This document shows positions 1 through 64,000 of a stretch of DNA of 64,000 bases, one piece after another; the first letter of the stretch is position 1, and each line of letters begins with the position of its first letter. Made by a program: the position numbers and the translations under genes. Under the pieces are notes generated by a model that was not told the DNA's origin, did not search any database, and saw only the letters and a list, made by a program, of their open reading frames with translations. Source of the DNA: an uncultured Acholeplasmatales bacterium. GTDB taxonomy: Bacteria; Bacillota_I; Bacilli_A; Acholeplasmatales; Anaeroplasmataceae. The stretch covers positions 62,001 to 126,000 of the forward strand of contig CALUXS010000004.1 of NCBI GenBank assembly GCA_944324805.1. Reading direction: 5' to 3'.

Positions 1-530
1 AAGCTTACTAGAAGCATTAATGACGCTAAATCAACAAGTGGCGATGAAATTAAAAAACTAAATGTAACTCCACTTGATAATCCAGCCCTAGTGAAACCTA
101 TAAAAATGGGAATAGAAGAGCAGGAACAAAAAGGAGTGACAGTTCCAAGTAGCGCCCCAATAATATTTGCCTTGATTCCCTTATATTTTCCTAATATCTT
201 TTTAGTTCTTTCAGGAGGAAAATATGATTGAATATAAGAAATACCAAATATTAATACACATAACAAAATAGTAATTTTAATAAAATCATAAACAAAAAAT
301 TGGATGGCATTAGATAAAATATATTGCCACGTTCCTTCTTGGTATGTCCCTACTATTGACTTTATCGCATTACCAATAAAATTATTTAACCACTTCATAC
401 CAAAAATTTGATCACTAATAAATTGCCATGGAATCTTTGCAATCTCCCAACCTAAAAATATACCTACTAAAATGTTAACTATTATAATCAATAAAATAAT
501 TGCTAAAATAATATAAATTCTTTTTTTCAT
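1..530 (-). CDS. DUF318/ArsP-like permease, 3' end outside window
   Basis: The gene runs off the left edge, so only about 176 N-terminal residues are visible. The start ATG is at 528-530, preceded by an AAGGTG ribosome binding site. One hydrophobic segment covers about residues 4-27, a second lies near residues 78-98, and a conserved motif G-x-V-T-P-F-C-S-C-S-S-I-P-I-F follows near residues 123-140. That Cys-rich motif is characteristic of the DUF318 permease family (PF03773), which includes ArsP-type organoarsenical or metalloid permeases. The gene lies directly downstream of an ArsR-family repressor on the same strand, with a copy of the repressor's putative operator 19 bases before the start. 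I infer metal- or arsenic-inducible efflux; the substrate is not proven by sequence. Confidence 0.8.
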   Translation of the reverse strand, partial: MKKRIYIILAIILLIIIVNILVGIFLGWEIAKIPWQFISDQIFGMKWLNNFIGNAIKSIVGTYQEGTWQYILSNAIQFFVYDFIKITILLCVLIFGISYIQSYFPPERTKKILGKYKGIKANIIGALLGTVTPFCSCSSIPIFIGFTRAGLSSGVTFSFLISSPLVDLASLMLLVS

Positions 531-548
531 ACTTTTCACCTTTTTCAC

Positions 549-564
549 ATTGATATATATCAAT
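549..564. promoter_or_regulatory. Putative ArsR operator (permease side)
   Basis: Perfect 16-bp palindrome ATTGATAT-ATATCAAT just upstream of the permease start. It matches two sites upstream of the arsR-like gene (899-914 and 929-944) in the ATTGA-N6-TCAAT pattern. Confidence 0.6.
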
Positions 565-572
565 ATATTTTT

Positions 573-597
573 CAAAATAAAAAGCCTTAAGGCTTTT
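573..597 (-). terminator. Terminator overlapping end of arsR-like gene
   Basis: Read on the minus strand, AAAAGCC-TTAA-GGCTTTT is followed by ATTTT. The stop codon of the repressor lies inside the loop. Because a permease operator follows, this may be a partial terminator that separates the two genes. Confidence 0.5.
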
Positions 598-883
598 GAC
601 AATCTGAATCACATTTACAAATAGATTGTAAAAAAATTGCTAACTCACAAATTTTTTTATTATTTAGGCTATAATATGACCATTTACCTTCTTTTCTTAC
701 ATAAACAATTTCTGCTTCTACAAGAAGCTTCATGTGATGTGATAATGTCCCTTGAGTTATTTCTAACTCCTCTAAAATACGGCACGCACATATTGTTTTA
801 TTTTTAGCTATTATTTGTAATATTTTTAGTCTAGTATTATCATTTATCAAGCTAATTCGTTTTAGAAATTCAAAGTTATCCAT
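587..883 (-). CDS. ArsR/SmtB-family metal-responsive repressor
   Basis: A 98-residue winged-helix repressor. The ATG at 883 is chosen because GAGGTG lies 7 bases upstream; an upstream in-frame start would lack a site and place extra residues inside the operator region. The DNA-recognition part reads EITQGTLSHHMKLL. Immediately before it is I-C-A-C-R-I-L-E-E-L, a Cys-x-Cys pair in the position where As(III)/Sb(III)-sensing ArsR proteins bind metalloid. A second cluster, C-K-C-D-S-D-C, closes the C-terminus and could supply further ligands. Two palindromic sites in its own promoter indicate autorepression, and a third precedes the downstream permease. Family assignment is firm; arsenic rather than another thiophilic metal is inferred. 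Confidence 0.85.
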   Translation of the reverse strand: MDNFEFLKRISLINDNTRLKILQIIAKNKTICACRILEELEITQGTLSHHMKLLVEAEIVYVRKEGKWSYYSLNNKKICELAIFLQSICKCDSDCQKP

Positions 884-898
884 CGTACAACACCTCAT

Positions 899-944
899 AT
901 TGATATACATCAATATAATAACATTTAGATTGATTGCTGTCAAT
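899..944 (-). promoter_or_regulatory. arsR-like promoter with two operators
   Basis: On the minus strand, -35 TTGACA (938-943) and -10 TATTAT (915-920) are separated by 17 bp. Operator ATTGATTGCTGTCAAT (929-944) covers the -35 and operator ATTGATATACATCAAT (899-914) sits at the start of the transcript. Occupation of either would block the polymerase. Confidence 0.65.
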
Positions 945-954
945 ATATAGTAAT

Positions 955-983
955 TAAAAAAAGCTGCCTAATCAAGGCAGCTA
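955..983 (-). terminator. Terminator of the Pr6Pr-like gene
   Basis: AGCTGCC (962-968) pairs with GGCAGCT (976-982); a run of seven T follows on the minus strand. Confidence 0.8.
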
Positions 984-985
984 TC

Positions 986-1669
986 TTAAAGAGCTTTTTT
1001 AAATTCAAGTTTAAACTTTTTATTTTCTAGGTACACCTTATCCCATAAGTAGAACAAATATCCAATAAATACAAATGCAATAACTAAAATACTTACCCAA
1101 GTTAATACTCCACTAAACCCAATTTCTTTAACATTTAAAAAGAAATATGGATAAATAGTTCCTGCATAATCACTAGGTAAAATAGCTCCTCTGATTAAAA
1201 TAAATGCTACATATAGCAAAGGTAAAACTGTTGATAATAAAGGATCATACCATCTAACACTTTGCTTAGCATCAAATAAAATAAAATCAATTACAACCAT
1301 TAAAGGGCAAATAATGTGTTTAGTTAAATTTCCTAAATTATTCCAACCAGATTCAAACATATTATCTGCTAGAATAAAATTATAAACAATAAATGTAACT
1401 AAAATAATAATTGTTGTATAAAATTTTAATCCGACTATTTTATCATTGCATCCCTTAATTTCTCCTTTAGTTATATGTTGATAAGTAGCTAACCATACTA
1501 CAAACATAACACCAAAAGCTAAAAAATTTGAAAGAGATGTATAATAAATAAAACATTCTAGATTCGGATTTTGACCAGCAAATAAACCAAAGCTTTCAAT
1601 AATTCCAAATACACTTATAGTCAAAAAAATTGTTCTATAGACAAGTTGTACCATTCTATTTTTTATCAT
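986..1669 (-). CDS. Pr6Pr-like integral membrane protein
   Basis: 227 residues with about six hydrophobic segments and few soluble loops. The N-terminal half, with a Y-Y-T-x-L-S-N pattern after the first segment (near residue 43), resembles the Pr6Pr family of six-helix membrane proteins, whose function is unknown. The start is supported by GGAGGCGAG 6 bases upstream. It has its own promoter, in which a long inverted repeat overlaps the spacer and -10 (see 1688-1719), so it is probably switched by a repressor. Its own terminator follows. No neighbour explains its role. Confidence 0.6.
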   Translation of the reverse strand: MIKNRMVQLVYRTIFLTISVFGIIESFGLFAGQNPNLECFIYYTSLSNFLAFGVMFVVWLATYQHITKGEIKGCNDKIVGLKFYTTIIILVTFIVYNFILADNMFESGWNNLGNLTKHIICPLMVVIDFILFDAKQSVRWYDPLLSTVLPLLYVAFILIRGAILPSDYAGTIYPYFFLNVKEIGFSGVLTWVSILVIAFVFIGYLFYLWDKVYLENKKFKLEFKKAL

Positions 1670-1687
1670 AACTCTCGCCTCCGCGAG

Positions 1688-1719
1688 ATATTATATCGGA
1701 AATTGATATAATATGTCAA
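1688..1719 (-). promoter_or_regulatory. Promoter with overlapping palindrome
   Basis: -35 TTGACA (1714-1719), 18-bp spacer, -10 TATAAT (1690-1695). A perfect inverted repeat ATATTATATC (1688-1697) / GATATAATAT (1705-1714) with a 7-base centre covers the -10 and most of the spacer. This is a likely repressor operator of unknown owner. Confidence 0.6.
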
Positions 1720-1744
1720 GCATAATTTACATTGATAAATAACT

Positions 1745-2320
1745 TCATTTATTTATACCAACTCTTTTTAATAATTTATGATAAATAAAAAGCATATCTT
1801 TTTCTGAAACAACTGAATCTAAATCTTCTATTTTAAACCAACCTATTGCACTATTTTCATCAGGTTTTATCCTTATTGGAAGTTTATTATCAGCTTCAAA
1901 AATATAACTGACATTTAAATGAGTATGACAAGTAACATAATTACCATTTTTTAAATGATTATTAACCGGTAATATTTCAATAGAAGCAATGCCGTTATGT
2001 ATAAGTGAATAATCTTTTAAACCTGTCTCTTCTTCTATTTCCTTTTTTATAACTTGAAAAAAATCACATTCACCATCATTGTGTCCACCAAACCAACCAT
2101 ATGATTTATAAATATTATGATAGCCTAAAAGAATTTCTTTTTTATCTTTACTTAAAATTATGGCTGAACTAGAAAAATGATACAATTTAGATTTTCTTAC
2201 AAAAGCATTTGTTCCATCTTTTTTCAAAACATCTAAAAATACATTTTTAGCTTCTACTTCAAAATCATCCTGTGGAATATATTTTTCTATACTATCAATA
2301 GCATCATCTAAAGAACACAT
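1745..2320 (-). CDS. Nudix hydrolase
   Basis: 191 residues when started at the ATG at 2320, which has AGGATGG about 9 bases upstream; the in-frame ATG at 2338 lies before that site. A Nudix-like box is visible as G-G-H-N-D-G-E ... K-E-I-E-E-E-T-G-L around residues 93-116, with the K-E-x-x-E-E metal ligands intact but the spacing after the first Glu one residue longer than the canonical pattern. Such enzymes hydrolyse nucleoside diphosphate-linked compounds; the substrate cannot be read from sequence. It follows mgtA on the same strand with only a short gap and may be co-transcribed with it. Confidence 0.8.
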   Translation of the reverse strand: MCSLDDAIDSIEKYIPQDDFEVEAKNVFLDVLKKDGTNAFVRKSKLYHFSSSAIILSKDKKEILLGYHNIYKSYGWFGGHNDGECDFFQVIKKEIEEETGLKDYSLIHNGIASIEILPVNNHLKNGNYVTCHTHLNVSYIFEADNKLPIRIKPDENSAIGWFKIEDLDSVVSEKDMLFIYHKLLKRVGINK

Positions 2321-2353
2321 ATTAGTTACCATCCTCATTTATTTTTAAATATT

Positions 2354-4951
2354 TTATAGCAAAGATTTAAATCTTTCAACATATAAATACTTTACTAATG
2401 AAACTAAAGCAAAGTACATTGCAACAATTCCAACAAGATAAATATAAAATTCTCCTGGCAAAGCTGCAAAGCCTAACTTATCGCCTAACTTTGTGTAAGG
2501 CAAAATAGTCAAGGAAATAACTCCTAAAAGTGAACAAACAATTAATGGTTTGCTAGGCATTGAACCAACAAATGGTATTTTTTCAGTTCTTATGAAATGA
2601 ACAACAAAAGTTTGTGTCCACATTGATTCAATAAACCAACCTGCGTGGAAAACTGCAATAAACAATGCTTGATTAATACCATCACCATAATATCCACCAC
2701 CAGATACATGTGGACATATAACAAAGTAAAGCAAAAGATAGGTCAAGATATCAAATACTGAACTAACAGGCCCCATCCATAACATAAATCTTTTTAGATC
2801 TCTAGCATCCCACTTACGAGGTGATAAAATACATTTTTCATCAACATTATCCCAAGGTAATGCCATTGAAGAAATATCATACACCAAATTTAGTAATAAA
2901 AGCTGTAAAGATAACATTGGTAAAAATGGTAAGAAGGCACTAGCAGCTAAAACTGATAGCATATTCCCAAAATTTGATGAAGCTGTCATTTTGATATACT
3001 TCATCATATTAACATATATTTTTCTTCCTTCAATAATTCCTTCTTCTAATACCATTAAATCATTTTCTAATAGTACAACTTCGGCAACGTCCTTAGCAAT
3101 ATCTTGAGCTTTATCTACTGAAATAGGAACATCAGCCATTTTAAGCGCAGGAACATCATTTATTCCATCACCCATAAAACCAACTGTATGTCCATTCTTC
3201 TTTAAAGCAGAAACAATTTGTTCTTTTTGTTTAGGTGTAAGCTTAGCAAAAACTTGATACTTTTCTACATTCAAAGAAAAATCAACTTCATTCCATTTTG
3301 CTATTTCAACTCCATCAATAGCCTTTACATTTTTCAAACCAATTTCTTTACATACAAAAATTGTATTTTCCTTAGTATCTCCTGTTAAAATTTTTACATC
3401 TACACCATATTTTTTTAAAGCTTTTATAGCTTTATATGCTGATTTTTTTGGTTCATCAGAAAAAGTAAGTAATCCTACTAAAATCAAATTATTTTCATAT
3501 TTAAAATCATAATCAATATTATCATTCAAATCATTTCTAATAGCTACTGCTAAAACTCTTTTTCCTTCTTTTAAAAAACGTATATTTAACTCATTTAGCC
3601 TATTAATATTTTCATCATTAATTGGCTTAATAACGCCATTATCATAAATACTACTAGAACGAGAAATAACCTCGTTAAATGCTCCTTTAGTAATGGATAT
3701 TGCTTTATTATCTAATTTACCAAAGACGCTAAGCATTCTTCTTTCAAAATCATAAGGCACTTCACCTAAACAAACAAAATCATCAGCTTTATTTTTTTCT
3801 AAAATTGCCTCATCTAAGGGGTTTTGATATCCATTTTGATAATAAGCATTAATTGAAGCATATTTTAATACCTCGATTGCCTCATTTCCATTAACATCAA
3901 GATAATCAATAAGTTCCATATGATTATTTGTTAAAGTTCCTGTTTTATCAGTACAAAGTATATCCATTGCTCCAAAATTTTGGATTACATTCATATTTTT
4001 AATAATTGTCTTTTTCTTACCCATTTGTGTACTACCCTTTGCTAAGCATGTAGTAACAATCATAGGAAGCATTTCAGGAGTTAATCCAACCGCAATTGCA
4101 ATTGCGAACAAAAATGCACTCAACCAATTCTTAGTTGTAAAACCATTTAATAAAAAGACAATAGGAACCATTACTAACATAAAAGAAATTAATAATTTAG
4201 AAACACGTGCAATTCCTTTTTCAAAGCTAGTAGCTTCTTTTTTCTTATTCAAACTTTTAGACATTTCGCCATAAAAAGTATCCTTGCATAGTCTAACTAC
4301 TATTCCTTTAGCATGGCCACTTTTAACCACACTACCCATAAAAGCTATATTTTTAGAATCTAATAAATTATCTGCATAATCTGGTAAAGAGTTTTTTAAT
4401 ACTGCCTCACTTTCACCAGTCAATGCTGATTCATCTACATAGAATTGATTTTCTGCAATTATTCTTACATCGGCAGGTAGAATTTCTCCTACTGATAGTA
4501 GTACTAAATCACCAATCACTAACTTTTCAGAGGGAATCGTCATTTCTAAACCATTTCTTTTTATTCGTACTTTATTTTCAATCATTTTAGCTAAACTCTT
4601 AAATGCCTTAGCAGATTTATGATCCTGAATTATTCTAATCAAAGTACTTAGAGTAACCATTGTTATAATTATGAAAACTGTAGTAAAATCTTTTTCAGAC
4701 GCATAAATAACATCAGTAAATAACGAAATTGTTGCTAAACCTAACAAAATAAGATTAAACGGATTAAAGATTGCCTTTATAATCAAAAAGATTAAACTAT
4801 CTTTTTTTCTTTTTGGCATTTCATTAGTTCCAAATTGCTCTTGTTTTAAAACAACCTCTTCTAAAGAAAGTCCCTCCATACTTGTTTCTAAATAATTAAC
4901 ACACTCAGAAACACTCATTTTTTTTAGTTCATTAATATTAATTTTTTTCAT
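2354..4951 (-). CDS. mgtA: Magnesium-importing P-type ATPase
   Basis: 865 residues, normal for MgtA/MgtB (type IIIB P-type ATPases), which import Mg2+ across the cytoplasmic membrane. Visible motifs are A-L-T-G-E-S in the actuator domain near residue 177, the phosphorylation loop C-T-D-K-T-G-T-L-T near residue 335, and the hinge G-D-G-I-N-D-V-P-A-L near residue 597. Paired hydrophobic helices sit at residues 52-105 and 250-300, with a C-terminal bundle after about 660. The start has AGGAGG 8 bases upstream. Transcription begins 370 bases upstream and passes an M-box riboswitch, a terminator and a 29-codon leader ORF, so expression is expected to rise when Mg2+ is scarce. Confidence 0.97.
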   Translation of the reverse strand: MKKININELKKMSVSECVNYLETSMEGLSLEEVVLKQEQFGTNEMPKRKKDSLIFLIIKAIFNPFNLILLGLATISLFTDVIYASEKDFTTVFIIITMVTLSTLIRIIQDHKSAKAFKSLAKMIENKVRIKRNGLEMTIPSEKLVIGDLVLLSVGEILPADVRIIAENQFYVDESALTGESEAVLKNSLPDYADNLLDSKNIAFMGSVVKSGHAKGIVVRLCKDTFYGEMSKSLNKKKEATSFEKGIARVSKLLISFMLVMVPIVFLLNGFTTKNWLSAFLFAIAIAVGLTPEMLPMIVTTCLAKGSTQMGKKKTIIKNMNVIQNFGAMDILCTDKTGTLTNNHMELIDYLDVNGNEAIEVLKYASINAYYQNGYQNPLDEAILEKNKADDFVCLGEVPYDFERRMLSVFGKLDNKAISITKGAFNEVISRSSSIYDNGVIKPINDENINRLNELNIRFLKEGKRVLAVAIRNDLNDNIDYDFKYENNLILVGLLTFSDEPKKSAYKAIKALKKYGVDVKILTGDTKENTIFVCKEIGLKNVKAIDGVEIAKWNEVDFSLNVEKYQVFAKLTPKQKEQIVSALKKNGHTVGFMGDGINDVPALKMADVPISVDKAQDIAKDVAEVVLLENDLMVLEEGIIEGRKIYVNMMKYIKMTASSNFGNMLSVLAASAFLPFLPMLSLQLLLLNLVYDISSMALPWDNVDEKCILSPRKWDARDLKRFMLWMGPVSSVFDILTYLLLYFVICPHVSGGGYYGDGINQALFIAVFHAGWFIESMWTQTFVVHFIRTEKIPFVGSMPSKPLIVCSLLGVISLTILPYTKLGDKLGFAALPGEFYIYLVGIVAMYFALVSLVKYLYVERFKSLL

Positions 4952-4983
4952 TTCCTGTACCTCCTATTAAAACTACTAAAGAA

Positions 4984-5079
4984 AGTACGGGCCTATACAA
5001 TAGGCTATTTATTTAAAACAAAGCCAAATAAACACTTATTCAACTTTGCTTTCGGGTCCCTAGGTATAGGCCCGCTACT
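4984..5079 (-). promoter_or_regulatory. Long hairpin in the mgtA leader
   Basis: Arms 5064-5079 and 4984-4998 pair over 15 bp (AGTA/TACT plus CGGGCCTATAC/GTATAGGCCCG) with one bulged G. A smaller stem-loop inside (CAAAG...CTTTG, with AATAA/TTATT within) lies in the loop. The 5' arm is made of codons 6-11 of the leader ORF and the 3' arm begins after its stop, so a ribosome on the ORF would keep the hairpin open. It lacks a T-run and so is not a plain terminator. Confidence 0.7.
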
Positions 5080-5094
5080 ACTTCCTGTATCCAT
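5005..5094 (-). CDS. 29-codon leader peptide of mgtA
   Basis: A small ORF lies between the M-box terminator and mgtA. ATG at 5092-5094 is preceded by AGAAGGAGG at a 10-base spacing, a strong ribosome binding site; the stop is TAG at 5005-5007. The peptide begins MDTGSSSGPIPRDPKAKLNK and ends with a short hydrophobic stretch, CLFGFVLNK. Residues 9-14 (P-I-P-R-D-P) are proline-rich with an acidic residue. This recalls the proline/acidic start of Salmonella MgtL, the leader whose translation responds to Mg2+. The ORF and its ribosome binding site are seen directly. Action as a Mg2+- or translation-sensing leader is inferred; a small functional membrane peptide is the alternative. Confidence 0.65.
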   Translation of the reverse strand: MDTGSSSGPIPRDPKAKLNKCLFGFVLNK

Positions 5095-5125
5095 CTAGCT
5101 TTGTCCTCCTTCTAAATATTTGCAT

Positions 5126-5152
5126 AAAAAAACCGTCATCAAACGATGACGG
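5126..5152 (-). terminator. M-box-controlled intrinsic terminator
   Basis: CCGTCATC (5133-5140) pairs with GATGACGG (5145-5152), followed by seven T on the minus strand. It lies 18 bases after the M-box aptamer, and its 5' half resembles the aptamer's closing strand (ACGATGG), as expected for a riboswitch expression platform. Confidence 0.9.
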
Positions 5153-5169
5153 AAAACTTATGATTTCAA

Positions 5170-5318
5170 CCATCGTCTGAGCTTTGACTCGAGAGGGCGG
5201 TGAAATTACATTATGCTAAACCTTATTTTCGATTAAGCCTGTTCAAACCAACTAATGATGTCTCCATCATTTCGCGGCAGTAATCCATATCCCTCAAGTA
5301 GCCTTACCTACCGATTTT
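5170..5318 (-). ncRNA. M-box (ykoK leader) Mg2+ riboswitch
   Basis: On the minus strand the element opens with AATCGGTAGGTAAGGCTACT and closes with GTCAAAGCTCAGACGATGG. These match the M-box signatures GUUAGGUGAGGCU and GCUAAAGCUCUACGA. ACTTGAGGG near the start pairs with CCCTCTCGAGT near the end, and ATTACTGCCG matches the GCUGCUGCC internal segment. M-box aptamers bind Mg2+ and favour termination when it is abundant. Its position before mgtA, followed at once by a terminator, confirms the assignment. Confidence 0.92.
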
Positions 5319-5332
5319 CTTATTGCCTCTAC

Positions 5333-5361
5333 ATTATAGTAATTGAAATATCTTTTGTCAA
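5333..5361 (-). promoter_or_regulatory. mgtA sigma-A promoter
   Basis: Consensus -35 TTGACA (5356-5361), 17-bp spacer and consensus -10 TATAAT (5333-5338). This sets the transcript start near 5326, just before the M-box. Control must therefore be mainly after initiation. Confidence 0.9.
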
Positions 5362-5370
5362 CCCCTTATT

Positions 5371-6705
5371 TTATAACATTTTTTCTTCTATCTTTAAATA
5401 TTGACGATTGAAAAATAAAAGCGTAACTAGTAATGTAAGTAGCTCCGCAAAAGGAACTGCTAAAAATAAACCATCTACCTTTAATAAAATTACCATTATG
5501 AACATTCCTAAAACAATAAATACTAGTGTTCTCATAAAAGAAATTATAGCAGATGTCTTACCATCAGATAATGATGTGAATAGAGCTGAATTATATATAT
5601 TCAGTCCTGAAAATAAAAATGAAATTGAAAATAGATGCATTCCTCTAATAATTAGTTCTTCTATTTCTTTATCATTATCTGAAAATGCCACGCCAAGAAT
5701 ATTAGATGAAAAGTTTGCTAATAAAAATATTATTATTGATACACTTATTACAAAAATAAAGCTTTTATTTCTTATATGACGTAAGTACCTACTATTTTTA
5801 GCACCAAAATGATAACTAAAAACTGGAGCTACACCTATAGAATACCCCATAAAAAATGAATTCATAACAAACTGAGCATATAAAATTGCTGTTATAGCAG
5901 CAACTCCTTTATTTCCTACCAATTTCATCATTAATATATTAAACAAAAATGTAATAACTGCTGATGATAAATTAGTTACCATTTCTGATGAACCATTTAT
6001 CATACTATCTAATATCCATTTAAAATTAAACTTTGGCTTATAAAAAGACAAACCATTTTTATTAAATAGAAAGAAAAATATCCCTGCAAGTGCGGTTATT
6101 GAATAACCAATAACTGTTGCTAAACTAGCGCCAACAACTCCCATAGAAAGAGGTCCCATAAATAAATAATCTAAAAACATATTGGCAAGACCTGATAATA
6201 TGGTAAAGGAAAGACCTAATTTAGGCTTTGATGCCACAACAAAAAAACTTTGAAAAAGTGCCTGTAAAACAGCTGCAGGAGCAAACAATAGTATTATTCT
6301 TATATACTTGTATGCATAATCATAAGTATCAATATCGGTTCCTAAAAAAGCTAATATAGGCTTTATAAAAACCATAATCACTAGTACAAATAAAACTATT
6401 AAAATGAGCGCACTTAATGTAATTAAACTAAAACATGATTTAGCTTCATTTACCCTTCTTTCACCTAATAGCTTGCCAACAAGCGCACTACCACCTGTGG
6501 CAAACATAATACCAATTGCATACATTAATCCCATTAAAGGATAAACAATATTTAATGCTGATAAAGCATTATGTCCTACATATTTTGAAACAAAAAATCC
6601 ATCAACAATTGTATAAGATGACATGAATACCATCATAATAATTGATGGAATAGCAAATTTAAATAAACCAAAAAAACTTAGTTCTTTTTCGATTGCCTTA
6701 CTCAT
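5371..6705 (-). CDS. MATE-family multidrug/toxin efflux transporter
   Basis: 444 residues, the normal MATE length, with about 12 hydrophobic segments arranged as two related halves. The N-terminal half carries the family pattern around V-D-G-F-F-V-S-K-Y-V-G (residues 34-44) and G-G-S-A-L-V-G-K-L-L-G-E (near residue 71). MATE proteins export cationic drugs or toxins in exchange for Na+ or H+. The start has GAGGAGGG 5 bases upstream. Transcription comes from a MerR-type promoter in the intergenic region shared with the divergent merR-like gene, so the transporter is probably induced by its own substrates. The true substrate is unknown. Confidence 0.93.
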   Translation of the reverse strand: MSKAIEKELSFFGLFKFAIPSIIMMVFMSSYTIVDGFFVSKYVGHNALSALNIVYPLMGLMYAIGIMFATGGSALVGKLLGERRVNEAKSCFSLITLSALILIVLFVLVIMVFIKPILAFLGTDIDTYDYAYKYIRIILLFAPAAVLQALFQSFFVVASKPKLGLSFTILSGLANMFLDYLFMGPLSMGVVGASLATVIGYSITALAGIFFFLFNKNGLSFYKPKFNFKWILDSMINGSSEMVTNLSSAVITFLFNILMMKLVGNKGVAAITAILYAQFVMNSFFMGYSIGVAPVFSYHFGAKNSRYLRHIRNKSFIFVISVSIIIFLLANFSSNILGVAFSDNDKEIEELIIRGMHLFSISFLFSGLNIYNSALFTSLSDGKTSAIISFMRTLVFIVLGMFIMVILLKVDGLFLAVPFAELLTLLVTLLFFNRQYLKIEEKML

Positions 6706-6718
6706 AATATCCCTCCTC

Positions 6719-6769
6719 TTGTCAATTCATACTTAATGAGTATAATCTATAGTGTAACACTATAGTCAA
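6719..6769. promoter_or_regulatory. Divergent MerR-type promoter pair with dyad operator
   Basis: For the MATE gene (minus strand): -35 TTGACT (6764-6769), 19-bp spacer, -10 TATACT (6739-6744). The spacer holds a perfect dyad CTATAGTGT (6747-6755) / ACACTATAG (6757-6765). A 19-bp spacer with a central dyad is the hallmark of MerR-activated promoters. On the plus strand, TTGTCA (6719-6724), 16 bp and TATAAT (6741-6746) could serve the regulator, so binding would also autoregulate it. Confidence 0.88.
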
Positions 6770-6780
6770 GGGGTATTTAT

Positions 6781-7581
6781 ATGCAAGATAAAAATTATTT
6801 GACAACTAATGAATTTGCCAAGTTATTTGGAATTACTAAACACACTTTGTTTCATTACGATGAAATAGGTCTTTTTAAACCTGCCTACACAAACGATAAA
6901 GGTTATAGATTCTATCATATTTTTCAGTATGATACTTTAGATACTATTTTAGATTTAAGAAATATTGGAATGAGTCTAGCAGAAATAAAAGACTATCTAG
7001 ATAATAAATCAACTGATAATCTATTTAAATTATACAAGGATCAAATTAATAAAATAGATAAGCGAATTCAAAAATTAAAAGAGATTAAAAAGAACTTGCT
7101 TTTTATGGATAGTGAACTAAAACTTGCTTTAGAAAATAAAAATAAAATAACAATTCAGGATATCCCTGAAGAGTATATATTTCTTTCTAAACCTGTAACA
7201 TCTTCTACACTTCTATCTTTTAATGAGCTCTTAAGTGAACTAATTGCAGAACATGAAGATATTCCGATTAAAAGTATTTTAGGAATTAAACTATTAAGTG
7301 TAGAGGCACTAAATGGAAATGTAAATGGAAAATTACAAAGTTATATAAAATGCTTGAATAAAGAAAAAAATTCAATTACAAGACCAGGCGGAAAATACAT
7401 AGTAGCCTATTTTGAAAGCGACTATGATAATCTTCCTTCACATTATTTAAAATTAGCAAAATTTATTGAAGATAATAATCTAAAAATTGACGAAAACATT
7501 TACGAAGAATTAGTAATAGGAGATTGGGCAGTTAATGAAGAAAAAAAGAATATTCGCAAAATTTTAATAAAAATTGAATAA
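6781..7581 (+). CDS. MerR-family transcriptional activator
   Basis: 266 residues. The N-terminal winged HTH (about residues 6-75) shows [21 protein letters not shown] and K-G-Y-R-F-Y, typical of MerR. A coiled dimerisation helix (about residues 80-118) follows, then a domain of about 150 residues in the position of the GyrI-like ligand-binding domain of BmrR-type drug sensors. AAGGGG precedes the start by 7 bases. It is divergent from the MATE exporter and shares with it the 19-bp-spacer promoter, so it is almost certainly the exporter's activator. The inducing ligand is unknown. Confidence 0.9.
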
Positions 7582-7618
7582 AAAATAATAGTAAAAGCGC
7601 TCTTATTTTAAAAAATGA

Positions 7619-7664
7619 TTGACAGTATGTTTTTATCATTATACTAACAATGTAAGCGTTTACT
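7619..7664 (+). promoter_or_regulatory. Pectinesterase promoter with LacI/CcpA-type site
   Basis: -35 TTGACA (7619-7624) and -10 TATACT (7640-7645) with a short 15-bp spacer. TGTAAGCGTTTACT (7651-7664), a LacI/CcpA-type (cre-like) palindrome, lies at the expected transcript start. The same core occurs at 43092-43105 in the alpha-glucan region. Confidence 0.6.
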
Positions 7665-7683
7665 AGTGGAAAAGGAGAATATT

Positions 7684-10600
7684 ATGGGGTTTAAAAAAAT
7701 TATTGCGAGAACCATACTCGGTTCTCTTTGTGTAACGGGTATTGCCGTTACAACTGCTTCATGTAATGGAGCAAAAATCGAGAATGTCGAAAAACTTGAA
7801 TTTACGATTACATTTAATACTAATGGGGGAACAAATGTAGCGTCTATTAAAGTTACTGAGGGAGAAAAAGCTACAAAACCTGCTGATCCTACTAAGGAAA
7901 ACTACGACTTTGCAGGCTGGTATAAAGATGAGGCTTTAACTACTCCTTTTGATTTTACTACTGAAGTCATTAGTGGTAATTTAACTTTATATGCTAAATG
8001 GACTGAAAAGGCTGTAGTTAATACTTACACAGTAACATTTAATACTAATGGTGGAAGTCAGGTTAATAGTGTAACTGTTGAAGAAGGTAAAACTATTACA
8101 AAACCTACTGACCCTACTAAGGAAAACTATGACTTTGCAGGCTGGTATAAAGATGAGGCTTTAACTACTCCTTTTGATTTTACTACTGAAGTCATTAGTG
8201 GTAATTTAACTTTATATGCTAAATGGACTGAAAAGGCTGTAGTTAATACTTACACAGTAACATTTAATACTAATGGTGGAAGTCAGGTTAATAGTGTAAC
8301 TGTTGAAGAAGGTAAGGCTGTTGCAAAACCTACTGATCCTACTAAAGATGGTTTCAAATTCGTTGGTTGGTATATTGATGAAGCTTTTAGTGATGTCTAT
8401 GATTTTGCTACACCTGTTAACGGAAATCTAACTTTATATGCTAAATGGGAAGAAAATGCTTCTCTTGAGGTAGTAACTAGAGAATTAGACTGCTCTACTT
8501 TACCTGCAGGTATGACAGATAATACTAAGCTACCAGGCGGTGAGAGTGTAGTAGTTGGCTTCTTCACAGTTTGGGGAAGTACTAAATATGAAAGCTCTAA
8601 TAAAGCATTTAATACCCAAGGAAGTGTAGCACTTCATCAAAGTGGTATTGAATTTACAACTACATCTGTTGGTACATTTAAGGCTGAAATCAAAAACGCT
8701 TCAGGAAACAATAAGGCCTATGTACTATTAAAAGATGGCAATCCATATAAGCGTGTTGATTTGGCAGAAAATGCAACTGCAACTGTTGAATTTGAACTTG
8801 ATGGTGCAGGAACTTATTCATTTGGTGGTGAAGGCGGTTCAATTAGAATTTATCAAATGAGCTATACTGAAGAGGTTGAAGCTAGTAGTCCAAAAGAAAT
8901 CACAGTAAAAAGCTTACCTACAGTCGACTTCTTAGAAGGTTCTACATTTGATTTTGCAGGCTTAACAGTTGAATTAGCATACGAAAATGGACGTACTGAA
9001 GTTATCAGTAATTATAATGTCGATAATTCAAATGTAAATATGAGTAAAGGTGGTAGCTATGAAGTTACAATTTCTGCAAATATTGAAGGAAATGACTTTA
9101 CTACTTCTTATACAGTAAATGTTTATGAGGCAACAAAACTAAACGTAGCTGATCACAAATTAGATAACAATCGTGAGACAAAAGTTCTACAAGAAATTTT
9201 CTTAAAAGATGGCACATTTAATACAAACAATCTTGTTGTAACTTGTACAGCAACAGTACCTGGTACTGATTTAACAAAAGAGTTTGTTTTAAGTAATGAG
9301 CAATATCTAGTCACTGCTCCTGATTTAACAACATTAGGTGAAAAGACAGTTTTAATAACTTCTAATTTCGGAAGCAAAACAAATGACAAGGCAATTTCTA
9401 CTGAAGATTACAAAATTAACGTAGTTGAAAATGTTTTAGATATGGATGCTAATCTAGTTAATGTCTATGTTAATTCTGAATTAAGTGTGGGAGTTCAAGA
9501 AGGAAAAATGACTTTTGCCACATTAAATCAAGCTCTTCAATATTTAGAATTATGTGGACTAGATGAAAGTGTAGAAAAGGTAATAAATTTAGCTAAAGGT
9601 GAATACTTTGAAAAAGTAGAAATAACATTACCAAATGTTACATTAAAAGGTTCTACTGATGATGCAAAAAATCCTACAACTGAAACAATAATTATTTATG
9701 ATGCTTATAACGCTTTAATCGATCCTAGTGGTTTAACATCTTATAGTACAGATGGTTCTGCAACTGTATCAATTAGAGAAACAGCAACTAACTTCAAAGC
9801 ATACAATATAACTTTTAAAAACTATTGGTGTACAAATGAACTTTACAATGAATTGAAGGCAAAGGTTAGTGGTACACAATCTGTAGCAGTTTTAGTACAA
9901 GCAGACAAAGCCTTATTTGAAAATGTTCGTTTCGTTGGTTATCATGATACATTATATGCAATGGAAGGTCGTCATTATTTCGAAAATTGTTACATTGAAG
10001 GTAGAACAGATTACATCTTCGGATACGATGCAACATCATATTTTACAAATTGTGAAATTCATACTCTAGGTTCTGGTGCTGATGATAAAAATGGTGGTTA
10101 TATTGTTGCAGCTAAAGGTGATGCTAATTTAACTTATGGTTATATATTCAATGAATGTAACTTCACTGCTGATGAAAACACAAGAGATGGTTCTACTTCT
10201 TTAGCTCGTGGCTGGGATGAATACATGACAATGATGGTAATGAATTCTACTCTTGGTAAACATATTTCTAAAGAAGCTTATGGTGATTCTACTGAAACTA
10301 ATGATCGTTATGGAAAAATGAATGCAGAACCTGATGCTAGTAGATTATTAGAATATAATAATACTGGTGATGGTGCTATCACTTCTTCATTAACTAATAC
10401 ATGTACTGTTGTTACTGAAGAAGTTGCAAATAACTATAAGAATTTAGTAACAGTATTTGGTAAAGATAGCTATAAATATCAAGATGATTGGACAGCAGGT
10501 AAAGTTCCTTATGATTCAACAATTAATTACTATGACAATGATACTTTACTAACTACTAAAAAAGATTATATTGGTACAACTATTGATGCATTATATGTTC

Positions 10601-11217
10601 CTGAAAAGGAAGGATTCACATTTGTTGGATGGTATACAGAAAAGACACTAGAAAATGAATATTCTAGTGACTCTAAATTAACAGCTGACACTCTAAATTT
10701 ATATGCTAAATGGACTGAAAATGCTGATGTTGAAGTTATAAACCACACATTGGATGTAAATTCTGTTCCACAATTAGCTAGTGGATTAACTCCTGTAGAT
10801 GATTTTTATTCTGTTAACAATAAGGTAAAGACCGAAAGTGTAAAGATTGATGGAGCATCATATGATGGAGTAGTATTTGAACGTCAAATTTCTTTAACAG
10901 GTGGAAAAGCAAGTCTAACGGACAATGCTATTATTTTCACAATTGCAGAAGGAAGCACTTCTGTAATTACTGTATATGCTGCTGAAAAAAGTGACAAGAA
11001 CGTAAAATTATCTGTTTTAGATGGCAATGGAAATAGTGTAAACCCTGAAAACTTAACTATTAATGATGAAGTTGCAACTGAATTTAGAGAATTATCCAAA
11101 ACTACTGTTGAAAAATTTGAGTTTACATTATCAACACCAGGAACATATTATCTAGGAGGAAATGGTGGAGGAGCATACATTTACGGATTAAATGTTGCTG
11201 TAAAAACCATATCATAG
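7684..11217 (+). CDS. Modular secreted pectinesterase lipoprotein (CE8)
   Basis: 1177 residues from the ATG at 7684, which has AAGGAG 6 bases upstream; an in-frame GTG at 7666 lies before that site. A signal peptide ends in the lipobox T-A-S-C. Three tandem InlB B-repeat/Flg_new modules of 75 residues follow (about 35-260), then a beta-sandwich module (about 265-395), an Ig-like segment (about 400-485), the catalytic domain (about 590-920), another InlB-type repeat and a second copy of the beta-sandwich module at the C-terminus. Catalytic motifs are Q-S-V-A-V, H-D-T-L-Y, D-Y-I-F-G and L-A-R-G-W. They match the pectin methylesterase QAVAL, QDTL, DFIFG and LGRPW, with Gln replaced by His in the second. 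It demethylates pectin outside the cell. Confidence 0.93.
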   Translation: MGFKKIIARTILGSLCVTGIAVTTASCNGAKIENVEKLEFTITFNTNGGTNVASIKVTEGEKATKPADPTKENYDFAGWYKDEALTTPFDFTTEVISGNLTLYAKWTEKAVVNTYTVTFNTNGGSQVNSVTVEEGKTITKPTDPTKENYDFAGWYKDEALTTPFDFTTEVISGNLTLYAKWTEKAVVNTYTVTFNTNGGSQVNSVTVEEGKAVAKPTDPTKDGFKFVGWYIDEAFSDVYDFATPVNGNLTLYAKWEENASLEVVTRELDCSTLPAGMTDNTKLPGGESVVVGFFTVWGSTKYESSNKAFNTQGSVALHQSGIEFTTTSVGTFKAEIKNASGNNKAYVLLKDGNPYKRVDLAENATATVEFELDGAGTYSFGGEGGSIRIYQMSYTEEVEASSPKEITVKSLPTVDFLEGSTFDFAGLTVELAYENGRTEVISNYNVDNSNVNMSKGGSYEVTISANIEGNDFTTSYTVNVYEATKLNVADHKLDNNRETKVLQEIFLKDGTFNTNNLVVTCTATVPGTDLTKEFVLSNEQYLVTAPDLTTLGEKTVLITSNFGSKTNDKAISTEDYKINVVENVLDMDANLVNVYVNSELSVGVQEGKMTFATLNQALQYLELCGLDESVEKVINLAKGEYFEKVEITLPNVTLKGSTDDAKNPTTETIIIYDAYNALIDPSGLTSYSTDGSATVSIRETATNFKAYNITFKNYWCTNELYNELKAKVSGTQSVAVLVQADKALFENVRFVGYHDTLYAMEGRHYFENCYIEGRTDYIFGYDATSYFTNCEIHTLGSGADDKNGGYIVAAKGDANLTYGYIFNECNFTADENTRDGSTSLARGWDEYMTMMVMNSTLGKHISKEAYGDSTETNDRYGKMNAEPDASRLLEYNNTGDGAITSSLTNTCTVVTEEVANNYKNLVTVFGKDSYKYQDDWTAGKVPYDSTINYYDNDTLLTTKKDYIGTTIDALYVPEKEGFTFVGWYTEKTLENEYSSDSKLTADTLNLYAKWTENADVEVINHTLDVNSVPQLASGLTPVDDFYSVNNKVKTESVKIDGASYDGVVFERQISLTGGKASLTDNAIIFTIAEGSTSVITVYAAEKSDKNVKLSVLDGNGNSVNPENLTINDEVATEFRELSKTTVEKFEFTLSTPGTYYLGGNGGGAYIYGLNVAVKTIS
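7804..8478 (+). repeat. Three tandem 225-bp units encoding InlB-type repeats
   Basis: The segment starting actaaggaaa recurs at 7891 and 8116, with actaaagatg at 8341: an exact 225-bp (75-codon) period. Units 1 and 2 are almost identical over about 160 bp, and unit 3 has diverged in its second half. Confidence 0.9.
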
Positions 11218-11250
11218 GTAATATTCAAATAAATTAATTTTCAAAATAAA

Positions 11251-11283
11251 AAGCCAATTTATTACTAATTGGCTTTTTTTTAT
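11251..11283. terminator. Bidirectional terminator
   Basis: AAGCCAATT (11251-11259) pairs with AATTGGCTT (11267-11275), with T-runs on the plus strand and A-runs before it. It serves the pectinesterase and the convergent LysR gene. Confidence 0.85.
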
Positions 11284-11290
11284 TTATTTA

Positions 11291-12166
11291 CTAATCCAAA
11301 ATATTTTTAAGTTCATCAAGAAATATTTTGGCTGTTTCAGATAACTTTTCTTCACTTCTCCAAATTAAACGCATTGGTGAATAAATTTCTGGTTTAATAG
11401 GAATAAATCTTAAGTCACTTTCAGGGCTAGTATTTACCAATTTATCAAAACCAAGAGCATATCCAAAGCCCTCTTTAACTAAAATAGATGCATTATATAT
11501 TAAATCATATGTGGCAACTATATTTAAACGATGATAATTTTTATGTAACCAAGATGGCATCTCATTAGTAGTTCCTTGTCTTGAAACAATTAAAGGTAAA
11601 TCCATCAATTCTTCTAGCATAACACTATCTTTTTTTGCTAATAAAGAATCTTTAGTAACAATTAATCCCCAAATATCTTTATTTGGTAAATCTAAATACG
11701 AATATTTTGAATAATCTACATTCTGAACGACTACCGCAAAATCTAGTAATCCCTTATCAATTTTTTCACTAACCGTTTCTAAATTACCACTATAAATATT
11801 CAACTTGAAACTAGGATATTTTTCTTGAATTTTTTTAGCTACTTTAGCCAAAATACTAATTCCTTCTGACTCCGCACATCCTAAATATATACTACCCCCA
11901 TTATACTCATTCAATTGAGTAAATTCTTCCCTAGTTAAATCTACTAATTCTAAAATATCTACAGCTCTTTTGTAAAGTAATTCTCCTGCTTTAGTTAAAG
12001 TTACATTATAATTTCCTCTCTTAAAAAGCTTTTGGCCTAGCTCTTCTTCTAATTCCTTTATTTGTTTAGATAAAGTTGGTTGTGTTATATGAAGCCTCAT
12101 TGAAGCCTTTGTCATACTCTTATTTCTTGCTATTTCAACAAAATATTGCAAAACTCTAAGTTCCAT
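11291..12166 (-). CDS. LysR-family transcriptional regulator
   Basis: 291 residues. The N-terminal HTH (residues 1-60) has the classical pattern L-x-Y-F-V-E-I-A-R ... [17 protein letters not shown] and K-L-F-K-R. The remaining 220 residues form a periplasmic-binding-protein-like effector domain. It is divergent from an acetyltransferase-hydrolase pair across a 145-bp AT-rich gap, the usual LysR arrangement, so it probably controls that pair. The effector is unknown. Confidence 0.92.
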
Positions 12167-12311
12167 TTATTTTCCCTTTCTAAAATATATTTTTTATTCT
12201 AATACATATTTTAAACATTTAAGTTATTCTTTACAAGAATATCTAGATATAAATTATAACAATTTGCTATTTTTAGTTTTGGTTTTTATAATAATATTTG
12301 AGGTGAACAAA

Positions 12312-12884
12312 ATGAATCTTGAATATTTTTTAGAATATATGGCAAGCAAAAAAGAAATTATTGCAGGCTCAGAGATACATCAATATATGCATCTTCTCGC
12401 TTTAGAAGCCCAAAAAATAACAGCCAAAATTAATACTTCTTATTTATCTAAAAAAGAACTTATAAATTTAATGGAACAATTAACAAGTACAAAAATAGAT
12501 GAAAGCTTTTCATTATTTCCACCATTTTACACAGATTGTGGGAAAAACATCCATATTGGCAAAAATGTTTTTTTTAACTCAGGTGTAAAAATACAAGATC
12601 AAGGTGGTGTTTTTATAGATGATGGTGTTTTGATCGGACATAATGTTGTTTTAGCAACATTAGATCATAGCCTAAATCCAAATAAAAGACATAATATGTT
12701 ACCATCACCAATTAAAATCGGTAAAAATGTTTGGATTGGGGCTAATGCAACAATTTGCAAAGGAGTTACAATAGGTGATGGAGCTATAATAGCTGCCGGG
12801 GCTGTTGTTACAAAGGATGTAGCCAAAAACACTCTTGTCGGTGGTGTACCTGCCAAATTTATAAAGAATTTAGAGGAAGAATAA
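12312..12884 (+). CDS. Maltose/galactoside O-acetyltransferase-like (LbH) enzyme
   Basis: 190 residues from the ATG at 12312, which has GAGGTG 6 bases upstream. The N-terminal 60 residues are helical. The rest is a left-handed beta-helix of hexapeptide repeats: [51 protein letters not shown]. The catalytic His is in A-T-L-D-H-S-L-N-P. The C-terminus [10 protein letters not shown] is typical of the LacA/Maa/NodL group, which transfers acetyl from acetyl-CoA to sugars. The hydrolase gene starts 3 bases after its stop, so the two are an operon under the LysR regulator. Confidence 0.9.
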
Positions 12885-12887
12885 AGT

Positions 12888-13883
12888 ATGCAAATAGAGA
12901 AATTAAATTTAACTAATAAATGGGACAAAACATTCCCAAAAAGCGAAAATGTTAATCATAATAAAATTACATTTTATAATCGTTATGGTATAACACTAGC
13001 GGCAGATATCTATTATCCAAAGCATATTAATGGCAAACTAGCTGCATTAGCCATCTCAGGACCTTTTGGTGCAGTTAAAGAACAAGCAGCTGGTTTATAC
13101 GCTCAAAAATTAGCTGAAAATGGTTTTTTAACAATTGCTTTTGACCCATCATTTACAGGAGAAAGCGGAGGATATCCACGTTATATGGCCTCACCTGACA
13201 TTAATACTGAAGATTTCCAAGCGGCAGTTGATTACTTATCTAATCATGAATTAGTTGATAATAAAAAGATAGGAATCGTAGGTATTTGTGGCTTTGGAGG
13301 AATGGCCTTGAATGCAGCACAAATAGATACAAGAGTAAAAGTAACAATCGTATCTACTATGTATGATATGAGTAGAGTAATAGCTAATGGTTATTTTGAC
13401 AAGGAAGATAATTGCGAAGCACGTTATGCTTTAAAAGAAAAATTAAATGCTATCCGAACATTAGAATATAAAAATCAAAACTATTCAAGAGCTGGTGGAT
13501 GTCTTTCATTACCCGTTGATGATAACTTACCTGACTTTATAAAAGATTATAGTGCCTACTATAAAACTAAAAGAGGTTACCATGAACGTTCATTAAATTC
13601 TAACGATGGTTGGAATACGATTGGAACAATGTCTTTTATAAATCAACCAATTTTAAAGTATGTAAATGAAATTAAAAGTGCAGTATTATTAATTCATGGT
13701 GAAAAAGCCCATTCTTATTACTTTTCAAGGGATACATATAATGCTATGATAAATAATAATAAGTACACAAAAAACAAAGAATTTATCACTATTCCTAATG
13801 CTAATCACACTGATTTATATGATAATTTAGATAAAATACCATTCGCTAAAATAGTTGAATTCATTAATAAATCATTTAAATAA
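12888..13883 (+). CDS. Alpha/beta hydrolase, dienelactone-hydrolase/YcjY-like
   Basis: 331 residues. The fold is shown by an oxyanion-side motif I-S-G-P-F-G (residues 54-59), a nucleophile elbow G-I-C-G-F-G (near residue 132) in which Cys takes the usual Ser position, and a late His in I-P-N-A-N-H-T-D-L-Y-D. The Cys nucleophile and overall layout resemble dienelactone hydrolases and the YcjY-type hydrolases that often accompany LysR regulators. It starts 3 bases after the acetyltransferase and ends at a strong terminator. The substrate is unknown; an ester or lactone is likely. Confidence 0.85.
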   Translation: MQIEKLNLTNKWDKTFPKSENVNHNKITFYNRYGITLAADIYYPKHINGKLAALAISGPFGAVKEQAAGLYAQKLAENGFLTIAFDPSFTGESGGYPRYMASPDINTEDFQAAVDYLSNHELVDNKKIGIVGICGFGGMALNAAQIDTRVKVTIVSTMYDMSRVIANGYFDKEDNCEARYALKEKLNAIRTLEYKNQNYSRAGGCLSLPVDDNLPDFIKDYSAYYKTKRGYHERSLNSNDGWNTIGTMSFINQPILKYVNEIKSAVLLIHGEKAHSYYFSRDTYNAMINNNKYTKNKEFITIPNANHTDLYDNLDKIPFAKIVEFINKSFK

Positions 13884-13935
13884 AAAGAACATCCTTCTTC
13901 TCTATATATGAGAAAGAAAGGATGTTCTTTTACTT
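13883..13935. terminator. Bidirectional terminator
   Basis: AAAAGAACATCCTT (13883-13896) pairs with AAGGATGTTCTTTT (13918-13931). It lies between the convergent hydrolase and pectate lyase genes. Confidence 0.88.
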
Positions 13936-13937
13936 TT

Positions 13938-16700
13938 TTAGACTTTATAAACTCCAGCCTGATTTATACAATCTTGTTTTGCTTGTTCAGGGGAAGTTAA
14001 ATACATAACTTTTGAACATTTATTTACACTGTCAAAATAAAATAAGGCACTATCGGTATCGAATGTATTATAAGATACTCCTTTTATTATACAATTACTA
14101 ATAATCTCATCTAACCTATCGCTAACGATTGTAGCACCTTTATAACTACCACTTTTTTCTTTACAATTTGGTCCGTAGTAATCATTATATGATTTAATTG
14201 CTGCTAAAGAATATGTACTTTCAGAAGTTCTTGAAGCTGGTAAAACACTATTTCCATCGAAGTAATTTCCTTCCATAAACGCGTATGCTCCAGCTCTCAA
14301 ATCAACACTAGCTGATGCTATATTCAAATAGTAATTATTGTAAATATGCAAGTTAGCTTGTCTACCTAATGGCAATCTTGAGTTTACCTCATTATAGAAG
14401 TTGTGATGGAATGTAATATTATATTGAATATTAGAATCACTTCCACCTACCAAACCTGTTTTCTTGCATTGATTGTATAAATTATATGATGCCGTAACAT
14501 TTTTTAAATATTTAAGATCCATTGCTCCATCACCATAATTCTTATCACGTTCGCCTGAAATATCCCAATTATTTTTTCCTCTTGTGAAGGTATTGTTATG
14601 AATCCAATAACCATAATAATTTTCTTCTTCTCCACTTTTACCTTCAAAACTGCAAGCATCTTCAGGATAATCTTTAAATGTAATATTTTTAACTTCTATA
14701 TTTTTTGATTGTTTAAATGTTAGTCCAAACTGGAAGAATGTAGCATCAGTTCCAATCCCCTCTATAGTAAGTTCATTAGCTCCACTTATATCAATCATAT
14801 TATTATATGAATCGTCATCATATACCTTTTTACCTGTAAGTGATGAATAGTCAGTTCCTGAATAAGTTGTTGTGTCTTTACTTGTATTTACTTCTTTTTT
14901 TGTTAAATCAACACCATTTATTGTAGATGTGTAAGTATAGGTATATAGGCCTTCAAAAGTTAATTTACTTGTTAAACCTACCAAATTATCACCATAAGTT
15001 GTTTCCATCTTATTTTCCATAAATAATTTTAATTCTTCACTTGTATAATTCGTATTATTTTCTAAACGTGGAGCATCACTCTTTTTACTCCACTGATTAG
15101 TAGTAATATTGCCAATTATTCTTATAACAAGGGGATTTTTTAATTTTGAAGCATTTTTCAAAATTGCTACTAATCCAGTATATCCATTGTAGGTAATTGT
15201 ATTTTTATTATCATTACTTACATATATAACATCAGCATTTTCTTTTAGCGTCCCATCATTTTTGTATGCTCCAGGTGTAGTATCAGTTCCAAAGAATGCA
15301 TAACCAGATCTATCATCAGCCTTCACTTCAATGCCATTTACAAGCTTTGAATGATAATTTTCGAAATCTATTTTAACATCATAACATCCTTGTTTTAGAC
15401 CAACAATATCAATTCGATATCCATCTTCTAAAGTACGAACTAGTTCACTATCAACTACTTGATAGTTATTATCTGATTCTAACTTATAACTAACAAAAGG
15501 TTGTTCAGGACTAATAACATTCAAGACAATTGATTCTTTACTACCACTAGCATTTACTTCAATTGCACTTTCATCAGGCAGCAAAGTAATTTTTATTTTA
15601 TAATCTCTTATATTACCATTTTCGGCAATAACTCTTATTATAATTTCTAAATTATCAACTAAATTATAACTATCATTTCCTTCAACAACGGCCTTAGTAG
15701 ACTCAGCATTACTACTAACTATAATACTTTCCTTTTCGGCTGTAAATGTTAATTCATATTCTGTCACTTCTTTATTAAAGTTAGTAATGCTCTTACCATC
15801 AATAGTAAGTTTAGAAAGATAATTATTATCATCTTTAACATATATATTTATAAAGTATTCACTAATATTACCTGCTTCGGCTTTAACAGTGATTACAATT
15901 GTAGTTGTTTTTGCAGGCATCAATTCATATTGACCTAATCCTGTTACAATTGCCATATTTGAATTCGCTGTAGCAATAACATCAATCTTACTACTATCAT
16001 TGAATTCTAAATTATATTCAAACTTTGTTGGTATAAATCCTTCAATTTTATTACCATCTATTAATATTTCCTTCAAGCTTGAATCGGTAGATAGTTCTTT
16101 TTGATAAATAAAATTTAACTTATAAATACTAAATTCCTCTTTTTGATTTATTACTTTTAATTCAATAGTTTTAGTGTTTGTGCTAATTTCGTACTCACCA
16201 TTTCCTTCAACTATTAATAAATTATTGCTAACATTCCCTACTATAACAACTTTAGTTGGCAATGTCGAAACATAGTAGTCATACTCATATAAATTTGCAT
16301 CAAAATTAGATAAATTGCTACCATTAATGCTTATTGAAGTCAATTTCGGACTAGCAACTTTATAAATAAGTTCTAGTTGATATGTTGTTGTACTTTGATC
16401 TTCAGCAATAACAACCAATTTTACTAGTATTTTCTCATCTGATATTTTGTAGGTATTGTTCCCCTCAACAACAGCCTTATTTGATGTAGGAATACTAGTT
16501 ACTTTAGCAGTATCTGTTTCTAGTTCAATTGAATAACTTAGTATATTACTAGAAAAATTTTCTAATTTTTCATCATTAATACTAATGCTTGCTAAACTAG
16601 AATCACTGCTGCGCTCATTTGTTTGTTTTTCTTCTCCACAGCCCCATAAGAAGAAAACAAAACAAATAAGGCAAATAAATAATCCTATTTTTCTATTCAT
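13938..16700 (-). CDS. Secreted pectate lyase lipoprotein (PL1) with cadherin-like repeats
   Basis: 920 residues. The signal peptide ends in lipobox L-W-G-C (Cys21). Four tandem beta-sandwich repeats of about 85 residues (about 33-375) have the cadherin-like (PF12733) pattern L-x-S-I-x-I-N-G ... F-x-x-x-x-x-x-Y. A short beta segment follows, then the PL1 parallel beta-helix (about 465-910). Catalytic-domain motifs are E-G-K-S ... W-I-H-N-N-T-F, Y-G-D-G-A-M-D-L-K (Ca2+ ligands), K-T-G-L-V-G-G-S-D-S and F-H-H-N-F-Y-N-E-V-N-S-R-L-P-L-G-R. It cleaves de-esterified polygalacturonate by beta-elimination, so it should act after the pectinesterase upstream. It has its own promoter region and is not in an operon. 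Confidence 0.94.
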   Translation of the reverse strand: MNRKIGLFICLICFVFFLWGCGEEKQTNERSSDSSLASISINDEKLENFSSNILSYSIELETDTAKVTSIPTSNKAVVEGNNTYKISDEKILVKLVVIAEDQSTTTYQLELIYKVASPKLTSISINGSNLSNFDANLYEYDYYVSTLPTKVVIVGNVSNNLLIVEGNGEYEISTNTKTIELKVINQKEEFSIYKLNFIYQKELSTDSSLKEILIDGNKIEGFIPTKFEYNLEFNDSSKIDVIATANSNMAIVTGLGQYELMPAKTTTIVITVKAEAGNISEYFINIYVKDDNNYLSKLTIDGKSITNFNKEVTEYELTFTAEKESIIVSSNAESTKAVVEGNDSYNLVDNLEIIIRVIAENGNIRDYKIKITLLPDESAIEVNASGSKESIVLNVISPEQPFVSYKLESDNNYQVVDSELVRTLEDGYRIDIVGLKQGCYDVKIDFENYHSKLVNGIEVKADDRSGYAFFGTDTTPGAYKNDGTLKENADVIYVSNDNKNTITYNGYTGLVAILKNASKLKNPLVIRIIGNITTNQWSKKSDAPRLENNTNYTSEELKLFMENKMETTYGDNLVGLTSKLTFEGLYTYTYTSTINGVDLTKKEVNTSKDTTTYSGTDYSSLTGKKVYDDDSYNNMIDISGANELTIEGIGTDATFFQFGLTFKQSKNIEVKNITFKDYPEDACSFEGKSGEEENYYGYWIHNNTFTRGKNNWDISGERDKNYGDGAMDLKYLKNVTASYNLYNQCKKTGLVGGSDSNIQYNITFHHNFYNEVNSRLPLGRQANLHIYNNYYLNIASASVDLRAGAYAFMEGNYFDGNSVLPASRTSESTYSLAAIKSYNDYYGPNCKEKSGSYKGATIVSDRLDEIISNCIIKGVSYNTFDTDSALFYFDSVNKCSKVMYLTSPEQAKQDCINQAGVYKV

Positions 16701-16763
16701 ATTTTCCCTCTTTCCTTTATCTTATATTATATAGGAAAAACATCTTCTAAGTAAGACATAAAT

Positions 16764-16788
16764 TAAAAAAGCTAACAAAATGTTAGCC
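16764..16788 (-). terminator. Terminator of the maf-dus operon
   Basis: GCTAACA (16771-16777) pairs with TGTTAGC (16781-16787); a run of T follows on the minus strand. Confidence 0.85.
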
Positions 16789-16790
16789 TT

Positions 16791-17765
16791 TTATTCATTA
16801 ATATCTAAATATTCCTTTAAAACCTTTTTTACTTCTTCAAAACTTGTTAATCTGCAAATTTGTCCTCTAATTTGACTTGAGTTAGGCATTCCTTTTAAAT
16901 ACCAAGATGTATGATTTCTCATTTCAAGCATTGCTAAATGCTCACCCTTCAAATTTTTTAACATATCATGATGTCTAATAATCGTATTATATATTTCCTC
17001 TTTACTAGGTCTAGCTATTTCTTTACCTTCTAAAAAATAACTAGTAAGTTCTCTAAAAATAAAAGGATTACCTAAAGAACCTCTACCTATAGCAATAGCC
17101 TTACATCCTGTTGCTAAAAGACGCTTTGCACTTTCAATGTCAACAACATCACCATTACCTACAACAGGAATCTTAACAGCCTCTACTACTTCCTTAATAA
17201 CATCATAGTTAGCTTTTCCACTATAAAATTGATTTCTTGTTCTACCATGAACTGTAATAGCCTTTGCCCCAGCTTTTTCAATCATTTTGGCATTAGTTAC
17301 TGCATTGATATGATTTTCATCCCAACCAATTCTAATCTTTACAGTCACAGGCTTTTTTACAGCCTCTACTACTGCCTTTGTTACTTCATAAACCTTATCA
17401 GGATCTAATAATAAAGATGAGCCAGCCTTGGCTTTTTTGGCAACCTTATTTACAGGGCATCCCATATTAATATCTATAATATCTGCGTCACTGAATTCGT
17501 CAATATACTTAGCAGCCTTAACTAAGCTTTCTATATCAGCGCCAAATATTTGCATACTAATCGGATGTTCTAATGAATTAACCTTAGTCATTTTTAAAGT
17601 TTTTTCATTTTGAAATCCTATTGCTTTATCACTGACCATTTCTGCCATTATTAGGCCAGCACCCATTTCTTTACATAAAAGTCTAAAGGCCTCATTACAA
17701 ACACCAGCCATAGGAGCTAAAACAAATTGATTAGGAATTTTTACATCACCTATATACCATTCCAT
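16791..17765 (-). CDS. dusB: tRNA-dihydrouridine synthase
   Basis: 324 residues, a full-length Dus flavoenzyme that reduces uridines in the D-loop of tRNA. Visible motifs are L-A-P-M-A-G-V (FMN site, residues 17-23), D-I-N-M-G-C-P-V-N-K-V with the catalytic Cys near residue 102, K-I-R-I-G-W, I-T-V-H-G-R-T-R-N-Q-F-Y-S-G and G-N-G-D-V. The C-terminal helical RNA-binding part is present. It starts 3 bases after maf and is co-transcribed with it. The DusB subfamily is the usual one in Firmicutes. Confidence 0.95.
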   Translation of the reverse strand: MEWYIGDVKIPNQFVLAPMAGVCNEAFRLLCKEMGAGLIMAEMVSDKAIGFQNEKTLKMTKVNSLEHPISMQIFGADIESLVKAAKYIDEFSDADIIDINMGCPVNKVAKKAKAGSSLLLDPDKVYEVTKAVVEAVKKPVTVKIRIGWDENHINAVTNAKMIEKAGAKAITVHGRTRNQFYSGKANYDVIKEVVEAVKIPVVGNGDVVDIESAKRLLATGCKAIAIGRGSLGNPFIFRELTSYFLEGKEIARPSKEEIYNTIIRHHDMLKNLKGEHLAMLEMRNHTSWYLKGMPNSSQIRGQICRLTSFEEVKKVLKEYLDINE

Positions 17766-17768
17766 TAA

Positions 17769-18329
17769 CTATCCCTCCAATATACTATCTAAAGCTTCTT
17801 TTACTTCTTTAATTGGCAAACCAATAATATTTTCTAATTCTCCACTATATTTTTCAACCAAGTTTCTTCCAAGTCCTTGAATAGCATAGCTTCCTGCTTT
17901 TCCAAAACATTCCTTAGATGAAATATAATCATTTATCATTTCTTCTGTAAGTTTTTTAAATGTAACCTTAGATTCAACAACAAAATTTATAGTTTTTCCT
18001 TTATATATTATTCCTACACCACTATAAACAAAGTGTGTCTTGCCACTAAATGTCATTAACATTCTTTTAGCATCTAACTCATCTTTTGGTTTTCCATAAA
18101 TAACATCATCTAAAACTACAATTGTATCGCATCCTAGATTAATATCATCAGTATATATTTTTGCATTGTGCATAGCTTTTTTTAAACCTAATTGTTTGAC
18201 ATTTTCATAGGGAGTCAATAACGGATTTATTGTTTCATCTATATCAGCTGGTATTATTTCAAAACTATATCCGGCTTTTTCTAATAGTTCTTTTCTTCTT
18301 GGTGAGGCAGATGCTAAAATTATCTTCAT
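17769..18329 (-). CDS. maf: Maf-like nucleotide pyrophosphatase
   Basis: 186 residues. The N-terminus I-L-A-S-A-S-P-R-R-K-E-L-L is the Maf signature, with G-C-D-T-I-V-V (catalytic Asp) near residue 66, G-K-P-K-D in the middle and F-G-K-A-G-S-Y-A-I-Q-G-L-G near residues 143-155. Maf proteins hydrolyse dTTP/UTP or modified nucleoside triphosphates and affect septation. It is first gene of the maf-dus operon. The promoter is seen at 18392-18419. Confidence 0.95.
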   Translation of the reverse strand: MKIILASASPRRKELLEKAGYSFEIIPADIDETINPLLTPYENVKQLGLKKAMHNAKIYTDDINLGCDTIVVLDDVIYGKPKDELDAKRMLMTFSGKTHFVYSGVGIIYKGKTINFVVESKVTFKKLTEEMINDYISSKECFGKAGSYAIQGLGRNLVEKYSGELENIIGLPIKEVKEALDSILEG

Positions 18330-18341
18330 AAATATACCTAT

Positions 18342-18361
18342 AGATTAGAATTATCTAATCT
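18342..18361. promoter_or_regulatory. Inverted repeat before maf
   Basis: AGATTAGA (18342-18349) and TCTAATCT (18354-18361) with a 4-base loop, 12 bases upstream of the maf start. It could fold in the mRNA next to a weak ribosome binding site. The function is unknown. Confidence 0.35.
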
Positions 18362-18391
18362 TAACCTTTCATTTTTTCTTTACGCTATGGT

Positions 18392-18419
18392 ATTATAGCA
18401 TTTATCATTTTTTTTGCAA
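18392..18419 (-). promoter_or_regulatory. maf promoter
   Basis: -35 TTGCAA (18414-18419), 16-bp spacer, consensus -10 TATAAT (18392-18397). Confidence 0.7.
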
Positions 18420-18525
18420 GAAAACAAATAATGGGAAATTATGTAATATTATGTTTTTTTAGCATTTTAGATGTTTTTTTAATAAAAAAGTAGTATCATA
18501 TACTAGGTTATAGAAAGGATATATT

Positions 18526-19809
18526 ATGAAAAGTAAAGTACTAAAAAATTTACCATTTTCCAAAGATGAATATGTTATTCTAGCAGTCTCTGGAGGACGT
18601 GATTCTCTAGTGCTTTTAGATTTGTTTTATCGTTATGGACAAAAAATTGTAGTATGTCATACTAATCATCATCAAAGGAAGGCCTCAGAAATTGAAGAGG
18701 CTTATATAAAAAAATATTGTAAGGAATGTAATATTCCATTAGAAATCGATGAATATTACCCTGAAAGTAAGGAAAACTTTCAAGCGATTGCGCATGAGCA
18801 TCGTTATGAATTTTTCTATTCAATAGCTAAAAATTATTCGGCAAAGTATATTTTAACTGCCCATCATCTAGATGATCAAGCTGAAACTATTATTTTAAGA
18901 TTAATTCAAGGTTCAAATCTTTACGGGTACGGCGGAATTTCAAAAATAACTCCTTACAAAGATGTTTTTTTATTTAGACCTCTATTAGAGGTAACAAGAA
19001 AAGAAATTAACCAATATGTTATAGATAATAACATCAAATATTTTGAAGATGAAAGTAATAGCGAAAATCACTATCTAAGAAATCGAATTAGACATCAAAT
19101 CATTCCTCTTTTAAAAGAAGAAAATCAAAATATACTTAATACTTTAAATAACTTTTCTAGCATTTGTAAGGAAAGTTTTGATTTTATTAGGAGTACAAGT
19201 ACAAATTATCTAAAAGAACATAACAATTCAATTGAAGTAAACAGCTTTAAAAAATTACATATTGCTGTCAAAAAAGATGTTATTTGTTATCTTCTTGAAA
19301 AAAATAACTTAAATATTTCTAATGTACAAATAAACTCTATAATTAGTTTAATTCTTAGCAATAAGGCTCAGCTTAATTATAGTCTTGGGAAAAATTTATT
19401 TTTGAAAAAAAGATATAACATTGTATCCGTTGGATTACTTGAAAAAGAAACTATTTCTAGTTCTAAAACGATAGCTCTAGAAGAAACTATTTCTTTTTTA
19501 GATAAATATCAATTTCATTTGACAAAAAATACACCAAAGCCTAATGCAAACTACTTAAAATTATGCTATAATGACATAAGATTACCTCTTTTAGTTAGAA
19601 CTAGACAACAAGGAGATGTAATCAAATTGAAATATGGCACAAAAAAAGTAAAAGATCTTTTGATTGATAAAAAAATACCCTCTGAACTTCGAAATAATTT
19701 ACCAATTGTAACTGATAGTTCAGGCGAAATTTTTTGGGTATATGGATGTGCTAAGAAAAACATCCCAGAGGATGAAAAAAACATTATCTATTTAATTTGC
19801 GAGGTATAG
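18526..19809 (+). CDS. tilS: tRNA(Ile)-lysidine synthase
   Basis: 427 residues. The N-terminal PP-loop ATPase motif is A-V-S-G-G-R-D-S (residues 20-27), with R where SGGxDS usually has another residue. D-E-x-x-P-E and the T-A-H-H-L-D-D-Q-A-E-T motif near residue 112 follow. The linker and C-terminal TilS domain are present. TilS converts the wobble C34 of tRNA-Ile2 to lysidine so that AUA is read as Ile. It is an essential housekeeping gene, in the order tilS-hpt-ftsH also found in Bacillus. AAAGGA precedes the ATG, and TATACT at 18499-18504 is a likely -10. Confidence 0.95.
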   Translation: MKSKVLKNLPFSKDEYVILAVSGGRDSLVLLDLFYRYGQKIVVCHTNHHQRKASEIEEAYIKKYCKECNIPLEIDEYYPESKENFQAIAHEHRYEFFYSIAKNYSAKYILTAHHLDDQAETIILRLIQGSNLYGYGGISKITPYKDVFLFRPLLEVTRKEINQYVIDNNIKYFEDESNSENHYLRNRIRHQIIPLLKEENQNILNTLNNFSSICKESFDFIRSTSTNYLKEHNNSIEVNSFKKLHIAVKKDVICYLLEKNNLNISNVQINSIISLILSNKAQLNYSLGKNLFLKKRYNIVSVGLLEKETISSSKTIALEETISFLDKYQFHLTKNTPKPNANYLKLCYNDIRLPLLVRTRQQGDVIKLKYGTKKVKDLLIDKKIPSELRNNLPIVTDSSGEIFWVYGCAKKNIPEDEKNIIYLICEV

Positions 19810-19811
19810 TG

Positions 19812-20345
19812 ATGAAAAACGACATTAAAAAGGTTCTTGTCTCTGAAAGTGAAATTCAAGATATTTGCAAGCGTCTTGGTAAAGAAATTTCTGATGATTA
19901 CGCTGGTAAATGTCCAATTTTAATCGGACTTTTAAAGGGCTGTGAGCCTTTTATGAGTGATTTATGTAAGAATATAACAGTTCATGCTAAGCTTGACTAT
20001 ATGCGTGTATCTTCTTACGTTGGAACAGGTTCAACAGGAAATATTGAAATCAAAAGTGATGTGACCACTGATGTAAGAGGTCAAGATGTAATCATCATTG
20101 ATGATATAGTTGATACAGGTAGAACTACTCTTTTGATTAAAAATTTATTTGAGCAAAGAGGAGCTTCTTCTGTTGAGGTATGCTGTTTATTAGATAAACC
20201 TGAAGGTAGAGTTGTTGAAGTAGACGTTAAATATATTGGCGGATATGTACCAAACGAATTTGTAGTTGGTTATGGTTTAGACTACAATGAATTATATCGC
20301 AACTTACCTTTTATCGGAGTATTAAAAGAGGAAATGTATAAATAA
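19812..20345 (+). CDS. hpt: Hypoxanthine phosphoribosyltransferase
   Basis: 177 residues from the ATG at 19812, with GAGGT 6 bases upstream; an upstream TTG is in frame but would overlap tilS. The PRPP-binding loop V-I-I-I-D-D-I-V-D-T-G-R-T-T lies near residues 95-108. The purine-specificity region and the C-terminal F-V-V-G-Y-G-L-D-Y pattern are typical of HPRT. It salvages hypoxanthine or guanine to IMP or GMP. It starts 2 bases after tilS and 11 bases before ftsH. Confidence 0.96.
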   Translation: MKNDIKKVLVSESEIQDICKRLGKEISDDYAGKCPILIGLLKGCEPFMSDLCKNITVHAKLDYMRVSSYVGTGSTGNIEIKSDVTTDVRGQDVIIIDDIVDTGRTTLLIKNLFEQRGASSVEVCCLLDKPEGRVVEVDVKYIGGYVPNEFVVGYGLDYNELYRNLPFIGVLKEEMYK

Positions 20346-20356
20346 GGAGGAATTTT

Positions 20357-22363
20357 ATGGACGAAAATAAAAATCAAAATAATCAACCAAAGGCTCCAAT
20401 GCGACGTCGCAAGCCTGATTTCCTATTTTTTGTTTTAGTAATCTTTTTAATCATTGGAGGCTGGATGTTATTTTCACGTTTAACTACCCAAACTCCAAGA
20501 GAACTTGATTATCAAACATTTTATGCTTATGTAGAGGAAAATAGGATTAATGATGGTTCTACTGCTACTCCTGCTGGTGGTGAAAACTATGGACTATATA
20601 CTATTGAGGGTTCTTACAAAGATGGAGACAAAAATTATCGTTTCTATGTTGTTGTAACTGAAGATATTTTAAATAATCTAATTACGAGCCCTGATTTAGA
20701 ATTCCAAGTTGCAATAAAAACTATTAGTGAGAATTTCTGGCTTTCATTTATTCTATCATTAATTCCTTATGTTCTATTAATTGGCTTCTTTATCTTTATT
20801 AGTAGGGCTCAAGGAAATAGCAAAGCCTTTGATTTTGGTAAATCAACTGCTAGAATGACTAGAGAAAAAACTGTTACATTTAATGATGTCGCAGGATGTG
20901 ATGAGGAAAAAGAGGAATTAGTTGAAATAATTGACTTCCTTAAAAATCCAAAGAAATATGTAGAAATTGGTGCACGTATTCCAAAAGGTGTTTTACTTTT
21001 TGGTCCTCCTGGTACAGGTAAAACATTATTAGCAAAAGCTGTAGCTGGTGAAGCTAATGTGCCTTTCTTCTCAATTTCTGGTTCTGACTTCGTTGAGATG
21101 TTCGTTGGTGTTGGTGCTAGCCGTGTTCGTGATATGTTTAAAACTGCCAAAGAAAATTCACCTTGTATTATTTTCATTGATGAAATTGATGCCGTTGGTC
21201 GTCAACGTGGTGCAGGTATGGGTGGTGGACATGATGAACGTGAACAAACACTTAACCAATTATTAGTTGAAATGGATGGTTTTAATGCTAACCTTGGTAT
21301 CATCGTAATGGCTGCTACTAACCGTCCTGATGTATTAGATCCTGCTTTATTAAGACCAGGACGTTTCGATCGTCAAATCACAATCAATAATCCTGATGTT
21401 GTTGGTCGTGAGGCTATTTTAAAGGTTCATGCTCGTAATAAGCATTTTGATTCTACAGTTAATTTCAAAGAAATTGCTCATCGTATTCCAGGCTTTTCAG
21501 GTGCCGATATTGAAAACTTACTAAACGAAGCTGCATTACTTGCTGCTCGTCAAAATCGTAAAGTAATAAACGTATTCGATATCGATGAAGCAATTGATAG
21601 AGTAATGATGGGACCTGCTAAAAAGACTCGTAAGATGACTGAAAAGGAACGTCAAATTGTTGCATTCCATGAAGCTGGTCATGCCGTAATCGGTTTAAAA
21701 CTTGAAGATGCAAGTATTGTACAAAAAGTAACAATTATTCCACGTGGACAAGCAGGTGGATATAACTTAATGATTCCTGCAGAGGAACACTATTTAGAAT
21801 CTAAAGCTTCTCTAAGAGCTAGAATTACTGGTTATTTAGGTGGACGTGTTTCTGAAGAAATTAATTTCAAAGATGTTACTACTGGTGCACAAAATGACTT
21901 CCAAATGGCAACAAGAATTGCTCGTGCTATGGTTACTGAATATGGTATGAGTGATTTAGGTCCTGTTCAATATGAGCAACAACAAGGAAGTGTTTTCTTA
22001 GGCCGTGACTATTTAAAAGAGAAAAACTTCTCTGATCAAATCGCTTTAGAAATTGATAAAGAAACAAGAAGAATTATCGAAGAATGCTACGATAAAGCAA
22101 AAGAGATAATCCTAGCAAATATGGATCTATTAAATAACATTGCAAAATATTTGTTACAAGTTGAAACAATTACTAAACAAGATATTGATGAAATTTGTGC
22201 AACAGGTCATTTAAAGCGTGCTGATGAGGCTTTGAAGCAAGAAAATGTTGAAGAGACTCCTAAAGTAGAAGAGACAAAAAATGAAGCTGATACAGTAGTT
22301 TCTAATGCAGACGCTTCAACTACAGATACTACTCCTACTTCTGGTGATTCTAATGAGAATTGA
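20357..22363 (+). CDS. ftsH: ATP-dependent zinc metalloprotease FtsH
   Basis: 668 residues. Two N-terminal membrane helices (about 22-42 and 124-149) flank a short extracytoplasmic domain. The AAA module has Walker A G-P-P-G-T-G-K-T (near residue 216), Walker [12 protein letters not shown] and the SRH R-P-G-R-F-D-R. The protease part has H-E-A-G-H-A (near residue 438) for zinc. The tail is acidic and low in complexity. FtsH degrades unneeded or misfolded membrane and regulatory proteins. The start has AAGGAGGA 6 bases upstream. The next gene overlaps its 3' end by 11 bases. Confidence 0.98.
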
Positions 22364-22622
22364 TAAATTTTTAAAGGTTTCGCGTTTAATAAAAAGACGT
22401 ACATTGGCTAAAGATGTAACGGAAAATGAACGTATTTTAGTTAATGATAGAATAGTTAAACCATCATATCAGGTAAAAATAGGTGATTTAATTAGCATTG
22501 TCTATGGTACAAAAACTATTACTGTTAGAGTTATATCCTTAGAACCAACCATAAAAAAAGAGGATGCTACCTCTTTGTATGAATTTGTTAGCGAAAGCTT
22601 AAATCATAGTGAGGGAGTTTAA
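22353..22622 (+). CDS. rqcP: S4-domain RNA-binding protein, RqcP-like
   Basis: 89 residues from the ATG at 22353, inside the end of ftsH (ATGAGAATTGA overlap), so translation is probably coupled. The S4 domain covers residues 1-60: [17 protein letters not shown]-x-A, then I-L-V-N-D-R-I-V-K-P-S-Y-Q-V-K-I-G-D. Its size and sequence fit RqcP (YabO) of Bacillus, which helps RqcH add Ala tails to nascent chains on stalled 50S subunits. In Bacillus it lies in the same genomic neighbourhood as tilS-hprT-ftsH. HslR-type proteins are the alternative but are longer. Confidence 0.88.
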   Translation: MRIDKFLKVSRLIKRRTLAKDVTENERILVNDRIVKPSYQVKIGDLISIVYGTKTITVRVISLEPTIKKEDATSLYEFVSESLNHSEGV

Positions 22623-22638
22623 CTCCCTCATTTTTTTA
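22611..22638 (+). terminator. Terminator of tilS-hpt-ftsH-rqcP
   Basis: GAGGGAG (22611-22617) pairs with CTCCCTC (22623-22629), followed by ATTTTTTT. It overlaps the rqcP stop codon. Confidence 0.85.
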
Positions 22639-22650
22639 AGGAGGAATTAT

Positions 22651-23514
22651 ATGAATTTTTTATCTGTATTTGTCTCTACTTTTATCACTAACTACTTTTT
22701 TAGTTGGATAATAAGCTTACTTCCTATAAGAAATAAAAGGAAAACTACAATTATAATTTTATCTATATTCAATCTTATATCAATTGGTTATAGCTGTTAT
22801 CAAACCATCAACTATTTTATTTTAGGTAATATTAGTACCGCTATTTATTTAGCCGGAAACCTAATCGCATCTTTAATAGGCTACCTTGCAATTATGATGA
22901 TTTTACTAGATGGAGTAAAAGTTTTTAAAACTCGTAGACAACGTGCATTCTTGAATTCTATTAACGATAATAAGCCGGGAATTCCTTATTATGCTATGAT
23001 TGCAATACTACTGATATTAGGAACCATCTCTTTAGTGTACGCTCTAATTACAACATTTAACTATGAATCGAAATTTCTTTGGAGCCTAATTGGGGCATAT
23101 TCTATTGCAGCGCTATTATTTATTTTAGTAATGTACCTACTTATAACTAACTTTAAATCTAAAACAAATCCAAATATTAAAATAATAAAAAACAATAGTG
23201 CTTTGATTTTTATCCTTGATATTAATGGTAAAAAGACTATTTACGAAAGTAAAAACTTCAATGACGAAAATCTAAAAGCTTTAAGTGATATTTACTACTT
23301 TACTGACTATGGATATTTAATTACTCCAGATTTTAAATACAGTGTAAAAGGGATAAAGGTAGACAGAATATCTGCAGATTTAGTTAAAGAGATAAAAATG
23401 GATATTGTAAATAATGATGCTATTCTAAATATTATTAACAGATATCAACGCTATCAAACAAAGACAATCTATATTGATAATAATAACAATATAACTAAAG
23501 AGATAACTAAGTAA
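22651..23514 (+). CDS. Membrane protein of unknown function
   Basis: 287 residues from the ATG at 22651, which has AAGGAGG 7 bases upstream; in-frame codons further upstream overlap rqcP and its terminator. Hydrophobic segments lie at about residues 2-24, 30-48, 52-90, 122-145 and 155-180. A hydrophilic domain of about 105 residues follows with an I-Y-E-S-K-N-F motif. I do not recognise a family. It follows the terminator of the ftsH operon and ends at a strong terminator. Confidence 0.65.
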   Translation: MNFLSVFVSTFITNYFFSWIISLLPIRNKRKTTIIILSIFNLISIGYSCYQTINYFILGNISTAIYLAGNLIASLIGYLAIMMILLDGVKVFKTRRQRAFLNSINDNKPGIPYYAMIAILLILGTISLVYALITTFNYESKFLWSLIGAYSIAALLFILVMYLLITNFKSKTNPNIKIIKNNSALIFILDINGKKTIYESKNFNDENLKALSDIYYFTDYGYLITPDFKYSVKGIKVDRISADLVKEIKMDIVNNDAILNIINRYQRYQTKTIYIDNNNNITKEITK

Positions 23515-23516
23515 AA

Positions 23517-23546
23517 AATCCGTAGGTTTTTCCTACGGATTTATTT
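23517..23546. terminator. Bidirectional terminator
   Basis: AATCCGTAGG (23517-23526) pairs with CCTACGGATT (23532-23541), with T on one side and A on the other. It separates the membrane protein from the convergent hsp20 genes. Confidence 0.88.
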
Positions 23547-23945
23547 TTATTCAATTAAGATTTGGTTTGTTTTTTCAGGTAAAGCCTCTACCTTTGGAAT
23601 TCTTAATTCTAGTATTCCATTTTCCATCTTGGCCTTTACCTTTTCTTCTTCTATGTCTCCTACATAGTAGCTTCTTTCTTGCATACTTCTTCTTATCTCT
23701 TGACGTATATACTTATGCTTCTTATCCTCACTACTATCATTATGACTTGCTTTTACTGTTAAGTAGCCTTCATTGTAATCTACACTTACTTCCTCTTTTT
23801 TATATCCTGGAAGTTCTATGTCTATTACATATTCATTTTCTAGCTCCTTTACATCTGATTTCATATTATTTGCTGAAACAGGAAATAATTCTTCAAACAT
23901 TTCACCCATTTCATCAAAGATACTTAAGGCATTTTGCTTTCTCAT
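23547..23945 (-). CDS. hsp20: Small heat-shock protein (second hsp20)
   Basis: 132 residues from the ATG at 23945, with GGAGG 8 bases upstream; the more distal in-frame ATG at 23963 lies before that site. The alpha-crystallin domain (about 35-125) shows D-I-E-L-P-G-Y-K-K-E-E-V-S-V and the end motif M-E-N-G-I-L-E-L-R-I-P-K. sHsps bind unfolded proteins without ATP. It follows a second hsp20 gene by about 29 bases in one operon. Confidence 0.94.
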   Translation of the reverse strand: MRKQNALSIFDEMGEMFEELFPVSANNMKSDVKELENEYVIDIELPGYKKEEVSVDYNEGYLTVKASHNDSSEDKKHKYIRQEIRRSMQERSYYVGDIEEEKVKAKMENGILELRIPKVEALPEKTNQILIE

Positions 23946-23974
23946 ATTATTTTCCTCCTTCATTTTTCTTTTTA

Positions 23975-24340
23975 TTATTCGATTGTAATAGCCTTTTTTT
24001 CTTTTATTTCTGGCTTCTTTAGATAAATACTTACCTTCAATACTCCGTTTTCTAGTTTTGCTCCTATATGATCTTCATTTAAATCTCCGAAGTAGATTGA
24101 ACGCTTTAATGCTTTTCTTGAGCGTTCACGTAATACATAATTTACTCTTTCTCCTTCTACCTCCTTATGCTTTGCTCCTATTGTTAGGTAACCATTATCA
24201 AAGCTTACGCTTACCTCTTCTTTACTAAAGCCTGGTAGGTTTGCATAAACCTCATACAAGTCTTCCTTTGAGATTACATCTACTGGGAAGCTTTCCTTAT
24301 AATTAACGTTATTGAAAAAATCATACCAAAAATCATTCAT
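23975..24340 (-). CDS. hsp20: Small heat-shock protein (first hsp20)
   Basis: 121 residues. The N-terminus is aromatic-rich (M-N-D-F-W-Y-D-F-F). The alpha-crystallin domain has V-Y-A-N-L-P-G-F-S-K-E-E-V-S-V and L-E-N-G-V-L-K-V-S-I-Y. It is clearly paralogous to the downstream gene. The start has AAGGAGG 7 bases upstream. The promoter is flanked by two CIRCE-like sites, so heat induction through HrcA is likely. Confidence 0.94.
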   Translation of the reverse strand: MNDFWYDFFNNVNYKESFPVDVISKEDLYEVYANLPGFSKEEVSVSFDNGYLTIGAKHKEVEGERVNYVLRERSRKALKRSIYFGDLNEDHIGAKLENGVLKVSIYLKKPEIKEKKAITIE

Positions 24341-24356
24341 ATTGTTTTCCTCCTTA

Positions 24357-24435
24357 TTGGCACTCTTTATGTCTCTCTGCCAATTACAATTATAGTATAC
24401 TCTTTATTTTGGCAATGTCAATAGGTAAGTGCCAA
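24357..24435 (-). promoter_or_regulatory. Heat-shock promoter with two CIRCE-like operators
   Basis: Promoter: -35 TTGACA (24416-24421), 16-bp spacer, -10 TATACT (24394-24399). Two operators have the 9-9-9 geometry of CIRCE. 24357-24383 reads TTGGCACTC-N9-CTCTGCCAA and 24409-24435 reads TTGGCAATG-N9-AAGTGCCAA on the plus strand. The upstream operator overlaps the -35. The canonical CIRCE is TTAGCACTC-N9-GAGTGCTAA, so both are variants. Confidence 0.75.
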
Positions 24436-24445
24436 AAATATTAAA

Positions 24446-24475
24446 AAATTAAAGGCTGTGAAAACCACAGCCTCA
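24446..24475 (-). terminator. Terminator of the lipoprotein pair
   Basis: AGGCTGTG (24453-24460) pairs with CACAGCCT (24466-24473); on the minus strand T-rich sequence follows. Confidence 0.8.
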
Positions 24476-24482
24476 ATTTCAT

Positions 24483-25760
24483 TTAATTAATAATGGTATC
24501 ATTTAAAATAACTTTAACTCCCTCTGGGATTTTAATTGTTTTATATTCTTTGATTTCTCCTGAAAGTTCTTTTTTAATTATCAGATGGTTATCAACAACA
24601 CTATATTTACAACCATAGTCTTCAAGCAAAATATACTCTAAATTAGGGTTTGCAAGTAATTTATCATATACAGGTTCTATAACCGTACTTCCCTCTATAA
24701 ATGGGTAATAAAACTCATCTGCTATAAATCTATAAATTAAACTTGTATTATTTAAGTATGAATCAGTAAGGATATCTGCTTTACGACCCAAAACTACATA
24801 ATCTCTAGCACTTATTCCATTGTAACAATGATAATAAATGCCATCTTCTTCCATTACATAGCTATTGTAACTTGTATGATTATAGTTAGAAAAACTATAA
24901 ATTTTACATTTCTCAAAAGGCATATTATAAATACCTGCATTATACGGTGAAGCCATACTAGAAGTACCTGATGTGCATTCATTGTTAGGTAAAATATAAG
25001 CTCTTATTTTGCACCGCAAATTATAAAACGAATTATCAAACAAATGAGTTGTATTCATATAAAGTGGCATCGGATCTTTATCTGAAATTAAATCAATATC
25101 TATTATTTTAGTTGTTATTTCAGCATTTTTTTCACTATCTTCTAACCATGTAGAATAAGAAAAACCAGCTATTGCATAAGGCAAAAATATTCCTCCATAA
25201 GTTTCTATTTTTTCAAGATTAGGACAATCATTAACGGCAAATGGATAAAATAGAGCCTTATTTGCCTTAACAACTAAACTTTTCATATTACATTTTTCTA
25301 AAGCCCTAAAACCAACGGCATGTACATTATACCCAGCAATTTCCTCTGGTATATATACTTCTTCAACATCTGGTGTTTCATAACCTGTAACAACCCAAAC
25401 TAAATTCGCTTTTGGATCATCATTAGTAACATCTAAATAAGCATACATACTCGCATTTATATAAGGAGGAACAATACTATTTTTTGTCTTATTAAATTCT
25501 TTTTCATAAATATCATTTGGAATAGGAGAATAATTCTTGTAATTTAATATGTCTAGATAATATGCACCATGAATATTTAAATCACTATTTTCAGGTGTCC
25601 AAATCACTTCATTTTTAAACATATCACGAACATCATATAACTCATATTTTATATTATCAACGGTTAAAGTGTCTCCGACTTTATAATTAACCTCATCTTT
25701 TTTACACGCAGCAAGGGTAAAAATTGATATTATACTGAAAAATGTCATCAATAATTTCAT
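24483..25760 (-). CDS. Lipoprotein, paralogue of next gene, possible LRR-type
   Basis: 425 residues with signal peptide and lipobox L-A-A-C (Cys19). It shares its layout with the upstream gene: V-G-D-T-L-T-V-x-x-x-x-Y-E-L-Y-D-V near residue 30, G-A-Y-Y-L-D-I-L-N-Y-K-x-Y near residue 65, and Y-N-V-H-A-V-G-x-x-A-L, which resembles the BspA-type leucine-rich repeat unit (I-P-x-x-I-x-x-Y-x-V-x-x-I-G). Only a few repeat units are recognisable. GGAG precedes the start by 8 bases. A surface binding role is a guess. Confidence 0.7.
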   Translation of the reverse strand: MKLLMTFFSIISIFTLAACKKDEVNYKVGDTLTVDNIKYELYDVRDMFKNEVIWTPENSDLNIHGAYYLDILNYKNYSPIPNDIYEKEFNKTKNSIVPPYINASMYAYLDVTNDDPKANLVWVVTGYETPDVEEVYIPEEIAGYNVHAVGFRALEKCNMKSLVVKANKALFYPFAVNDCPNLEKIETYGGIFLPYAIAGFSYSTWLEDSEKNAEITTKIIDIDLISDKDPMPLYMNTTHLFDNSFYNLRCKIRAYILPNNECTSGTSSMASPYNAGIYNMPFEKCKIYSFSNYNHTSYNSYVMEEDGIYYHCYNGISARDYVVLGRKADILTDSYLNNTSLIYRFIADEFYYPFIEGSTVIEPVYDKLLANPNLEYILLEDYGCKYSVVDNHLIIKKELSGEIKEYKTIKIPEGVKVILNDTIIN

Positions 25761-25777
25761 TCTATCATCTCCTTACC

Positions 25778-27094
25778 TCAATTTAATAAACTAGTGTAAA
25801 ATATCTTAACACCACTAGGGATAGCTATAGTACGATAAGTCTCATTACTATTTTTATCTGTCACATAAAGGAAATTATCTTTTACTTCATAACTATAAAG
25901 AGCTTCATAATCAAATTTAGGATTTACAATATAAATCATTTTTAATCTTGGATTCTTTAATAACATATTAAATACCATCTCCTCTACAACATTATCTGTT
26001 GAATTTGGGATTATGCTATGATTAAAACTATATAATAAACTACTATAATTATAAAGACAATAATTATCAGAAATTGAACTCTCATAGTTGGCTCTACGTC
26101 CTAAAAGATCATATTTTTTATAGTTACTATCTGAAACTAAATAATAAATATTATCTTTTAAAACTACTTGATTATCATTTGTTGCATGAGAATTAGTAAA
26201 TTTATAAATAGCACATTTAGAAAAAGGTAAGTTATAAATACCAAAAGAATATGGTTTAATCTCTTTACTGTTATCTAATTTACTAATTGGAATAATATTG
26301 GCTTCTATTTCACAATGTAAATTATAAAAAGAATTATCAAAAAGATATGTTGCAGAGTCAATATCTTGATAAGCTAAATTAATTTTTATGATTTCACTTG
26401 AATCAAAATGATAATTTACACCTTCATAGCCATTACTATAAATCCAGTCACTATAATTGAAGTTTGAATAAGCATACGGCAAAAAGATACCACCATTACT
26501 ATTAAATTCCGACAAATATTTACCACCAATTGAAAATGGATAGAAAAGAACTTCTTCAGCCAAAACTGTCAAACTATTTAAATTATTCCTTAAAAAAACA
26601 TGAGAACCAATAGCATGAACACGGTAATTTCCAATTTCACTAGGAACAACAACATCATTTTTTATAGTTTCAGAATTACTACTAATAGCAACCCACACCA
26701 ATTCCTCGGCACTTGAAACATTATTCATAACATAAGGCCTTACATTTAAATAAGGTAAATTTATACTTGTACCTTCATAATCAGAAGTAGGCTTTCTAAA
26801 CTCATTTTCAAAAATGTCACTTGGAATTTCAGGATAGTCCTTATAATTTAGTATATCTAAATAATAGGCCCCATACATTGTTTCTGAAGCATTGTCTATA
26901 CTCCAAATTGTTTCATTACTTAAAAGATCATTAACTGAATAAAGTTTATAGTTAACCCCTTCAACTTCAACAACATCACCATGCTTATATTCTTTTACTA
27001 TTTCTTCTTTTTTATCACTAGAAACATCATTTTTATTACAGCCAACTAGAAAAAATAAAATCACCAAACTAGTAATAAATAATAGCCTCTTCAT
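25778..27094 (-). CDS. Lipoprotein, possible BspA-type LRR, first of a pair
   Basis: 438 residues from the ATG at 27094, with GAGGTG 6 bases upstream; an in-frame GTG at 27103 overlaps that site. The lipobox is L-V-G-C. The same blocks occur as in the downstream gene: G-D-V-V-E-V-x-G-V-N-Y-K-L-Y, G-A-Y-Y-L-D-I-L-N-Y-K-D-Y, V-V-P-S-E-I-G-N-Y-R-V-H-A-I-G and G-G-I-F-L-P-Y-A. The last strand I-A-I-P-S-G-V-K is a typical BspA-like repeat. The pair arose by tandem duplication and is co-transcribed. Confidence 0.7.
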   Translation of the reverse strand: MKRLLFITSLVILFFLVGCNKNDVSSDKKEEIVKEYKHGDVVEVEGVNYKLYSVNDLLSNETIWSIDNASETMYGAYYLDILNYKDYPEIPSDIFENEFRKPTSDYEGTSINLPYLNVRPYVMNNVSSAEELVWVAISSNSETIKNDVVVPSEIGNYRVHAIGSHVFLRNNLNSLTVLAEEVLFYPFSIGGKYLSEFNSNGGIFLPYAYSNFNYSDWIYSNGYEGVNYHFDSSEIIKINLAYQDIDSATYLFDNSFYNLHCEIEANIIPISKLDNSKEIKPYSFGIYNLPFSKCAIYKFTNSHATNDNQVVLKDNIYYLVSDSNYKKYDLLGRRANYESSISDNYCLYNYSSLLYSFNHSIIPNSTDNVVEEMVFNMLLKNPRLKMIYIVNPKFDYEALYSYEVKDNFLYVTDKNSNETYRTIAIPSGVKIFYTSLLN

Positions 27095-27249
27095 AAAAAT
27101 CACCTCTTTAATTCTTAACTTAAGCTAGACATTCTTTAAAAAAATTAATTAAATATCTCAATATCACCCCATAAACAAACTTTAGCTTAATGCCAAAAAT
27201 TCTAACAAATTACTTTAATCGCACTTCTACAATTAAATTATAGCATAAT

Positions 27250-27277
27250 AAAAAAAAAACACTATATGCATAATGTT
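27250..27277 (-). terminator. Terminator of the ptsI-like gene
   Basis: AACACTAT (27258-27265) and ATAATGTT (27270-27277) form an 8-bp stem with one G-U pair; T-run on the minus strand. Confidence 0.75.
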
Positions 27278-27280
27278 TTT

Positions 27281-28786
27281 TTAGATAAAATTATTCTTTT
27301 CTAATTCTTCTTTGACACTTTTATTTAAATCATAGAAGGCTGAACAACTAACAGAGAAATTTTTTATTCCTATTTCCATAAAGTGTTTATTGGCTTTAGG
27401 AATAGCAGCTAACTCACCACATACAGATAAACATTTACCAGTTTTATTACAAAATGCAACAACCAATTTTAGTTTTTCTAGTAAATCATTTAAATAATCT
27501 AAAACTCCATCTTTTATTTCATCTCTTCTTATTTGATAGAGTTCCATCGTTAAATCATTAGTTCCAATACTAAAAAAATCAGCTTCTGTAAATTCCTCAA
27601 TGTGAAGTAATGCTTGTTTCGTTTCAAGCATCATACCAATCATTATATGATTAGTATCATTTATTTCTTTTTTAATTCTTAAAACCCAGTCTTTAAGATA
27701 ATTAAACTCTTCCTTAGTTTCAACCATAGGAAACATTATTCGCATATTTCCATATAGATTACTAGCTAGCAAGGCTTTTATTTGATTCTCAAATAATTCT
27801 TTATTATTTACATAATTTAAAAAACCTTTTTTATGCGTTTTAATATATGAAATTTGCTTATCATCACCAACATCAAAGGTTCTAAAACAAATAGGCTTAT
27901 CACCAAGCATCTTTACTGCCTCAGTATAAATCTCTTTTTGTTCTAAAAAACCTAATGGTCTATTCTCATGCATGAACATAAATTCTGTTCTATATAAGCC
28001 AATTCCATCACAGCCATAACGTTTTACCTTTTTAATTTCTTCATTACCAAATACATTAGCAAGTAAAAGCATTCCTTCATGTGCTACTACCTCAAAGCTA
28101 TTACGCTCATTAGATAACTTAGTTATTTCATCTACTAATGCCTTATTAGGCTTTGTAACAACTATTTTTCTTCTTGTATCAATAACTATATTATCATCTT
28201 CTATATAACTAATATTGTCAGTCGTTACAAATGGGATTTCATACGATCTAGCTAATATGGCTCCATGAGACATATACCCAGCTTTTTTAGCAACTATACC
28301 TACTATTATATGCTTATACTCTAATAAAAAGGTTGGCATTAGCTCATCAGTCACTAAAATAAAAGGTTCATTTGGTATTTTAGCTTTTTTATTAGCTAAA
28401 ATTCTTACTACTCTTCTTTTTATATCCTCTAAGTCATAGATTCTTTCTTGTAAATATGTACTAGATGATGATAAAAGATTTTTCTTATATTCATCAAAAA
28501 CTAATTTTATACTTTCAAGGGCACAAAGTTTTTTGTCTTCAATTAGTTTAAAAGCATTTTTCTTTAAAACAGGATCTAAAAGAATCATTCTTTGAATAGA
28601 AAAGTACTCTTCTAAATCTCCTTTTTTATCAAGCTCAGACAAAGCTTTATTTAAAGCAGTATCTAGTTTTTGTTTTTCTGTCTCTTCACCCTCATATATA
28701 TTTTTACAATCTATTATTCCTCTATTAATGTAAGTCTTACCATATGCATAACCTTCCGAAATAACATCTACTAAAATTGTCTTCAT
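27281..28786 (-). CDS. ptsI: PTS enzyme I-like phosphotransferase
   Basis: 501 residues from the ATG at 28786; the codon at 28801 is TTG and lies before the GGTGG site. Motifs of enzyme I are in order: A-Y-G-K near residue 15, G-Y-M-S-H-G-A-I-L-A-R-S with the phospho-His near residue 180, G-C-D-G-I-G-L-Y-R-T-E-F-M-F-M, R-T-F-D-V-G-D-D-K, I-M-F-P-M-V-E-T, F-F-S-I-G-T-N-D-L-T and V-C-G-E-L-A (catalytic Cys). It transfers phosphate from PEP to HPr. It is about 70 residues shorter than typical EI and no HPr gene is in the window, so a diverged or specialised EI is possible. Confidence 0.85.
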   Translation of the reverse strand: MKTILVDVISEGYAYGKTYINRGIIDCKNIYEGEETEKQKLDTALNKALSELDKKGDLEEYFSIQRMILLDPVLKKNAFKLIEDKKLCALESIKLVFDEYKKNLLSSSSTYLQERIYDLEDIKRRVVRILANKKAKIPNEPFILVTDELMPTFLLEYKHIIVGIVAKKAGYMSHGAILARSYEIPFVTTDNISYIEDDNIVIDTRRKIVVTKPNKALVDEITKLSNERNSFEVVAHEGMLLLANVFGNEEIKKVKRYGCDGIGLYRTEFMFMHENRPLGFLEQKEIYTEAVKMLGDKPICFRTFDVGDDKQISYIKTHKKGFLNYVNNKELFENQIKALLASNLYGNMRIMFPMVETKEEFNYLKDWVLRIKKEINDTNHIMIGMMLETKQALLHIEEFTEADFFSIGTNDLTMELYQIRRDEIKDGVLDYLNDLLEKLKLVVAFCNKTGKCLSVCGELAAIPKANKHFMEIGIKNFSVSCSAFYDLNKSVKEELEKNNFI

Positions 28787-28864
28787 TTTACCACCAATCA
28801 AAAATCAAAATCTTATTAATTAATATTCTACAATAACTAAATTAAAAAATAAACATTTTTCACA

Positions 28865-29872
28865 TTATTTTACTAGTGACTCTATTCTTTCCCATATCTC
28901 ATCTAAGACAGGTATACCATTAACTAAGTTTTCTTTTCTAGTCTTAAATTCTTTTTCTCCAGGATAACGAATTTTTTTGTTTTCATCAATCAATACACTA
29001 TTTTTTATATCATCTAAAATAAGATTTATAACTTTATCATTTTCTACTTTAGAACTTTCAATTTCTGGATTTATAGCAATCATTATTTGCGATAATCCTG
29101 TTTCCTCTTCAAATGATGTTATTTTAGCTACTGAATTCCCCTTGCTTAAAACTGTAGCAATTAAATCTAAAGCAATAGAAAGACCTGAACCCTTCCAATA
29201 TCCAACTGGCAAAAACCTCCTTGTTTTTTCTATTTCAATAGGATCAACACTAAGATTACCATTAGAATCATATCCACCAGGATAAGGTAATTTTTCACCT
29301 TTTAATCTAGTTTCTTCAACCTTGCCATATGAATATTGACTTATAGCAAAATCTAGTATAAAATGCTCTTCATTACTTCTTGGCACACCAATTACCAAAG
29401 GGTTGTTACCAATTTTAGGATCTTTTCCACCCCAAGCTGGCATATTAGCAATAGTATTTGACCAACAAATGCCAATCATACCATTCTTACAAGCCTGCCA
29501 ACCATAAGTTCCTCCTCTAAGCCAATGATTGTTATTCCCAAGAGCAACTATTCCTATTCCATTTTCTTTAGCTAACTCACATGCTCTAGACATTGCAATA
29601 TACGCATTAAGTGGGCCAAAGCCACGGTTACCATTCCATCTTTCAAAGGAACCAAAAGCAAATTCTTTAGTTGCTGTTTTACTTGGATCAATTAATTTCT
29701 TGTCTAATAATTCTATTATTTTAGGAAATCTATTTACACCATGTGTATATACTCCATCTAGACTATTATCCGCAAAAATTGTAGCTGCCTTTTTGGCATT
29801 TTCCTTTGTAAAACCTCTACTTATTAGTATTCCTTCAAACTTTGTTAATAAATCTTCGTATTTAATCCGCAT
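28865..29872 (-). CDS. dlgD: 2,3-diketo-L-gulonate reductase (Ldh2 family)
   Basis: 335 residues of the malate/L-lactate dehydrogenase-2 fold (NAD-dependent). It matches E. coli YiaK/DlgD blocks: S-L-D-G-V-Y-T-H-G-V-N-R-F-P (catalytic His), G-I-G-I-V-A-L-G-N-N-N-H-W-L-R-G-G-T-Y-G-W-Q-A, G-I-C-W-S-N-T-I-A and P-V-G-Y-W-K-G-S-G-L-S-I. It reduces 2,3-diketo-L-gulonate to 3-dehydro-L-gulonate in ascorbate or related acid-sugar catabolism. It stands alone here, without the other yia genes. Close relatives with other acid-sugar substrates are possible. Confidence 0.88.
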   Translation of the reverse strand: MRIKYEDLLTKFEGILISRGFTKENAKKAATIFADNSLDGVYTHGVNRFPKIIELLDKKLIDPSKTATKEFAFGSFERWNGNRGFGPLNAYIAMSRACELAKENGIGIVALGNNNHWLRGGTYGWQACKNGMIGICWSNTIANMPAWGGKDPKIGNNPLVIGVPRSNEEHFILDFAISQYSYGKVEETRLKGEKLPYPGGYDSNGNLSVDPIEIEKTRRFLPVGYWKGSGLSIALDLIATVLSKGNSVAKITSFEEETGLSQIMIAINPEIESSKVENDKVINLILDDIKNSVLIDENKKIRYPGEKEFKTRKENLVNGIPVLDEIWERIESLVK

Positions 29873-29926
29873 TTTAGACCTCCTATATAATTTTTATCCT
29901 AATTTAATTATATAATATTTATAACA

Positions 29927-30268
29927 TTATTTAAATGCATATTTATCGACAATATCAATTTTATAAATACTTCTAACATCTATTTTTTGTTTAACAATTA
30001 CTAGTTGCTTATTAATATAATCTATTTTACTTAATACGCCTCTTACTACTTCCTCGTTTTTTAGTTTTTCATTATAATACAAAATTTCTACTAACATACC
30101 TATTTGTATTTCTTTTAGCTTATAATCAAGTTCTTCAAGACTATCCTTTGTAAGAATTTTCTTTTCGACTTTGTATGAGCTAGCCTCATTTAATAATTCC
30201 CTAAAGCCCTTTAAGGCATCATAGGGCATAAATATTTTGGCCCTTTTATTTAATTCCATTTTCTGCAT
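29927..30268 (-). CDS. YolD-like protein
   Basis: 113 residues. The start has GGAGG 5 bases upstream. The sequence K-R-A-K-I-F-M-P-Y-D-A-L-K-G-F near the N-terminus is the YolD signature (usually R-x-x-x-K-W-x-x-M-x-L-x-E-H). YolD-like proteins are nearly always paired with a Y-family polymerase in Firmicutes; their role is unclear. Its reading frame overlaps the polymerase gene by 23 bases. Confidence 0.78.
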   Translation of the reverse strand: MQKMELNKRAKIFMPYDALKGFRELLNEASSYKVEKKILTKDSLEELDYKLKEIQIGMLVEILYYNEKLKNEEVVRGVLSKIDYINKQLVIVKQKIDVRSIYKIDIVDKYAFK

Positions 30269-31514
30269 TATGTCCTCCTATAAGCTTATTTCTTTCTTTT
30301 GTTGTTGCTCCTTCTAATAAATCCATTCCTTTGATTATAGAATTTTTACCATAACGTTCTTTTATTTCATTAATAGTTTGCGCTAATTTCTTTTCTCTTT
30401 CTACTTTTTTTATATCTGTAAACAAGTCATAATATTCATATTTTTCAGGTAACAAATTGCTAAAATTAATTCCAATTCTTCTTATTTTTTCACCTTTATT
30501 AGTTGTTTTTACAAATATTTCTTCAAAGTATGATATAAGCATATTAAATGTATTAGTGGCTACTGATAATTTTTTAGATCCTCCTGTTGCTGAAATATTT
30601 TCATTAGAATAACCTATGATTAAACTAACTCTATTTGTTACTTCTTTTCTTTTTATAAGTTCTAAACTTGAAATTTCTACCATTTCCTTTAGAACTAACA
30701 AAGCTTTATCATATTCATAATCCGAAAAAAGTATCTGCGATGAATTTAAGGATTTATTTTTTGTCTTATAGTCTTTAATGTGCTTAATTGTAACTGTTTC
30801 TATACCATTAGCATGATCAATTAGTATTTCAGCATTAACACCAAATTCTTTATATAATATATTCTCATCACAAATGGCTATATCGTGCATATTAAAAATA
30901 TTGTACTTGGCTAATCTATTACTAGTTCCCTTTGCTATTTGCCAAAAATCAGTTAATGGTTCATGGTACCATAGTGTTTCTTTAAATCTTGTTTCATCAA
31001 GATAGCCAATATTATCATTGCTATGCTTAGCTGTAATATCTAATGCAACTTTTGCTAAAAATAAATTAGTACCAATTCCAGCTGTAGCTACTAATCCTAA
31101 ACGATTGTAAATTTCTTTTAATAATCTTTTAGCAAATAAAATAGGAGTTGTATTATAAAGTAAAAGATATTCTGTAATATCTAGAAACATTTCATCTATA
31201 GAGTAAGGATGTATATCTTCTTTAGCAACATATTCTAAATATATCTTGTATATTTTCAAAGAATATTCCATATAGAGTTTCATTTGTGGTTTTGCTTCTA
31301 TATATTTTATATTTTTAGGAATTTCAAATATTCGACATCTATTTTTTATTCCAAGCTTTTTCAAGGCTGGAGTTATTGCTAAACAAATAGCACCTTTACC
31401 TCTTGTACTATCTGCAACTACCAAATTTGTAGTAAAAGGATCTAAGCCTCTAATTACACATTCTACAGAAGCATAAAAAGTTTTTAAATCTATGCATAAG
31501 TAATATCTAGCCAT
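30246..31514 (-). CDS. Y-family DNA polymerase (UvrX/DinP-like)
   Basis: 422 residues from the ATG at 31514. The N-terminal catalytic motif C-I-D-L-K-T-F-Y-A-S-V-E has the metal-binding Asp and steric-gate aromatic. Y-S-I-D-E-M-F-L-D-I-T near residue 103 is the second catalytic motif. A thumb HhH segment and little-finger domain follow. Such enzymes copy damaged DNA with low fidelity. Length and YolD pairing suggest the UvrX/YqjW type. No LexA box of the CGAAC-N4-GTTCG type was seen upstream. Confidence 0.92.
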   Translation of the reverse strand: MARYYLCIDLKTFYASVECVIRGLDPFTTNLVVADSTRGKGAICLAITPALKKLGIKNRCRIFEIPKNIKYIEAKPQMKLYMEYSLKIYKIYLEYVAKEDIHPYSIDEMFLDITEYLLLYNTTPILFAKRLLKEIYNRLGLVATAGIGTNLFLAKVALDITAKHSNDNIGYLDETRFKETLWYHEPLTDFWQIAKGTSNRLAKYNIFNMHDIAICDENILYKEFGVNAEILIDHANGIETVTIKHIKDYKTKNKSLNSSQILFSDYEYDKALLVLKEMVEISSLELIKRKEVTNRVSLIIGYSNENISATGGSKKLSVATNTFNMLISYFEEIFVKTTNKGEKIRRIGINFSNLLPEKYEYYDLFTDIKKVEREKKLAQTINEIKERYGKNSIIKGMDLLEGATTKERNKLIGGHNAENGIK

Positions 31515-31719
31515 CAAAATCACCATCCTATATTTTTATTCTAGCAACAATTTTATTAATTTTAAGCATTGACTTTATAGCTATTTTAGACTTTAAAAAC
31601 TTACTTTTTTAGCATTTGGCTTTGTTATAAGATAAATTGTTTTTTTATCTTTTTTTCTTTTGAAAAAAGGTATGTAAGCGAGAAAAAACACACTTTTATA
31701 GATGGTTTTAACATTAAAA
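31515..31719. other. AT-rich intergenic region without a gene
   Basis: About 200 bases between the polymerase start and the folT terminator. It is T-rich on the plus strand. A TGTAAGCG half-site near 31672 lacks the second half of the LacI/CcpA-type palindrome. No clear promoter consensus and no ORF with a ribosome binding site were found. Confidence 0.5.
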
Positions 31720-31760
31720 AAAGAAGGAAAATACCTTTAGTTAAAGGATTTTCCTTCTTT
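31713..31760 (-). terminator. folT terminator
   Basis: AAAGAAGGAAAAT (31720-31732) pairs with ATTTTCCTTCTTT (31748-31760); seven T follow on the minus strand. Confidence 0.85.
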
Positions 31761-32977
31761 TAGAAAAGCATAATATTATCTGAAACTTTTTTATCTATTA
31801 ATCCAACTCTTGCTAGAGGGTTAGAGATAAAAATAAATAATAGATAAAGCATAATTGATTGTGGTATAAGATAAATTAAATTCTTAGGCAAAGAAATAAA
31901 GAACACATAGCTTATATAACCTGAAAAGTCTAAGCCATATATAATTTTCCACCAAAATGATCCTATTAAAACATTAATAAATAAATTTACAAAAACTCTT
32001 GCCCAAAGGCATTTTGTAAATGTTATTTTAGTTTTATAAAAACAAATACCATAAATAAAGCCTGCTAATAATGAATCTAGCATATAGCCTGGAAAATAAG
32101 CGTATCCATTAGGAAATAAAAAATAACCTAAATTATCAGATAGTATTCCAATTACAATACCTGCTAAAGGTCCATAGCAAGCTGAAATAATAGCAAAAAA
32201 CAAATATCCAAACCCTATTCCTAAACTCCCAAAACCAGATGGGATAGGTATTAATTTAGATGCCATCATTAAGGCAAATAAGACACTTATAAAGGCTATA
32301 TTTTTAACCTTTTTAAAAAATAAAGTTGAATCTTGCCAATATTTTTTATGAAATGGTGTTTTAAAGATATTTATATTATCACTAATATCAGTTACTTCTT
32401 TTAAACTTCCTTTTCTATACATTATATAGTAAGTTATTAAAAAAACTAGTGCTGTTATGCCAAAAGAAATCGCTCCTACTATAAATGGATTAACATAATT
32501 ACATGAATTAACTTGAACAAATGTTGTTTCAATCTCTCCATAACCTAAAAACAAATTAAAGTATGTTTTTACTCTATCTGAAGCATAATTAACACTGCCA
32601 TCACTTGTACGAGCTAAATTTTTAAAATAACTTTGTTTAATAGAAAGAACATAAATTCCATCACCATCACTTCTAAGTTTAGCCGTCTTAAGCATTTCTT
32701 CATAATTAATTTTGGCATAGCTAATCTTCTTACCCTCTATTTGACCACTACTAACTAATGAGTTATACTCTTCAATTTCTTTTATTACATCATCATAATA
32801 ACTCTTTTCTAATATATAACTTGGTTCAGATGTAGCACTGAAGCTATATTCATATCTAGCAACTAAATTATTATATCCGTAGTCACAAAGAAAATAACCT
32901 AAAATGCCAAACAATAAAAGTAATGTCAATAAGCTGAATTTAATTTTATTGATTGACCGCAAAAAATTTATAAACAT
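31760..32977 (-). CDS. folT: Folate ECF transporter S-component with N-terminal extension
   Basis: 405 residues from the ATG at 32977, with AGGAGG 9 bases upstream; the longer frame runs through the riboswitch and is not used. The C-terminal part (about 225-400) is a six-helix ECF S-component with P-I-P-S-G-F-G-S-L-G-I-G and G-P-L-A-G-I-V-I-G-I-L-S-D-N-L-G. A THF riboswitch in the leader identifies the substrate as folate. Unusually, an N-terminal helix (about 14-33), an extracytoplasmic stretch of about 135 residues and a second helix (about 175-200) precede it, doubling the normal length of about 180. The energising EcfA/EcfT must be encoded elsewhere. Confidence 0.9.
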   Translation of the reverse strand: MFINFLRSINKIKFSLLTLLLLFGILGYFLCDYGYNNLVARYEYSFSATSEPSYILEKSYYDDVIKEIEEYNSLVSSGQIEGKKISYAKINYEEMLKTAKLRSDGDGIYVLSIKQSYFKNLARTSDGSVNYASDRVKTYFNLFLGYGEIETTFVQVNSCNYVNPFIVGAISFGITALVFLITYYIMYRKGSLKEVTDISDNINIFKTPFHKKYWQDSTLFFKKVKNIAFISVLFALMMASKLIPIPSGFGSLGIGFGYLFFAIISACYGPLAGIVIGILSDNLGYFLFPNGYAYFPGYMLDSLLAGFIYGICFYKTKITFTKCLWARVFVNLFINVLIGSFWWKIIYGLDFSGYISYVFFISLPKNLIYLIPQSIMLYLLFIFISNPLARVGLIDKKVSDNIMLF

Positions 32978-33019
32978 AAAAAAAGACCTCCTCTTTAGAG
33001 ATCCACCATAAAATAATAC

Positions 33020-33106
33020 AGCGGATACGCAAAAGCACCGCCACCATTTGGTGTTCGTCCATACCATATTCCCATGGAATGGCACTTAACGCACTTTTGC
33101 TACTCT
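33020..33106 (-). ncRNA. Tetrahydrofolate (THF) riboswitch
   Basis: On the minus strand it runs from AGAGTAGC to TATCCGCT and carries the conserved THF-I segments GCGTTAAGTGCC, GGGA, GGACGAA, GGCGGTGC and CCGCT. P1 pairs AGAGTAG-side with the CCGCT-side in the usual way. It lies 43 bases before folT. No T-run follows, so control is probably at translation, with the AGGAGG site partly paired by the upstream TCTCT. Confidence 0.92.
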
Positions 33107-33122
33107 GTTTTAATACCTCTTG

Positions 33123-33151
33123 ATTATATCTTATAATCTTTAAAAAAACAA
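33123..33151 (-). promoter_or_regulatory. folT promoter
   Basis: -35 TTGTTT (33146-33151), 17-bp spacer, consensus -10 TATAAT (33123-33128). Transcription starts just before the THF riboswitch. Confidence 0.7.
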
Positions 33152-33154
33152 CAT

Positions 33155-33181
33155 AAAAAAGAGGATGAATAAACATCCTCC
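33155..33181 (-). terminator. Terminator of the maltodextrin operon
   Basis: GAGGATG and CATCCTC form a 7-bp stem around a 6-base loop after malQ, followed by six T on the minus strand. Confidence 0.85.
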
Positions 33182-33189
33182 ATTTTATA

Positions 33190-34680
33190 TTAACGATTGT
33201 ATTTGTTTACTAATCGCTTTATTTTTTCTTTTAGTTCTTCATTTAATGAATTATTTTCTATTCTATAACTCCAATTAGATGTTGAAACTTGTGATGGAAG
33301 ATTCATACGTGATGAACCATCTTGACATAAATAATCCTGTACAGGGATAATAACCATCTTTGCAAGACTAGAAAATCCCAATTCAATTATTGCCCATACG
33401 ACATCTTTTGGATTATGACTATTAAGCTTAATTTTATACTTACTTAATTCATTTTCTAAGTCAGTAAAATAAATTGGTTTTTCCTTTTCAGACAAATCCA
33501 TAACATATTGTAATAAAGGCATATTGTCATGAGTTCCTGTGTAGGCAACATAATTCGAAGTATAATTACTTGGTTTATGTTCATTTTTTGGATTACCATC
33601 AAAGGCAAATTCCAAAATCTTCATTCCTGGATATTTTACATCATTCATTAACTTAATTACACCATCATCAATAACACCTAAATCTTCAGCAACGATGTTT
33701 AAATCAAGCATATCTTTGAATAAATCGAACTTAGGGCCATCAATCCAGGAACCATTACGTGCCGTAGTTTCATTAGAATCAATAGCATAAAAACGATCGA
33801 ATCCTCTAAAATGGTCTATTCTTAAAATATCAACAAACTTCATTGTATGATAAATTCTTTTCTTCCACCAACTATATCCATCATTTTTCATATATGTCCA
33901 ATTATAAACTGGATTCCCCCAAAGCTGACCATCTGCACTGAAGCAATCAGGTGGACATCCTGCCACCTTAGTCATTTCTAGTTTATCATTTAACATAAAC
34001 ATCTTAGGATATTTCCAAACCTCAACACTATCATATGCAATGTATAAAGGAATGTCTCCCATAATCTCTACACCTTTTAGTACCGCATATGCCTTTACTC
34101 GTTTCCATTGGTTAACAAAGACAAATTGTGTCCAAAGCCAAAATAGATATTCGTCATAATTTTCAGCTATAGCATTTTTTTCACAATCTAATGAATAGTA
34201 CTTATATTCGTTTGGCCATTCATACCATGCTTTATTCATAAACTTTTTCTTTAATGTCATAAATAAAGCAAAATCATTATACTCTTTCTCTTCTATAAAC
34301 CTTTTGAATTCATTGTCATTTTTATTAAATTTTTCAAAAGCACAACGTAATAGTGATATCTTATTGTTATATTGTTTATTAAAATCTACTCGAATTCCAT
34401 CACCAAAATCTACGTTTTCCACTTCTTCTTTATTTAATAAACCATCTGCAATTAATTCTTCTAAATCAATCATATAATAGTTTAAAGCTGTAGCTGCAAA
34501 AGATTGATATGGTGAATCACCATATCCAGTAGGCGTAATAGGTAATATTTGCCAAATCTTAAGCTTAGCTTCATACATAAAATCTATTAAATCATAGCAA
34601 GCCTTACCAAGTGTTCCTACACCATATTTTGATGGTAAAGATGTAATGTGAAGCAATAACCCCGCTTTTTTGCTATTCAT
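33190..34680 (-). CDS. malQ: 4-alpha-glucanotransferase (GH77)
   Basis: 496 residues, the usual length for amylomaltase. It begins A-G-L-L-L-H-I-T-S-L-P-S-x-Y-G-V-G-T-L-G. Catalytic motifs include R-I-D-H-F-R-G-F-D-R-F (nucleophile Asp), A-E-D-L-G-V-I (acid/base Glu near residue 343) and G-T-H-D-N-M-P (transition-state Asp). It disproportionates malto-oligosaccharides in the cytoplasm, making longer chains for glycogen phosphorylase and glucose. It is last in the transport operon. Confidence 0.96.
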   Translation of the reverse strand: MNSKKAGLLLHITSLPSKYGVGTLGKACYDLIDFMYEAKLKIWQILPITPTGYGDSPYQSFAATALNYYMIDLEELIADGLLNKEEVENVDFGDGIRVDFNKQYNNKISLLRCAFEKFNKNDNEFKRFIEEKEYNDFALFMTLKKKFMNKAWYEWPNEYKYYSLDCEKNAIAENYDEYLFWLWTQFVFVNQWKRVKAYAVLKGVEIMGDIPLYIAYDSVEVWKYPKMFMLNDKLEMTKVAGCPPDCFSADGQLWGNPVYNWTYMKNDGYSWWKKRIYHTMKFVDILRIDHFRGFDRFYAIDSNETTARNGSWIDGPKFDLFKDMLDLNIVAEDLGVIDDGVIKLMNDVKYPGMKILEFAFDGNPKNEHKPSNYTSNYVAYTGTHDNMPLLQYVMDLSEKEKPIYFTDLENELSKYKIKLNSHNPKDVVWAIIELGFSSLAKMVIIPVQDYLCQDGSSRMNLPSQVSTSNWSYRIENNSLNEELKEKIKRLVNKYNR

Positions 34681-34698
34681 TTAATTCACCCCAATAAA

Positions 34699-35826
34699 TT
34701 ATCTAATTCTTATAGTTGTTTTTGGATCAAAGAAATGAGCCTTTTCTAGGTCAAAATGTAATTTAACATTTTGATTTGGGTTGATAATATTAGCGGCTTT
34801 TATACGTGATATTACTTGACTGCCAGCAACATGGAAAATCAAGTTATATTCAAAGCCTAATAATTCAGCATTTTCAACCTTAATTGTTGCTACTCTTTCA
34901 TTATCTTCTAAATTATCTGCTGTAATATTTTCAGGTCTAATACCAAGAACAACTTCTTTATCAATATATTCATTTTTCTTTAAGATTTCAAATTTATCAT
35001 CATTCAATTTGATTTTAATATCTTCATTTGTGAAATAACCATCTTTAGTAACTTTACCATTAATAAAATTCATAGCAGGTGTTCCAATAAATCCAGCAAC
35101 GAACATATTTTCAGGCATATCATAAACTTCTTTTGGTGTACCAATTTGTTGAACAATACCATCATTCATAATTACAATTCTTGTAGCCATTGTCATAGCT
35201 TCAATTTGATCATGTGTTACGTAAATGAATGTTTTTTGTAAACGACGATGTAAATTAGTTATTTCTGTACGCATTTGAACTCTTAATTTAGCATCTAGAT
35301 TTGACAATGGTTCATCCATCAAAAATAAATCTACATCTCTAACAATTTCACGACCTACAGCAACACGTTGACGTTGACCGCCTGATAATGCTTTAGGTTT
35401 ACGATCTAAATACTCAGTTAAGCCAAGCATCTCTGCTACTTCTTTAATTCTCTTTTCTCTAGCTTCCTTAGTTTCTTTTCTACTTACCTTTTTGCCAGGA
35501 ACATTTGGAAACTTCTTAATAATTAATGGGAATTCCATATTTTTGTATACTGTCATATTTGGATATAAAGCATAACTTTGGAAAACCATTGCTAAATTTC
35601 TATCCCCTGGCAACAAATTATTAACTACCTTACCATCAAACAATAGCTCACCTGCTGTAATACTTTCAAGACCAGCAATCATACGTAATGTCGTAGATTT
35701 ACCACAACCAGATGGACCAACAAAAACAATAAATTCCTTATCATTAATTGTCAAATTGAAATCTTTAACTACTTCTATTCCATTTTTATCATAAACTTTT
35801 TTAATGTGTTTTAACTCGATAACCAT
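34699..35826 (-). CDS. msmX: ABC transporter ATPase, MsmX/UgpC/MalK type
   Basis: 375 residues. Walker [10 protein letters not shown] (near residue 37), signature A-L-S-G-G-Q-R-Q-R (near residue 147), Walker B D-L-F-L-M-D-E-P and the H-loop Y-V-T-H-D are intact. A C-terminal TOBE/OB domain is present (about 245-375). This family powers many sugar importers. Being inside the operon, it probably serves the two permeases here, and it may also serve others. Confidence 0.95.
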
Positions 35827-35842
35827 ATCTATTTCCTCCCTT

Positions 35843-36715
35843 TTATCCTTTTACAGAACCAGCTGATAAACCATTTACCATAAACTTACTTAAACATAGA
35901 TATAAGATGATGATTGGAACAGCAATGAACATACTTCCCGCAGCAAAACGTGCAAATTGATCATCACCTAGTGTCATTAAACCAACCGCTACTGTGTATA
36001 AATCCTTTTGTTTTAATAACATTTTTGGAAGAATAAAATCACTCCAAGGGAAAGTAAAACTTGTAATAGCTGTATAAACAATCATTGGCTTTGCTATAGG
36101 TAAAGTTATTCTAGTAAATATTTGAAATCTATTAGCGCCATGCATAATTGCAGCCTCATCAATTTCATATGGTATAGTATCAAAGAAGCCCTTTTGAACC
36201 ATATAACCCATAGGAGCTCCTGCACTATAAATAAGAATTAATCCCCATAGGTTATTAATCATATTGAATTGGGTCATTAATAAATAAACTGCAATCATAC
36301 CCATAAATGATGGGAACATACCTAATATTAAAGTTAATTTCATCAATCTTTTACGAGATTTGAATTTTAATCTAGACATTGTATAAGCTGTTAAAATAGT
36401 TAAAAATGTACCAATTATGCAACTCATACTAGCTACTAATAATGTATTAGCAAACCATTTTGGATAATTATATAACTCAGTATCTGTAAACAAATTAATA
36501 AATGTTTGGAAACTATACCCCTTAGGGAAGAAACCATTAAAATCATAAATAGAACCACTACTACTAAATGAAGCTAATAATAGCCATAAAATAGGAAAGA
36601 AAAATATTACCGCTACAATTATTAATATAGCATAACTTATTATACCTGAAATAATTGTTCTAGAATTGATACGATTAATTTTAACCTTTGCAGGTTTTTC
36701 TACTATATTTTGCAT
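35843..36715 (-). CDS. malG: Sugar ABC transporter permease, MalG type
   Basis: 290 residues with six membrane helices. The EAA loop is [23 protein letters not shown] (near residue 190), which contacts the ATPase. The MalG subfamily ends with a short C-terminus, here G-L-S-A-G-S-V-K-G. Its start overlaps the malF stop by one base (TAATG), indicating coupled translation. Confidence 0.93.
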
Positions 36716-38103
36716 TATTTGTATGTATCCTCCTGTCTATAAGCTGGTGATAACATATATACTACTAAGGAAATTATTGATGTGATAATGAAAATTATCA
36801 ATGAAATTGCCGCACCAATTGAGTAATAGTTGTTATCTATTGATAAATTATATAACCAGTTAATTAATAAATCTGTATCATTAGCATTAAAATAACCATC
36901 TAAATAGAAACGATCTCTTAAAAAATAGAAAATACCAAAATTGTTAAAATTTCCTATGAACTGATTAATTAATACTGGTGTAGTAGAGAATACAACATAA
37001 GGTAATGTTATACTTGTAAATTGTTTAAAAGGTTTAGCTCCATGTATTGAAGCAGCTTCATATAAATCAGCTCTCATATTAGATAATACACTAGTAGCAA
37101 GTAGCATTCCTGATGGAATAGAAATCCAAGCATTTACTAGTAAACCAAGAATACGTGCTCTCCAACCAGCATCTATATTTAAAAAGCCAATAGCTTGACC
37201 ACCAGCCTCAGTAATATAGTAATTGATTGGCCCACTAAATGAGAACATAAATTTAAATCCTAATAAAGTTATGAAACCAGGTACTGCATAGGCAATAATT
37301 GGGAATAAACGCCAAAAAACCTTTCCTTTTACAATTTTTTTATTAATTAATAAAGCTAATGCCAAAGAGGCAAAATAGTTAAGAGCTGTTGAGCAAATTG
37401 CCCAAATAACATTCCAACCTAAAATTTTAAAGAATGTACTAGACAAATCACCTAAAGCTATTAAATTCTTAAAGTTATTAAAGCCTACCCAATCTACTAA
37501 ATCATTATTATCAACAATAGTTCCACCATAATTTGTAAATGCAATTAAAATCATTACTATAATTGGTAAAACATTAAAGATAGCTACACCTAAAACAGGT
37601 AATAGTAATGTAGTAATATAAAACTTTTGATTTAATAGTTCTTTAGCTTCTTCTTTTAATGTCAAAGGCTTCAATCCATTTTCAATTCTAAGCTGATTAT
37701 TATAAGCATCTTTAACATTAGACACATAAATGGCAAAATAAAGGCAAAGAACAATTATACTAAAGATACCTAGTATTAACATGATTATTGAATTATCACC
37801 AGGAAGTCCATTCCAAGGATCAGCCTTAGTACTACCTAATGTAAATAACCCGATAAAATCACGCCCACCTTTTAATACAAAATATACGATGAAACAAATT
37901 TGTAATATTAGGTAAATTATTCCCTTTGCAACTTTTTTGCTACAAATTTGTCCTAATCCCATAATTCCAAATGATAATGCAGTTTTTGCATTAGCATGAG
38001 TAACTATTTCCTTTATTGCCTCCCACTTGCTAATAAAGTAATTAGAGAGGCTATTTTTAATTCTTAAAAAGACATTATCCTTTTTTTCTATAACATTTTC
38101 CAT
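36715..38103 (-). CDS. malF: Sugar ABC transporter permease, MalF type with N-terminal extension
   Basis: 462 residues. Two or three extra N-terminal hydrophobic segments (about 45-60, 65-85, 105-130) precede the core of six helices that begins near residue 170. The EAA loop is D-L-Y-E-A-A-S-I-H-G-A-K-P-F-K-Q-F-T-S-I-T-L-P near residue 355. The extension, with L-G-Q-I-C-S-K-K-V-A-K-G, is common in MalF-type permeases of Firmicutes. It pairs with the MalG-type permease downstream. Confidence 0.92.
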   Translation of the reverse strand: MENVIEKKDNVFLRIKNSLSNYFISKWEAIKEIVTHANAKTALSFGIMGLGQICSKKVAKGIIYLILQICFIVYFVLKGGRDFIGLFTLGSTKADPWNGLPGDNSIIMLILGIFSIIVLCLYFAIYVSNVKDAYNNQLRIENGLKPLTLKEEAKELLNQKFYITTLLLPVLGVAIFNVLPIIVMILIAFTNYGGTIVDNNDLVDWVGFNNFKNLIALGDLSSTFFKILGWNVIWAICSTALNYFASLALALLINKKIVKGKVFWRLFPIIAYAVPGFITLLGFKFMFSFSGPINYYITEAGGQAIGFLNIDAGWRARILGLLVNAWISIPSGMLLATSVLSNMRADLYEAASIHGAKPFKQFTSITLPYVVFSTTPVLINQFIGNFNNFGIFYFLRDRFYLDGYFNANDTDLLINWLYNLSIDNNYYSIGAAISLIIFIITSIISLVVYMLSPAYRQEDTYK

Positions 38104-38116
38104 ACCCTAATCTCCC

Positions 38117-39547
38117 TTACTGCAATGTATGTATAGCATCATATATTTGCTTTGCTGCTTTTTCTAATGCAGCAACTCTCTCAAATTCCTTTGCATATTT
38201 AACTGCTTGGCCCTTGATTTCTCTAAAAGCATCTGTTGACATGTCTATGAATAATGAAGACATAGGAGTCCATAATTGCTTAACTGCAGAAATTGAAGGC
38301 ATAATGTAAATATTACCATCTTCTAATTCTTTATTTACAATTTCACTTAAACCACCAACTGCCTCGGCAACATCAGTTCTAGCAGGTGAAATTCCTAGCA
38401 ATTCATTTCTTCTTTTTATCATATCATAGTTAGTAGCAAAGTTAACAAAGGCAAGACTAGCATCAGGAGACTCAGTATAACTAGAAATACAATAACCATG
38501 AACACCACCCATAGTGACATGATCTGTTAATTCAGGATTTTCCTCTGTTAAGTCACCACTTACAGGTAAACTTGGTAAAGTAACTGCCCCTAAATAATCA
38601 TCAACATTAACATCCTTACCAAATTCATTTTGAAGTTGAGTAACGAACATTGTGTAAACATCAGGTGTTGTTACAGTACTAAAATAAATTCCTTTAGCTA
38701 AATTACCATAAGCAGGTTGAATAATAGAACCATCAGTAACACCCTCAGGCATAACACCTGATAATTGACGAATTACATTTAGTCCTTTATATGCTTCGCC
38801 ACTACTAACACCTATATCATCAGGATTTGTATCATTATCGCCAAATACATATGCACCATAACTAAATAAATAACCCATCATAAAATATGATTCATTAGTT
38901 GCACATACAAAAGCATATTTACCAGGATTCTTTTCCTTGAAATCTTTAGCAAAAGCATACATATCATTCATATTTTGAAAAATATCACAAATTCCATCTT
39001 TATTATCATCAAGTTCTGTACGCCAATTAGGTAAATATTGATCTAATAAATCCTTTCGATAATATAATAATGGAGTTTGAACATTGACAGGAACAGCAAA
39101 ATTATAATCAGTTCCATCAATTGTTCTTGCAAATGCCTTCCAAGCATTTTCATTTATAAGTTCTGAATCATTAATTAAATCCTTACTAATAGGTAAAATA
39201 TGTCTACCATCTACATAAGTCATAATTAGATCATTTGCCTGATACAAAACATCAGGACCATATCCATATGGACCATCATTAATTAAATCTGAACTTTCAT
39301 CCATATTTGCATCAACAGCCTCTATACCATATTCAGCATAAGCTTCATTAAATGCTTCTAAAAGTTCTTTAAAATAGCCTTGCTCCCTCGCAATATCATT
39401 TTCTAGCACTTTGATAGTAACTCCCTCTTCTAATACACCATCAAAGCCCTTATTACTTGTATTTTGTTTCTTAGGAATACAACCAATACCAATAATTAAA
39501 GCAAAAACAACAATGAAATGCGAGATAATAATTATTATCTTTTTCAT
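38117..39547 (-). CDS. malE: Extracellular sugar-binding lipoprotein, MalE type
   Basis: 476 residues. The lipobox is G-I-G-C (Cys23). It has the SBP_bac_1 layout, with G-P-D-V-L-Y-Q-A-N-D near residue 97 and the hinge and aromatic residues of oligosaccharide-binding proteins. With malF, malG, msmX, malQ and a GH13 enzyme around it, the ligand is most probably maltodextrin; this is by context. Its start shares one base with the GH13 stop. Confidence 0.9.
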   Translation of the reverse strand: MKKIIIIISHFIVVFALIIGIGCIPKKQNTSNKGFDGVLEEGVTIKVLENDIAREQGYFKELLEAFNEAYAEYGIEAVDANMDESSDLINDGPYGYGPDVLYQANDLIMTYVDGRHILPISKDLINDSELINENAWKAFARTIDGTDYNFAVPVNVQTPLLYYRKDLLDQYLPNWRTELDDNKDGICDIFQNMNDMYAFAKDFKEKNPGKYAFVCATNESYFMMGYLFSYGAYVFGDNDTNPDDIGVSSGEAYKGLNVIRQLSGVMPEGVTDGSIIQPAYGNLAKGIYFSTVTTPDVYTMFVTQLQNEFGKDVNVDDYLGAVTLPSLPVSGDLTEENPELTDHVTMGGVHGYCISSYTESPDASLAFVNFATNYDMIKRRNELLGISPARTDVAEAVGGLSEIVNKELEDGNIYIMPSISAVKQLWTPMSSLFIDMSTDAFREIKGQAVKYAKEFERVAALEKAAKQIYDAIHTLQ

Positions 39548-41253
39548 TATTTATCCTCCGAAAAAATTACTAAACCATTAGGTTTTATAACATTATTATC
39601 ATACTTATTAGACAATAAAACATTCCCATTAATGTTTAGTTTTACATTATCTTTTGTATTATTAATATATAAATAAGTCCATTCCTTAGAAGTATATCTT
39701 TCAATAACTAACATTCCCATTTTTTCATAAATCTTTATATCGCCTTTTTGTAAACAAACATTATTACGTTTTAAAGCTATTAAAGCTTTTAAAAAAGCAA
39801 AATATTCACTATTTTTCCCAAGATTATCCCAATCCATACAACGACGATTATCAGGATCATATCCTCCTTCAAGAGGCATTTCAATTCCGTAATACAATCC
39901 TGGTACACCCTTGAAGACAAATTGAATAGCTAATCCACACATTAATTTATCTAAATTCTTTTTTACATAGGTATAGAAACGATCAGTATCATGACTATCT
40001 AAAAGATTAAGCATCATATCATTTACTATTTCATTGTTACGAATTAGTAAATTATTAAATTTGTAACTAGTTTCTTTAGCATCTTTAGTCTCATAAGCTA
40101 AGTAATCAAGAACAGTTTTAGTAAATGCGTAGTTCATAATTGCATCAAACTGGTCGCCTCTTAAAAAAGGATATGAATTATGCCAATTTTCACCAACCAA
40201 GAAAAAATCAGGTTTTATATTTTTTACTTCTTCTCTAAACTCTCTCCAAAAATTGTGGCTTAATTCATCTGCAACATCTAGACGCCAACCATCAATGTCA
40301 AATTCTTTAACATAATATTTACCAATTCCTATCAAAAAGTCTCTAACCTCTTTATTAGAAGTATTAAATTTAGGATGATAATAGCAATTTGAAAATGTTT
40401 CATAGTTACAAGCTTTTTCATCCACCTCATCACCATGAATTATAAACCAATCGAAATAAGGTGATTTTTTGCCTTTTTTAACCACATCTTGAAATTGCAT
40501 GATTAAGTTAGAAGAATGATTAAATACTGCATCTAGAACTACTCTTATCCCCATACTATGGGCTTTAGTTACCAATTCCTTAAAAATTTTATCTGTTCCA
40601 AATTGTTTATCAATCATATAATAATCATTAATGTCATATTTATGATTAGAAATTGAAGAAAAAATAGGCGTAAGATATAAAGCATTAATTCCAAGCTCTT
40701 TTAAATAGTCTAATTTTTCTATGATACCTTTTAAATCTCCACCATAAAAACTTTTAGGTTTTGGTATATTGTTCCATTTTTCATTAATATAGCTTTGATC
40801 CTTTTCAAAGTCACCTTGAAAAAAACGATCAACAAAAATTTCATAAAAAACCGTATTATCTAACCAATCAATCTTTTTAGGTAAATCAACTTCATTTATA
40901 TATGGATATTGAAAGCAATTATAATATGCAAGCTTAAAATCATATTCTGTGGAAATTCCATCCTCACTAAAATAGTATTTTTTACCATTTTCTGTAATCT
41001 CAAAAACATAAACAAACCTGACATCAGATAAATCAATTGAGACTTCGTAGTACTTAAAATATTTTTCATTATACTTTAATTGCATAGGTATTTCTTGCTG
41101 CTTCATGTGGTATGTATATTTTTCCCCGTAAATTACTTTAACCTGTTCAAAATTATCAGCAGCAGCTACCCTTAAACGTAAAGTAATACGTCTAGTACTA
41201 ACAGGATAACATAAATTTGAATCTGGTTCGTGATAAATAGCTTCTATAATCAT
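39547..41253 (-). CDS. GH13 alpha-glucan hydrolase (neopullulanase/cyclomaltodextrinase-like)
   Basis: 568 residues, no signal peptide, so intracellular. An N-terminal CBM34-like beta domain (about 1-120) precedes the catalytic barrel. Motifs are D-A-V-F-N-H (region I), G-W-R-L-D-V-A-D-E with the nucleophile Asp, L-V-G-E-N-W-H with the acid Glu and D-S-H-D-T-D-R-F. The N-domain plus these motifs fit neopullulanase, maltogenic amylase or cyclomaltodextrinase. It would trim imported maltodextrins. GGAGG precedes the start by 7 bases. Confidence 0.93.
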   Translation of the reverse strand: MIIEAIYHEPDSNLCYPVSTRRITLRLRVAAADNFEQVKVIYGEKYTYHMKQQEIPMQLKYNEKYFKYYEVSIDLSDVRFVYVFEITENGKKYYFSEDGISTEYDFKLAYYNCFQYPYINEVDLPKKIDWLDNTVFYEIFVDRFFQGDFEKDQSYINEKWNNIPKPKSFYGGDLKGIIEKLDYLKELGINALYLTPIFSSISNHKYDINDYYMIDKQFGTDKIFKELVTKAHSMGIRVVLDAVFNHSSNLIMQFQDVVKKGKKSPYFDWFIIHGDEVDEKACNYETFSNCYYHPKFNTSNKEVRDFLIGIGKYYVKEFDIDGWRLDVADELSHNFWREFREEVKNIKPDFFLVGENWHNSYPFLRGDQFDAIMNYAFTKTVLDYLAYETKDAKETSYKFNNLLIRNNEIVNDMMLNLLDSHDTDRFYTYVKKNLDKLMCGLAIQFVFKGVPGLYYGIEMPLEGGYDPDNRRCMDWDNLGKNSEYFAFLKALIALKRNNVCLQKGDIKIYEKMGMLVIERYTSKEWTYLYINNTKDNVKLNINGNVLLSNKYDNNVIKPNGLVIFSEDK

Positions 41254-41282
41254 TGCTTTCCCTCCATATTGTTATAAGAATA

Positions 41283-41307
41283 ACTAAGGAGGATGAACCT
41301 CCTTAGT
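41283..41307 (-). other. mRNA hairpin between lipoprotein and GH13 genes
   Basis: ACTAAGGAGG (41283-41292) pairs with CCTCCTTAGT (41298-41307), 10 bp, loop of 5. There is no T-run on the minus strand. It may slow transcription or protect the lipoprotein mRNA so that it is made in excess over the downstream genes. Confidence 0.6.
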
Positions 41308-41313
41308 CTAAAA

Positions 41314-42999
41314 TTATGCTAATTTTTCGATTGTGATTTCAGATGTTACTGAATTTAATACCATCTTATAAGTACCAGCTGTCTTGAAAGCAATATTTGC
41401 TTGATTACTAGAATCTAAGAAATCACCTGGATTAACAACATTACTATAACGTAATGATGTACCAACTACAGTACCTAAATATTTAACGTTAACTTGGAAT
41501 TGTCCTGTTGTAGAAATCACAAATTCAATTTCATAAGTGTTTTTATCAGTTTTAGTTAATGAAACTTGACTATTCCATGTTAAAGCTTCACCATTAATTG
41601 TTACTCCATCACCTTTAACAAAGAAATCACGTAAGTCATCAGTGTCAGCATTAACTGTACGATAGTTAACTTCGTATGTAGCACCAGTAGTTGTATAAGC
41701 TTGTTGGAATCCAATACCAACTTCTTTTTCTTCTACTACTGTTCCCCAACCCATCAATTCATTTCCTTCAGTTAATGTTGGATTAGTTAATTGTGGGAAA
41801 CGAGCTCCATTTCTTAAGTATACTACATAATCATTTCCTTCACCATCATTATAATTGATATTGTATTCATCATATAAAACACCTGTTGCCTTAACATATT
41901 CATCAGAAACTTTATTAACAATTACTGAATAATTTTCCATTTTTGTTTGTTCAGTAGTGTCTTCTTCTACCTTTTCGTCAGCAACTAAAGTAATTTTATA
42001 AGAACCAGTAGCAGTTATTTCAATTTCATTTACTGCACTTGCATTAACATTATCACTCTTATCATAATCAACACTTGATGCTTTTAATTGAACATTCCAT
42101 GCATTGAAAGGAGAAACAATAACTAATTCACCTTTATTTAGAGAAACATTAGCAGTCATTGTGATTTTTCCATCTGCTTCTACTCTATCGCCAAATGCTA
42201 AATCTGGATTTGCTGTTAAATCAGCTAATGCACCGCCTGCAACTGTACCAATTACTGATGGTGTTAACTTTATTTCTAATGAAGGAGCATCGCCAATACG
42301 AGTAAGTGTAATCTTACTAGCATTAATATCTGCCACATCAGTTTTAATAGAAATTGTGTATTGTCCTGATACTAAGCAACGAATATTATGCTTTGCTGCA
42401 CTTGGATCGTAGATATTACCAGCATCTTCAAAATTATCATTCTTTTCAACCATTCCATAGCCTAATTGTTCTAACCAAACTGGATTTCCTGAGATTGGAT
42501 CTTTATTTTCTAAATCTAATACTACAATTTGGAATACATCTTTTTCATACAAGTTAACTGTTATTTCATATGTATTAACTTTTCCATCAACTTTTACTAA
42601 TTGAGAATTATCTATATTAGCTCCCCAATTGTTATTGGCTAACTTCGCATCCTTAAATTCTCCTAGTAAATACCAGTCACGTGTATCTTCAACACTTGAT
42701 TCCCATTTTGAGAAAACAGTAGTATCTTTTGTAATAGGTTTTGTAAAATCAAACTCTCTACTAAAATTAGGTGTAGCAAACCAACCTGCAAAAATTGCAT
42801 CTGCTTTATTTTCTGGTGTAAAACTCTCCACTAATGCACCATCTTCAACTTCTTCAGTTTTTAAAACTGTAGTTTGATCCTGATCCATAAATTCAACTTT
42901 AAAAGTTGCTTTTTTCTCTTCTTTATTACATGCAGTAACCCCAACTAATAATAAAGAAAAACAAAATAAAATTGACATAAATTTAACAAGTTTTTTCAT
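41314..42999 (-). CDS. Surface lipoprotein with InlB repeat and glucan-binding-like modules
   Basis: 561 residues with lipobox V-T-A-C. An InlB-type repeat follows (about 30-100: F-A-G-W-F-A-T-P-x-F-S-R-x-F-D-F-T-K-P-I). A module starting D-W-Y-L-L-G-E-F comes next (about 108-235), with N-T-Y-E-I-T-V-N-L-Y-E-K-D-V-F-Q-I-V, which is also present in the 44276 gene. Further beta-rich modules end in A-G-T-Y-K-M-V-L. It heads the maltodextrin operon, so I infer that it captures alpha-glucan at the surface, like SusE/SusF in function. No catalytic motif is visible. Confidence 0.75.
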   Translation of the reverse strand: MKKLVKFMSILFCFSLLLVGVTACNKEEKKATFKVEFMDQDQTTVLKTEEVEDGALVESFTPENKADAIFAGWFATPNFSREFDFTKPITKDTTVFSKWESSVEDTRDWYLLGEFKDAKLANNNWGANIDNSQLVKVDGKVNTYEITVNLYEKDVFQIVVLDLENKDPISGNPVWLEQLGYGMVEKNDNFEDAGNIYDPSAAKHNIRCLVSGQYTISIKTDVADINASKITLTRIGDAPSLEIKLTPSVIGTVAGGALADLTANPDLAFGDRVEADGKITMTANVSLNKGELVIVSPFNAWNVQLKASSVDYDKSDNVNASAVNEIEITATGSYKITLVADEKVEEDTTEQTKMENYSVIVNKVSDEYVKATGVLYDEYNINYNDGEGNDYVVYLRNGARFPQLTNPTLTEGNELMGWGTVVEEKEVGIGFQQAYTTTGATYEVNYRTVNADTDDLRDFFVKGDGVTINGEALTWNSQVSLTKTDKNTYEIEFVISTTGQFQVNVKYLGTVVGTSLRYSNVVNPGDFLDSSNQANIAFKTAGTYKMVLNSVTSEITIEKLA

Positions 43000-43091
43000 T
43001 TTTACCCTCCATCTATAATTCTAACTTGTTTAAACTAACTTATAACTAAAAAATAACCCTCCTTTTCTTAAACAAAATTGAACTTCTCGAA

Positions 43092-43105
43092 CGTAAACGC
43101 TTACA
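43092..43105. promoter_or_regulatory. LacI/CcpA-type operator in 5' leader
   Basis: CGTAAACGCTTACA, reverse of TGTAAGCGTTTACG. It lies between the promoter at 43175-43202 and the lipoprotein start and could act as a roadblock or CcpA site. Confidence 0.6.
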
Positions 43106-43143
43106 ATTGATTTTAAAACAACCCCTTCAATCTAAAAGCCGTC

Positions 43144-43202
43144 AGTTAAACGTTTAAGTTTTTTAACCATAGTTATTATACTACTATGTAAGCGCTTGTC
43201 AA
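43144..43202 (-). promoter_or_regulatory. Operon promoter with two LacI-type operators
   Basis: -35 TTGACA (43197-43202), 16-bp spacer, consensus -10 TATAAT (43175-43180). TGTAAGCGCTTGTC (43187-43200 on plus) fills the spacer and overlaps the -35; AGTTAAACGTTTAAGT (43144-43159) lies downstream of the start. The arrangement matches the promoter at 44193-44247 almost base for base. The remainder of the 324-base gap (43000-43323) holds no ORF with a ribosome binding site except the leader of the regulator. Confidence 0.85.
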
Positions 43203-43323
43203 TACTTTTTGCTTAATATTTTCATTATTTTAACTTAATTTTTAACTTTCTTTAAAAATATTCACTATTTTTAAAAAAAATGTTATAATAATTTGTATAT
43301 GACTTAAAACTTGGAGGTTTATC

Positions 43324-44121
43324 ATGGAAAAAGCTCGTTTAAAAGATATTGCAGAAAAAGCAGGCGTTTCAGTTGCTACTGTTTCATATGTATTAAGTAA
43401 TAAAACTACACAAAAAATTAGTGAGGAAACAAGATTAAAAATAATTCAAATAGCTTCTGTACTAAATTACAAAAAAAACACATTTGCCTCTACTTTAGTA
43501 AATGGTAAAACGAACCAAATTGGTTTATATTTTGGAAATTATAACTTTCCTATTGCTAAAAGTGAAATTGGAAGTTTTGTAACACGTCTAGTAAAATCTC
43601 TAAAAAGTAAAGGTTTTAATACTACTATCATACCTAATGGTTTTACAATTTTGATAAATAATGTAGATGCTATTCTTTGCATTGGAGCTAATGATGAGGA
43701 ATTCGTTACATTATCTAAAAATAATACAATACCTGTCTTAGCAATAGACTCTATAAAGCATATTCCATGGACATTTCAGTTATGCCATACGTTCTCAAAT
43801 ATAAAGGAAAAGTTTGCCTTAAATGAATTTACGCTCGTAACATTACGCCCAAATTCTATAAAGCTTCAAAATTTAATTAAAGAAAATATCCATGATGTTT
43901 TATTCATTGACAATTATTTACAGCTTAACAATCTATCTTCTACTCTTGAAAATAAAAATGTTGTTGTTGCTGGCAATGATTTATTTGAGTATTTACAATT
44001 AAAGAACCTAAATCTATATAAATATGATGTTTATACAGATGATATGCTTAATATGATCAATGATTGTTTAGAATTAGCAATCGAGCATAAAGAAACAGAT
44101 ATTCACGACTTCAATTATTAA
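43324..44121 (+). CDS. LacI-family regulator with a short effector domain
   Basis: 265 residues, about 65-70 fewer than usual. The HTH is intact: L-K-D-I-A-E-K-A-G-V-S-V-A-T-V-S-Y-V-L-S-N (residues 5-25), with the hinge helix near 45-60. The effector domain is compressed, with few of the usual sugar-binding residues, and ends in an acidic tail. LacI-type operators flank it on both sides, at the promoters of the two alpha-glucan lipoproteins. It is the obvious candidate regulator of both units. CTTGGAGG precedes the start. Confidence 0.88.
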   Translation: MEKARLKDIAEKAGVSVATVSYVLSNKTTQKISEETRLKIIQIASVLNYKKNTFASTLVNGKTNQIGLYFGNYNFPIAKSEIGSFVTRLVKSLKSKGFNTTIIPNGFTILINNVDAILCIGANDEEFVTLSKNNTIPVLAIDSIKHIPWTFQLCHTFSNIKEKFALNEFTLVTLRPNSIKLQNLIKENIHDVLFIDNYLQLNNLSSTLENKNVVVAGNDLFEYLQLKNLNLYKYDVYTDDMLNMINDCLELAIEHKETDIHDFNY

Positions 44122-44140
44122 AAAATACTTAAAGATTAAG

Positions 44141-44175
44141 TAGACTTTTATCAAAAAAAGTCTATTTTTTTCTTT
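44141..44175 (+). terminator. Terminator of the LacI-type gene
   Basis: TAGACTTTT (44141-44149) pairs with AAAAGTCTA (44156-44164), then a T-rich tail. Confidence 0.8.
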
Positions 44176-44192
44176 TTATAGCCCTTTTTCAA

Positions 44193-44247
44193 TTGACAAG
44201 CGCTTACATAATGCTATAATTTTTTTGAACAACTTAAACGTTTAAGT
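44193..44247 (+). promoter_or_regulatory. Lipoprotein promoter with two LacI-type operators
   Basis: -35 TTGACA (44193-44198), 16-bp spacer AGCGCTTACATAATGC, -10 TATAAT (44215-44220). The operator AAGCGCTTACA overlaps the -35 and spacer. A perfect 16-bp palindrome ACTTAAACGTTTAAGT (44232-44247) lies about 12 bases after the -10. Twin of the promoter at 43144-43202. Confidence 0.88.
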
Positions 44248-44275
44248 ATTTTTATTATATTAGGGAGGAAAGAAA

Positions 44276-46831
44276 ATGCGGAAAGTTTTATCGTTTTTTA
44301 GTACTTTATCATTGATGATTTTACTTGTTTTTGGAATTACATCCTGTAACAAGGAAGACGGAAAAAATGATGATACGTACTATACTGTTAGCTATGTAGA
44401 TGCTACTAATAACAATGAGATTTTAAAAGAATCTCAGGTTCTAGAAGGAGAAAAGGCAGAACGTTATACACCTGAAAAGGAAGGTTATGTATTCGATGAC
44501 TGGTATGCCACTCCATCACTAACTAGAAAATTTGACTTTGACTCACCTATAACTAAAGACACTACTATTTTTGGTTACTTCACTTCTGACGAATTCGAAA
44601 AAGATAGTAGGGATTTTTATATTTTAGGTTCAAGTTCTGATAATAATTCAATTTTATACAACACTCAATGGAAAATTAAAAATGATACTCAAAAATTAAC
44701 AAAATCTGAAAATGAAAATGTTAATGAATACACAGTGACATTAGATTTATATGTTGGCGATTCATTTCAATTTGCTATTAATGATGATTTTGAAAACCAA
44801 CGTGGATATGGGTATTTAAATGGTGAACCTGAAAAATACTTCAAAGAAAATAAAAATTTCCTAGATCCTAATTCTAGAAAAGCAAACATCAGTGTTTTAG
44901 AAGCAGGAAATTATACTTTTACTTTAACAACTCATCCTTGGAGTGATGAATATGAAACAACAAACCCTTCATACACTGAAGAAAATAAGGAAGTATTTAA
45001 TTACAACGTTACTGATACTATTTCTTTCGTACGTAATGGTGATCCTATAGTTGCACCAAGCACAGAGCTTCTTGATATCCACATTAAAGGTAGTTATATT
45101 ACAGGATGGAATCATGATACATCTGCTGAATACACAATGACATATAATGCAGAAACAGATACTTATGAATATAGCCACGAAATTATTGAAGGCGATAGTT
45201 TTATGTTCTATAACTTTATAAAATATGTTGATGAAAATGGTGAGGAACATACAACTTTAGGTTCTGTTGTAATAAATGCAGATTCTGTTGATCGCGAAAA
45301 TTCTGACTTAGATGCCCTTATTCTAAACCCTGCATCAAACATTATGGCTGCTAAGCGTGGTACTTTTAGTTTTAGTTATAAACGTCAAACTAATCTAGTA
45401 ACCATCAAATATGATCCTACATTCACTTCTACTTATACACCTGCTGATACTTGGTATATTTCTGGTAGCGGAATAACTGAACCTCTAAAAAGTTCAGCAT
45501 TTGGAAATAACTTAACAGATGCACAAAAATTTACAAAGGTTGAAGGCAAGGATAATACATATGAAATGACTCTTGATTTAGCTGTAGGTGATTTATTCCA
45601 AATTGTACATGATAAGAACTATTCTCGCTCACATAGTTATCAATATATTGTTGAACCAGAAAAAGATGGTAAAACTTATTTTTCAAGTGGTGAAAATATA
45701 AGAGTTGAGGTGGCTGGTAATTATACATTAACCCTAGAATTAAGCGAAGAATCACCAATGGATGATAAAATAACTTGGGTTAGAAATGGTGACATTGTCC
45801 AAGAATTACCTATTTCATTCGATGTATTTATGAAAAACTCACCTGATGATGGTTCAGAAAATTGGGAAATTTCAGATCGTTATACTACAACTGATGGTGT
45901 AGTTGAAATAAGAGCATTATTCAAGGCTGGTACAAATTTCTGTTTCATTTACTATAACCCAGGTGTTCCTATTGAAGAGGTAGGTAGTTATAATAATCCA
46001 GGAACCTTAATCACAGGATCTATGAAGGGAACAACTGGTTCTTATAATGATAATTTTTCAATAAATGAAAATGATTTTGTATGTAATGTAGAAGGATTCT
46101 ATGTAATTCAAATTGACTTTAATCCTGGAACACCAACTGTAAACTTTGTAGAATATAATGAAAAGATGCCTGAATTTGAAGCAATCATTAAAGGACCTGC
46201 ATATGATGGAACTTGGAACAACTCAGATAAATACCAATCTCAAGATGGAAAAGTAGAAATGATTTTGGATTTGACATCTGGTGATAATAATAACAACGAA
46301 TTTATGTTTGCTTGGTTTGATGATAAGGCACCATCTTATGGCTATGCTATTGCATATAGTGCTATGGGAACAAGTGGAACAGCAAATAACCTATTCACTC
46401 AACAAAGTGGTGGAGGAAACAATTTCGTTTGTACTAAGAGTGGTACTTATAAAGTTGTAATAGATATGTCATCAGGCGATGTTGTAGTAGATTTTTACAA
46501 AGTAGATTGGCAATATTTAGTTAAAGGAACCGCTATAGAAGAGGGATGGGATGGAACTGATAAAGAAAATGTTTTTGGAGAACGTGCTGAATTTATCGTT
46601 AATTTCATAAATGAAAATGGCGAATTTATGTTTGCTTGGTTTGATGATAAGGCACCATCTTATGGCTATGCTATTGCATATAGTGCTATGGGAACAAGTG
46701 GAACAGCAAACAACCTATTCACTCAACAAAGTGGTGGAGGTAATAATTTTGTTTGTACTAAGAGTGGTACTTATAAAGTTGTACTTCAATTTGTAAATGG
46801 AGAAATTGTAGTAGATTTCTACAATCTCTAA
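44276..46831 (+). CDS. Large multi-module surface lipoprotein, probable glucan binding
   Basis: 851 residues with lipobox I-T-S-C. An InlB-type repeat (about 40-105) is followed by modules of 110-130 residues. Two begin D-F-Y-I-L-G-S and T-W-Y-I-S-G-S and carry E-Y-T-V-T-L-D-L-Y-V-G-D-S-F-Q-F and Y-E-M-T-L-D-L-A-V-G-D-L-F-Q-I. They are related to the module in the 41314 lipoprotein. The C-terminal third holds repeats with F-M-F-A-W-F-D-D-K-A-P-S-Y-G-Y, the last two nearly identical. No catalytic site is seen. Promoter and context point to alpha-glucan capture. Confidence 0.72.
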   Translation: MRKVLSFFSTLSLMILLVFGITSCNKEDGKNDDTYYTVSYVDATNNNEILKESQVLEGEKAERYTPEKEGYVFDDWYATPSLTRKFDFDSPITKDTTIFGYFTSDEFEKDSRDFYILGSSSDNNSILYNTQWKIKNDTQKLTKSENENVNEYTVTLDLYVGDSFQFAINDDFENQRGYGYLNGEPEKYFKENKNFLDPNSRKANISVLEAGNYTFTLTTHPWSDEYETTNPSYTEENKEVFNYNVTDTISFVRNGDPIVAPSTELLDIHIKGSYITGWNHDTSAEYTMTYNAETDTYEYSHEIIEGDSFMFYNFIKYVDENGEEHTTLGSVVINADSVDRENSDLDALILNPASNIMAAKRGTFSFSYKRQTNLVTIKYDPTFTSTYTPADTWYISGSGITEPLKSSAFGNNLTDAQKFTKVEGKDNTYEMTLDLAVGDLFQIVHDKNYSRSHSYQYIVEPEKDGKTYFSSGENIRVEVAGNYTLTLELSEESPMDDKITWVRNGDIVQELPISFDVFMKNSPDDGSENWEISDRYTTTDGVVEIRALFKAGTNFCFIYYNPGVPIEEVGSYNNPGTLITGSMKGTTGSYNDNFSINENDFVCNVEGFYVIQIDFNPGTPTVNFVEYNEKMPEFEAIIKGPAYDGTWNNSDKYQSQDGKVEMILDLTSGDNNNNEFMFAWFDDKAPSYGYAIAYSAMGTSGTANNLFTQQSGGGNNFVCTKSGTYKVVIDMSSGDVVVDFYKVDWQYLVKGTAIEEGWDGTDKENVFGERAEFIVNFINENGEFMFAWFDDKAPSYGYAIAYSAMGTSGTANNLFTQQSGGGNNFVCTKSGTYKVVLQFVNGEIVVDFYNL
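46298..46784 (+). repeat. Direct repeat, about 163 bp, period 324 bp
   Basis: The segments starting gaatttatgtttgc at 46298 and 46622 are almost identical for about 160 bases and code for the same module. The intervening 160 bases differ. This suggests recent duplication or gene conversion. Confidence 0.9.
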
Positions 46832-46865
46832 TTTTAAGCCCCCATCTATATTTATAATATAGTTA

Positions 46866-46898
46866 AAAAGAGGTTAGTTATTTAACTAACTTCTTTTG
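46866..46898 (+). terminator. Terminator after the large lipoprotein
   Basis: AAAAGAGGTTAGTT (46866-46879) pairs with AACTAACTTCTTTT (46884-46897) with one G-U pair. Confidence 0.7.
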
Positions 46899-46918
46899 AT
46901 TATCTAAGAGGTGATAAA

Positions 46919-47476
46919 ATGAACGAAAATACAAAAAATAGCTTAATTAATGCATTTTTAAGACTGAGGAAAAATACGCCTTTAGAAAATTTAAAATTAA
47001 AAACTCTAATTAAAGAAGCAAAAATTGGAAAAGCTACATTTTACTTACACTACAAAGATATTTACGATTTTTCTTATAAGCTGCAAATTTCTACTATTAA
47101 GAAAATAATTGATACAATAAACATTTCTAAGCCTCTAGAAAATACATATAAGGATATTATCACTAATTTATACAAAAAAATGATTGAGGAAAAAGAAACA
47201 CTAAAAATATTATTCAATGGTTCACAAATATCAAATTTAGCTCTAATACTAGAAAGCGAAGCTAAACAACGTTTATTCAACACATTTCCTGAATACAAAG
47301 CATCATTAGAAATAAACACATTATTGTCCTATCAAATATATGGAAGTTGTTATACTTATCTAGAAAATTATAAAAAATTAGATGACAATATTTTATTTGA
47401 GCAAATATTAAAACTTTCAATAACATTAATTGAGAGCTTTAAAGAAGAAAATAAACAAAAAAACTCACTTCAATAA
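46919..47476 (+). CDS. TetR-family regulator
   Basis: 185 residues. The N-terminal HTH reads L-K-T-L-I-K-E-A-K-I-G-K-A-T-F-Y-L-H-Y-K-D-I-Y-D-F (about residues 26-50), the standard TetR pattern. The rest is an all-helical ligand and dimer domain with no recognisable specificity. AAGAGGTG precedes the ATG. It ends convergently with the amidohydrolase gene, overlapping it by 12 bases. Its targets are unknown. Confidence 0.85.
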   Translation: MNENTKNSLINAFLRLRKNTPLENLKLKTLIKEAKIGKATFYLHYKDIYDFSYKLQISTIKKIIDTINISKPLENTYKDIITNLYKKMIEEKETLKILFNGSQISNLALILESEAKQRLFNTFPEYKASLEINTLLSYQIYGSCYTYLENYKKLDDNILFEQILKLSITLIESFKEENKQKNSLQ

Positions 47477-47490
47477 GTGAGTTTTTTTAT
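47461..47490. terminator. Bidirectional terminator inside overlapping 3' ends
   Basis: AAACTCACTT (47461-47470) and AAGTGAGTTT (47475-47484), flanked by A and T runs. It overlaps the stop codons of both convergent genes. Confidence 0.85.
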
Positions 47491-48292
47491 TCAAATTATA
47501 TACATATATTGCATTTTTATACATTAACTTATTATAAGCAGTATTTGAAATTTTAGTTATTTTTTTTATATCAAAATAATCTCTATATTTCTCGTAATGA
47601 TCTATGCCATTGATTGGTGCATCTGTTCCAAAAATAATTTTATCTTCTCCACCATCTTTTATTATATTTATTACTTCTTCAAATGGTAGCCATGCAGTAT
47701 CTGCATATAAATTATCTAATTCTAAAAGCATTCTTCTAGCAGTAGTAAAATCATCTTGCATTAATTCTAAATGTGCCATTATGAATTTCACCTTAGGATA
47801 TTTTTTTGCCATCTCATAAGTATATTTTGCTTGTGAATATTCATCGATAGCACAATGAACTAATATTGGCAAATTGTATTTTTCAGCAAAATATATGTAA
47901 GGTACAATTTTGTCACTTGTGATTTTTAATTTAGAATGATATGGATGAAATTTTAATCCTTTAATTTTATCTCTATTTTTTAAAATTATTTCCCCTAATT
48001 CTTTACTAAAACCTTCTGTATTAGGCTTGCACCATGGTAAAATAAATAATTTCTCATTATTTTTGGTTACTTCTAAAAGTGATTTAATTAAAGATATTTG
48101 ACTATTTTCTTGATTTATAAATTCATATCCACATTCAGTATCTCTTGTTTCTATAGCATCTATATTAGAAACTATCGCATAGTCAACTTCTTCTTTATTC
48201 ATAACCGAACATAATAATGAAAGAGAAACATTTAGAAAATTTTGATTTTCAGCATTACTAGCAATAATATGGGTATGTGCATCGATAAACAT
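47465..48292 (-). CDS. Amidohydrolase-2-family metal-dependent hydrolase
   Basis: 275 residues. The metal site is shown by D-A-H-T-H (residues 4-8), P-I-L-V-H-C-A-I near residue 149, V-K-F-I-M-A-H-L-E-L and I-I-F-G-T-D-A-P-I (Asp near 222). It resembles TatD/amidohydrolase-2 enzymes, which act on amides, decarboxylation substrates or lactones. It is a single gene with no informative partner. Confidence 0.85.
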   Translation of the reverse strand: MFIDAHTHIIASNAENQNFLNVSLSLLCSVMNKEEVDYAIVSNIDAIETRDTECGYEFINQENSQISLIKSLLEVTKNNEKLFILPWCKPNTEGFSKELGEIILKNRDKIKGLKFHPYHSKLKITSDKIVPYIYFAEKYNLPILVHCAIDEYSQAKYTYEMAKKYPKVKFIMAHLELMQDDFTTARRMLLELDNLYADTAWLPFEEVINIIKDGGEDKIIFGTDAPINGIDHYEKYRDYFDIKKITKISNTAYNKLMYKNAIYVYNLNKKTHLLK

Positions 48293-48353
48293 AGTTAAAA
48301 AACCTCTATACTAAATTTAATCCCTATAGGAATGCCTATAGGGATTAATAATA

Positions 48354-50648
48354 TTAAATATGCCAAATCTCTTCAACATAATCTCTAATTGAACGATCAG
48401 AACTAAACTTACCAGCATTAGCCATATTTTTTAAGCATTTATAGAAATATTCGTTACTACCATATTCTTTAAAAGCCTTAAGCTTTGTTTCAATATATGA
48501 TGCAAAATCATAAGCTACAAGGTATGTATCATTATGATAAAGTGTGTCATAGATGCTCTTCAATACACCTGTGTTATTATCATTAAATGTACCATCTACT
48601 AATGTTTCAACAACACGTTTAAGTTTTAAATTTCCATTAATTATAGCACCTGAATTATAGTTATTTTTTACTTCTTTAACTTCTTCAACTGTAGCTCCAA
48701 AGATATAATTATTCTCTTTTCCTGCTTCTTCACATATTTCAACATTAGCTCCATCTAAAGTTCCTAATGTTGGTGTTCCATTAAGCATAAATTTCATATT
48801 TCCGGTACCAGACGCTTCCATACCAGCCATAGATATTTGTTCAGAAAAATCACACGCACAAACAAGTTTTTCAGCATAGCTTACATTATAATTTTGTACA
48901 AATACAACTTTTATTCTACTTGAAATCTCTTGATCATTATTAATTAAATTTGCAATTTCGTTAATAAATTTAATGATTGCCTTTGCCATATAATATCCAG
49001 GAGCTGATTTAGCACCAAATATAAATGTTACCTTTGGCAAATCCTTTAAATTTCCTTCTTTTAATTCAAAGTAAATATATAATATGCTAAGAGCGTTTAG
49101 TAATTGTCGCTTATACTCATGAAGTCTTTTAATTTGAATATCAAATATTGAATCAGCATCAATCTCTATTCCTTCATGTTTTTTGATGTAATCTGCTAAA
49201 ATCAATTTATTTTCATGCTTTATATTTTTAAAAGCCTCAACAAATTCTTTGTTGTTTATATATGATTCTAAATTGACTAAAGAATCTAAATTAGTTGGCC
49301 ATTTATCACCTATTAACTTTGTGATTTCTTTTGCCATTTTAGGATTATTTAATAATAACCATCTTCTTGGCGTAATACCATTAGTAACATTTACAAACTT
49401 CTCAGGATATATTTCATACCAATCTTTAAATGTATCATTCTTTAAAATTTCTGTATGAATTCGTGCAACTCCATTTACTTTTCCTGCTACATAGATGGCT
49501 AAATTTGCCATATAAGCAACATCATCGCGAACAATGAAGAAACGATGATCGTTTAGATTATGTCTAATATCGTTTTCTAGCATTTTTAAAATTTCACCAA
49601 TAGCAGGAATTAGTTCATAAATCATTCCAAGAGGCCAACGCTCTAATGCCTCACCCATAATTGTATGATTAGTAAAATTGAATGTCTTTTTAGCAATAGC
49701 TAAAGCATCTTCAAAACTTAATCCTTCAGTAGTTAATACTCTAATTAATTCAGGAATAGCAAGAACAGGATGAGTATCATTTAATTGGAAAATAATATAT
49801 TCGTTTAACTTAGTGAAATCATTGCTAATTTTCTTATATTTATTAACAACATCTTGAATAGTAGCACTAACCATAAAATATTGTTGACGTAAACGAAGTT
49901 TTTTACCTTCATAAGTATTGTCATTAGGATACAACACTGCTGTTATCTCTTCTGCTTTATAATCATTTTCAGCAATTTTTAAACCTTGCATATTATCAAA
50001 AGCCTTAAAATCAAATTTATTTATTGCTTCTGACTGCCATAAACGAAGTGTATTTATAGTTTTTAAATTATAACCTATTACGGCAGTATCATATGGAACA
50101 GCTCTTACGCTATAATCTGCAAAATTAACTATTACACTTTCATCTTCTTTTCTAAAGCTAAATGGATCTCCCCACTTTAACCAATCATCTGCTTCCTCAT
50201 TTTGAAAACCGTCAACAAATGATTGCTTAAATAATCCGAAACGATAACGTAAACCATAACCATCAACCTTTTTTCCGATTGATGCAGCTGATTCAAGGAA
50301 ACAAGCAGCAAGTCTACCTAAGCCACCATTACCTAAAGCAGCATCCTCAACGTCCTCAAATGAATTAAAATCGATTCCCTTAGATTCTAATGCTTTTTTT
50401 ACATCCTCTATTACACCCATATTAAGCATATTAGCATAAAGTAGACGACCAATTAAAAATTCTGCAGATAAATAACCTACACGCTTTGAAGTGCTGTGAA
50501 TACTTTTTTGCCAATCCTTATTCACATAGCCCATCAAAACTTTACCTAAAGAATTGTACAATTCCTTTAAGTTAGCGTTTTCAATTTCAACACCATAATC
50601 ATAATTTAAACTTTGTTTAAACTCTTTAATAAGTGAATTACTTGTCAT
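48354..50648 (-). CDS. glgP: Glycogen/maltodextrin phosphorylase
   Basis: 764 residues, slightly short but complete (GT35). The PLP site is E-A-S-G-T-G-N-M-K-F-M-L-N-G near residues 605-618, with the Schiff-base Lys. G-G-L-G-R-L-A-A-C-F-L-E-S lies near residue 107. It releases glucose-1-phosphate from alpha-1,4-glucans. It complements the MalQ/ABC operon. Promoter is at 50694-50721. A hairpin without T-run (48319-48346) follows. Confidence 0.96.
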   Translation of the reverse strand: MTSNSLIKEFKQSLNYDYGVEIENANLKELYNSLGKVLMGYVNKDWQKSIHSTSKRVGYLSAEFLIGRLLYANMLNMGVIEDVKKALESKGIDFNSFEDVEDAALGNGGLGRLAACFLESAASIGKKVDGYGLRYRFGLFKQSFVDGFQNEEADDWLKWGDPFSFRKEDESVIVNFADYSVRAVPYDTAVIGYNLKTINTLRLWQSEAINKFDFKAFDNMQGLKIAENDYKAEEITAVLYPNDNTYEGKKLRLRQQYFMVSATIQDVVNKYKKISNDFTKLNEYIIFQLNDTHPVLAIPELIRVLTTEGLSFEDALAIAKKTFNFTNHTIMGEALERWPLGMIYELIPAIGEILKMLENDIRHNLNDHRFFIVRDDVAYMANLAIYVAGKVNGVARIHTEILKNDTFKDWYEIYPEKFVNVTNGITPRRWLLLNNPKMAKEITKLIGDKWPTNLDSLVNLESYINNKEFVEAFKNIKHENKLILADYIKKHEGIEIDADSIFDIQIKRLHEYKRQLLNALSILYIYFELKEGNLKDLPKVTFIFGAKSAPGYYMAKAIIKFINEIANLINNDQEISSRIKVVFVQNYNVSYAEKLVCACDFSEQISMAGMEASGTGNMKFMLNGTPTLGTLDGANVEICEEAGKENNYIFGATVEEVKEVKNNYNSGAIINGNLKLKRVVETLVDGTFNDNNTGVLKSIYDTLYHNDTYLVAYDFASYIETKLKAFKEYGSNEYFYKCLKNMANAGKFSSDRSIRDYVEEIWHI

Positions 50649-50693
50649 AAAATTCTCCTTTATTTACTTATAGATTTGAACTTACACATCTTC

Positions 50694-50721
50694 ATTATAC
50701 TTAAAATACACTATAAGTCAA
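50694..50721 (-). promoter_or_regulatory. glgP promoter
   Basis: -35 TTGACT (50716-50721), 16-bp spacer, consensus -10 TATAAT (50694-50699). No LacI-type palindrome is nearby. Confidence 0.75.
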
Positions 50722-50787
50722 TAATTTTATTTAATTTTTAACTTAATTTCTTTACTTTTTTAAGTAAATAAAAATACCTAGCTAAAG

Positions 50788-52347
50788 CTAGGATTTTTTG
50801 TATTTAAAATTACTCCAAGAAATCTTAGAATTCTTATCACTTTTACCTGTAAGAGCAATAAAAACACCTGTATGTGCATCATTTAAATCAGGAGATATCG
50901 ATTTTCCATCTAGAATTTTTTCATACTTCTTACCATCTACAAATACACTAAATAAATAGTCTTGATCATTAGCACTTATAATTGTTTTAAAATCATTACA
51001 ATCTACTAAATAAGAAGCAAAACTTCTATAATTTCCATTATAGTTTCTAACGAAGCTAATTAAATTTTTATCATTACTTTTAGTTATTTCAACCCCGATA
51101 TATGTATTATATTTCAAGAAACATAAAATTGCCGCTACATCGTTATCATGAAAATCTATTAATGATAAATCTACACTAGAATTAAATTTCCAGCTTGTTT
51201 GTCTAACACCAATGAAGCTATCTTCATATGTATTTAATAACTGCATCATTATATTATTTTTTCTTACCAATGACACATTATCCTTAGTAGCTTTTTTTAT
51301 TGTACACCACTTTATTTTTAACGATTCATTAGAAAAATTTATTGGTACATCTTTTTCCACTTTTTCAACTAAACCCTTAGGAGCGTCATAGCTAAATTCT
51401 AATTTACCTGTAATAGGACTCAAAAGAGGACTTATATCATCAGGCCAAACAACAGGAAAAATAAATGTTTCACGTCCTAAATTTCTATAATAACCACCAA
51501 ACGTATATTTAACATTAAACCCATTATAATAACCGCCTCTTGGTCTAGAGGCTAAGCATACACCATACCATTCATGGTTTTTTAGTTCAACTAAATCTGC
51601 ATGTCCTACATTTTGAATTGGATGTGTTTTTAACAAATTTTTATGAGTTAATAATGGGTTTCTTACTGAGCCCTCATATGGTCCAAAAATGTTTTCACTT
51701 CTAGCCATAGTAACAGTATGATTATGAAGCGTACCGCCTTCAGCTATTAATAAATAATAATATCCATTTCTTTTATAAATATGAGGACCTTCTGGGAAAA
51801 GACCACCCGTACCATTCCATATTGAATACTTTTTACCAATTAACCTATGTTCGTCTAACTTTATTTCTTGAATCCATATTTCCGTTTTTCCACCACCAAT
51901 TCCACTATCACGATTGGCAATAAAATATGATTTACCATCATCATCAAAAAATAATGAACTATCTATACCATAAGCATCTTTTATAAAATGACATTTGCTC
52001 CATGGCCCTTTTGGGTTCTTACTTTCACATATAAAATGGTTATTACCCCAATCATCACATTCCTTTGGAATTCTAGTAGATGATACATAAAAAGTTCCAT
52101 CATTATATCTAATTGTTGCTGCCATCACTCCACCTGAAGGATTTACATTGCTTAGATCAAGACCTTGTTCTTCTCTATCTATTACATTGCCAATTTGCTT
52201 CCAGTGGACTAAATCACGAGAATGCCAAACAGGAATAGCAGGATAGTATTCAAAGGTTGAATTAACTAAATAAAAATCATCTTCTACTCTAACTATCGAA
52301 GGATCTGGATAAAAACCTGCAATTATAGGATTTCTAATTTTTTTCAT
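50788..52347 (-). CDS. GH43 beta-xylosidase/arabinofuranosidase
   Basis: 519 residues. The five-bladed propeller (about 1-310) begins N-P-I-I-A-G-F-Y-P-D-P-S-I with the catalytic base Asp. The pKa-modulating Asp is in Y-G-I-D-S-S-L-F-F-D, and the Glu acid is probable in F-P-E-G-P-H-I-Y. A C-terminal beta-sandwich (about 325-519) of the beta-xylosidase C2 type is present. No signal peptide, so it acts on imported oligosaccharides. Specificity between xylose and arabinose is not decidable. Last gene of the GH36-GH31-GH43 operon. Confidence 0.93.
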   Translation of the reverse strand: MKKIRNPIIAGFYPDPSIVRVEDDFYLVNSTFEYYPAIPVWHSRDLVHWKQIGNVIDREEQGLDLSNVNPSGGVMAATIRYNDGTFYVSSTRIPKECDDWGNNHFICESKNPKGPWSKCHFIKDAYGIDSSLFFDDDGKSYFIANRDSGIGGGKTEIWIQEIKLDEHRLIGKKYSIWNGTGGLFPEGPHIYKRNGYYYLLIAEGGTLHNHTVTMARSENIFGPYEGSVRNPLLTHKNLLKTHPIQNVGHADLVELKNHEWYGVCLASRPRGGYYNGFNVKYTFGGYYRNLGRETFIFPVVWPDDISPLLSPITGKLEFSYDAPKGLVEKVEKDVPINFSNESLKIKWCTIKKATKDNVSLVRKNNIMMQLLNTYEDSFIGVRQTSWKFNSSVDLSLIDFHDNDVAAILCFLKYNTYIGVEITKSNDKNLISFVRNYNGNYRSFASYLVDCNDFKTIISANDQDYLFSVFVDGKKYEKILDGKSISPDLNDAHTGVFIALTGKSDKNSKISWSNFKYKKS

Positions 52348-52368
52348 AATAACTCCCCTAATTAAAAA

Positions 52369-54390
52369 CTATAATTTAATTATCGTTTTTTCTTCATTAG
52401 CTACTATTTCATATTTTTTAATTTCTGAATTTATATACTTTCCATCATCTAAAAAATATTCATATTTTGCTGTTGGATTTACATTAGCAATTGCAATCAA
52501 ATCAAGCATATTTAACTTACTTGTAGAATTTTTTGGTTCGGTTAACAAAAGCATTTTACCAGGAAGAATAAAGACTAAAACCTCAAATAATTTTACGCTA
52601 ATGAAATGATGACCCTTTGACATCTTTTTAGTATCATAATCATTATAACCTCTAAATCTCACTAAAAGCATATCTTCTGGTAAATATACATACCTTTTTG
52701 TCGTATTTGGTTTATAGACAGGAGCAATCATAATAGAATCACCTACTATCAATTCATCTTCAATCTCAAGACAGCACTCATCATTTTGATATTTTAATGC
52801 CAATGGTGTGAATAATAGGGTGTTATTCTTTAATGCTTTTAAATATTCACTATATAAATATGGCATTAATGCATATCTTAATTTTATTAGATTACTAAAC
52901 TCCTTAGGATTTGAGAAATTATATAATTCTTGATTTCTTGTTCCTATTGAAGAATGATTTCTAAATAATGGCGTAAATAAAGAAAATTCTAACCATCTAC
53001 AAACTAATTCTCTAGTGGCATCACTACCAAATCCACCTGTATCGGCACCTGAATACAAGAAACCAACCATATTCAAATTAGGCATCATTTTGATATTTAA
53101 CTCTAAGTGGCTCCACCAAGATCTATTATCTCCAGTCCATATTCCGCTATAGCGATGCATACCAATACATGATGAACGAGAAATTAAAAACATTCTTTCC
53201 TTATAGTTTTCCTTAAAATACTCACTTGTTCCCTTTACCATATTGTATCCGTAAAGGTTATGAACATCATAATGATTAAGTTTTTTATTTTCAACTACAT
53301 GATACATATCCTTATAATCTAAGATATTATTGGCAAGCTTTTCAAAATTTCCTAACAATGCCCAATAATCATATACATTTAAATCAAGTGTATCCTTTGT
53401 TTCTTTTACTGCTTTGATAGCTATTTCTAAACGTTTAGGTGTATAAAATATTGCTGGTTCATTCATATCATTCCAAAAGCCATCTAGTCCTAAGGAAATT
53501 AATTTTTTATAGTGACTACCAAACCACTTACTAGCATTAGAGTTTAAAAAGTCAGGAAAATGTACTAGACCAGGCCACACAGATGCTATAAAAGGATTAC
53601 CATTTTCATCCTGGCAAAAATAATTATTTTTTATTCCCTCTTCATATACATCATATCCACTTTCAATTTTTACACCTGCATCAATTATAGGTATTAAATG
53701 AATTCCTTTTTGTTTCAAATTTGCTATAAAATCTTTCAAATTAGGAAAAGCTTCACTATTAATTGTAAAATCTTTGAACCTCTCCATATAATCAATATCT
53801 AGATAAACAGCATCTAAAGGAATATCATTTTCCTCATATTTATCCACAACATTTTTTATATCTTCTTCGTTTTTATATCCCCAACGTGATTGTTGATATC
53901 CAAAACCATAAAGAGGAGGTAAATAGCTTTCTCCAATTAATATTCTAAACTCCTTTATTATATCTAAAGAATTCTCACCCTTTATGAAAAAACAAGCTCC
54001 ATTCCATTCTTCCATAGTTATTCTAATAAGATTACTATCAGTGAAACCAACATCAAAAGTCACTTTACTAGGAGTATCAAAAAATAAAGCAATTGGGTTA
54101 TCACGATGAATTAACAAAAAGTTATGTGCCCCATATAAACTTGGTGATTCTTCAAGATGCATTACAACATCACTACAAAAGCTTGAATAAATGCCTCCTC
54201 TTTTATTCATTCCTCTTGTACTCTGACCAAGTCCATATACTACATCCCTAGGATTTAGGTTAATTCTAATTTCATTATTTTCATAGATTATTTCTTGTGG
54301 TAATTCTTTAACATCATTATAATTATTTCCAACAATTGTATTAGTTTCAATGATTTTTTTAGCAAAAGAATACTTATAAATAATAGCCAT
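52369..54390 (-). CDS. GH31 alpha-glucosidase/alpha-xylosidase
   Basis: 673 residues, cytoplasmic. D-G-F-W-N-D-M-N-E-P-A (nucleophile Asp) near residue 308, Y-L-D-I-D-Y-M near residue 193, and W-T-G-D-N-R-S-W-W (acid Asp) near residue 413 mark the active site. It removes terminal alpha-linked glucose or xylose. It lies 2 bases from the GH36 gene and 21 from GH43. The three together suit hemicellulose or mixed oligosaccharides. Confidence 0.94.
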   Translation of the reverse strand: MAIIYKYSFAKKIIETNTIVGNNYNDVKELPQEIIYENNEIRINLNPRDVVYGLGQSTRGMNKRGGIYSSFCSDVVMHLEESPSLYGAHNFLLIHRDNPIALFFDTPSKVTFDVGFTDSNLIRITMEEWNGACFFIKGENSLDIIKEFRILIGESYLPPLYGFGYQQSRWGYKNEEDIKNVVDKYEENDIPLDAVYLDIDYMERFKDFTINSEAFPNLKDFIANLKQKGIHLIPIIDAGVKIESGYDVYEEGIKNNYFCQDENGNPFIASVWPGLVHFPDFLNSNASKWFGSHYKKLISLGLDGFWNDMNEPAIFYTPKRLEIAIKAVKETKDTLDLNVYDYWALLGNFEKLANNILDYKDMYHVVENKKLNHYDVHNLYGYNMVKGTSEYFKENYKERMFLISRSSCIGMHRYSGIWTGDNRSWWSHLELNIKMMPNLNMVGFLYSGADTGGFGSDATRELVCRWLEFSLFTPLFRNHSSIGTRNQELYNFSNPKEFSNLIKLRYALMPYLYSEYLKALKNNTLLFTPLALKYQNDECCLEIEDELIVGDSIMIAPVYKPNTTKRYVYLPEDMLLVRFRGYNDYDTKKMSKGHHFISVKLFEVLVFILPGKMLLLTEPKNSTSKLNMLDLIAIANVNPTAKYEYFLDDGKYINSEIKKYEIVANEEKTIIKL

Positions 54391-54392
54391 TT

Positions 54393-56567
54393 TTATTTTC
54401 TCACTTTCTTAATTTCTAAACATAACGAATCATAGTCAATAATAGGTGCTTTTATTGGTAAACCTATTTGCATCAATTGTAGTCCAGAATAAACTTTATT
54501 ATCAATCTTGTAATGTCCAATCTTATCTAATCCCTTTAATCGAATAAATATTTGAGGAGCCGCTACTTTTATTTTAGTAAAGCACACATATAATAATCCT
54601 GAATTGCCAAATTGAAATTGATAGCTTGTATAAAAATCATTTTCATATGGTGAGCTCAAACGATAGTAATTACCATTATAGATAATTTTTCTATGCTTAA
54701 CATATTCTTTAATTTGATTTTTTATTTCCTGCTGCTCTAATTTACTAAGCTTCAATAAATCTAATTCATATCCGAAGGTACCATGACTTGCTACAATCCC
54801 TCTAGTTTTTAATGGTGTAACTCTACCTGTTTGATGATTTGGTGCTGCTGATACATGAGCTCCCATTGTTCGAATTGGGTAGCCAAATGATGTGCCATAA
54901 TGTATAAATAAACGCTCATAAGCATCAGTATTATCACTAGTCCAAATTTGTGGTTCATAATAAAGCATACCTAAATCAAAGCGTCCTCCGCCTCCACTAC
55001 ATCCTTCTATAATTAAATCTGGGAAATCAGTTGTTAAACGTTCTAATAACTTATATAATCCTAAAACGTATCTATGTAATACCTCTCCTTGTCTTTCTAT
55101 AGGTAAATTATTACTAAATACATCAGATATACTTCTATTCATATCCCATTTTATGTATTCTAAATTAGTTTCACTAATAATTTTAGCCATTTTGTCATAA
55201 ATATAATCAATAACAGCATCATTACTTAAGTCTAACACCAATTGATATCTACTTCTCATTGGTTCTCTATTTGGTGCCATCAATACCCATTCTTTATGTT
55301 TTTCATATAAATCACTTTTTTCTGATATCATTTCTGGTTCAAACCATAAACCAAATTTCATACCAAGATTATGAATTTTATCTACAAAACTTGATAGTCC
55401 ATTAGGGAATTTATCAGTATTAACTTCCCAATCTCCTAAACCACTAATATCACTTAACCGATTTTTGAACCAACCATCATCCATAACTAACATCTCTATT
55501 CCGAGAGATTTAGCTTTTTTAGCTAAATTTAATAGTTTTTCTTCTGTAAAATCCATATAAGTTGCTTCCCAATTATTAATTAAAATTGGTGAATAATAAT
55601 CTTTAAAACGTGGATTAATTAGATGCTTAGAAATTGCCTTATGCCAATTATTAGTAAGTGATGAAAAGCCTGCGTTTGAATAACTAAAAGCGACCTCTGG
55701 AGTATAAAAAGCTTCATTTGGAGCAACATTATATCTAAAACCTTCTGGGCTTATTCCTATAGCAATTCTAATTTGGTCATAAATATTTCTTTCAATATGA
55801 AATAAGTGGCTTCCACTATATACTAAACTAAAGATATAGGCTTCTCCTTTATCCTCATTTGCATTTTTTGATGCTATTATGACAAAAGGATTTTGCTGAT
55901 GTGAAGATGTTCCTCTATTACTACCTATTTCATATGCACTATGCTTAATAATTTGTCTTTCTAGCATTCTTTCTTTAACATGGGCCCCGTAAAAGCTTAG
56001 TAGCTCATATTCTTCATTAGCCTGCATATCAAAACTAACACTCATTGCTTTATCTAAAATTATATTTTCTTTTGTTTTATTTAGAATAATTACACTTCTT
56101 GTAATTAAATCATTTTCTGGATAAATACTATATAAAAGTTCAACATAAATATCCTTATATCTATCTTTTAAAACAACTTTTAAACATTCGTTTGTCTCTC
56201 TAAAGCATGGCATTCCTTTTACTTTAGGTTTTGTTTCTAGTATTTCATATCGATAAAAACGTAAATCAACTAGTCTAGAACCATCGTTATTTATTATGCC
56301 TAATGCGCTAAATCTAAAATCCCCTACACCTGTTGAAGGATATTCCTGAGGCATCAAATCCATCGAAATATTTCTAATCATTTTAGCATCGTAGCATACT
56401 CCTGAAAAGCCTTGTTCACGAGGAATAATAACATATGACATATCTTCATCAAATAATCTTGGACCGTAATATAAATGATATAGATATCCAAAATCACCAA
56501 CCTTAAATTGATAGGTTGTATTTTTTGTATTTAAAGTAAATAAATTTTCTTTTACAATTATTGGCAT
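54393..56567 (-). CDS. GH36 alpha-galactosidase
   Basis: 724 residues, normal for cytoplasmic AgaN/RafA. The nucleophile is in Y-I-K-W-D-M-N-R (near residue 475) and the acid is in P-Q-I-W-T-S-D-N-T-D-A. E-G-C-S-G-G-G-G-R-F-D sits between them. It releases alpha-galactose from raffinose-type sugars or galactomannan fragments. First gene of its operon; AGGGGGT precedes the ATG. Confidence 0.96.
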   Translation of the reverse strand: MPIIVKENLFTLNTKNTTYQFKVGDFGYLYHLYYGPRLFDEDMSYVIIPREQGFSGVCYDAKMIRNISMDLMPQEYPSTGVGDFRFSALGIINNDGSRLVDLRFYRYEILETKPKVKGMPCFRETNECLKVVLKDRYKDIYVELLYSIYPENDLITRSVIILNKTKENIILDKAMSVSFDMQANEEYELLSFYGAHVKERMLERQIIKHSAYEIGSNRGTSSHQQNPFVIIASKNANEDKGEAYIFSLVYSGSHLFHIERNIYDQIRIAIGISPEGFRYNVAPNEAFYTPEVAFSYSNAGFSSLTNNWHKAISKHLINPRFKDYYSPILINNWEATYMDFTEEKLLNLAKKAKSLGIEMLVMDDGWFKNRLSDISGLGDWEVNTDKFPNGLSSFVDKIHNLGMKFGLWFEPEMISEKSDLYEKHKEWVLMAPNREPMRSRYQLVLDLSNDAVIDYIYDKMAKIISETNLEYIKWDMNRSISDVFSNNLPIERQGEVLHRYVLGLYKLLERLTTDFPDLIIEGCSGGGGRFDLGMLYYEPQIWTSDNTDAYERLFIHYGTSFGYPIRTMGAHVSAAPNHQTGRVTPLKTRGIVASHGTFGYELDLLKLSKLEQQEIKNQIKEYVKHRKIIYNGNYYRLSSPYENDFYTSYQFQFGNSGLLYVCFTKIKVAAPQIFIRLKGLDKIGHYKIDNKVYSGLQLMQIGLPIKAPIIDYDSLCLEIKKVRK

Positions 56568-56600
56568 AAATATACCCCCTGCCTTATTGTATCATAATTT

Positions 56601-56628
56601 TAAGAAAAGCCTCAGTAAAACTGAGGCT
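56601..56628 (-). terminator. Terminator after the metallophosphoesterase gene
   Basis: AGCCTCAG (56608-56615) pairs with CTGAGGCT (56621-56628); TTTTCTT follows on the minus strand. Confidence 0.8.
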
Positions 56629-56646
56629 AATCTACCAAAAATTTAA

Positions 56647-59223
56647 TTAATATTTGAATGTAAAGACTGCGTGTCCTTGACCATCTTTAACAACATCACA
56701 AACATCGCCACCAAAAATACCTATTTGATTAGCACCATTTGAAATTCTACCATCCATAAAGCCCATATTAGCTGGTTCATCTTTTGTAGTGAATGTCTTA
56801 ACAAAGCTTTCTTGAACTACATTTAACCATTTTGAACCATTCTTTAAATCAGGAACCTTACGATTATTTTGATAAGTATCAGGAGTCAAGCTTACACCAT
56901 AAGTTAATCTTAAATTGCCTGTGAATAATACTTCATAGCCAAAGTCAAATGTTAAAACTTTTTCATTAACTGTTAATGTGAATAAACCTTTTGATTCAAC
57001 ATTTGTAAATACTAAGCTAATATCATATTTTGAATCAAATTTCCAAACACCATTTGCTTTATCCCATGTTGCATAACCAACAGTATCACCATAAACACGT
57101 TCTCCCATATATGCTTCTGCCATACCGCCATTTAAAGCAACTACTTCAGAGAATAGTTTAATATCGCGCTTAGTACCATCTGCTAAATCCTTTGTAGATT
57201 CAACTGTACCAGCATCAAATGAAATACCCATTATAACATGACTATATTTTGCAGATGCTCCACTTGCATCAGCATTATTTTGAGCACCTAACCAAATTTC
57301 AGCTCTTACAGGTTGATTTGGATTCTTTGAAGGAGATATTGTAGATGAAGTTAAATCATATACTGCTTGCATCTTGTCATATCCGCCACTATTATCTGCC
57401 CAGCTTAAATATTGTGCTGTTGTTACACCTGCTTTATAAACTGAAGCACGCCAACCTGTCCACATTCCATCTGGATCTCCTGATGGATGATATCCACCTG
57501 AACCATCTGTATTTGTAGTTTCAAAATCTGCAGGACGTGCAAAGAACTTACCAATATTCTTTTCATTTCCGCTTGCTTGGAACATCATACTAGCTAAACC
57601 TTGAGTATGAATCTTTAGATCAGATTCATAATTTTGATACCAACTAAATTGTCCATTTGTAACTTTTCCTGTTGAATCAAAAGCATCTGATAATCCATTT
57701 TCATCAAACCATGCATAAGATTTACCATTAGTTCCACCATAAACTACATCTGCTTCTTCTCCGTTAGAAACAACTTTAATTGTACCATTTAATTGTCCTA
57801 AAACATATAATTCATCTAAGGCTTCATAAACACTACGGAAATTACCTAGCAATGTTCCATCTTCACGATAAGCATTAAATGTATTTACTGCTTTAACCTC
57901 AATTTCTACAGTTACTTTAGTATCATTTGGTCCTGTAATAGTTACATTTACCTTACCTGCTTTTTTACCTGTTACAAATAAAATGTTATTCTTTAATTCT
58001 TCTTGATTAATCTCTACAATTCCTTCTTCATCAACACTAGCTGTTAATGTGCCTTCCATATTAGATAAAGTTAATTTAGCTTCAAATGTGTCATCTACAT
58101 AAATTGAACCGCTTGTCTTATCGATTGTTAATAAAGGTTCATTTATGGCTTCAGTTGTGAATTTAAAGTCTTTATCAAATGTATAAAGATATGATCTTCT
58201 TGGTAAATCATCATTTTTAAAAGTGTTAGAATGTCCTGTTTGAGGACCAAAGCCAAGAATTACACCTTTATAATTAACTTGGAAACCATAATTGTGGGCA
58301 TGACCAACAATAATAGCTTTAGTACTCTTCTTTTCAATACATGCATCTAAAATACCTGCATCCTCTGTTGCTGCACCATTTTTAATTTCTTCAATTTCAG
58401 CTTCCGTCAAATCTTCTTCAATAACAAATTGTGCATCTTCCTTTCCTTCCTTAGCATCCTTATATGCAGTATAGAATTCAGGAGTTTGCATATGTTGGAA
58501 TAAAACTGTAGGAACAACACTTCCATCTACATATGCTTCTTGAAGTTTATCAATTTCTTTTTTATACCAATCAACTTGTTCATCAGTTACTGATTGATAT
58601 TTTGCAGCACTATAGTCATAAATACCTGAATCTAGGAAAACAAAAGCGCCTCTTATTGTATCGCTATCTTTTTCACGAACAGCAATTGAGAAATTGCCAT
58701 ATCTAAAATCATCTTCATCAACAAATCCAGAACGATACATTAAATAATCACTATCTTTTGAATGCTCTTCTAATTTCTTTGATAATACACCCTTTGTCTT
58801 AGCATCCTCAGCATCATGGTTACCAAAAACAAATGTCCATGGTGTTTGAAAACTATCCATCAAACGAATAAATTTAGTTAAACCTGCATCACCTGTTGAT
58901 AAGATATTATCTCCACCACAAACAATGAAATCAGGCTTGCCATTTTCCTTATAGTATTCTAAATACTTTTTAGTTAACTCTTCTTTTCCATTATGATAAG
59001 GCTTTTGAGGATCACCATAATGTAAATCTGTCCACTGTGCAACCTTTAAATTTGCCCCTTTTTCTACCTCAATCTCTAATTCAAATTTTTCAGGGTCAGT
59101 TGGATCTGGATCAGGGTTTGGATTTGGGTTAGGATCAGGGTTTGATTGATCCTTTTTACATCCTGATAGCAAGAACACAGCTGCCATAAAAAATGTCATT
59201 AAACCTACAAAAAACTTTTTCAT
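56647..59223 (-). CDS. Secreted metallophosphoesterase lipoprotein
   Basis: 858 residues. Signal peptide, lipobox L-S-G-C and a Pro/Asp-rich linker are followed by a calcineurin-like domain (about 58-350): W-T-D-L-H, C-G-G-D-N, F-G-N-H-D-A, F-Q-H-M-Q and V-G-H-A-H-N give the full set of metal ligands. A Big_2-type Ig domain follows (about 365-450), then a long beta-rich domain of unknown type (about 455-858) with N-G-Q-F-S-W-Y and G-M-A-E-A-Y-M-G. It hydrolyses a phosphate ester outside the cell. It is last of the 56.6-64 kb cluster. Confidence 0.9.
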   Translation of the reverse strand: MKKFFVGLMTFFMAAVFLLSGCKKDQSNPDPNPNPNPDPDPTDPEKFELEIEVEKGANLKVAQWTDLHYGDPQKPYHNGKEELTKKYLEYYKENGKPDFIVCGGDNILSTGDAGLTKFIRLMDSFQTPWTFVFGNHDAEDAKTKGVLSKKLEEHSKDSDYLMYRSGFVDEDDFRYGNFSIAVREKDSDTIRGAFVFLDSGIYDYSAAKYQSVTDEQVDWYKKEIDKLQEAYVDGSVVPTVLFQHMQTPEFYTAYKDAKEGKEDAQFVIEEDLTEAEIEEIKNGAATEDAGILDACIEKKSTKAIIVGHAHNYGFQVNYKGVILGFGPQTGHSNTFKNDDLPRRSYLYTFDKDFKFTTEAINEPLLTIDKTSGSIYVDDTFEAKLTLSNMEGTLTASVDEEGIVEINQEELKNNILFVTGKKAGKVNVTITGPNDTKVTVEIEVKAVNTFNAYREDGTLLGNFRSVYEALDELYVLGQLNGTIKVVSNGEEADVVYGGTNGKSYAWFDENGLSDAFDSTGKVTNGQFSWYQNYESDLKIHTQGLASMMFQASGNEKNIGKFFARPADFETTNTDGSGGYHPSGDPDGMWTGWRASVYKAGVTTAQYLSWADNSGGYDKMQAVYDLTSSTISPSKNPNQPVRAEIWLGAQNNADASGASAKYSHVIMGISFDAGTVESTKDLADGTKRDIKLFSEVVALNGGMAEAYMGERVYGDTVGYATWDKANGVWKFDSKYDISLVFTNVESKGLFTLTVNEKVLTFDFGYEVLFTGNLRLTYGVSLTPDTYQNNRKVPDLKNGSKWLNVVQESFVKTFTTKDEPANMGFMDGRISNGANQIGIFGGDVCDVVKDGQGHAVFTFKY

Positions 59224-59236
59224 TTTTACCCTCCTT

Positions 59237-61114
59237 TTAATGTAAGTTTTTTTTCAAATGAATATTTAATATTTGTGACCAATATTCAAAGTCATTTAAC
59301 ATCCCGTAGACCTTTAACTCTTCTAAAATTTTCTTTAATAAAAGAATTTTATTTCCTCCTTCCATCTTTTTTAAACCATCAAATTGAATCAAAATGGCAT
59401 TTAAATTCAAACTATAAAGTTTTGATTTTAAATTTAAATCCAGTTTTATAGCCTCGATTATTCTTTCAATTTTATCATGTGGGCTGGCTAAGATATTTCT
59501 ATTGCTATAGTTATGTAAATAATCAAGATTTTCTTTACCTTCTAAGACGTTATTTATTTGGAAAATTCCGTATCCTAATGCTCCACTCTCATATAAGGCA
59601 TCAATTTGCTTACGAATTGTTGCTGTATTAGTTCCTGTTTGAATAGGCATTATTCCCGTATAACTGAAGGCATTATCACTTGCTACTCTTACTAAGTTTT
59701 TAGTAGACTTTTTAACTTCACTTTCGCCAATGTAATAAGCCATTGGGAAAATAAAATCTATTAGTCCTTCATTTACCCATGGTACCCAATCTTGCATTTT
59801 ATTTTTCTTCGCATACAAAATATCATCAACAACCGCCATCGAAATAAAAACGTTTTTATTTATTTTTTTAACTAAATCTCTTATTTCTTTTACTAGCTGA
59901 TTAATTTTACTAATTCGGTAATCTTGCCATTTTAAATATATTTCATCATTCTTTACTAGTTCTCTAATATCACCAGTTAATTTTTCTTTATTCATGAACT
60001 CATTAATGGCATACTTAGTATAGCCATTACTAGTTTCTAATTTATAATTGCCATGAGGATATCTAATATAATCAATATGTATGCCATCAAAGTTATATCT
60101 TGACAACATTTCTTCATATATACTTAAAATATAGGCATGACATTCTGGATTTGCAGGATCTAAAAATATAAAGCCATTTTCAACTAATTCGGCATTACCA
60201 TCCCCAGGTCCTTGAAAGGTAGAACCATCATAATTAACCATATGCCACGAATCATCGTACCATGATTTCCAATCTTTTTTGTTTTCACCAACAAAAAAAT
60301 TTTCTACCCAAGCGTGTACCTCAATATTTCTTTTATGTGCCTCTGAGATTACAGCTTTTAAATAATCATTCCCATAAATTCCATATTCACCACCTTTTAC
60401 TTCACTTGAATAATCTGTGATTTTAGATGGATACGGAACAGAACCATTGTAGAAGCATTCTAAATATATTCCTGTTATTTTTGCATAAGCTAGACTATCA
60501 AGCCTTGCCTCAATTTCAGCAAGGCTTTTTGATTGGGGACGTGCCCAAACATTAGTACTAGCTATTGTAGGGGAAGAAGAAAGGTTATTTAAAAATACTT
60601 CAATTTTTTCTTTTATTTTTTGATATTCTACTTCATCTTGTGTCATTAAAAATTCTATTTCTTTAATTCCATTTTTAACAACTTCAAGATCAAATATTTC
60701 ATAATTTTTTACTGCTTTTTCATATTTATCTTTCAAAAGCTTATAATTATAATTTAATTCACATTTTTTTATATGATTAAAGTCATTTGTAAGAACAAGG
60801 TTCTTTTCAACAAGTTCTATTTTTGTTCCTACATAAACATTTTCTTTTATAAATTCCATAGCTTTACCATTACCTGAAACCACAAAACCATCATTTGGAA
60901 TTTTTACTCTATCAGCTATTTCTATTACATACCCTAAAGAATTAACTGCAGCCTCCATTCCCCATGGATTAGTTCCTGTATAATTGTCTATAGTTTTATT
61001 TTTATAAGAAAATGTATAAACACAAAGCTGATCTTGTCCTCTAAAGCCAGGTATATCCTGCCATTTAGGGTTATCATCCTTACTTGGATTTATAAAATCT
61101 ATCTTGTATATCAT
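59237..61114 (-). CDS. GHL10 (DUF187) glycoside hydrolase-like protein
   Basis: 625 residues without signal peptide. The TIM-barrel part (about 185-500) shows V-W-A-R-P-Q, I-Y-L-E-C-F-Y-N-G, V-H-A-W-V-E-N, F-D-G-I-H-I-D-Y-I-R-Y-P and I-F-P-M-A-Y-Y. These are the signature blocks of the YngK/GHL10 family, related to glucanases; Asp in I-D-Y and Glu in W-V-E-N are catalytic candidates. The N-terminal 170 residues are unassigned. It starts 1 base before the NAGPA-like gene ends its frame. Substrate unknown. Confidence 0.88.
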   Translation of the reverse strand: MIYKIDFINPSKDDNPKWQDIPGFRGQDQLCVYTFSYKNKTIDNYTGTNPWGMEAAVNSLGYVIEIADRVKIPNDGFVVSGNGKAMEFIKENVYVGTKIELVEKNLVLTNDFNHIKKCELNYNYKLLKDKYEKAVKNYEIFDLEVVKNGIKEIEFLMTQDEVEYQKIKEKIEVFLNNLSSSPTIASTNVWARPQSKSLAEIEARLDSLAYAKITGIYLECFYNGSVPYPSKITDYSSEVKGGEYGIYGNDYLKAVISEAHKRNIEVHAWVENFFVGENKKDWKSWYDDSWHMVNYDGSTFQGPGDGNAELVENGFIFLDPANPECHAYILSIYEEMLSRYNFDGIHIDYIRYPHGNYKLETSNGYTKYAINEFMNKEKLTGDIRELVKNDEIYLKWQDYRISKINQLVKEIRDLVKKINKNVFISMAVVDDILYAKKNKMQDWVPWVNEGLIDFIFPMAYYIGESEVKKSTKNLVRVASDNAFSYTGIMPIQTGTNTATIRKQIDALYESGALGYGIFQINNVLEGKENLDYLHNYSNRNILASPHDKIERIIEAIKLDLNLKSKLYSLNLNAILIQFDGLKKMEGGNKILLLKKILEELKVYGMLNDFEYWSQILNIHLKKNLH

Positions 61115-61115
61115 C

Positions 61116-62531
61116 CTATTTTTCTACTACTAATAAGGTATTAATTACCTGACGTGACTCATTTAATGTGTAGGTTCCAAAATCTGAAGAACGTGTCCAT
61201 ACAGCTAATTCCTTATTAGGCTCCTTTACTAATAATTGTGATGAACCACCACCATCAAAGTTAGCACCCATTGCACAGCCATAATAACGCATTAATTCTG
61301 CAAGCTCAGGTAAATTTACACCATAGCTATCACTTTCACTTGTACTCTTGTGACCATATCTTAAAGCTTCAATTGAAAATACAACAACTGTACCATCAGG
61401 CTTAATTCCAACTGACGTACGAGGGATATCTGTAGTTTGTGCACCATTTGAGTTTTCTTTTGTGACTGTACTAGCAATATTCCCATCCAAAACCAATGCT
61501 TGACGAGCTCCTAAAACTGTTTCATAATGTTGCCACTTTTCTCCTTCAGAACTATTGTAATAAGCAACATATTGACCAACCTTAGCCTCAATTTCTACAT
61601 TTTCAGGAATCATAACATATAAATAGTTGCTATCAGCATCTAATTCCTCTTCCTTATGAGCATCTCTAATTTCTAAGATTTTTCCGTGCTTTACTACACC
61701 ACTTTTTAAATGTGAACGTTCAATCTTCAATAGCTTACCATCACGCAATGTAACTCGTTTATTATCAATAATATTAATAGTAGTTTTTCCTGTTGTAGAT
61801 TCGTTTAAATCAACTCTATCATAAGTAATTTTACTAGTTGAATTTAAATCAGGTTCATCTAAAAATGCAATCTCATAAATGAATCTAGTTTGAACTGTTT
61901 CTTTTACTGTTTTACCATCAACGCTTGGCCCTATTTGAGCTTGTTTGCCACTTGAAGAAATTCCAAATAACATTGGCATAGATGCTGGTAAATCAGCTGC
62001 AGGATCTTTATAGTCATAGACTCCGTTATCATTATGACTTTCTTTTATTATTGTTCCATTTTTTACAAAAGCATTAACAGGAAATGAACCGAAGAAATCT
62101 GCATTGACTGCTGCATATACCGTCTTTCCTTCATGCTTTTTTTCATACGCTGTTAGCATATCATATGGCGTTGCTTTACTTATTGAACCGACAGAATCAT
62201 TCTTTGTTCCTGCTTCAATAGAAACCTTATTAAGATCAACATTAATAGCTTGTGCGATTACATGATTTCCATTGTTTAAATTGAAATTTAAGGTTTCAAT
62301 AAAAGCACCATCTGCTAAAGTTGTCTTCTTAGCTACTTTATAGCTATTTTCATCAAAGAGTGTTGGAGTAAAACTGCCTAATTCACCATAACTAATCTTC
62401 GTAGCTGCCTCAGTTAATTCACATAAATTACATTTATCACTGTCTGGATCGGGACTTGGAATGTCTTTTTTGCAACTCACAAAGGCTAAAGAGGCTAATC
62501 CAATTAATGCCAACTGTACGACCTTTTTCAT
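61116..62531 (-). CDS. Phosphodiester glycosidase (NAGPA family) lipoprotein
   Basis: 471 residues with lipobox V-S-C (F-V-S-C). The NAGPA domain (PF09992) covers about 200-470. Its blocks are A-V-N-A-D-F-F (about 140), S-V-G-I-K-P-D-G-T-V-V and G-A-N-F-D-G-G-G-S-S-Q-L-L near the end, with the catalytic Asp. The mammalian enzyme removes GlcNAc from GlcNAc-1-P-mannose. Bacterial members cleave sugar phosphodiester linkages of exopolysaccharide or teichoic acid-type polymers. The neighbouring phosphoesterase and esterase support a phosphoglycan substrate; this is inferred. Confidence 0.9.
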   Translation of the reverse strand: MKKVVQLALIGLASLAFVSCKKDIPSPDPDSDKCNLCELTEAATKISYGELGSFTPTLFDENSYKVAKKTTLADGAFIETLNFNLNNGNHVIAQAINVDLNKVSIEAGTKNDSVGSISKATPYDMLTAYEKKHEGKTVYAAVNADFFGSFPVNAFVKNGTIIKESHNDNGVYDYKDPAADLPASMPMLFGISSSGKQAQIGPSVDGKTVKETVQTRFIYEIAFLDEPDLNSTSKITYDRVDLNESTTGKTTINIIDNKRVTLRDGKLLKIERSHLKSGVVKHGKILEIRDAHKEEELDADSNYLYVMIPENVEIEAKVGQYVAYYNSSEGEKWQHYETVLGARQALVLDGNIASTVTKENSNGAQTTDIPRTSVGIKPDGTVVVFSIEALRYGHKSTSESDSYGVNLPELAELMRYYGCAMGANFDGGGSSQLLVKEPNKELAVWTRSSDFGTYTLNESRQVINTLLVVEK

Positions 62532-62540
62532 AATTTCCTC

Positions 62541-63581
62541 CTATCTAAGCTTGTTAATAAATTCAACCAATTGCTTTGAAGCTAATTCATGCATTTTATA
62601 ACCAGGATGATGATTAGCTCCCATTTCATTACATGAACTCATATCAAACTTTAGTAAATAAATATTTTTATTTTTATATTCCTCTATTACTTCTAAAATA
62701 GCTTTTCTAACTGCAAAATGAAGTGGTACAAATTCAGTAGCAAAGATAATTTTTGTATTAGGATATTTAGAAAATAAATCATTTAAAAATGCCTTAATTC
62801 TCTTTTTCAAATTATTATGTTCAACTGCCATTAATGCCAAAATCTCATTAAAGCTCATTTCACTTTTTATCCAAGGGGCATCATAGTTAAACCAGCCATC
62901 GTCGTTAGCTCCTAAATTAACAATAACATAATCAGGAATATATTTTGAATTATCCCAATTAGGTAGATTTTCTAATGGCATCTTAGGAATATAATCAGCC
63001 TTTGAAACTAAATCACATACACTTTCTACAGGCTCGCTCATATTCCATATACCATGATAGAATGGATAACCACTAACAGCTACAACACTTACTAGCGCAT
63101 TTAAGCTCTTAGCTGTAAGTCCTACATATCCATCTATTACACTTTCTTGAATTGTTTTAAATGTCAAGTCCTTACTAGTACCTAAATTACCATATCCACA
63201 TGTTAATGAATCACCATAGAACTCTAATTTTAAACAATGACTTTCTACTAAAGGCTTATAGTTTTGTTCAGATATCATTTTTAAAGCAATACTAGAGACA
63301 CTAGATTCAGTGCGCTTATAAACTCTTACTTCATGATAATCTAAAGTAGAAAAGGTAACTTCTACTTCCTTAGTTAACTCATCTATTACTACATCTGTCC
63401 TAATGCTATCTTTATAAATAGTTATAACTGGATATGAATCGCCTTCAAATTTTGAAATTAAAGTAAGTGTTAATTTACTTCCAATAAAAGAAAAGCCAAA
63501 TCCAGAATGTGAAAAATTAAAATGTAATAAGTCATTAGATACATATGTTCTTCCATAAGTTGTTAATTTTGAAAAATCCAT
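62541..63581 (-). CDS. SGNH/CE2-like acetyl esterase
   Basis: 346 residues without signal peptide. An N-terminal jelly-roll (about 1-110) is followed by the SGNH domain. F-Y-G-D-S-L-T-C-G-Y-G (Ser) is near residue 123, V-N-L-G-A-N-D (Asn) near residue 218 and H-H-P-G (His) near the C-terminus. This two-domain order matches CE2 acetylxylan/glucomannan esterases. It probably removes acetyl groups from the glycan processed by the cluster. Confidence 0.88.
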   Translation of the reverse strand: MDFSKLTTYGRTYVSNDLLHFNFSHSGFGFSFIGSKLTLTLISKFEGDSYPVITIYKDSIRTDVVIDELTKEVEVTFSTLDYHEVRVYKRTESSVSSIALKMISEQNYKPLVESHCLKLEFYGDSLTCGYGNLGTSKDLTFKTIQESVIDGYVGLTAKSLNALVSVVAVSGYPFYHGIWNMSEPVESVCDLVSKADYIPKMPLENLPNWDNSKYIPDYVIVNLGANDDGWFNYDAPWIKSEMSFNEILALMAVEHNNLKKRIKAFLNDLFSKYPNTKIIFATEFVPLHFAVRKAILEVIEEYKNKNIYLLKFDMSSCNEMGANHHPGYKMHELASKQLVEFINKLR

Positions 63582-63590
63582 TGTCTCACC

Positions 63591-64000
63591 CTATTCATTA
63601 AAATCTATAACTGTACCATCTTTTAAACGACTCTCTTCAGCTTTTAGGCTCATTAAATGCGAAATAACTGAATCATGTAAAAGAGTAAGACTATCAGTTT
63701 TCTTATTATTTAATAGATAATCTAACAACTCATTGACCATAATTCTATCTCCACCACCATGACCTTCAAAATCAGTAGTTAGTTTATTTATATCAATTTC
63801 TTCTTTAGTGCCATCAAAATAGTTAACATATATCTTTCTTTCTTCAAAGTTTCCGATGATGTCAGCCTTTGTTCCAAAGACCTTAATATCACGATAGCAC
63901 CATCTAGAAAATGCATTCATTGTTAATGATGCAGTCGTATTATCTTCAAAGCAAATATTGACAATTTGATGGTCTACTACATCATTATCCATATCGTATA
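63591..64000 (-). CDS. Gfo/Idh/MocA oxidoreductase, C-terminal fragment
   Basis: Only the C-terminal part is inside the window; the frame continues beyond 64000 (two more codons, for Y-D, precede the first visible Met). D-H-Q-I-V-N-I-C-F-E-D-N-T-T-A-S-L-T-M and the late E-G-H-G-G-G-D are typical of the substrate-binding half of the family, which oxidises or reduces sugars with NAD(P). It lies 9 bases before the esterase gene and is likely in one operon with it. Confidence 0.85.
   Translation of the reverse strand, partial: YDMDNDVVDHQIVNICFEDNTTASLTMNAFSRWCYRDIKVFGTKADIIGNFEERKIYVNYFDGTKEEIDINKLTTDFEGHGGGDRIMVNELLDYLLNNKKTDSLTLLHDSVISHLMSLKAEESRLKDGTVIDFNE

Follow-up and report, generated by a model that had tools for sequence, protein, structure and literature searches.

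A candidate operon for uptake and catabolism of a phosphodiester-joined, N-acetylmannosamine-containing glycan in an uncultured Acholeplasmatales bacterium

Results

Five genes of the window form the end of a longer operon

The window (the whole 64,000-nucleotide stretch of DNA that was analysed, G000:C4:62001-126000) comes from an uncultured Acholeplasmatales bacterium and continues into the segment L003 (C4:126001-146000; L003 position + 64000 = window numbering). The original prediction had placed five co-directional genes, with gaps of 1-13 bases, at its right end. We observed that all five are present and tightly packed on the - strand, and the reading-frame coordinates confirmed the spacing (9, 9, 1 and 13 bases, in the order Gfo/Idh/MocA oxidoreductase, CE2-like esterase, NAGPA, GHL10, metallophosphoesterase). 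The family assignments also held, as judged by the Pfam scores and by the completed oxidoreductase. The genes are thus real, but they are not the whole locus. They are the promoter-distal 3' end of a same-strand run of about 18 genes (about 23 kb) that crosses the window edge and starts some 16 kb farther on, near L003:16027. The ABC permeases, ROK kinase and RpiR regulator looked for beyond 64000 were found in this same run. The genes are listed from the promoter side, followed by two features beyond the last gene.

L003:15212-16027, - strand: RpiR/MurR-type regulator, at the promoter end of the operon
L003:14198-15100, - strand: membrane protein, no Pfam match above cut-off
L003:13073-14188, - strand: MsmX/UgpC-type ABC ATPase
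L003:11735-13054, - strand: lipoprotein LP439, without known family; lipobox
L003:10209-11720, - strand: lipoprotein LP503, without known family; lipobox
L003:8489-10108, - strand: solute-binding lipoprotein
L003:7510-8475 and L003:6586-7500, - strand: two ABC permeases, LplB/LplC-like
L003:5476-6582, - strand: SGNH/GxDLY esterase
L003:3963-5483, - strand: DUF4127 protein (517 bits)
L003:3125-3982, - strand: ROK kinase, adjoining NanE
L003:2438-3121, - strand: NanE, ManNAc-6-P epimerase (NCBIfam NF002231, 265.4 bits, cut-off 189)
L003:832-2466, - strand: GH13, alpha-glucosidase-like
63591..64000, on to L003:829, - strand: Gfo/Idh/MocA oxidoreductase, C-terminal third in the window, complete in L002 (412 aa)
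62541..63581, - strand: CE2-like SGNH esterase, no signal peptide, predicted cytosolic (PF17996, CE2_N, 30.3 bits, cut-off 27.9)
61116..62531, - strand: NAGPA-type phosphodiester glycosidase, predicted lipoprotein (PF09992, 70.3 bits, cut-off 25)
59237..61114, - strand: GHL10 glycosidase-like enzyme, predicted cytosolic (PF02638, 115.3 bits, cut-off 27.9)
56647..59223, - strand: calcineurin-like metallophosphoesterase, predicted lipoprotein (PF00149, 41.0 bits, cut-off 21.5)
56608-56628 (L002:6628-6608), - strand: intrinsic terminator, 9-bp stem and T tail, 3' of the phosphoesterase gene, end of the transcription unit
54393..56567, - strand: GH36 alpha-galactosidase-like gene just past the terminator; accessory, possibly related

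Most of the operon genes overlap or lie <20 bases apart, and the two wider gaps (about 100-110 bases) follow the regulator and precede the solute-binding protein gene. Since the hairpin terminator comes directly after the phosphoesterase gene, the GH36, GH31 and GH43 genes that follow are probably part of a separate unit. These three glycosidase genes (window 50788-56567) encode no signal peptides and form a second tight unit. In relatives L130 and L091 the GH36 gene lies inside the DUF4127 cluster, and in L130 a GH31 homologue is placed there as well. Base composition gave no signal of a recent transfer of the locus (GC 0.30-0.31 vs 0.29 in the window). At L003:18590-19999, we observed an ApbE-like frame that contains a repeat, with one stretch of residues (MMVHHLINPKTGYPADIRD...) present at either end.

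Phosphodiester-cleaving enzymes are predicted outside the cell and the other enzymes inside

Among the operon proteins, a lipobox was found in the NAGPA, the phosphoesterase, the solute-binding protein, LP439 and LP503 only, while the remaining enzymes had no lipobox and no evident signal peptide. Of the five genes first described, two had been called lipoproteins, and these are indeed the NAGPA and the phosphoesterase alone. This distribution predicts that phosphodiester cutting and glycan binding take place outside the cell, and that de-esterification, glycosidic cleavage, phosphorylation and epimerisation take place inside.

NAGPA-type enzymes cleave sugar-1-P diesters. The operon NAGPA, the only copy in the genome, matched the solved bacterial DUF2233 protein 3OHG (E=5.8e-13), and its RTSVG (371) and DGGGS (426) motifs are intact. 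It shares the NAGPA domain and these motifs with 3OHG and with the human uncovering enzyme NAGPA; however, the identity is distant, and the operon protein is a predicted lipoprotein with an N-terminal region of its own. In the phosphoesterase, all five metal-site motifs are intact (DxH 66, GDN 104, GNHD 134, FQHM 242, GHAH 307). Residues 447-546 in its C-terminal part resemble LP503 (E=6e-5 to 8e-5), which suggests that the two may share a candidate glycan-binding module. The model of an LP439-type protein was poor (pLDDT 57, 4 sequences) and mostly beta, and the solute-binding protein had no solved relative by sequence.

On the cytosolic side, the GHL10 enzyme carries neither a signal peptide nor a lipobox. 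Its nearest solved relative is Cwp19 (5oq2, E=9e-8), the GHL10 lytic transglycosylase of C. difficile. The two share the catalytic domain family, but Cwp19 is secreted and wall-anchored, whereas the operon enzyme, lacking a signal, would act on imported oligosaccharides. The CE2-like esterase has intact active-site motifs (GDS, GAND, HHP), and its best NCBIfam match, AxeC2, reached 48.6 bits, far under the cut-off of 500. The ROK kinase carries the ROK zinc motif. It scored 118 bits against the N-acetylmannosamine kinase NanK equivalog, under the cut-off of 450, and slightly higher against glucokinase than against ManNAc kinase; it is classed as a ROK sugar kinase only. Enzymes of the families GH20C and GH84, common in related loci, did not turn up among the operon's genes.

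NanA and wall-synthesis markers were not found in the host genome

We further asked, by family searches, which sugar-catabolic and wall-synthesis genes are present in the host genome, a draft of 22 contigs (96% complete) in which failure to find a gene is strong, though not absolute, evidence of its absence. The host belongs in Acholeplasmatales, since a genome of its order (G205) has the same sequence as the Haploplasma modicum contig NZ_JHYB01000002.1. NanE is commonly taken to be a sialic-acid gene. No match to the NanA/DHDPS family (PF00701) was observed in the host, while 14 of 14 control genomes were positive. Since this lyase family is missing, a role of NanE in sialic-acid use is unlikely here, and a nan-type pathway was rejected on the same ground. 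NagA and NagB are both present, encoded by adjoining genes (NagB in an intact 242-aa frame), so that ManNAc-6-P made by the host can flow to fructose-6-P. The operon thus resembles nan/nag operons in its ROK-type kinase, NanE, RpiR-type regulator and a GlcNAc-6-P end product that enters NagA and NagB. It differs from them in that the genome has no NanA, the scanned operon proteins include no sialidase family, and NAGPA, phosphoesterase, GHL10 and DUF4127 are added.

MurC gave no match above cut-off in the host genome (a weak 32-bit match, far below cut-off, is probably the related FolC) and no match in seven sampled congeners. The transpeptidase PF00905 and TagA/WecG (PF03808) were likewise not found in the 96%-complete host genome. 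These absences fit a wall-less cell, and they bear on the possibility that the operon serves turnover of a wall or envelope polymer made by the organism itself (peptidoglycan or teichoic acid). Such a role would suit the GHL10 enzyme, as Cwp19, its nearest characterised relative, acts on peptidoglycan as a lytic transglycosylase (PMC6016235), and the phosphoesterase, as bacterial relatives of its fold act on teichoic acids (PMC11488536). However, the three wall markers are lacking, the operon GHL10 has no signal peptide, and the seven congeners that lack MurC also had no match to this NAGPA. We therefore rejected own-wall turnover as highly improbable.

DUF4127 is a candidate for the ManNAc-releasing step

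The DUF4127 protein had no mention in the open-access papers searched, and a PDB sequence search returned no solved relative. The model of its L130 orthologue was confident (pLDDT 92, pTM 0.93) and showed strands and helices that alternate many times. Searches by fold (Foldseek, VIA-align 2) gave weak and mixed matches (a TM of about 0.2 at best with Foldseek; a top Z of 8.5 across 122 residues, against unrelated proteins), which exclude no known family. Across 28 diverse sequences, many D, E, R and W residues were invariant, as expected of an enzyme.

The protein has no signal peptide and is the marker common to these loci, which makes it the best candidate for the missing step, the release of ManNAc. 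We put this role forward tentatively, and consider that it may well prove to be another; a different cytosolic step is possible. N-acetylmannosaminidase, too, had no mention in the open-access papers searched. In three loci from Bacilli (L037, L041 and L043), DUF4127 lies beside NanE, a PTS EIIC permease and a HAD phosphatase, an arrangement suggesting that it may act on phosphorylated sugars too.

DUF4127 is associated with NanE, NAGPA and GHL10 across Bacillota

In a survey of 296 Bacilli genomes from 165 genera, DUF4127 was present in 27 genomes and 22 genera. NanE was found in 21 of these 27 genomes vs 30 of the 269 others, NAGPA in 23 vs 79, and GHL10 in 22 vs 65 (Fisher 2e-13, 2e-8 and 5e-9, respectively, in tests that take related genomes as independent). 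NanE lay <=10 kb from DUF4127 in 16 genomes, and 4 further genomes had the two on one contig, about 18-25 kb apart.

The association was also observed in 75 DUF4127 loci of named organisms (Paenibacillus, Bacillus, Psychrobacillus, Solibacillus, Lachnoclostridium, Catonella, Acholeplasmataceae and gut Clostridia), 40 of which contained NanE, often directly adjacent. Recurring in these loci were ROK, RpiR, an ABC importer, an FAD oxidoreductase, GH20C hexosaminidase and GH84, along with cytosolic GHL10, SGNH esterase and a secreted NAGPA or GDPD. NAGPA or any phosphodiesterase was absent from 51 of the 75 loci, so that the phosphodiester genes may form a module that comes and goes between loci. 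The closest layouts (L130, L093 and L091) have LP503/LP439, the solute-binding protein, two permeases, SGNH esterase, DUF4127 and ROK in the same order. In place of the operon's phosphoesterase they carry a GDPD-family phosphodiesterase, apparently secreted where the N-terminus is complete.

Some clusters lack NanE. One of them (G204) is otherwise very similar, while in two others (G250 and G035) a GlcNAc 2-epimerase stands in the DUF4127 cluster (8bry, E=4e-86). NanE and GlcNAc 2-epimerase are unrelated enzymes that turn ManNAc or its phosphate to the GlcNAc form, and their exchange is the best indirect evidence pointing to ManNAc as the product.

These loci also bear on a rival explanation, that of a general-purpose locus for taking up HexNAc glycans from host or diet, such as mucin or N-glycan fragments. 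NanE and ROK would then salvage ManNAc freed from sialic acid by other gut bacteria, and NAGPA and the phosphoesterase would act on unrelated phosphorylated glycans. The family does occur in many gut-associated MAGs, and the GH20C, GH84, GH31 and GH36 enzymes of the relatives suit host glycans. However, a locus for free ManNAc would have no use for a NAGPA, a phosphodiesterase, DUF4127 and cytosolic esterases in the same operon. Genera without a tie to the gut, among them Paenibacillus, Bacillus and Psychrobacillus, show the association too, and the present genome has no NanA-family protein. We consider this explanation rather unlikely.

Two side observations concern GHL10. Four Acholeplasmatales genomes without DUF4127 (G178, G061, G070 and G137) share a separate, recurring neighbourhood in which large GHL10 proteins of about 1300-1400 aa are encoded about 10 kb from a NAGPA of 528-538 aa. 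In Bacillus-type loci, a signal-less GHL10-DUF4985 fusion adjoins NanE (L096:13157-14329), possibly a cytosolic GHL10 subfamily tied to ManNAc use.

The likely substrate is a ManNAc-containing polymer of other bacteria

The presence of NanE, ROK kinase and DUF4127 in one run points to a ManNAc-containing glycan. Judged from its genes, the operon is probably a complete uptake and catabolic unit for such a glycan, joined by phosphodiesters, and most likely a wall or capsule glycopolymer of other bacteria. Four observations speak against this reading: the better score of the ROK kinase as a glucokinase, the very similar G204 cluster without NanE, the many DUF4127 loci without a phosphodiesterase, and the lack of GH20C and GH84 matches in the operon. 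The original prediction, deconstruction of an acetylated, phosphate-linked glycan, fits the lipoprotein phosphodiester proteins, the two SGNH/CE2 esterases, the importer, and the NAGPAs and secreted glycerophosphodiesterases of the relatives; the phosphate recovery proposed with it found no specific support. Its example glycans can be narrowed to ManNAc-containing ones. Yeast phosphomannan is disfavoured, as Pfam scans of the operon proteins showed no alpha-mannosidase (GH38, GH76, GH92 or GH125).

N-acetylmannosamine, a rare sugar, occurs in secondary cell-wall polymers (SCWPs) and in the linkage unit that wall teichoic acids (WTA) have in common. Wall teichoic acids and other wall glycopolymers share, as a conserved murein linkage unit, β-ManNAc-(1→4)-α-GlcNAc-(1→P) on muramic acid C6 (PMC7831098). 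Digestion of glycerol-phosphate WTA by GlpQ leaves ManNAc-GlcNAc (PMC7086022), and Bacillus SCWPs are ManNAc/GlcNAc polymers with O-acetyl groups (PMC9487903). One candidate substrate would thus be the teichoic-acid linkage unit ManNAc-β1,4-GlcNAc-α1-P.

We infer the following order of steps. LP439, LP503 and the C-terminal domain of the phosphoesterase would hold the polymer at the surface, where the lipoprotein phosphoesterase and NAGPA would cut its phosphodiesters, the NAGPA acting on HexNAc-1-phosphate links, for example GlcNAc-α1-P-6-MurNAc. The oligosaccharide would be taken up by the LplABC-type ABC importer and stripped of acyl groups by the cytosolic SGNH and CE2 esterases. The chain would then be broken up by cytosolic GHL10, GH13 and DUF4127, probably with the oxidoreductase, and of these DUF4127 is the foremost candidate for freeing ManNAc. 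Finally, the ROK kinase would convert ManNAc to ManNAc-6-P, NanE would convert this to GlcNAc-6-P, and chromosomal NagA and NagB would lead on to fructose-6-P.

The same mechanism could equally serve a ManNAc-phosphate capsule or exopolysaccharide whose repeat units are joined by sugar-1-phosphate diesters, in place of wall teichoic acid or SCWP. The specificity of NAGPA-type enzymes would suit such diesters, and GH13/GH36 imply alpha-linked hexose decorations or backbone. However, the secreted GDPD-type glycerophosphodiesterases that recur in sister loci are better suited to glycerol-phosphate polymers, and as a replacement for the wall polymer we regard the capsule as distinctly unlikely.

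A wall polymer as substrate would place the operon close to the teichoicases GlpQ and PhoD of Bacillus subtilis, which serve WTA phosphate scavenging. The likeness would lie in the proposed first step, in which a phosphodiesterase outside the cell attacks a phosphate-linked wall polymer: the operon has predicted lipoprotein phosphodiester enzymes and the sister loci a secreted GDPD. The difference is that here a lipoprotein calcineurin-type phosphoesterase and a NAGPA are linked with the uptake of oligosaccharides and a predicted breakdown of ManNAc, and that no wall genes were detected in the host.

A broader proposal, which we offer with considerable doubt, is that DUF4127 founds a new family freeing ManNAc from non-sialic glycans (for example as a candidate β-N-acetylmannosaminidase on ManNAc-β1,4-GlcNAc), and that DUF4127, NanE, NAGPA/GDPD and GHL10 make up a widespread, unrecognised Bacillota pathway for eating the phosphate-linked wall polymers of other bacteria, a wall-less acholeplasma relative included. 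The reading of the operon given above, if right, would provide candidate enzymes and a marker family, DUF4127, for the catabolism of ManNAc-bearing wall glycans, would change how NanE is read in genomes without NanA, and would suggest that wall-less bacteria may have a niche as feeders on their neighbours' walls.

A last observation concerns oxidoreductive chemistry. In the DUF4127 locus L091 (15285-17684), the GDPD protein is fused to a PF06439 (3-keto-disaccharide hydrolase-type) domain, and this fusion, together with the Gfo/Idh/MocA and FAD oxidoreductases, gives a hint of keto-sugar chemistry.
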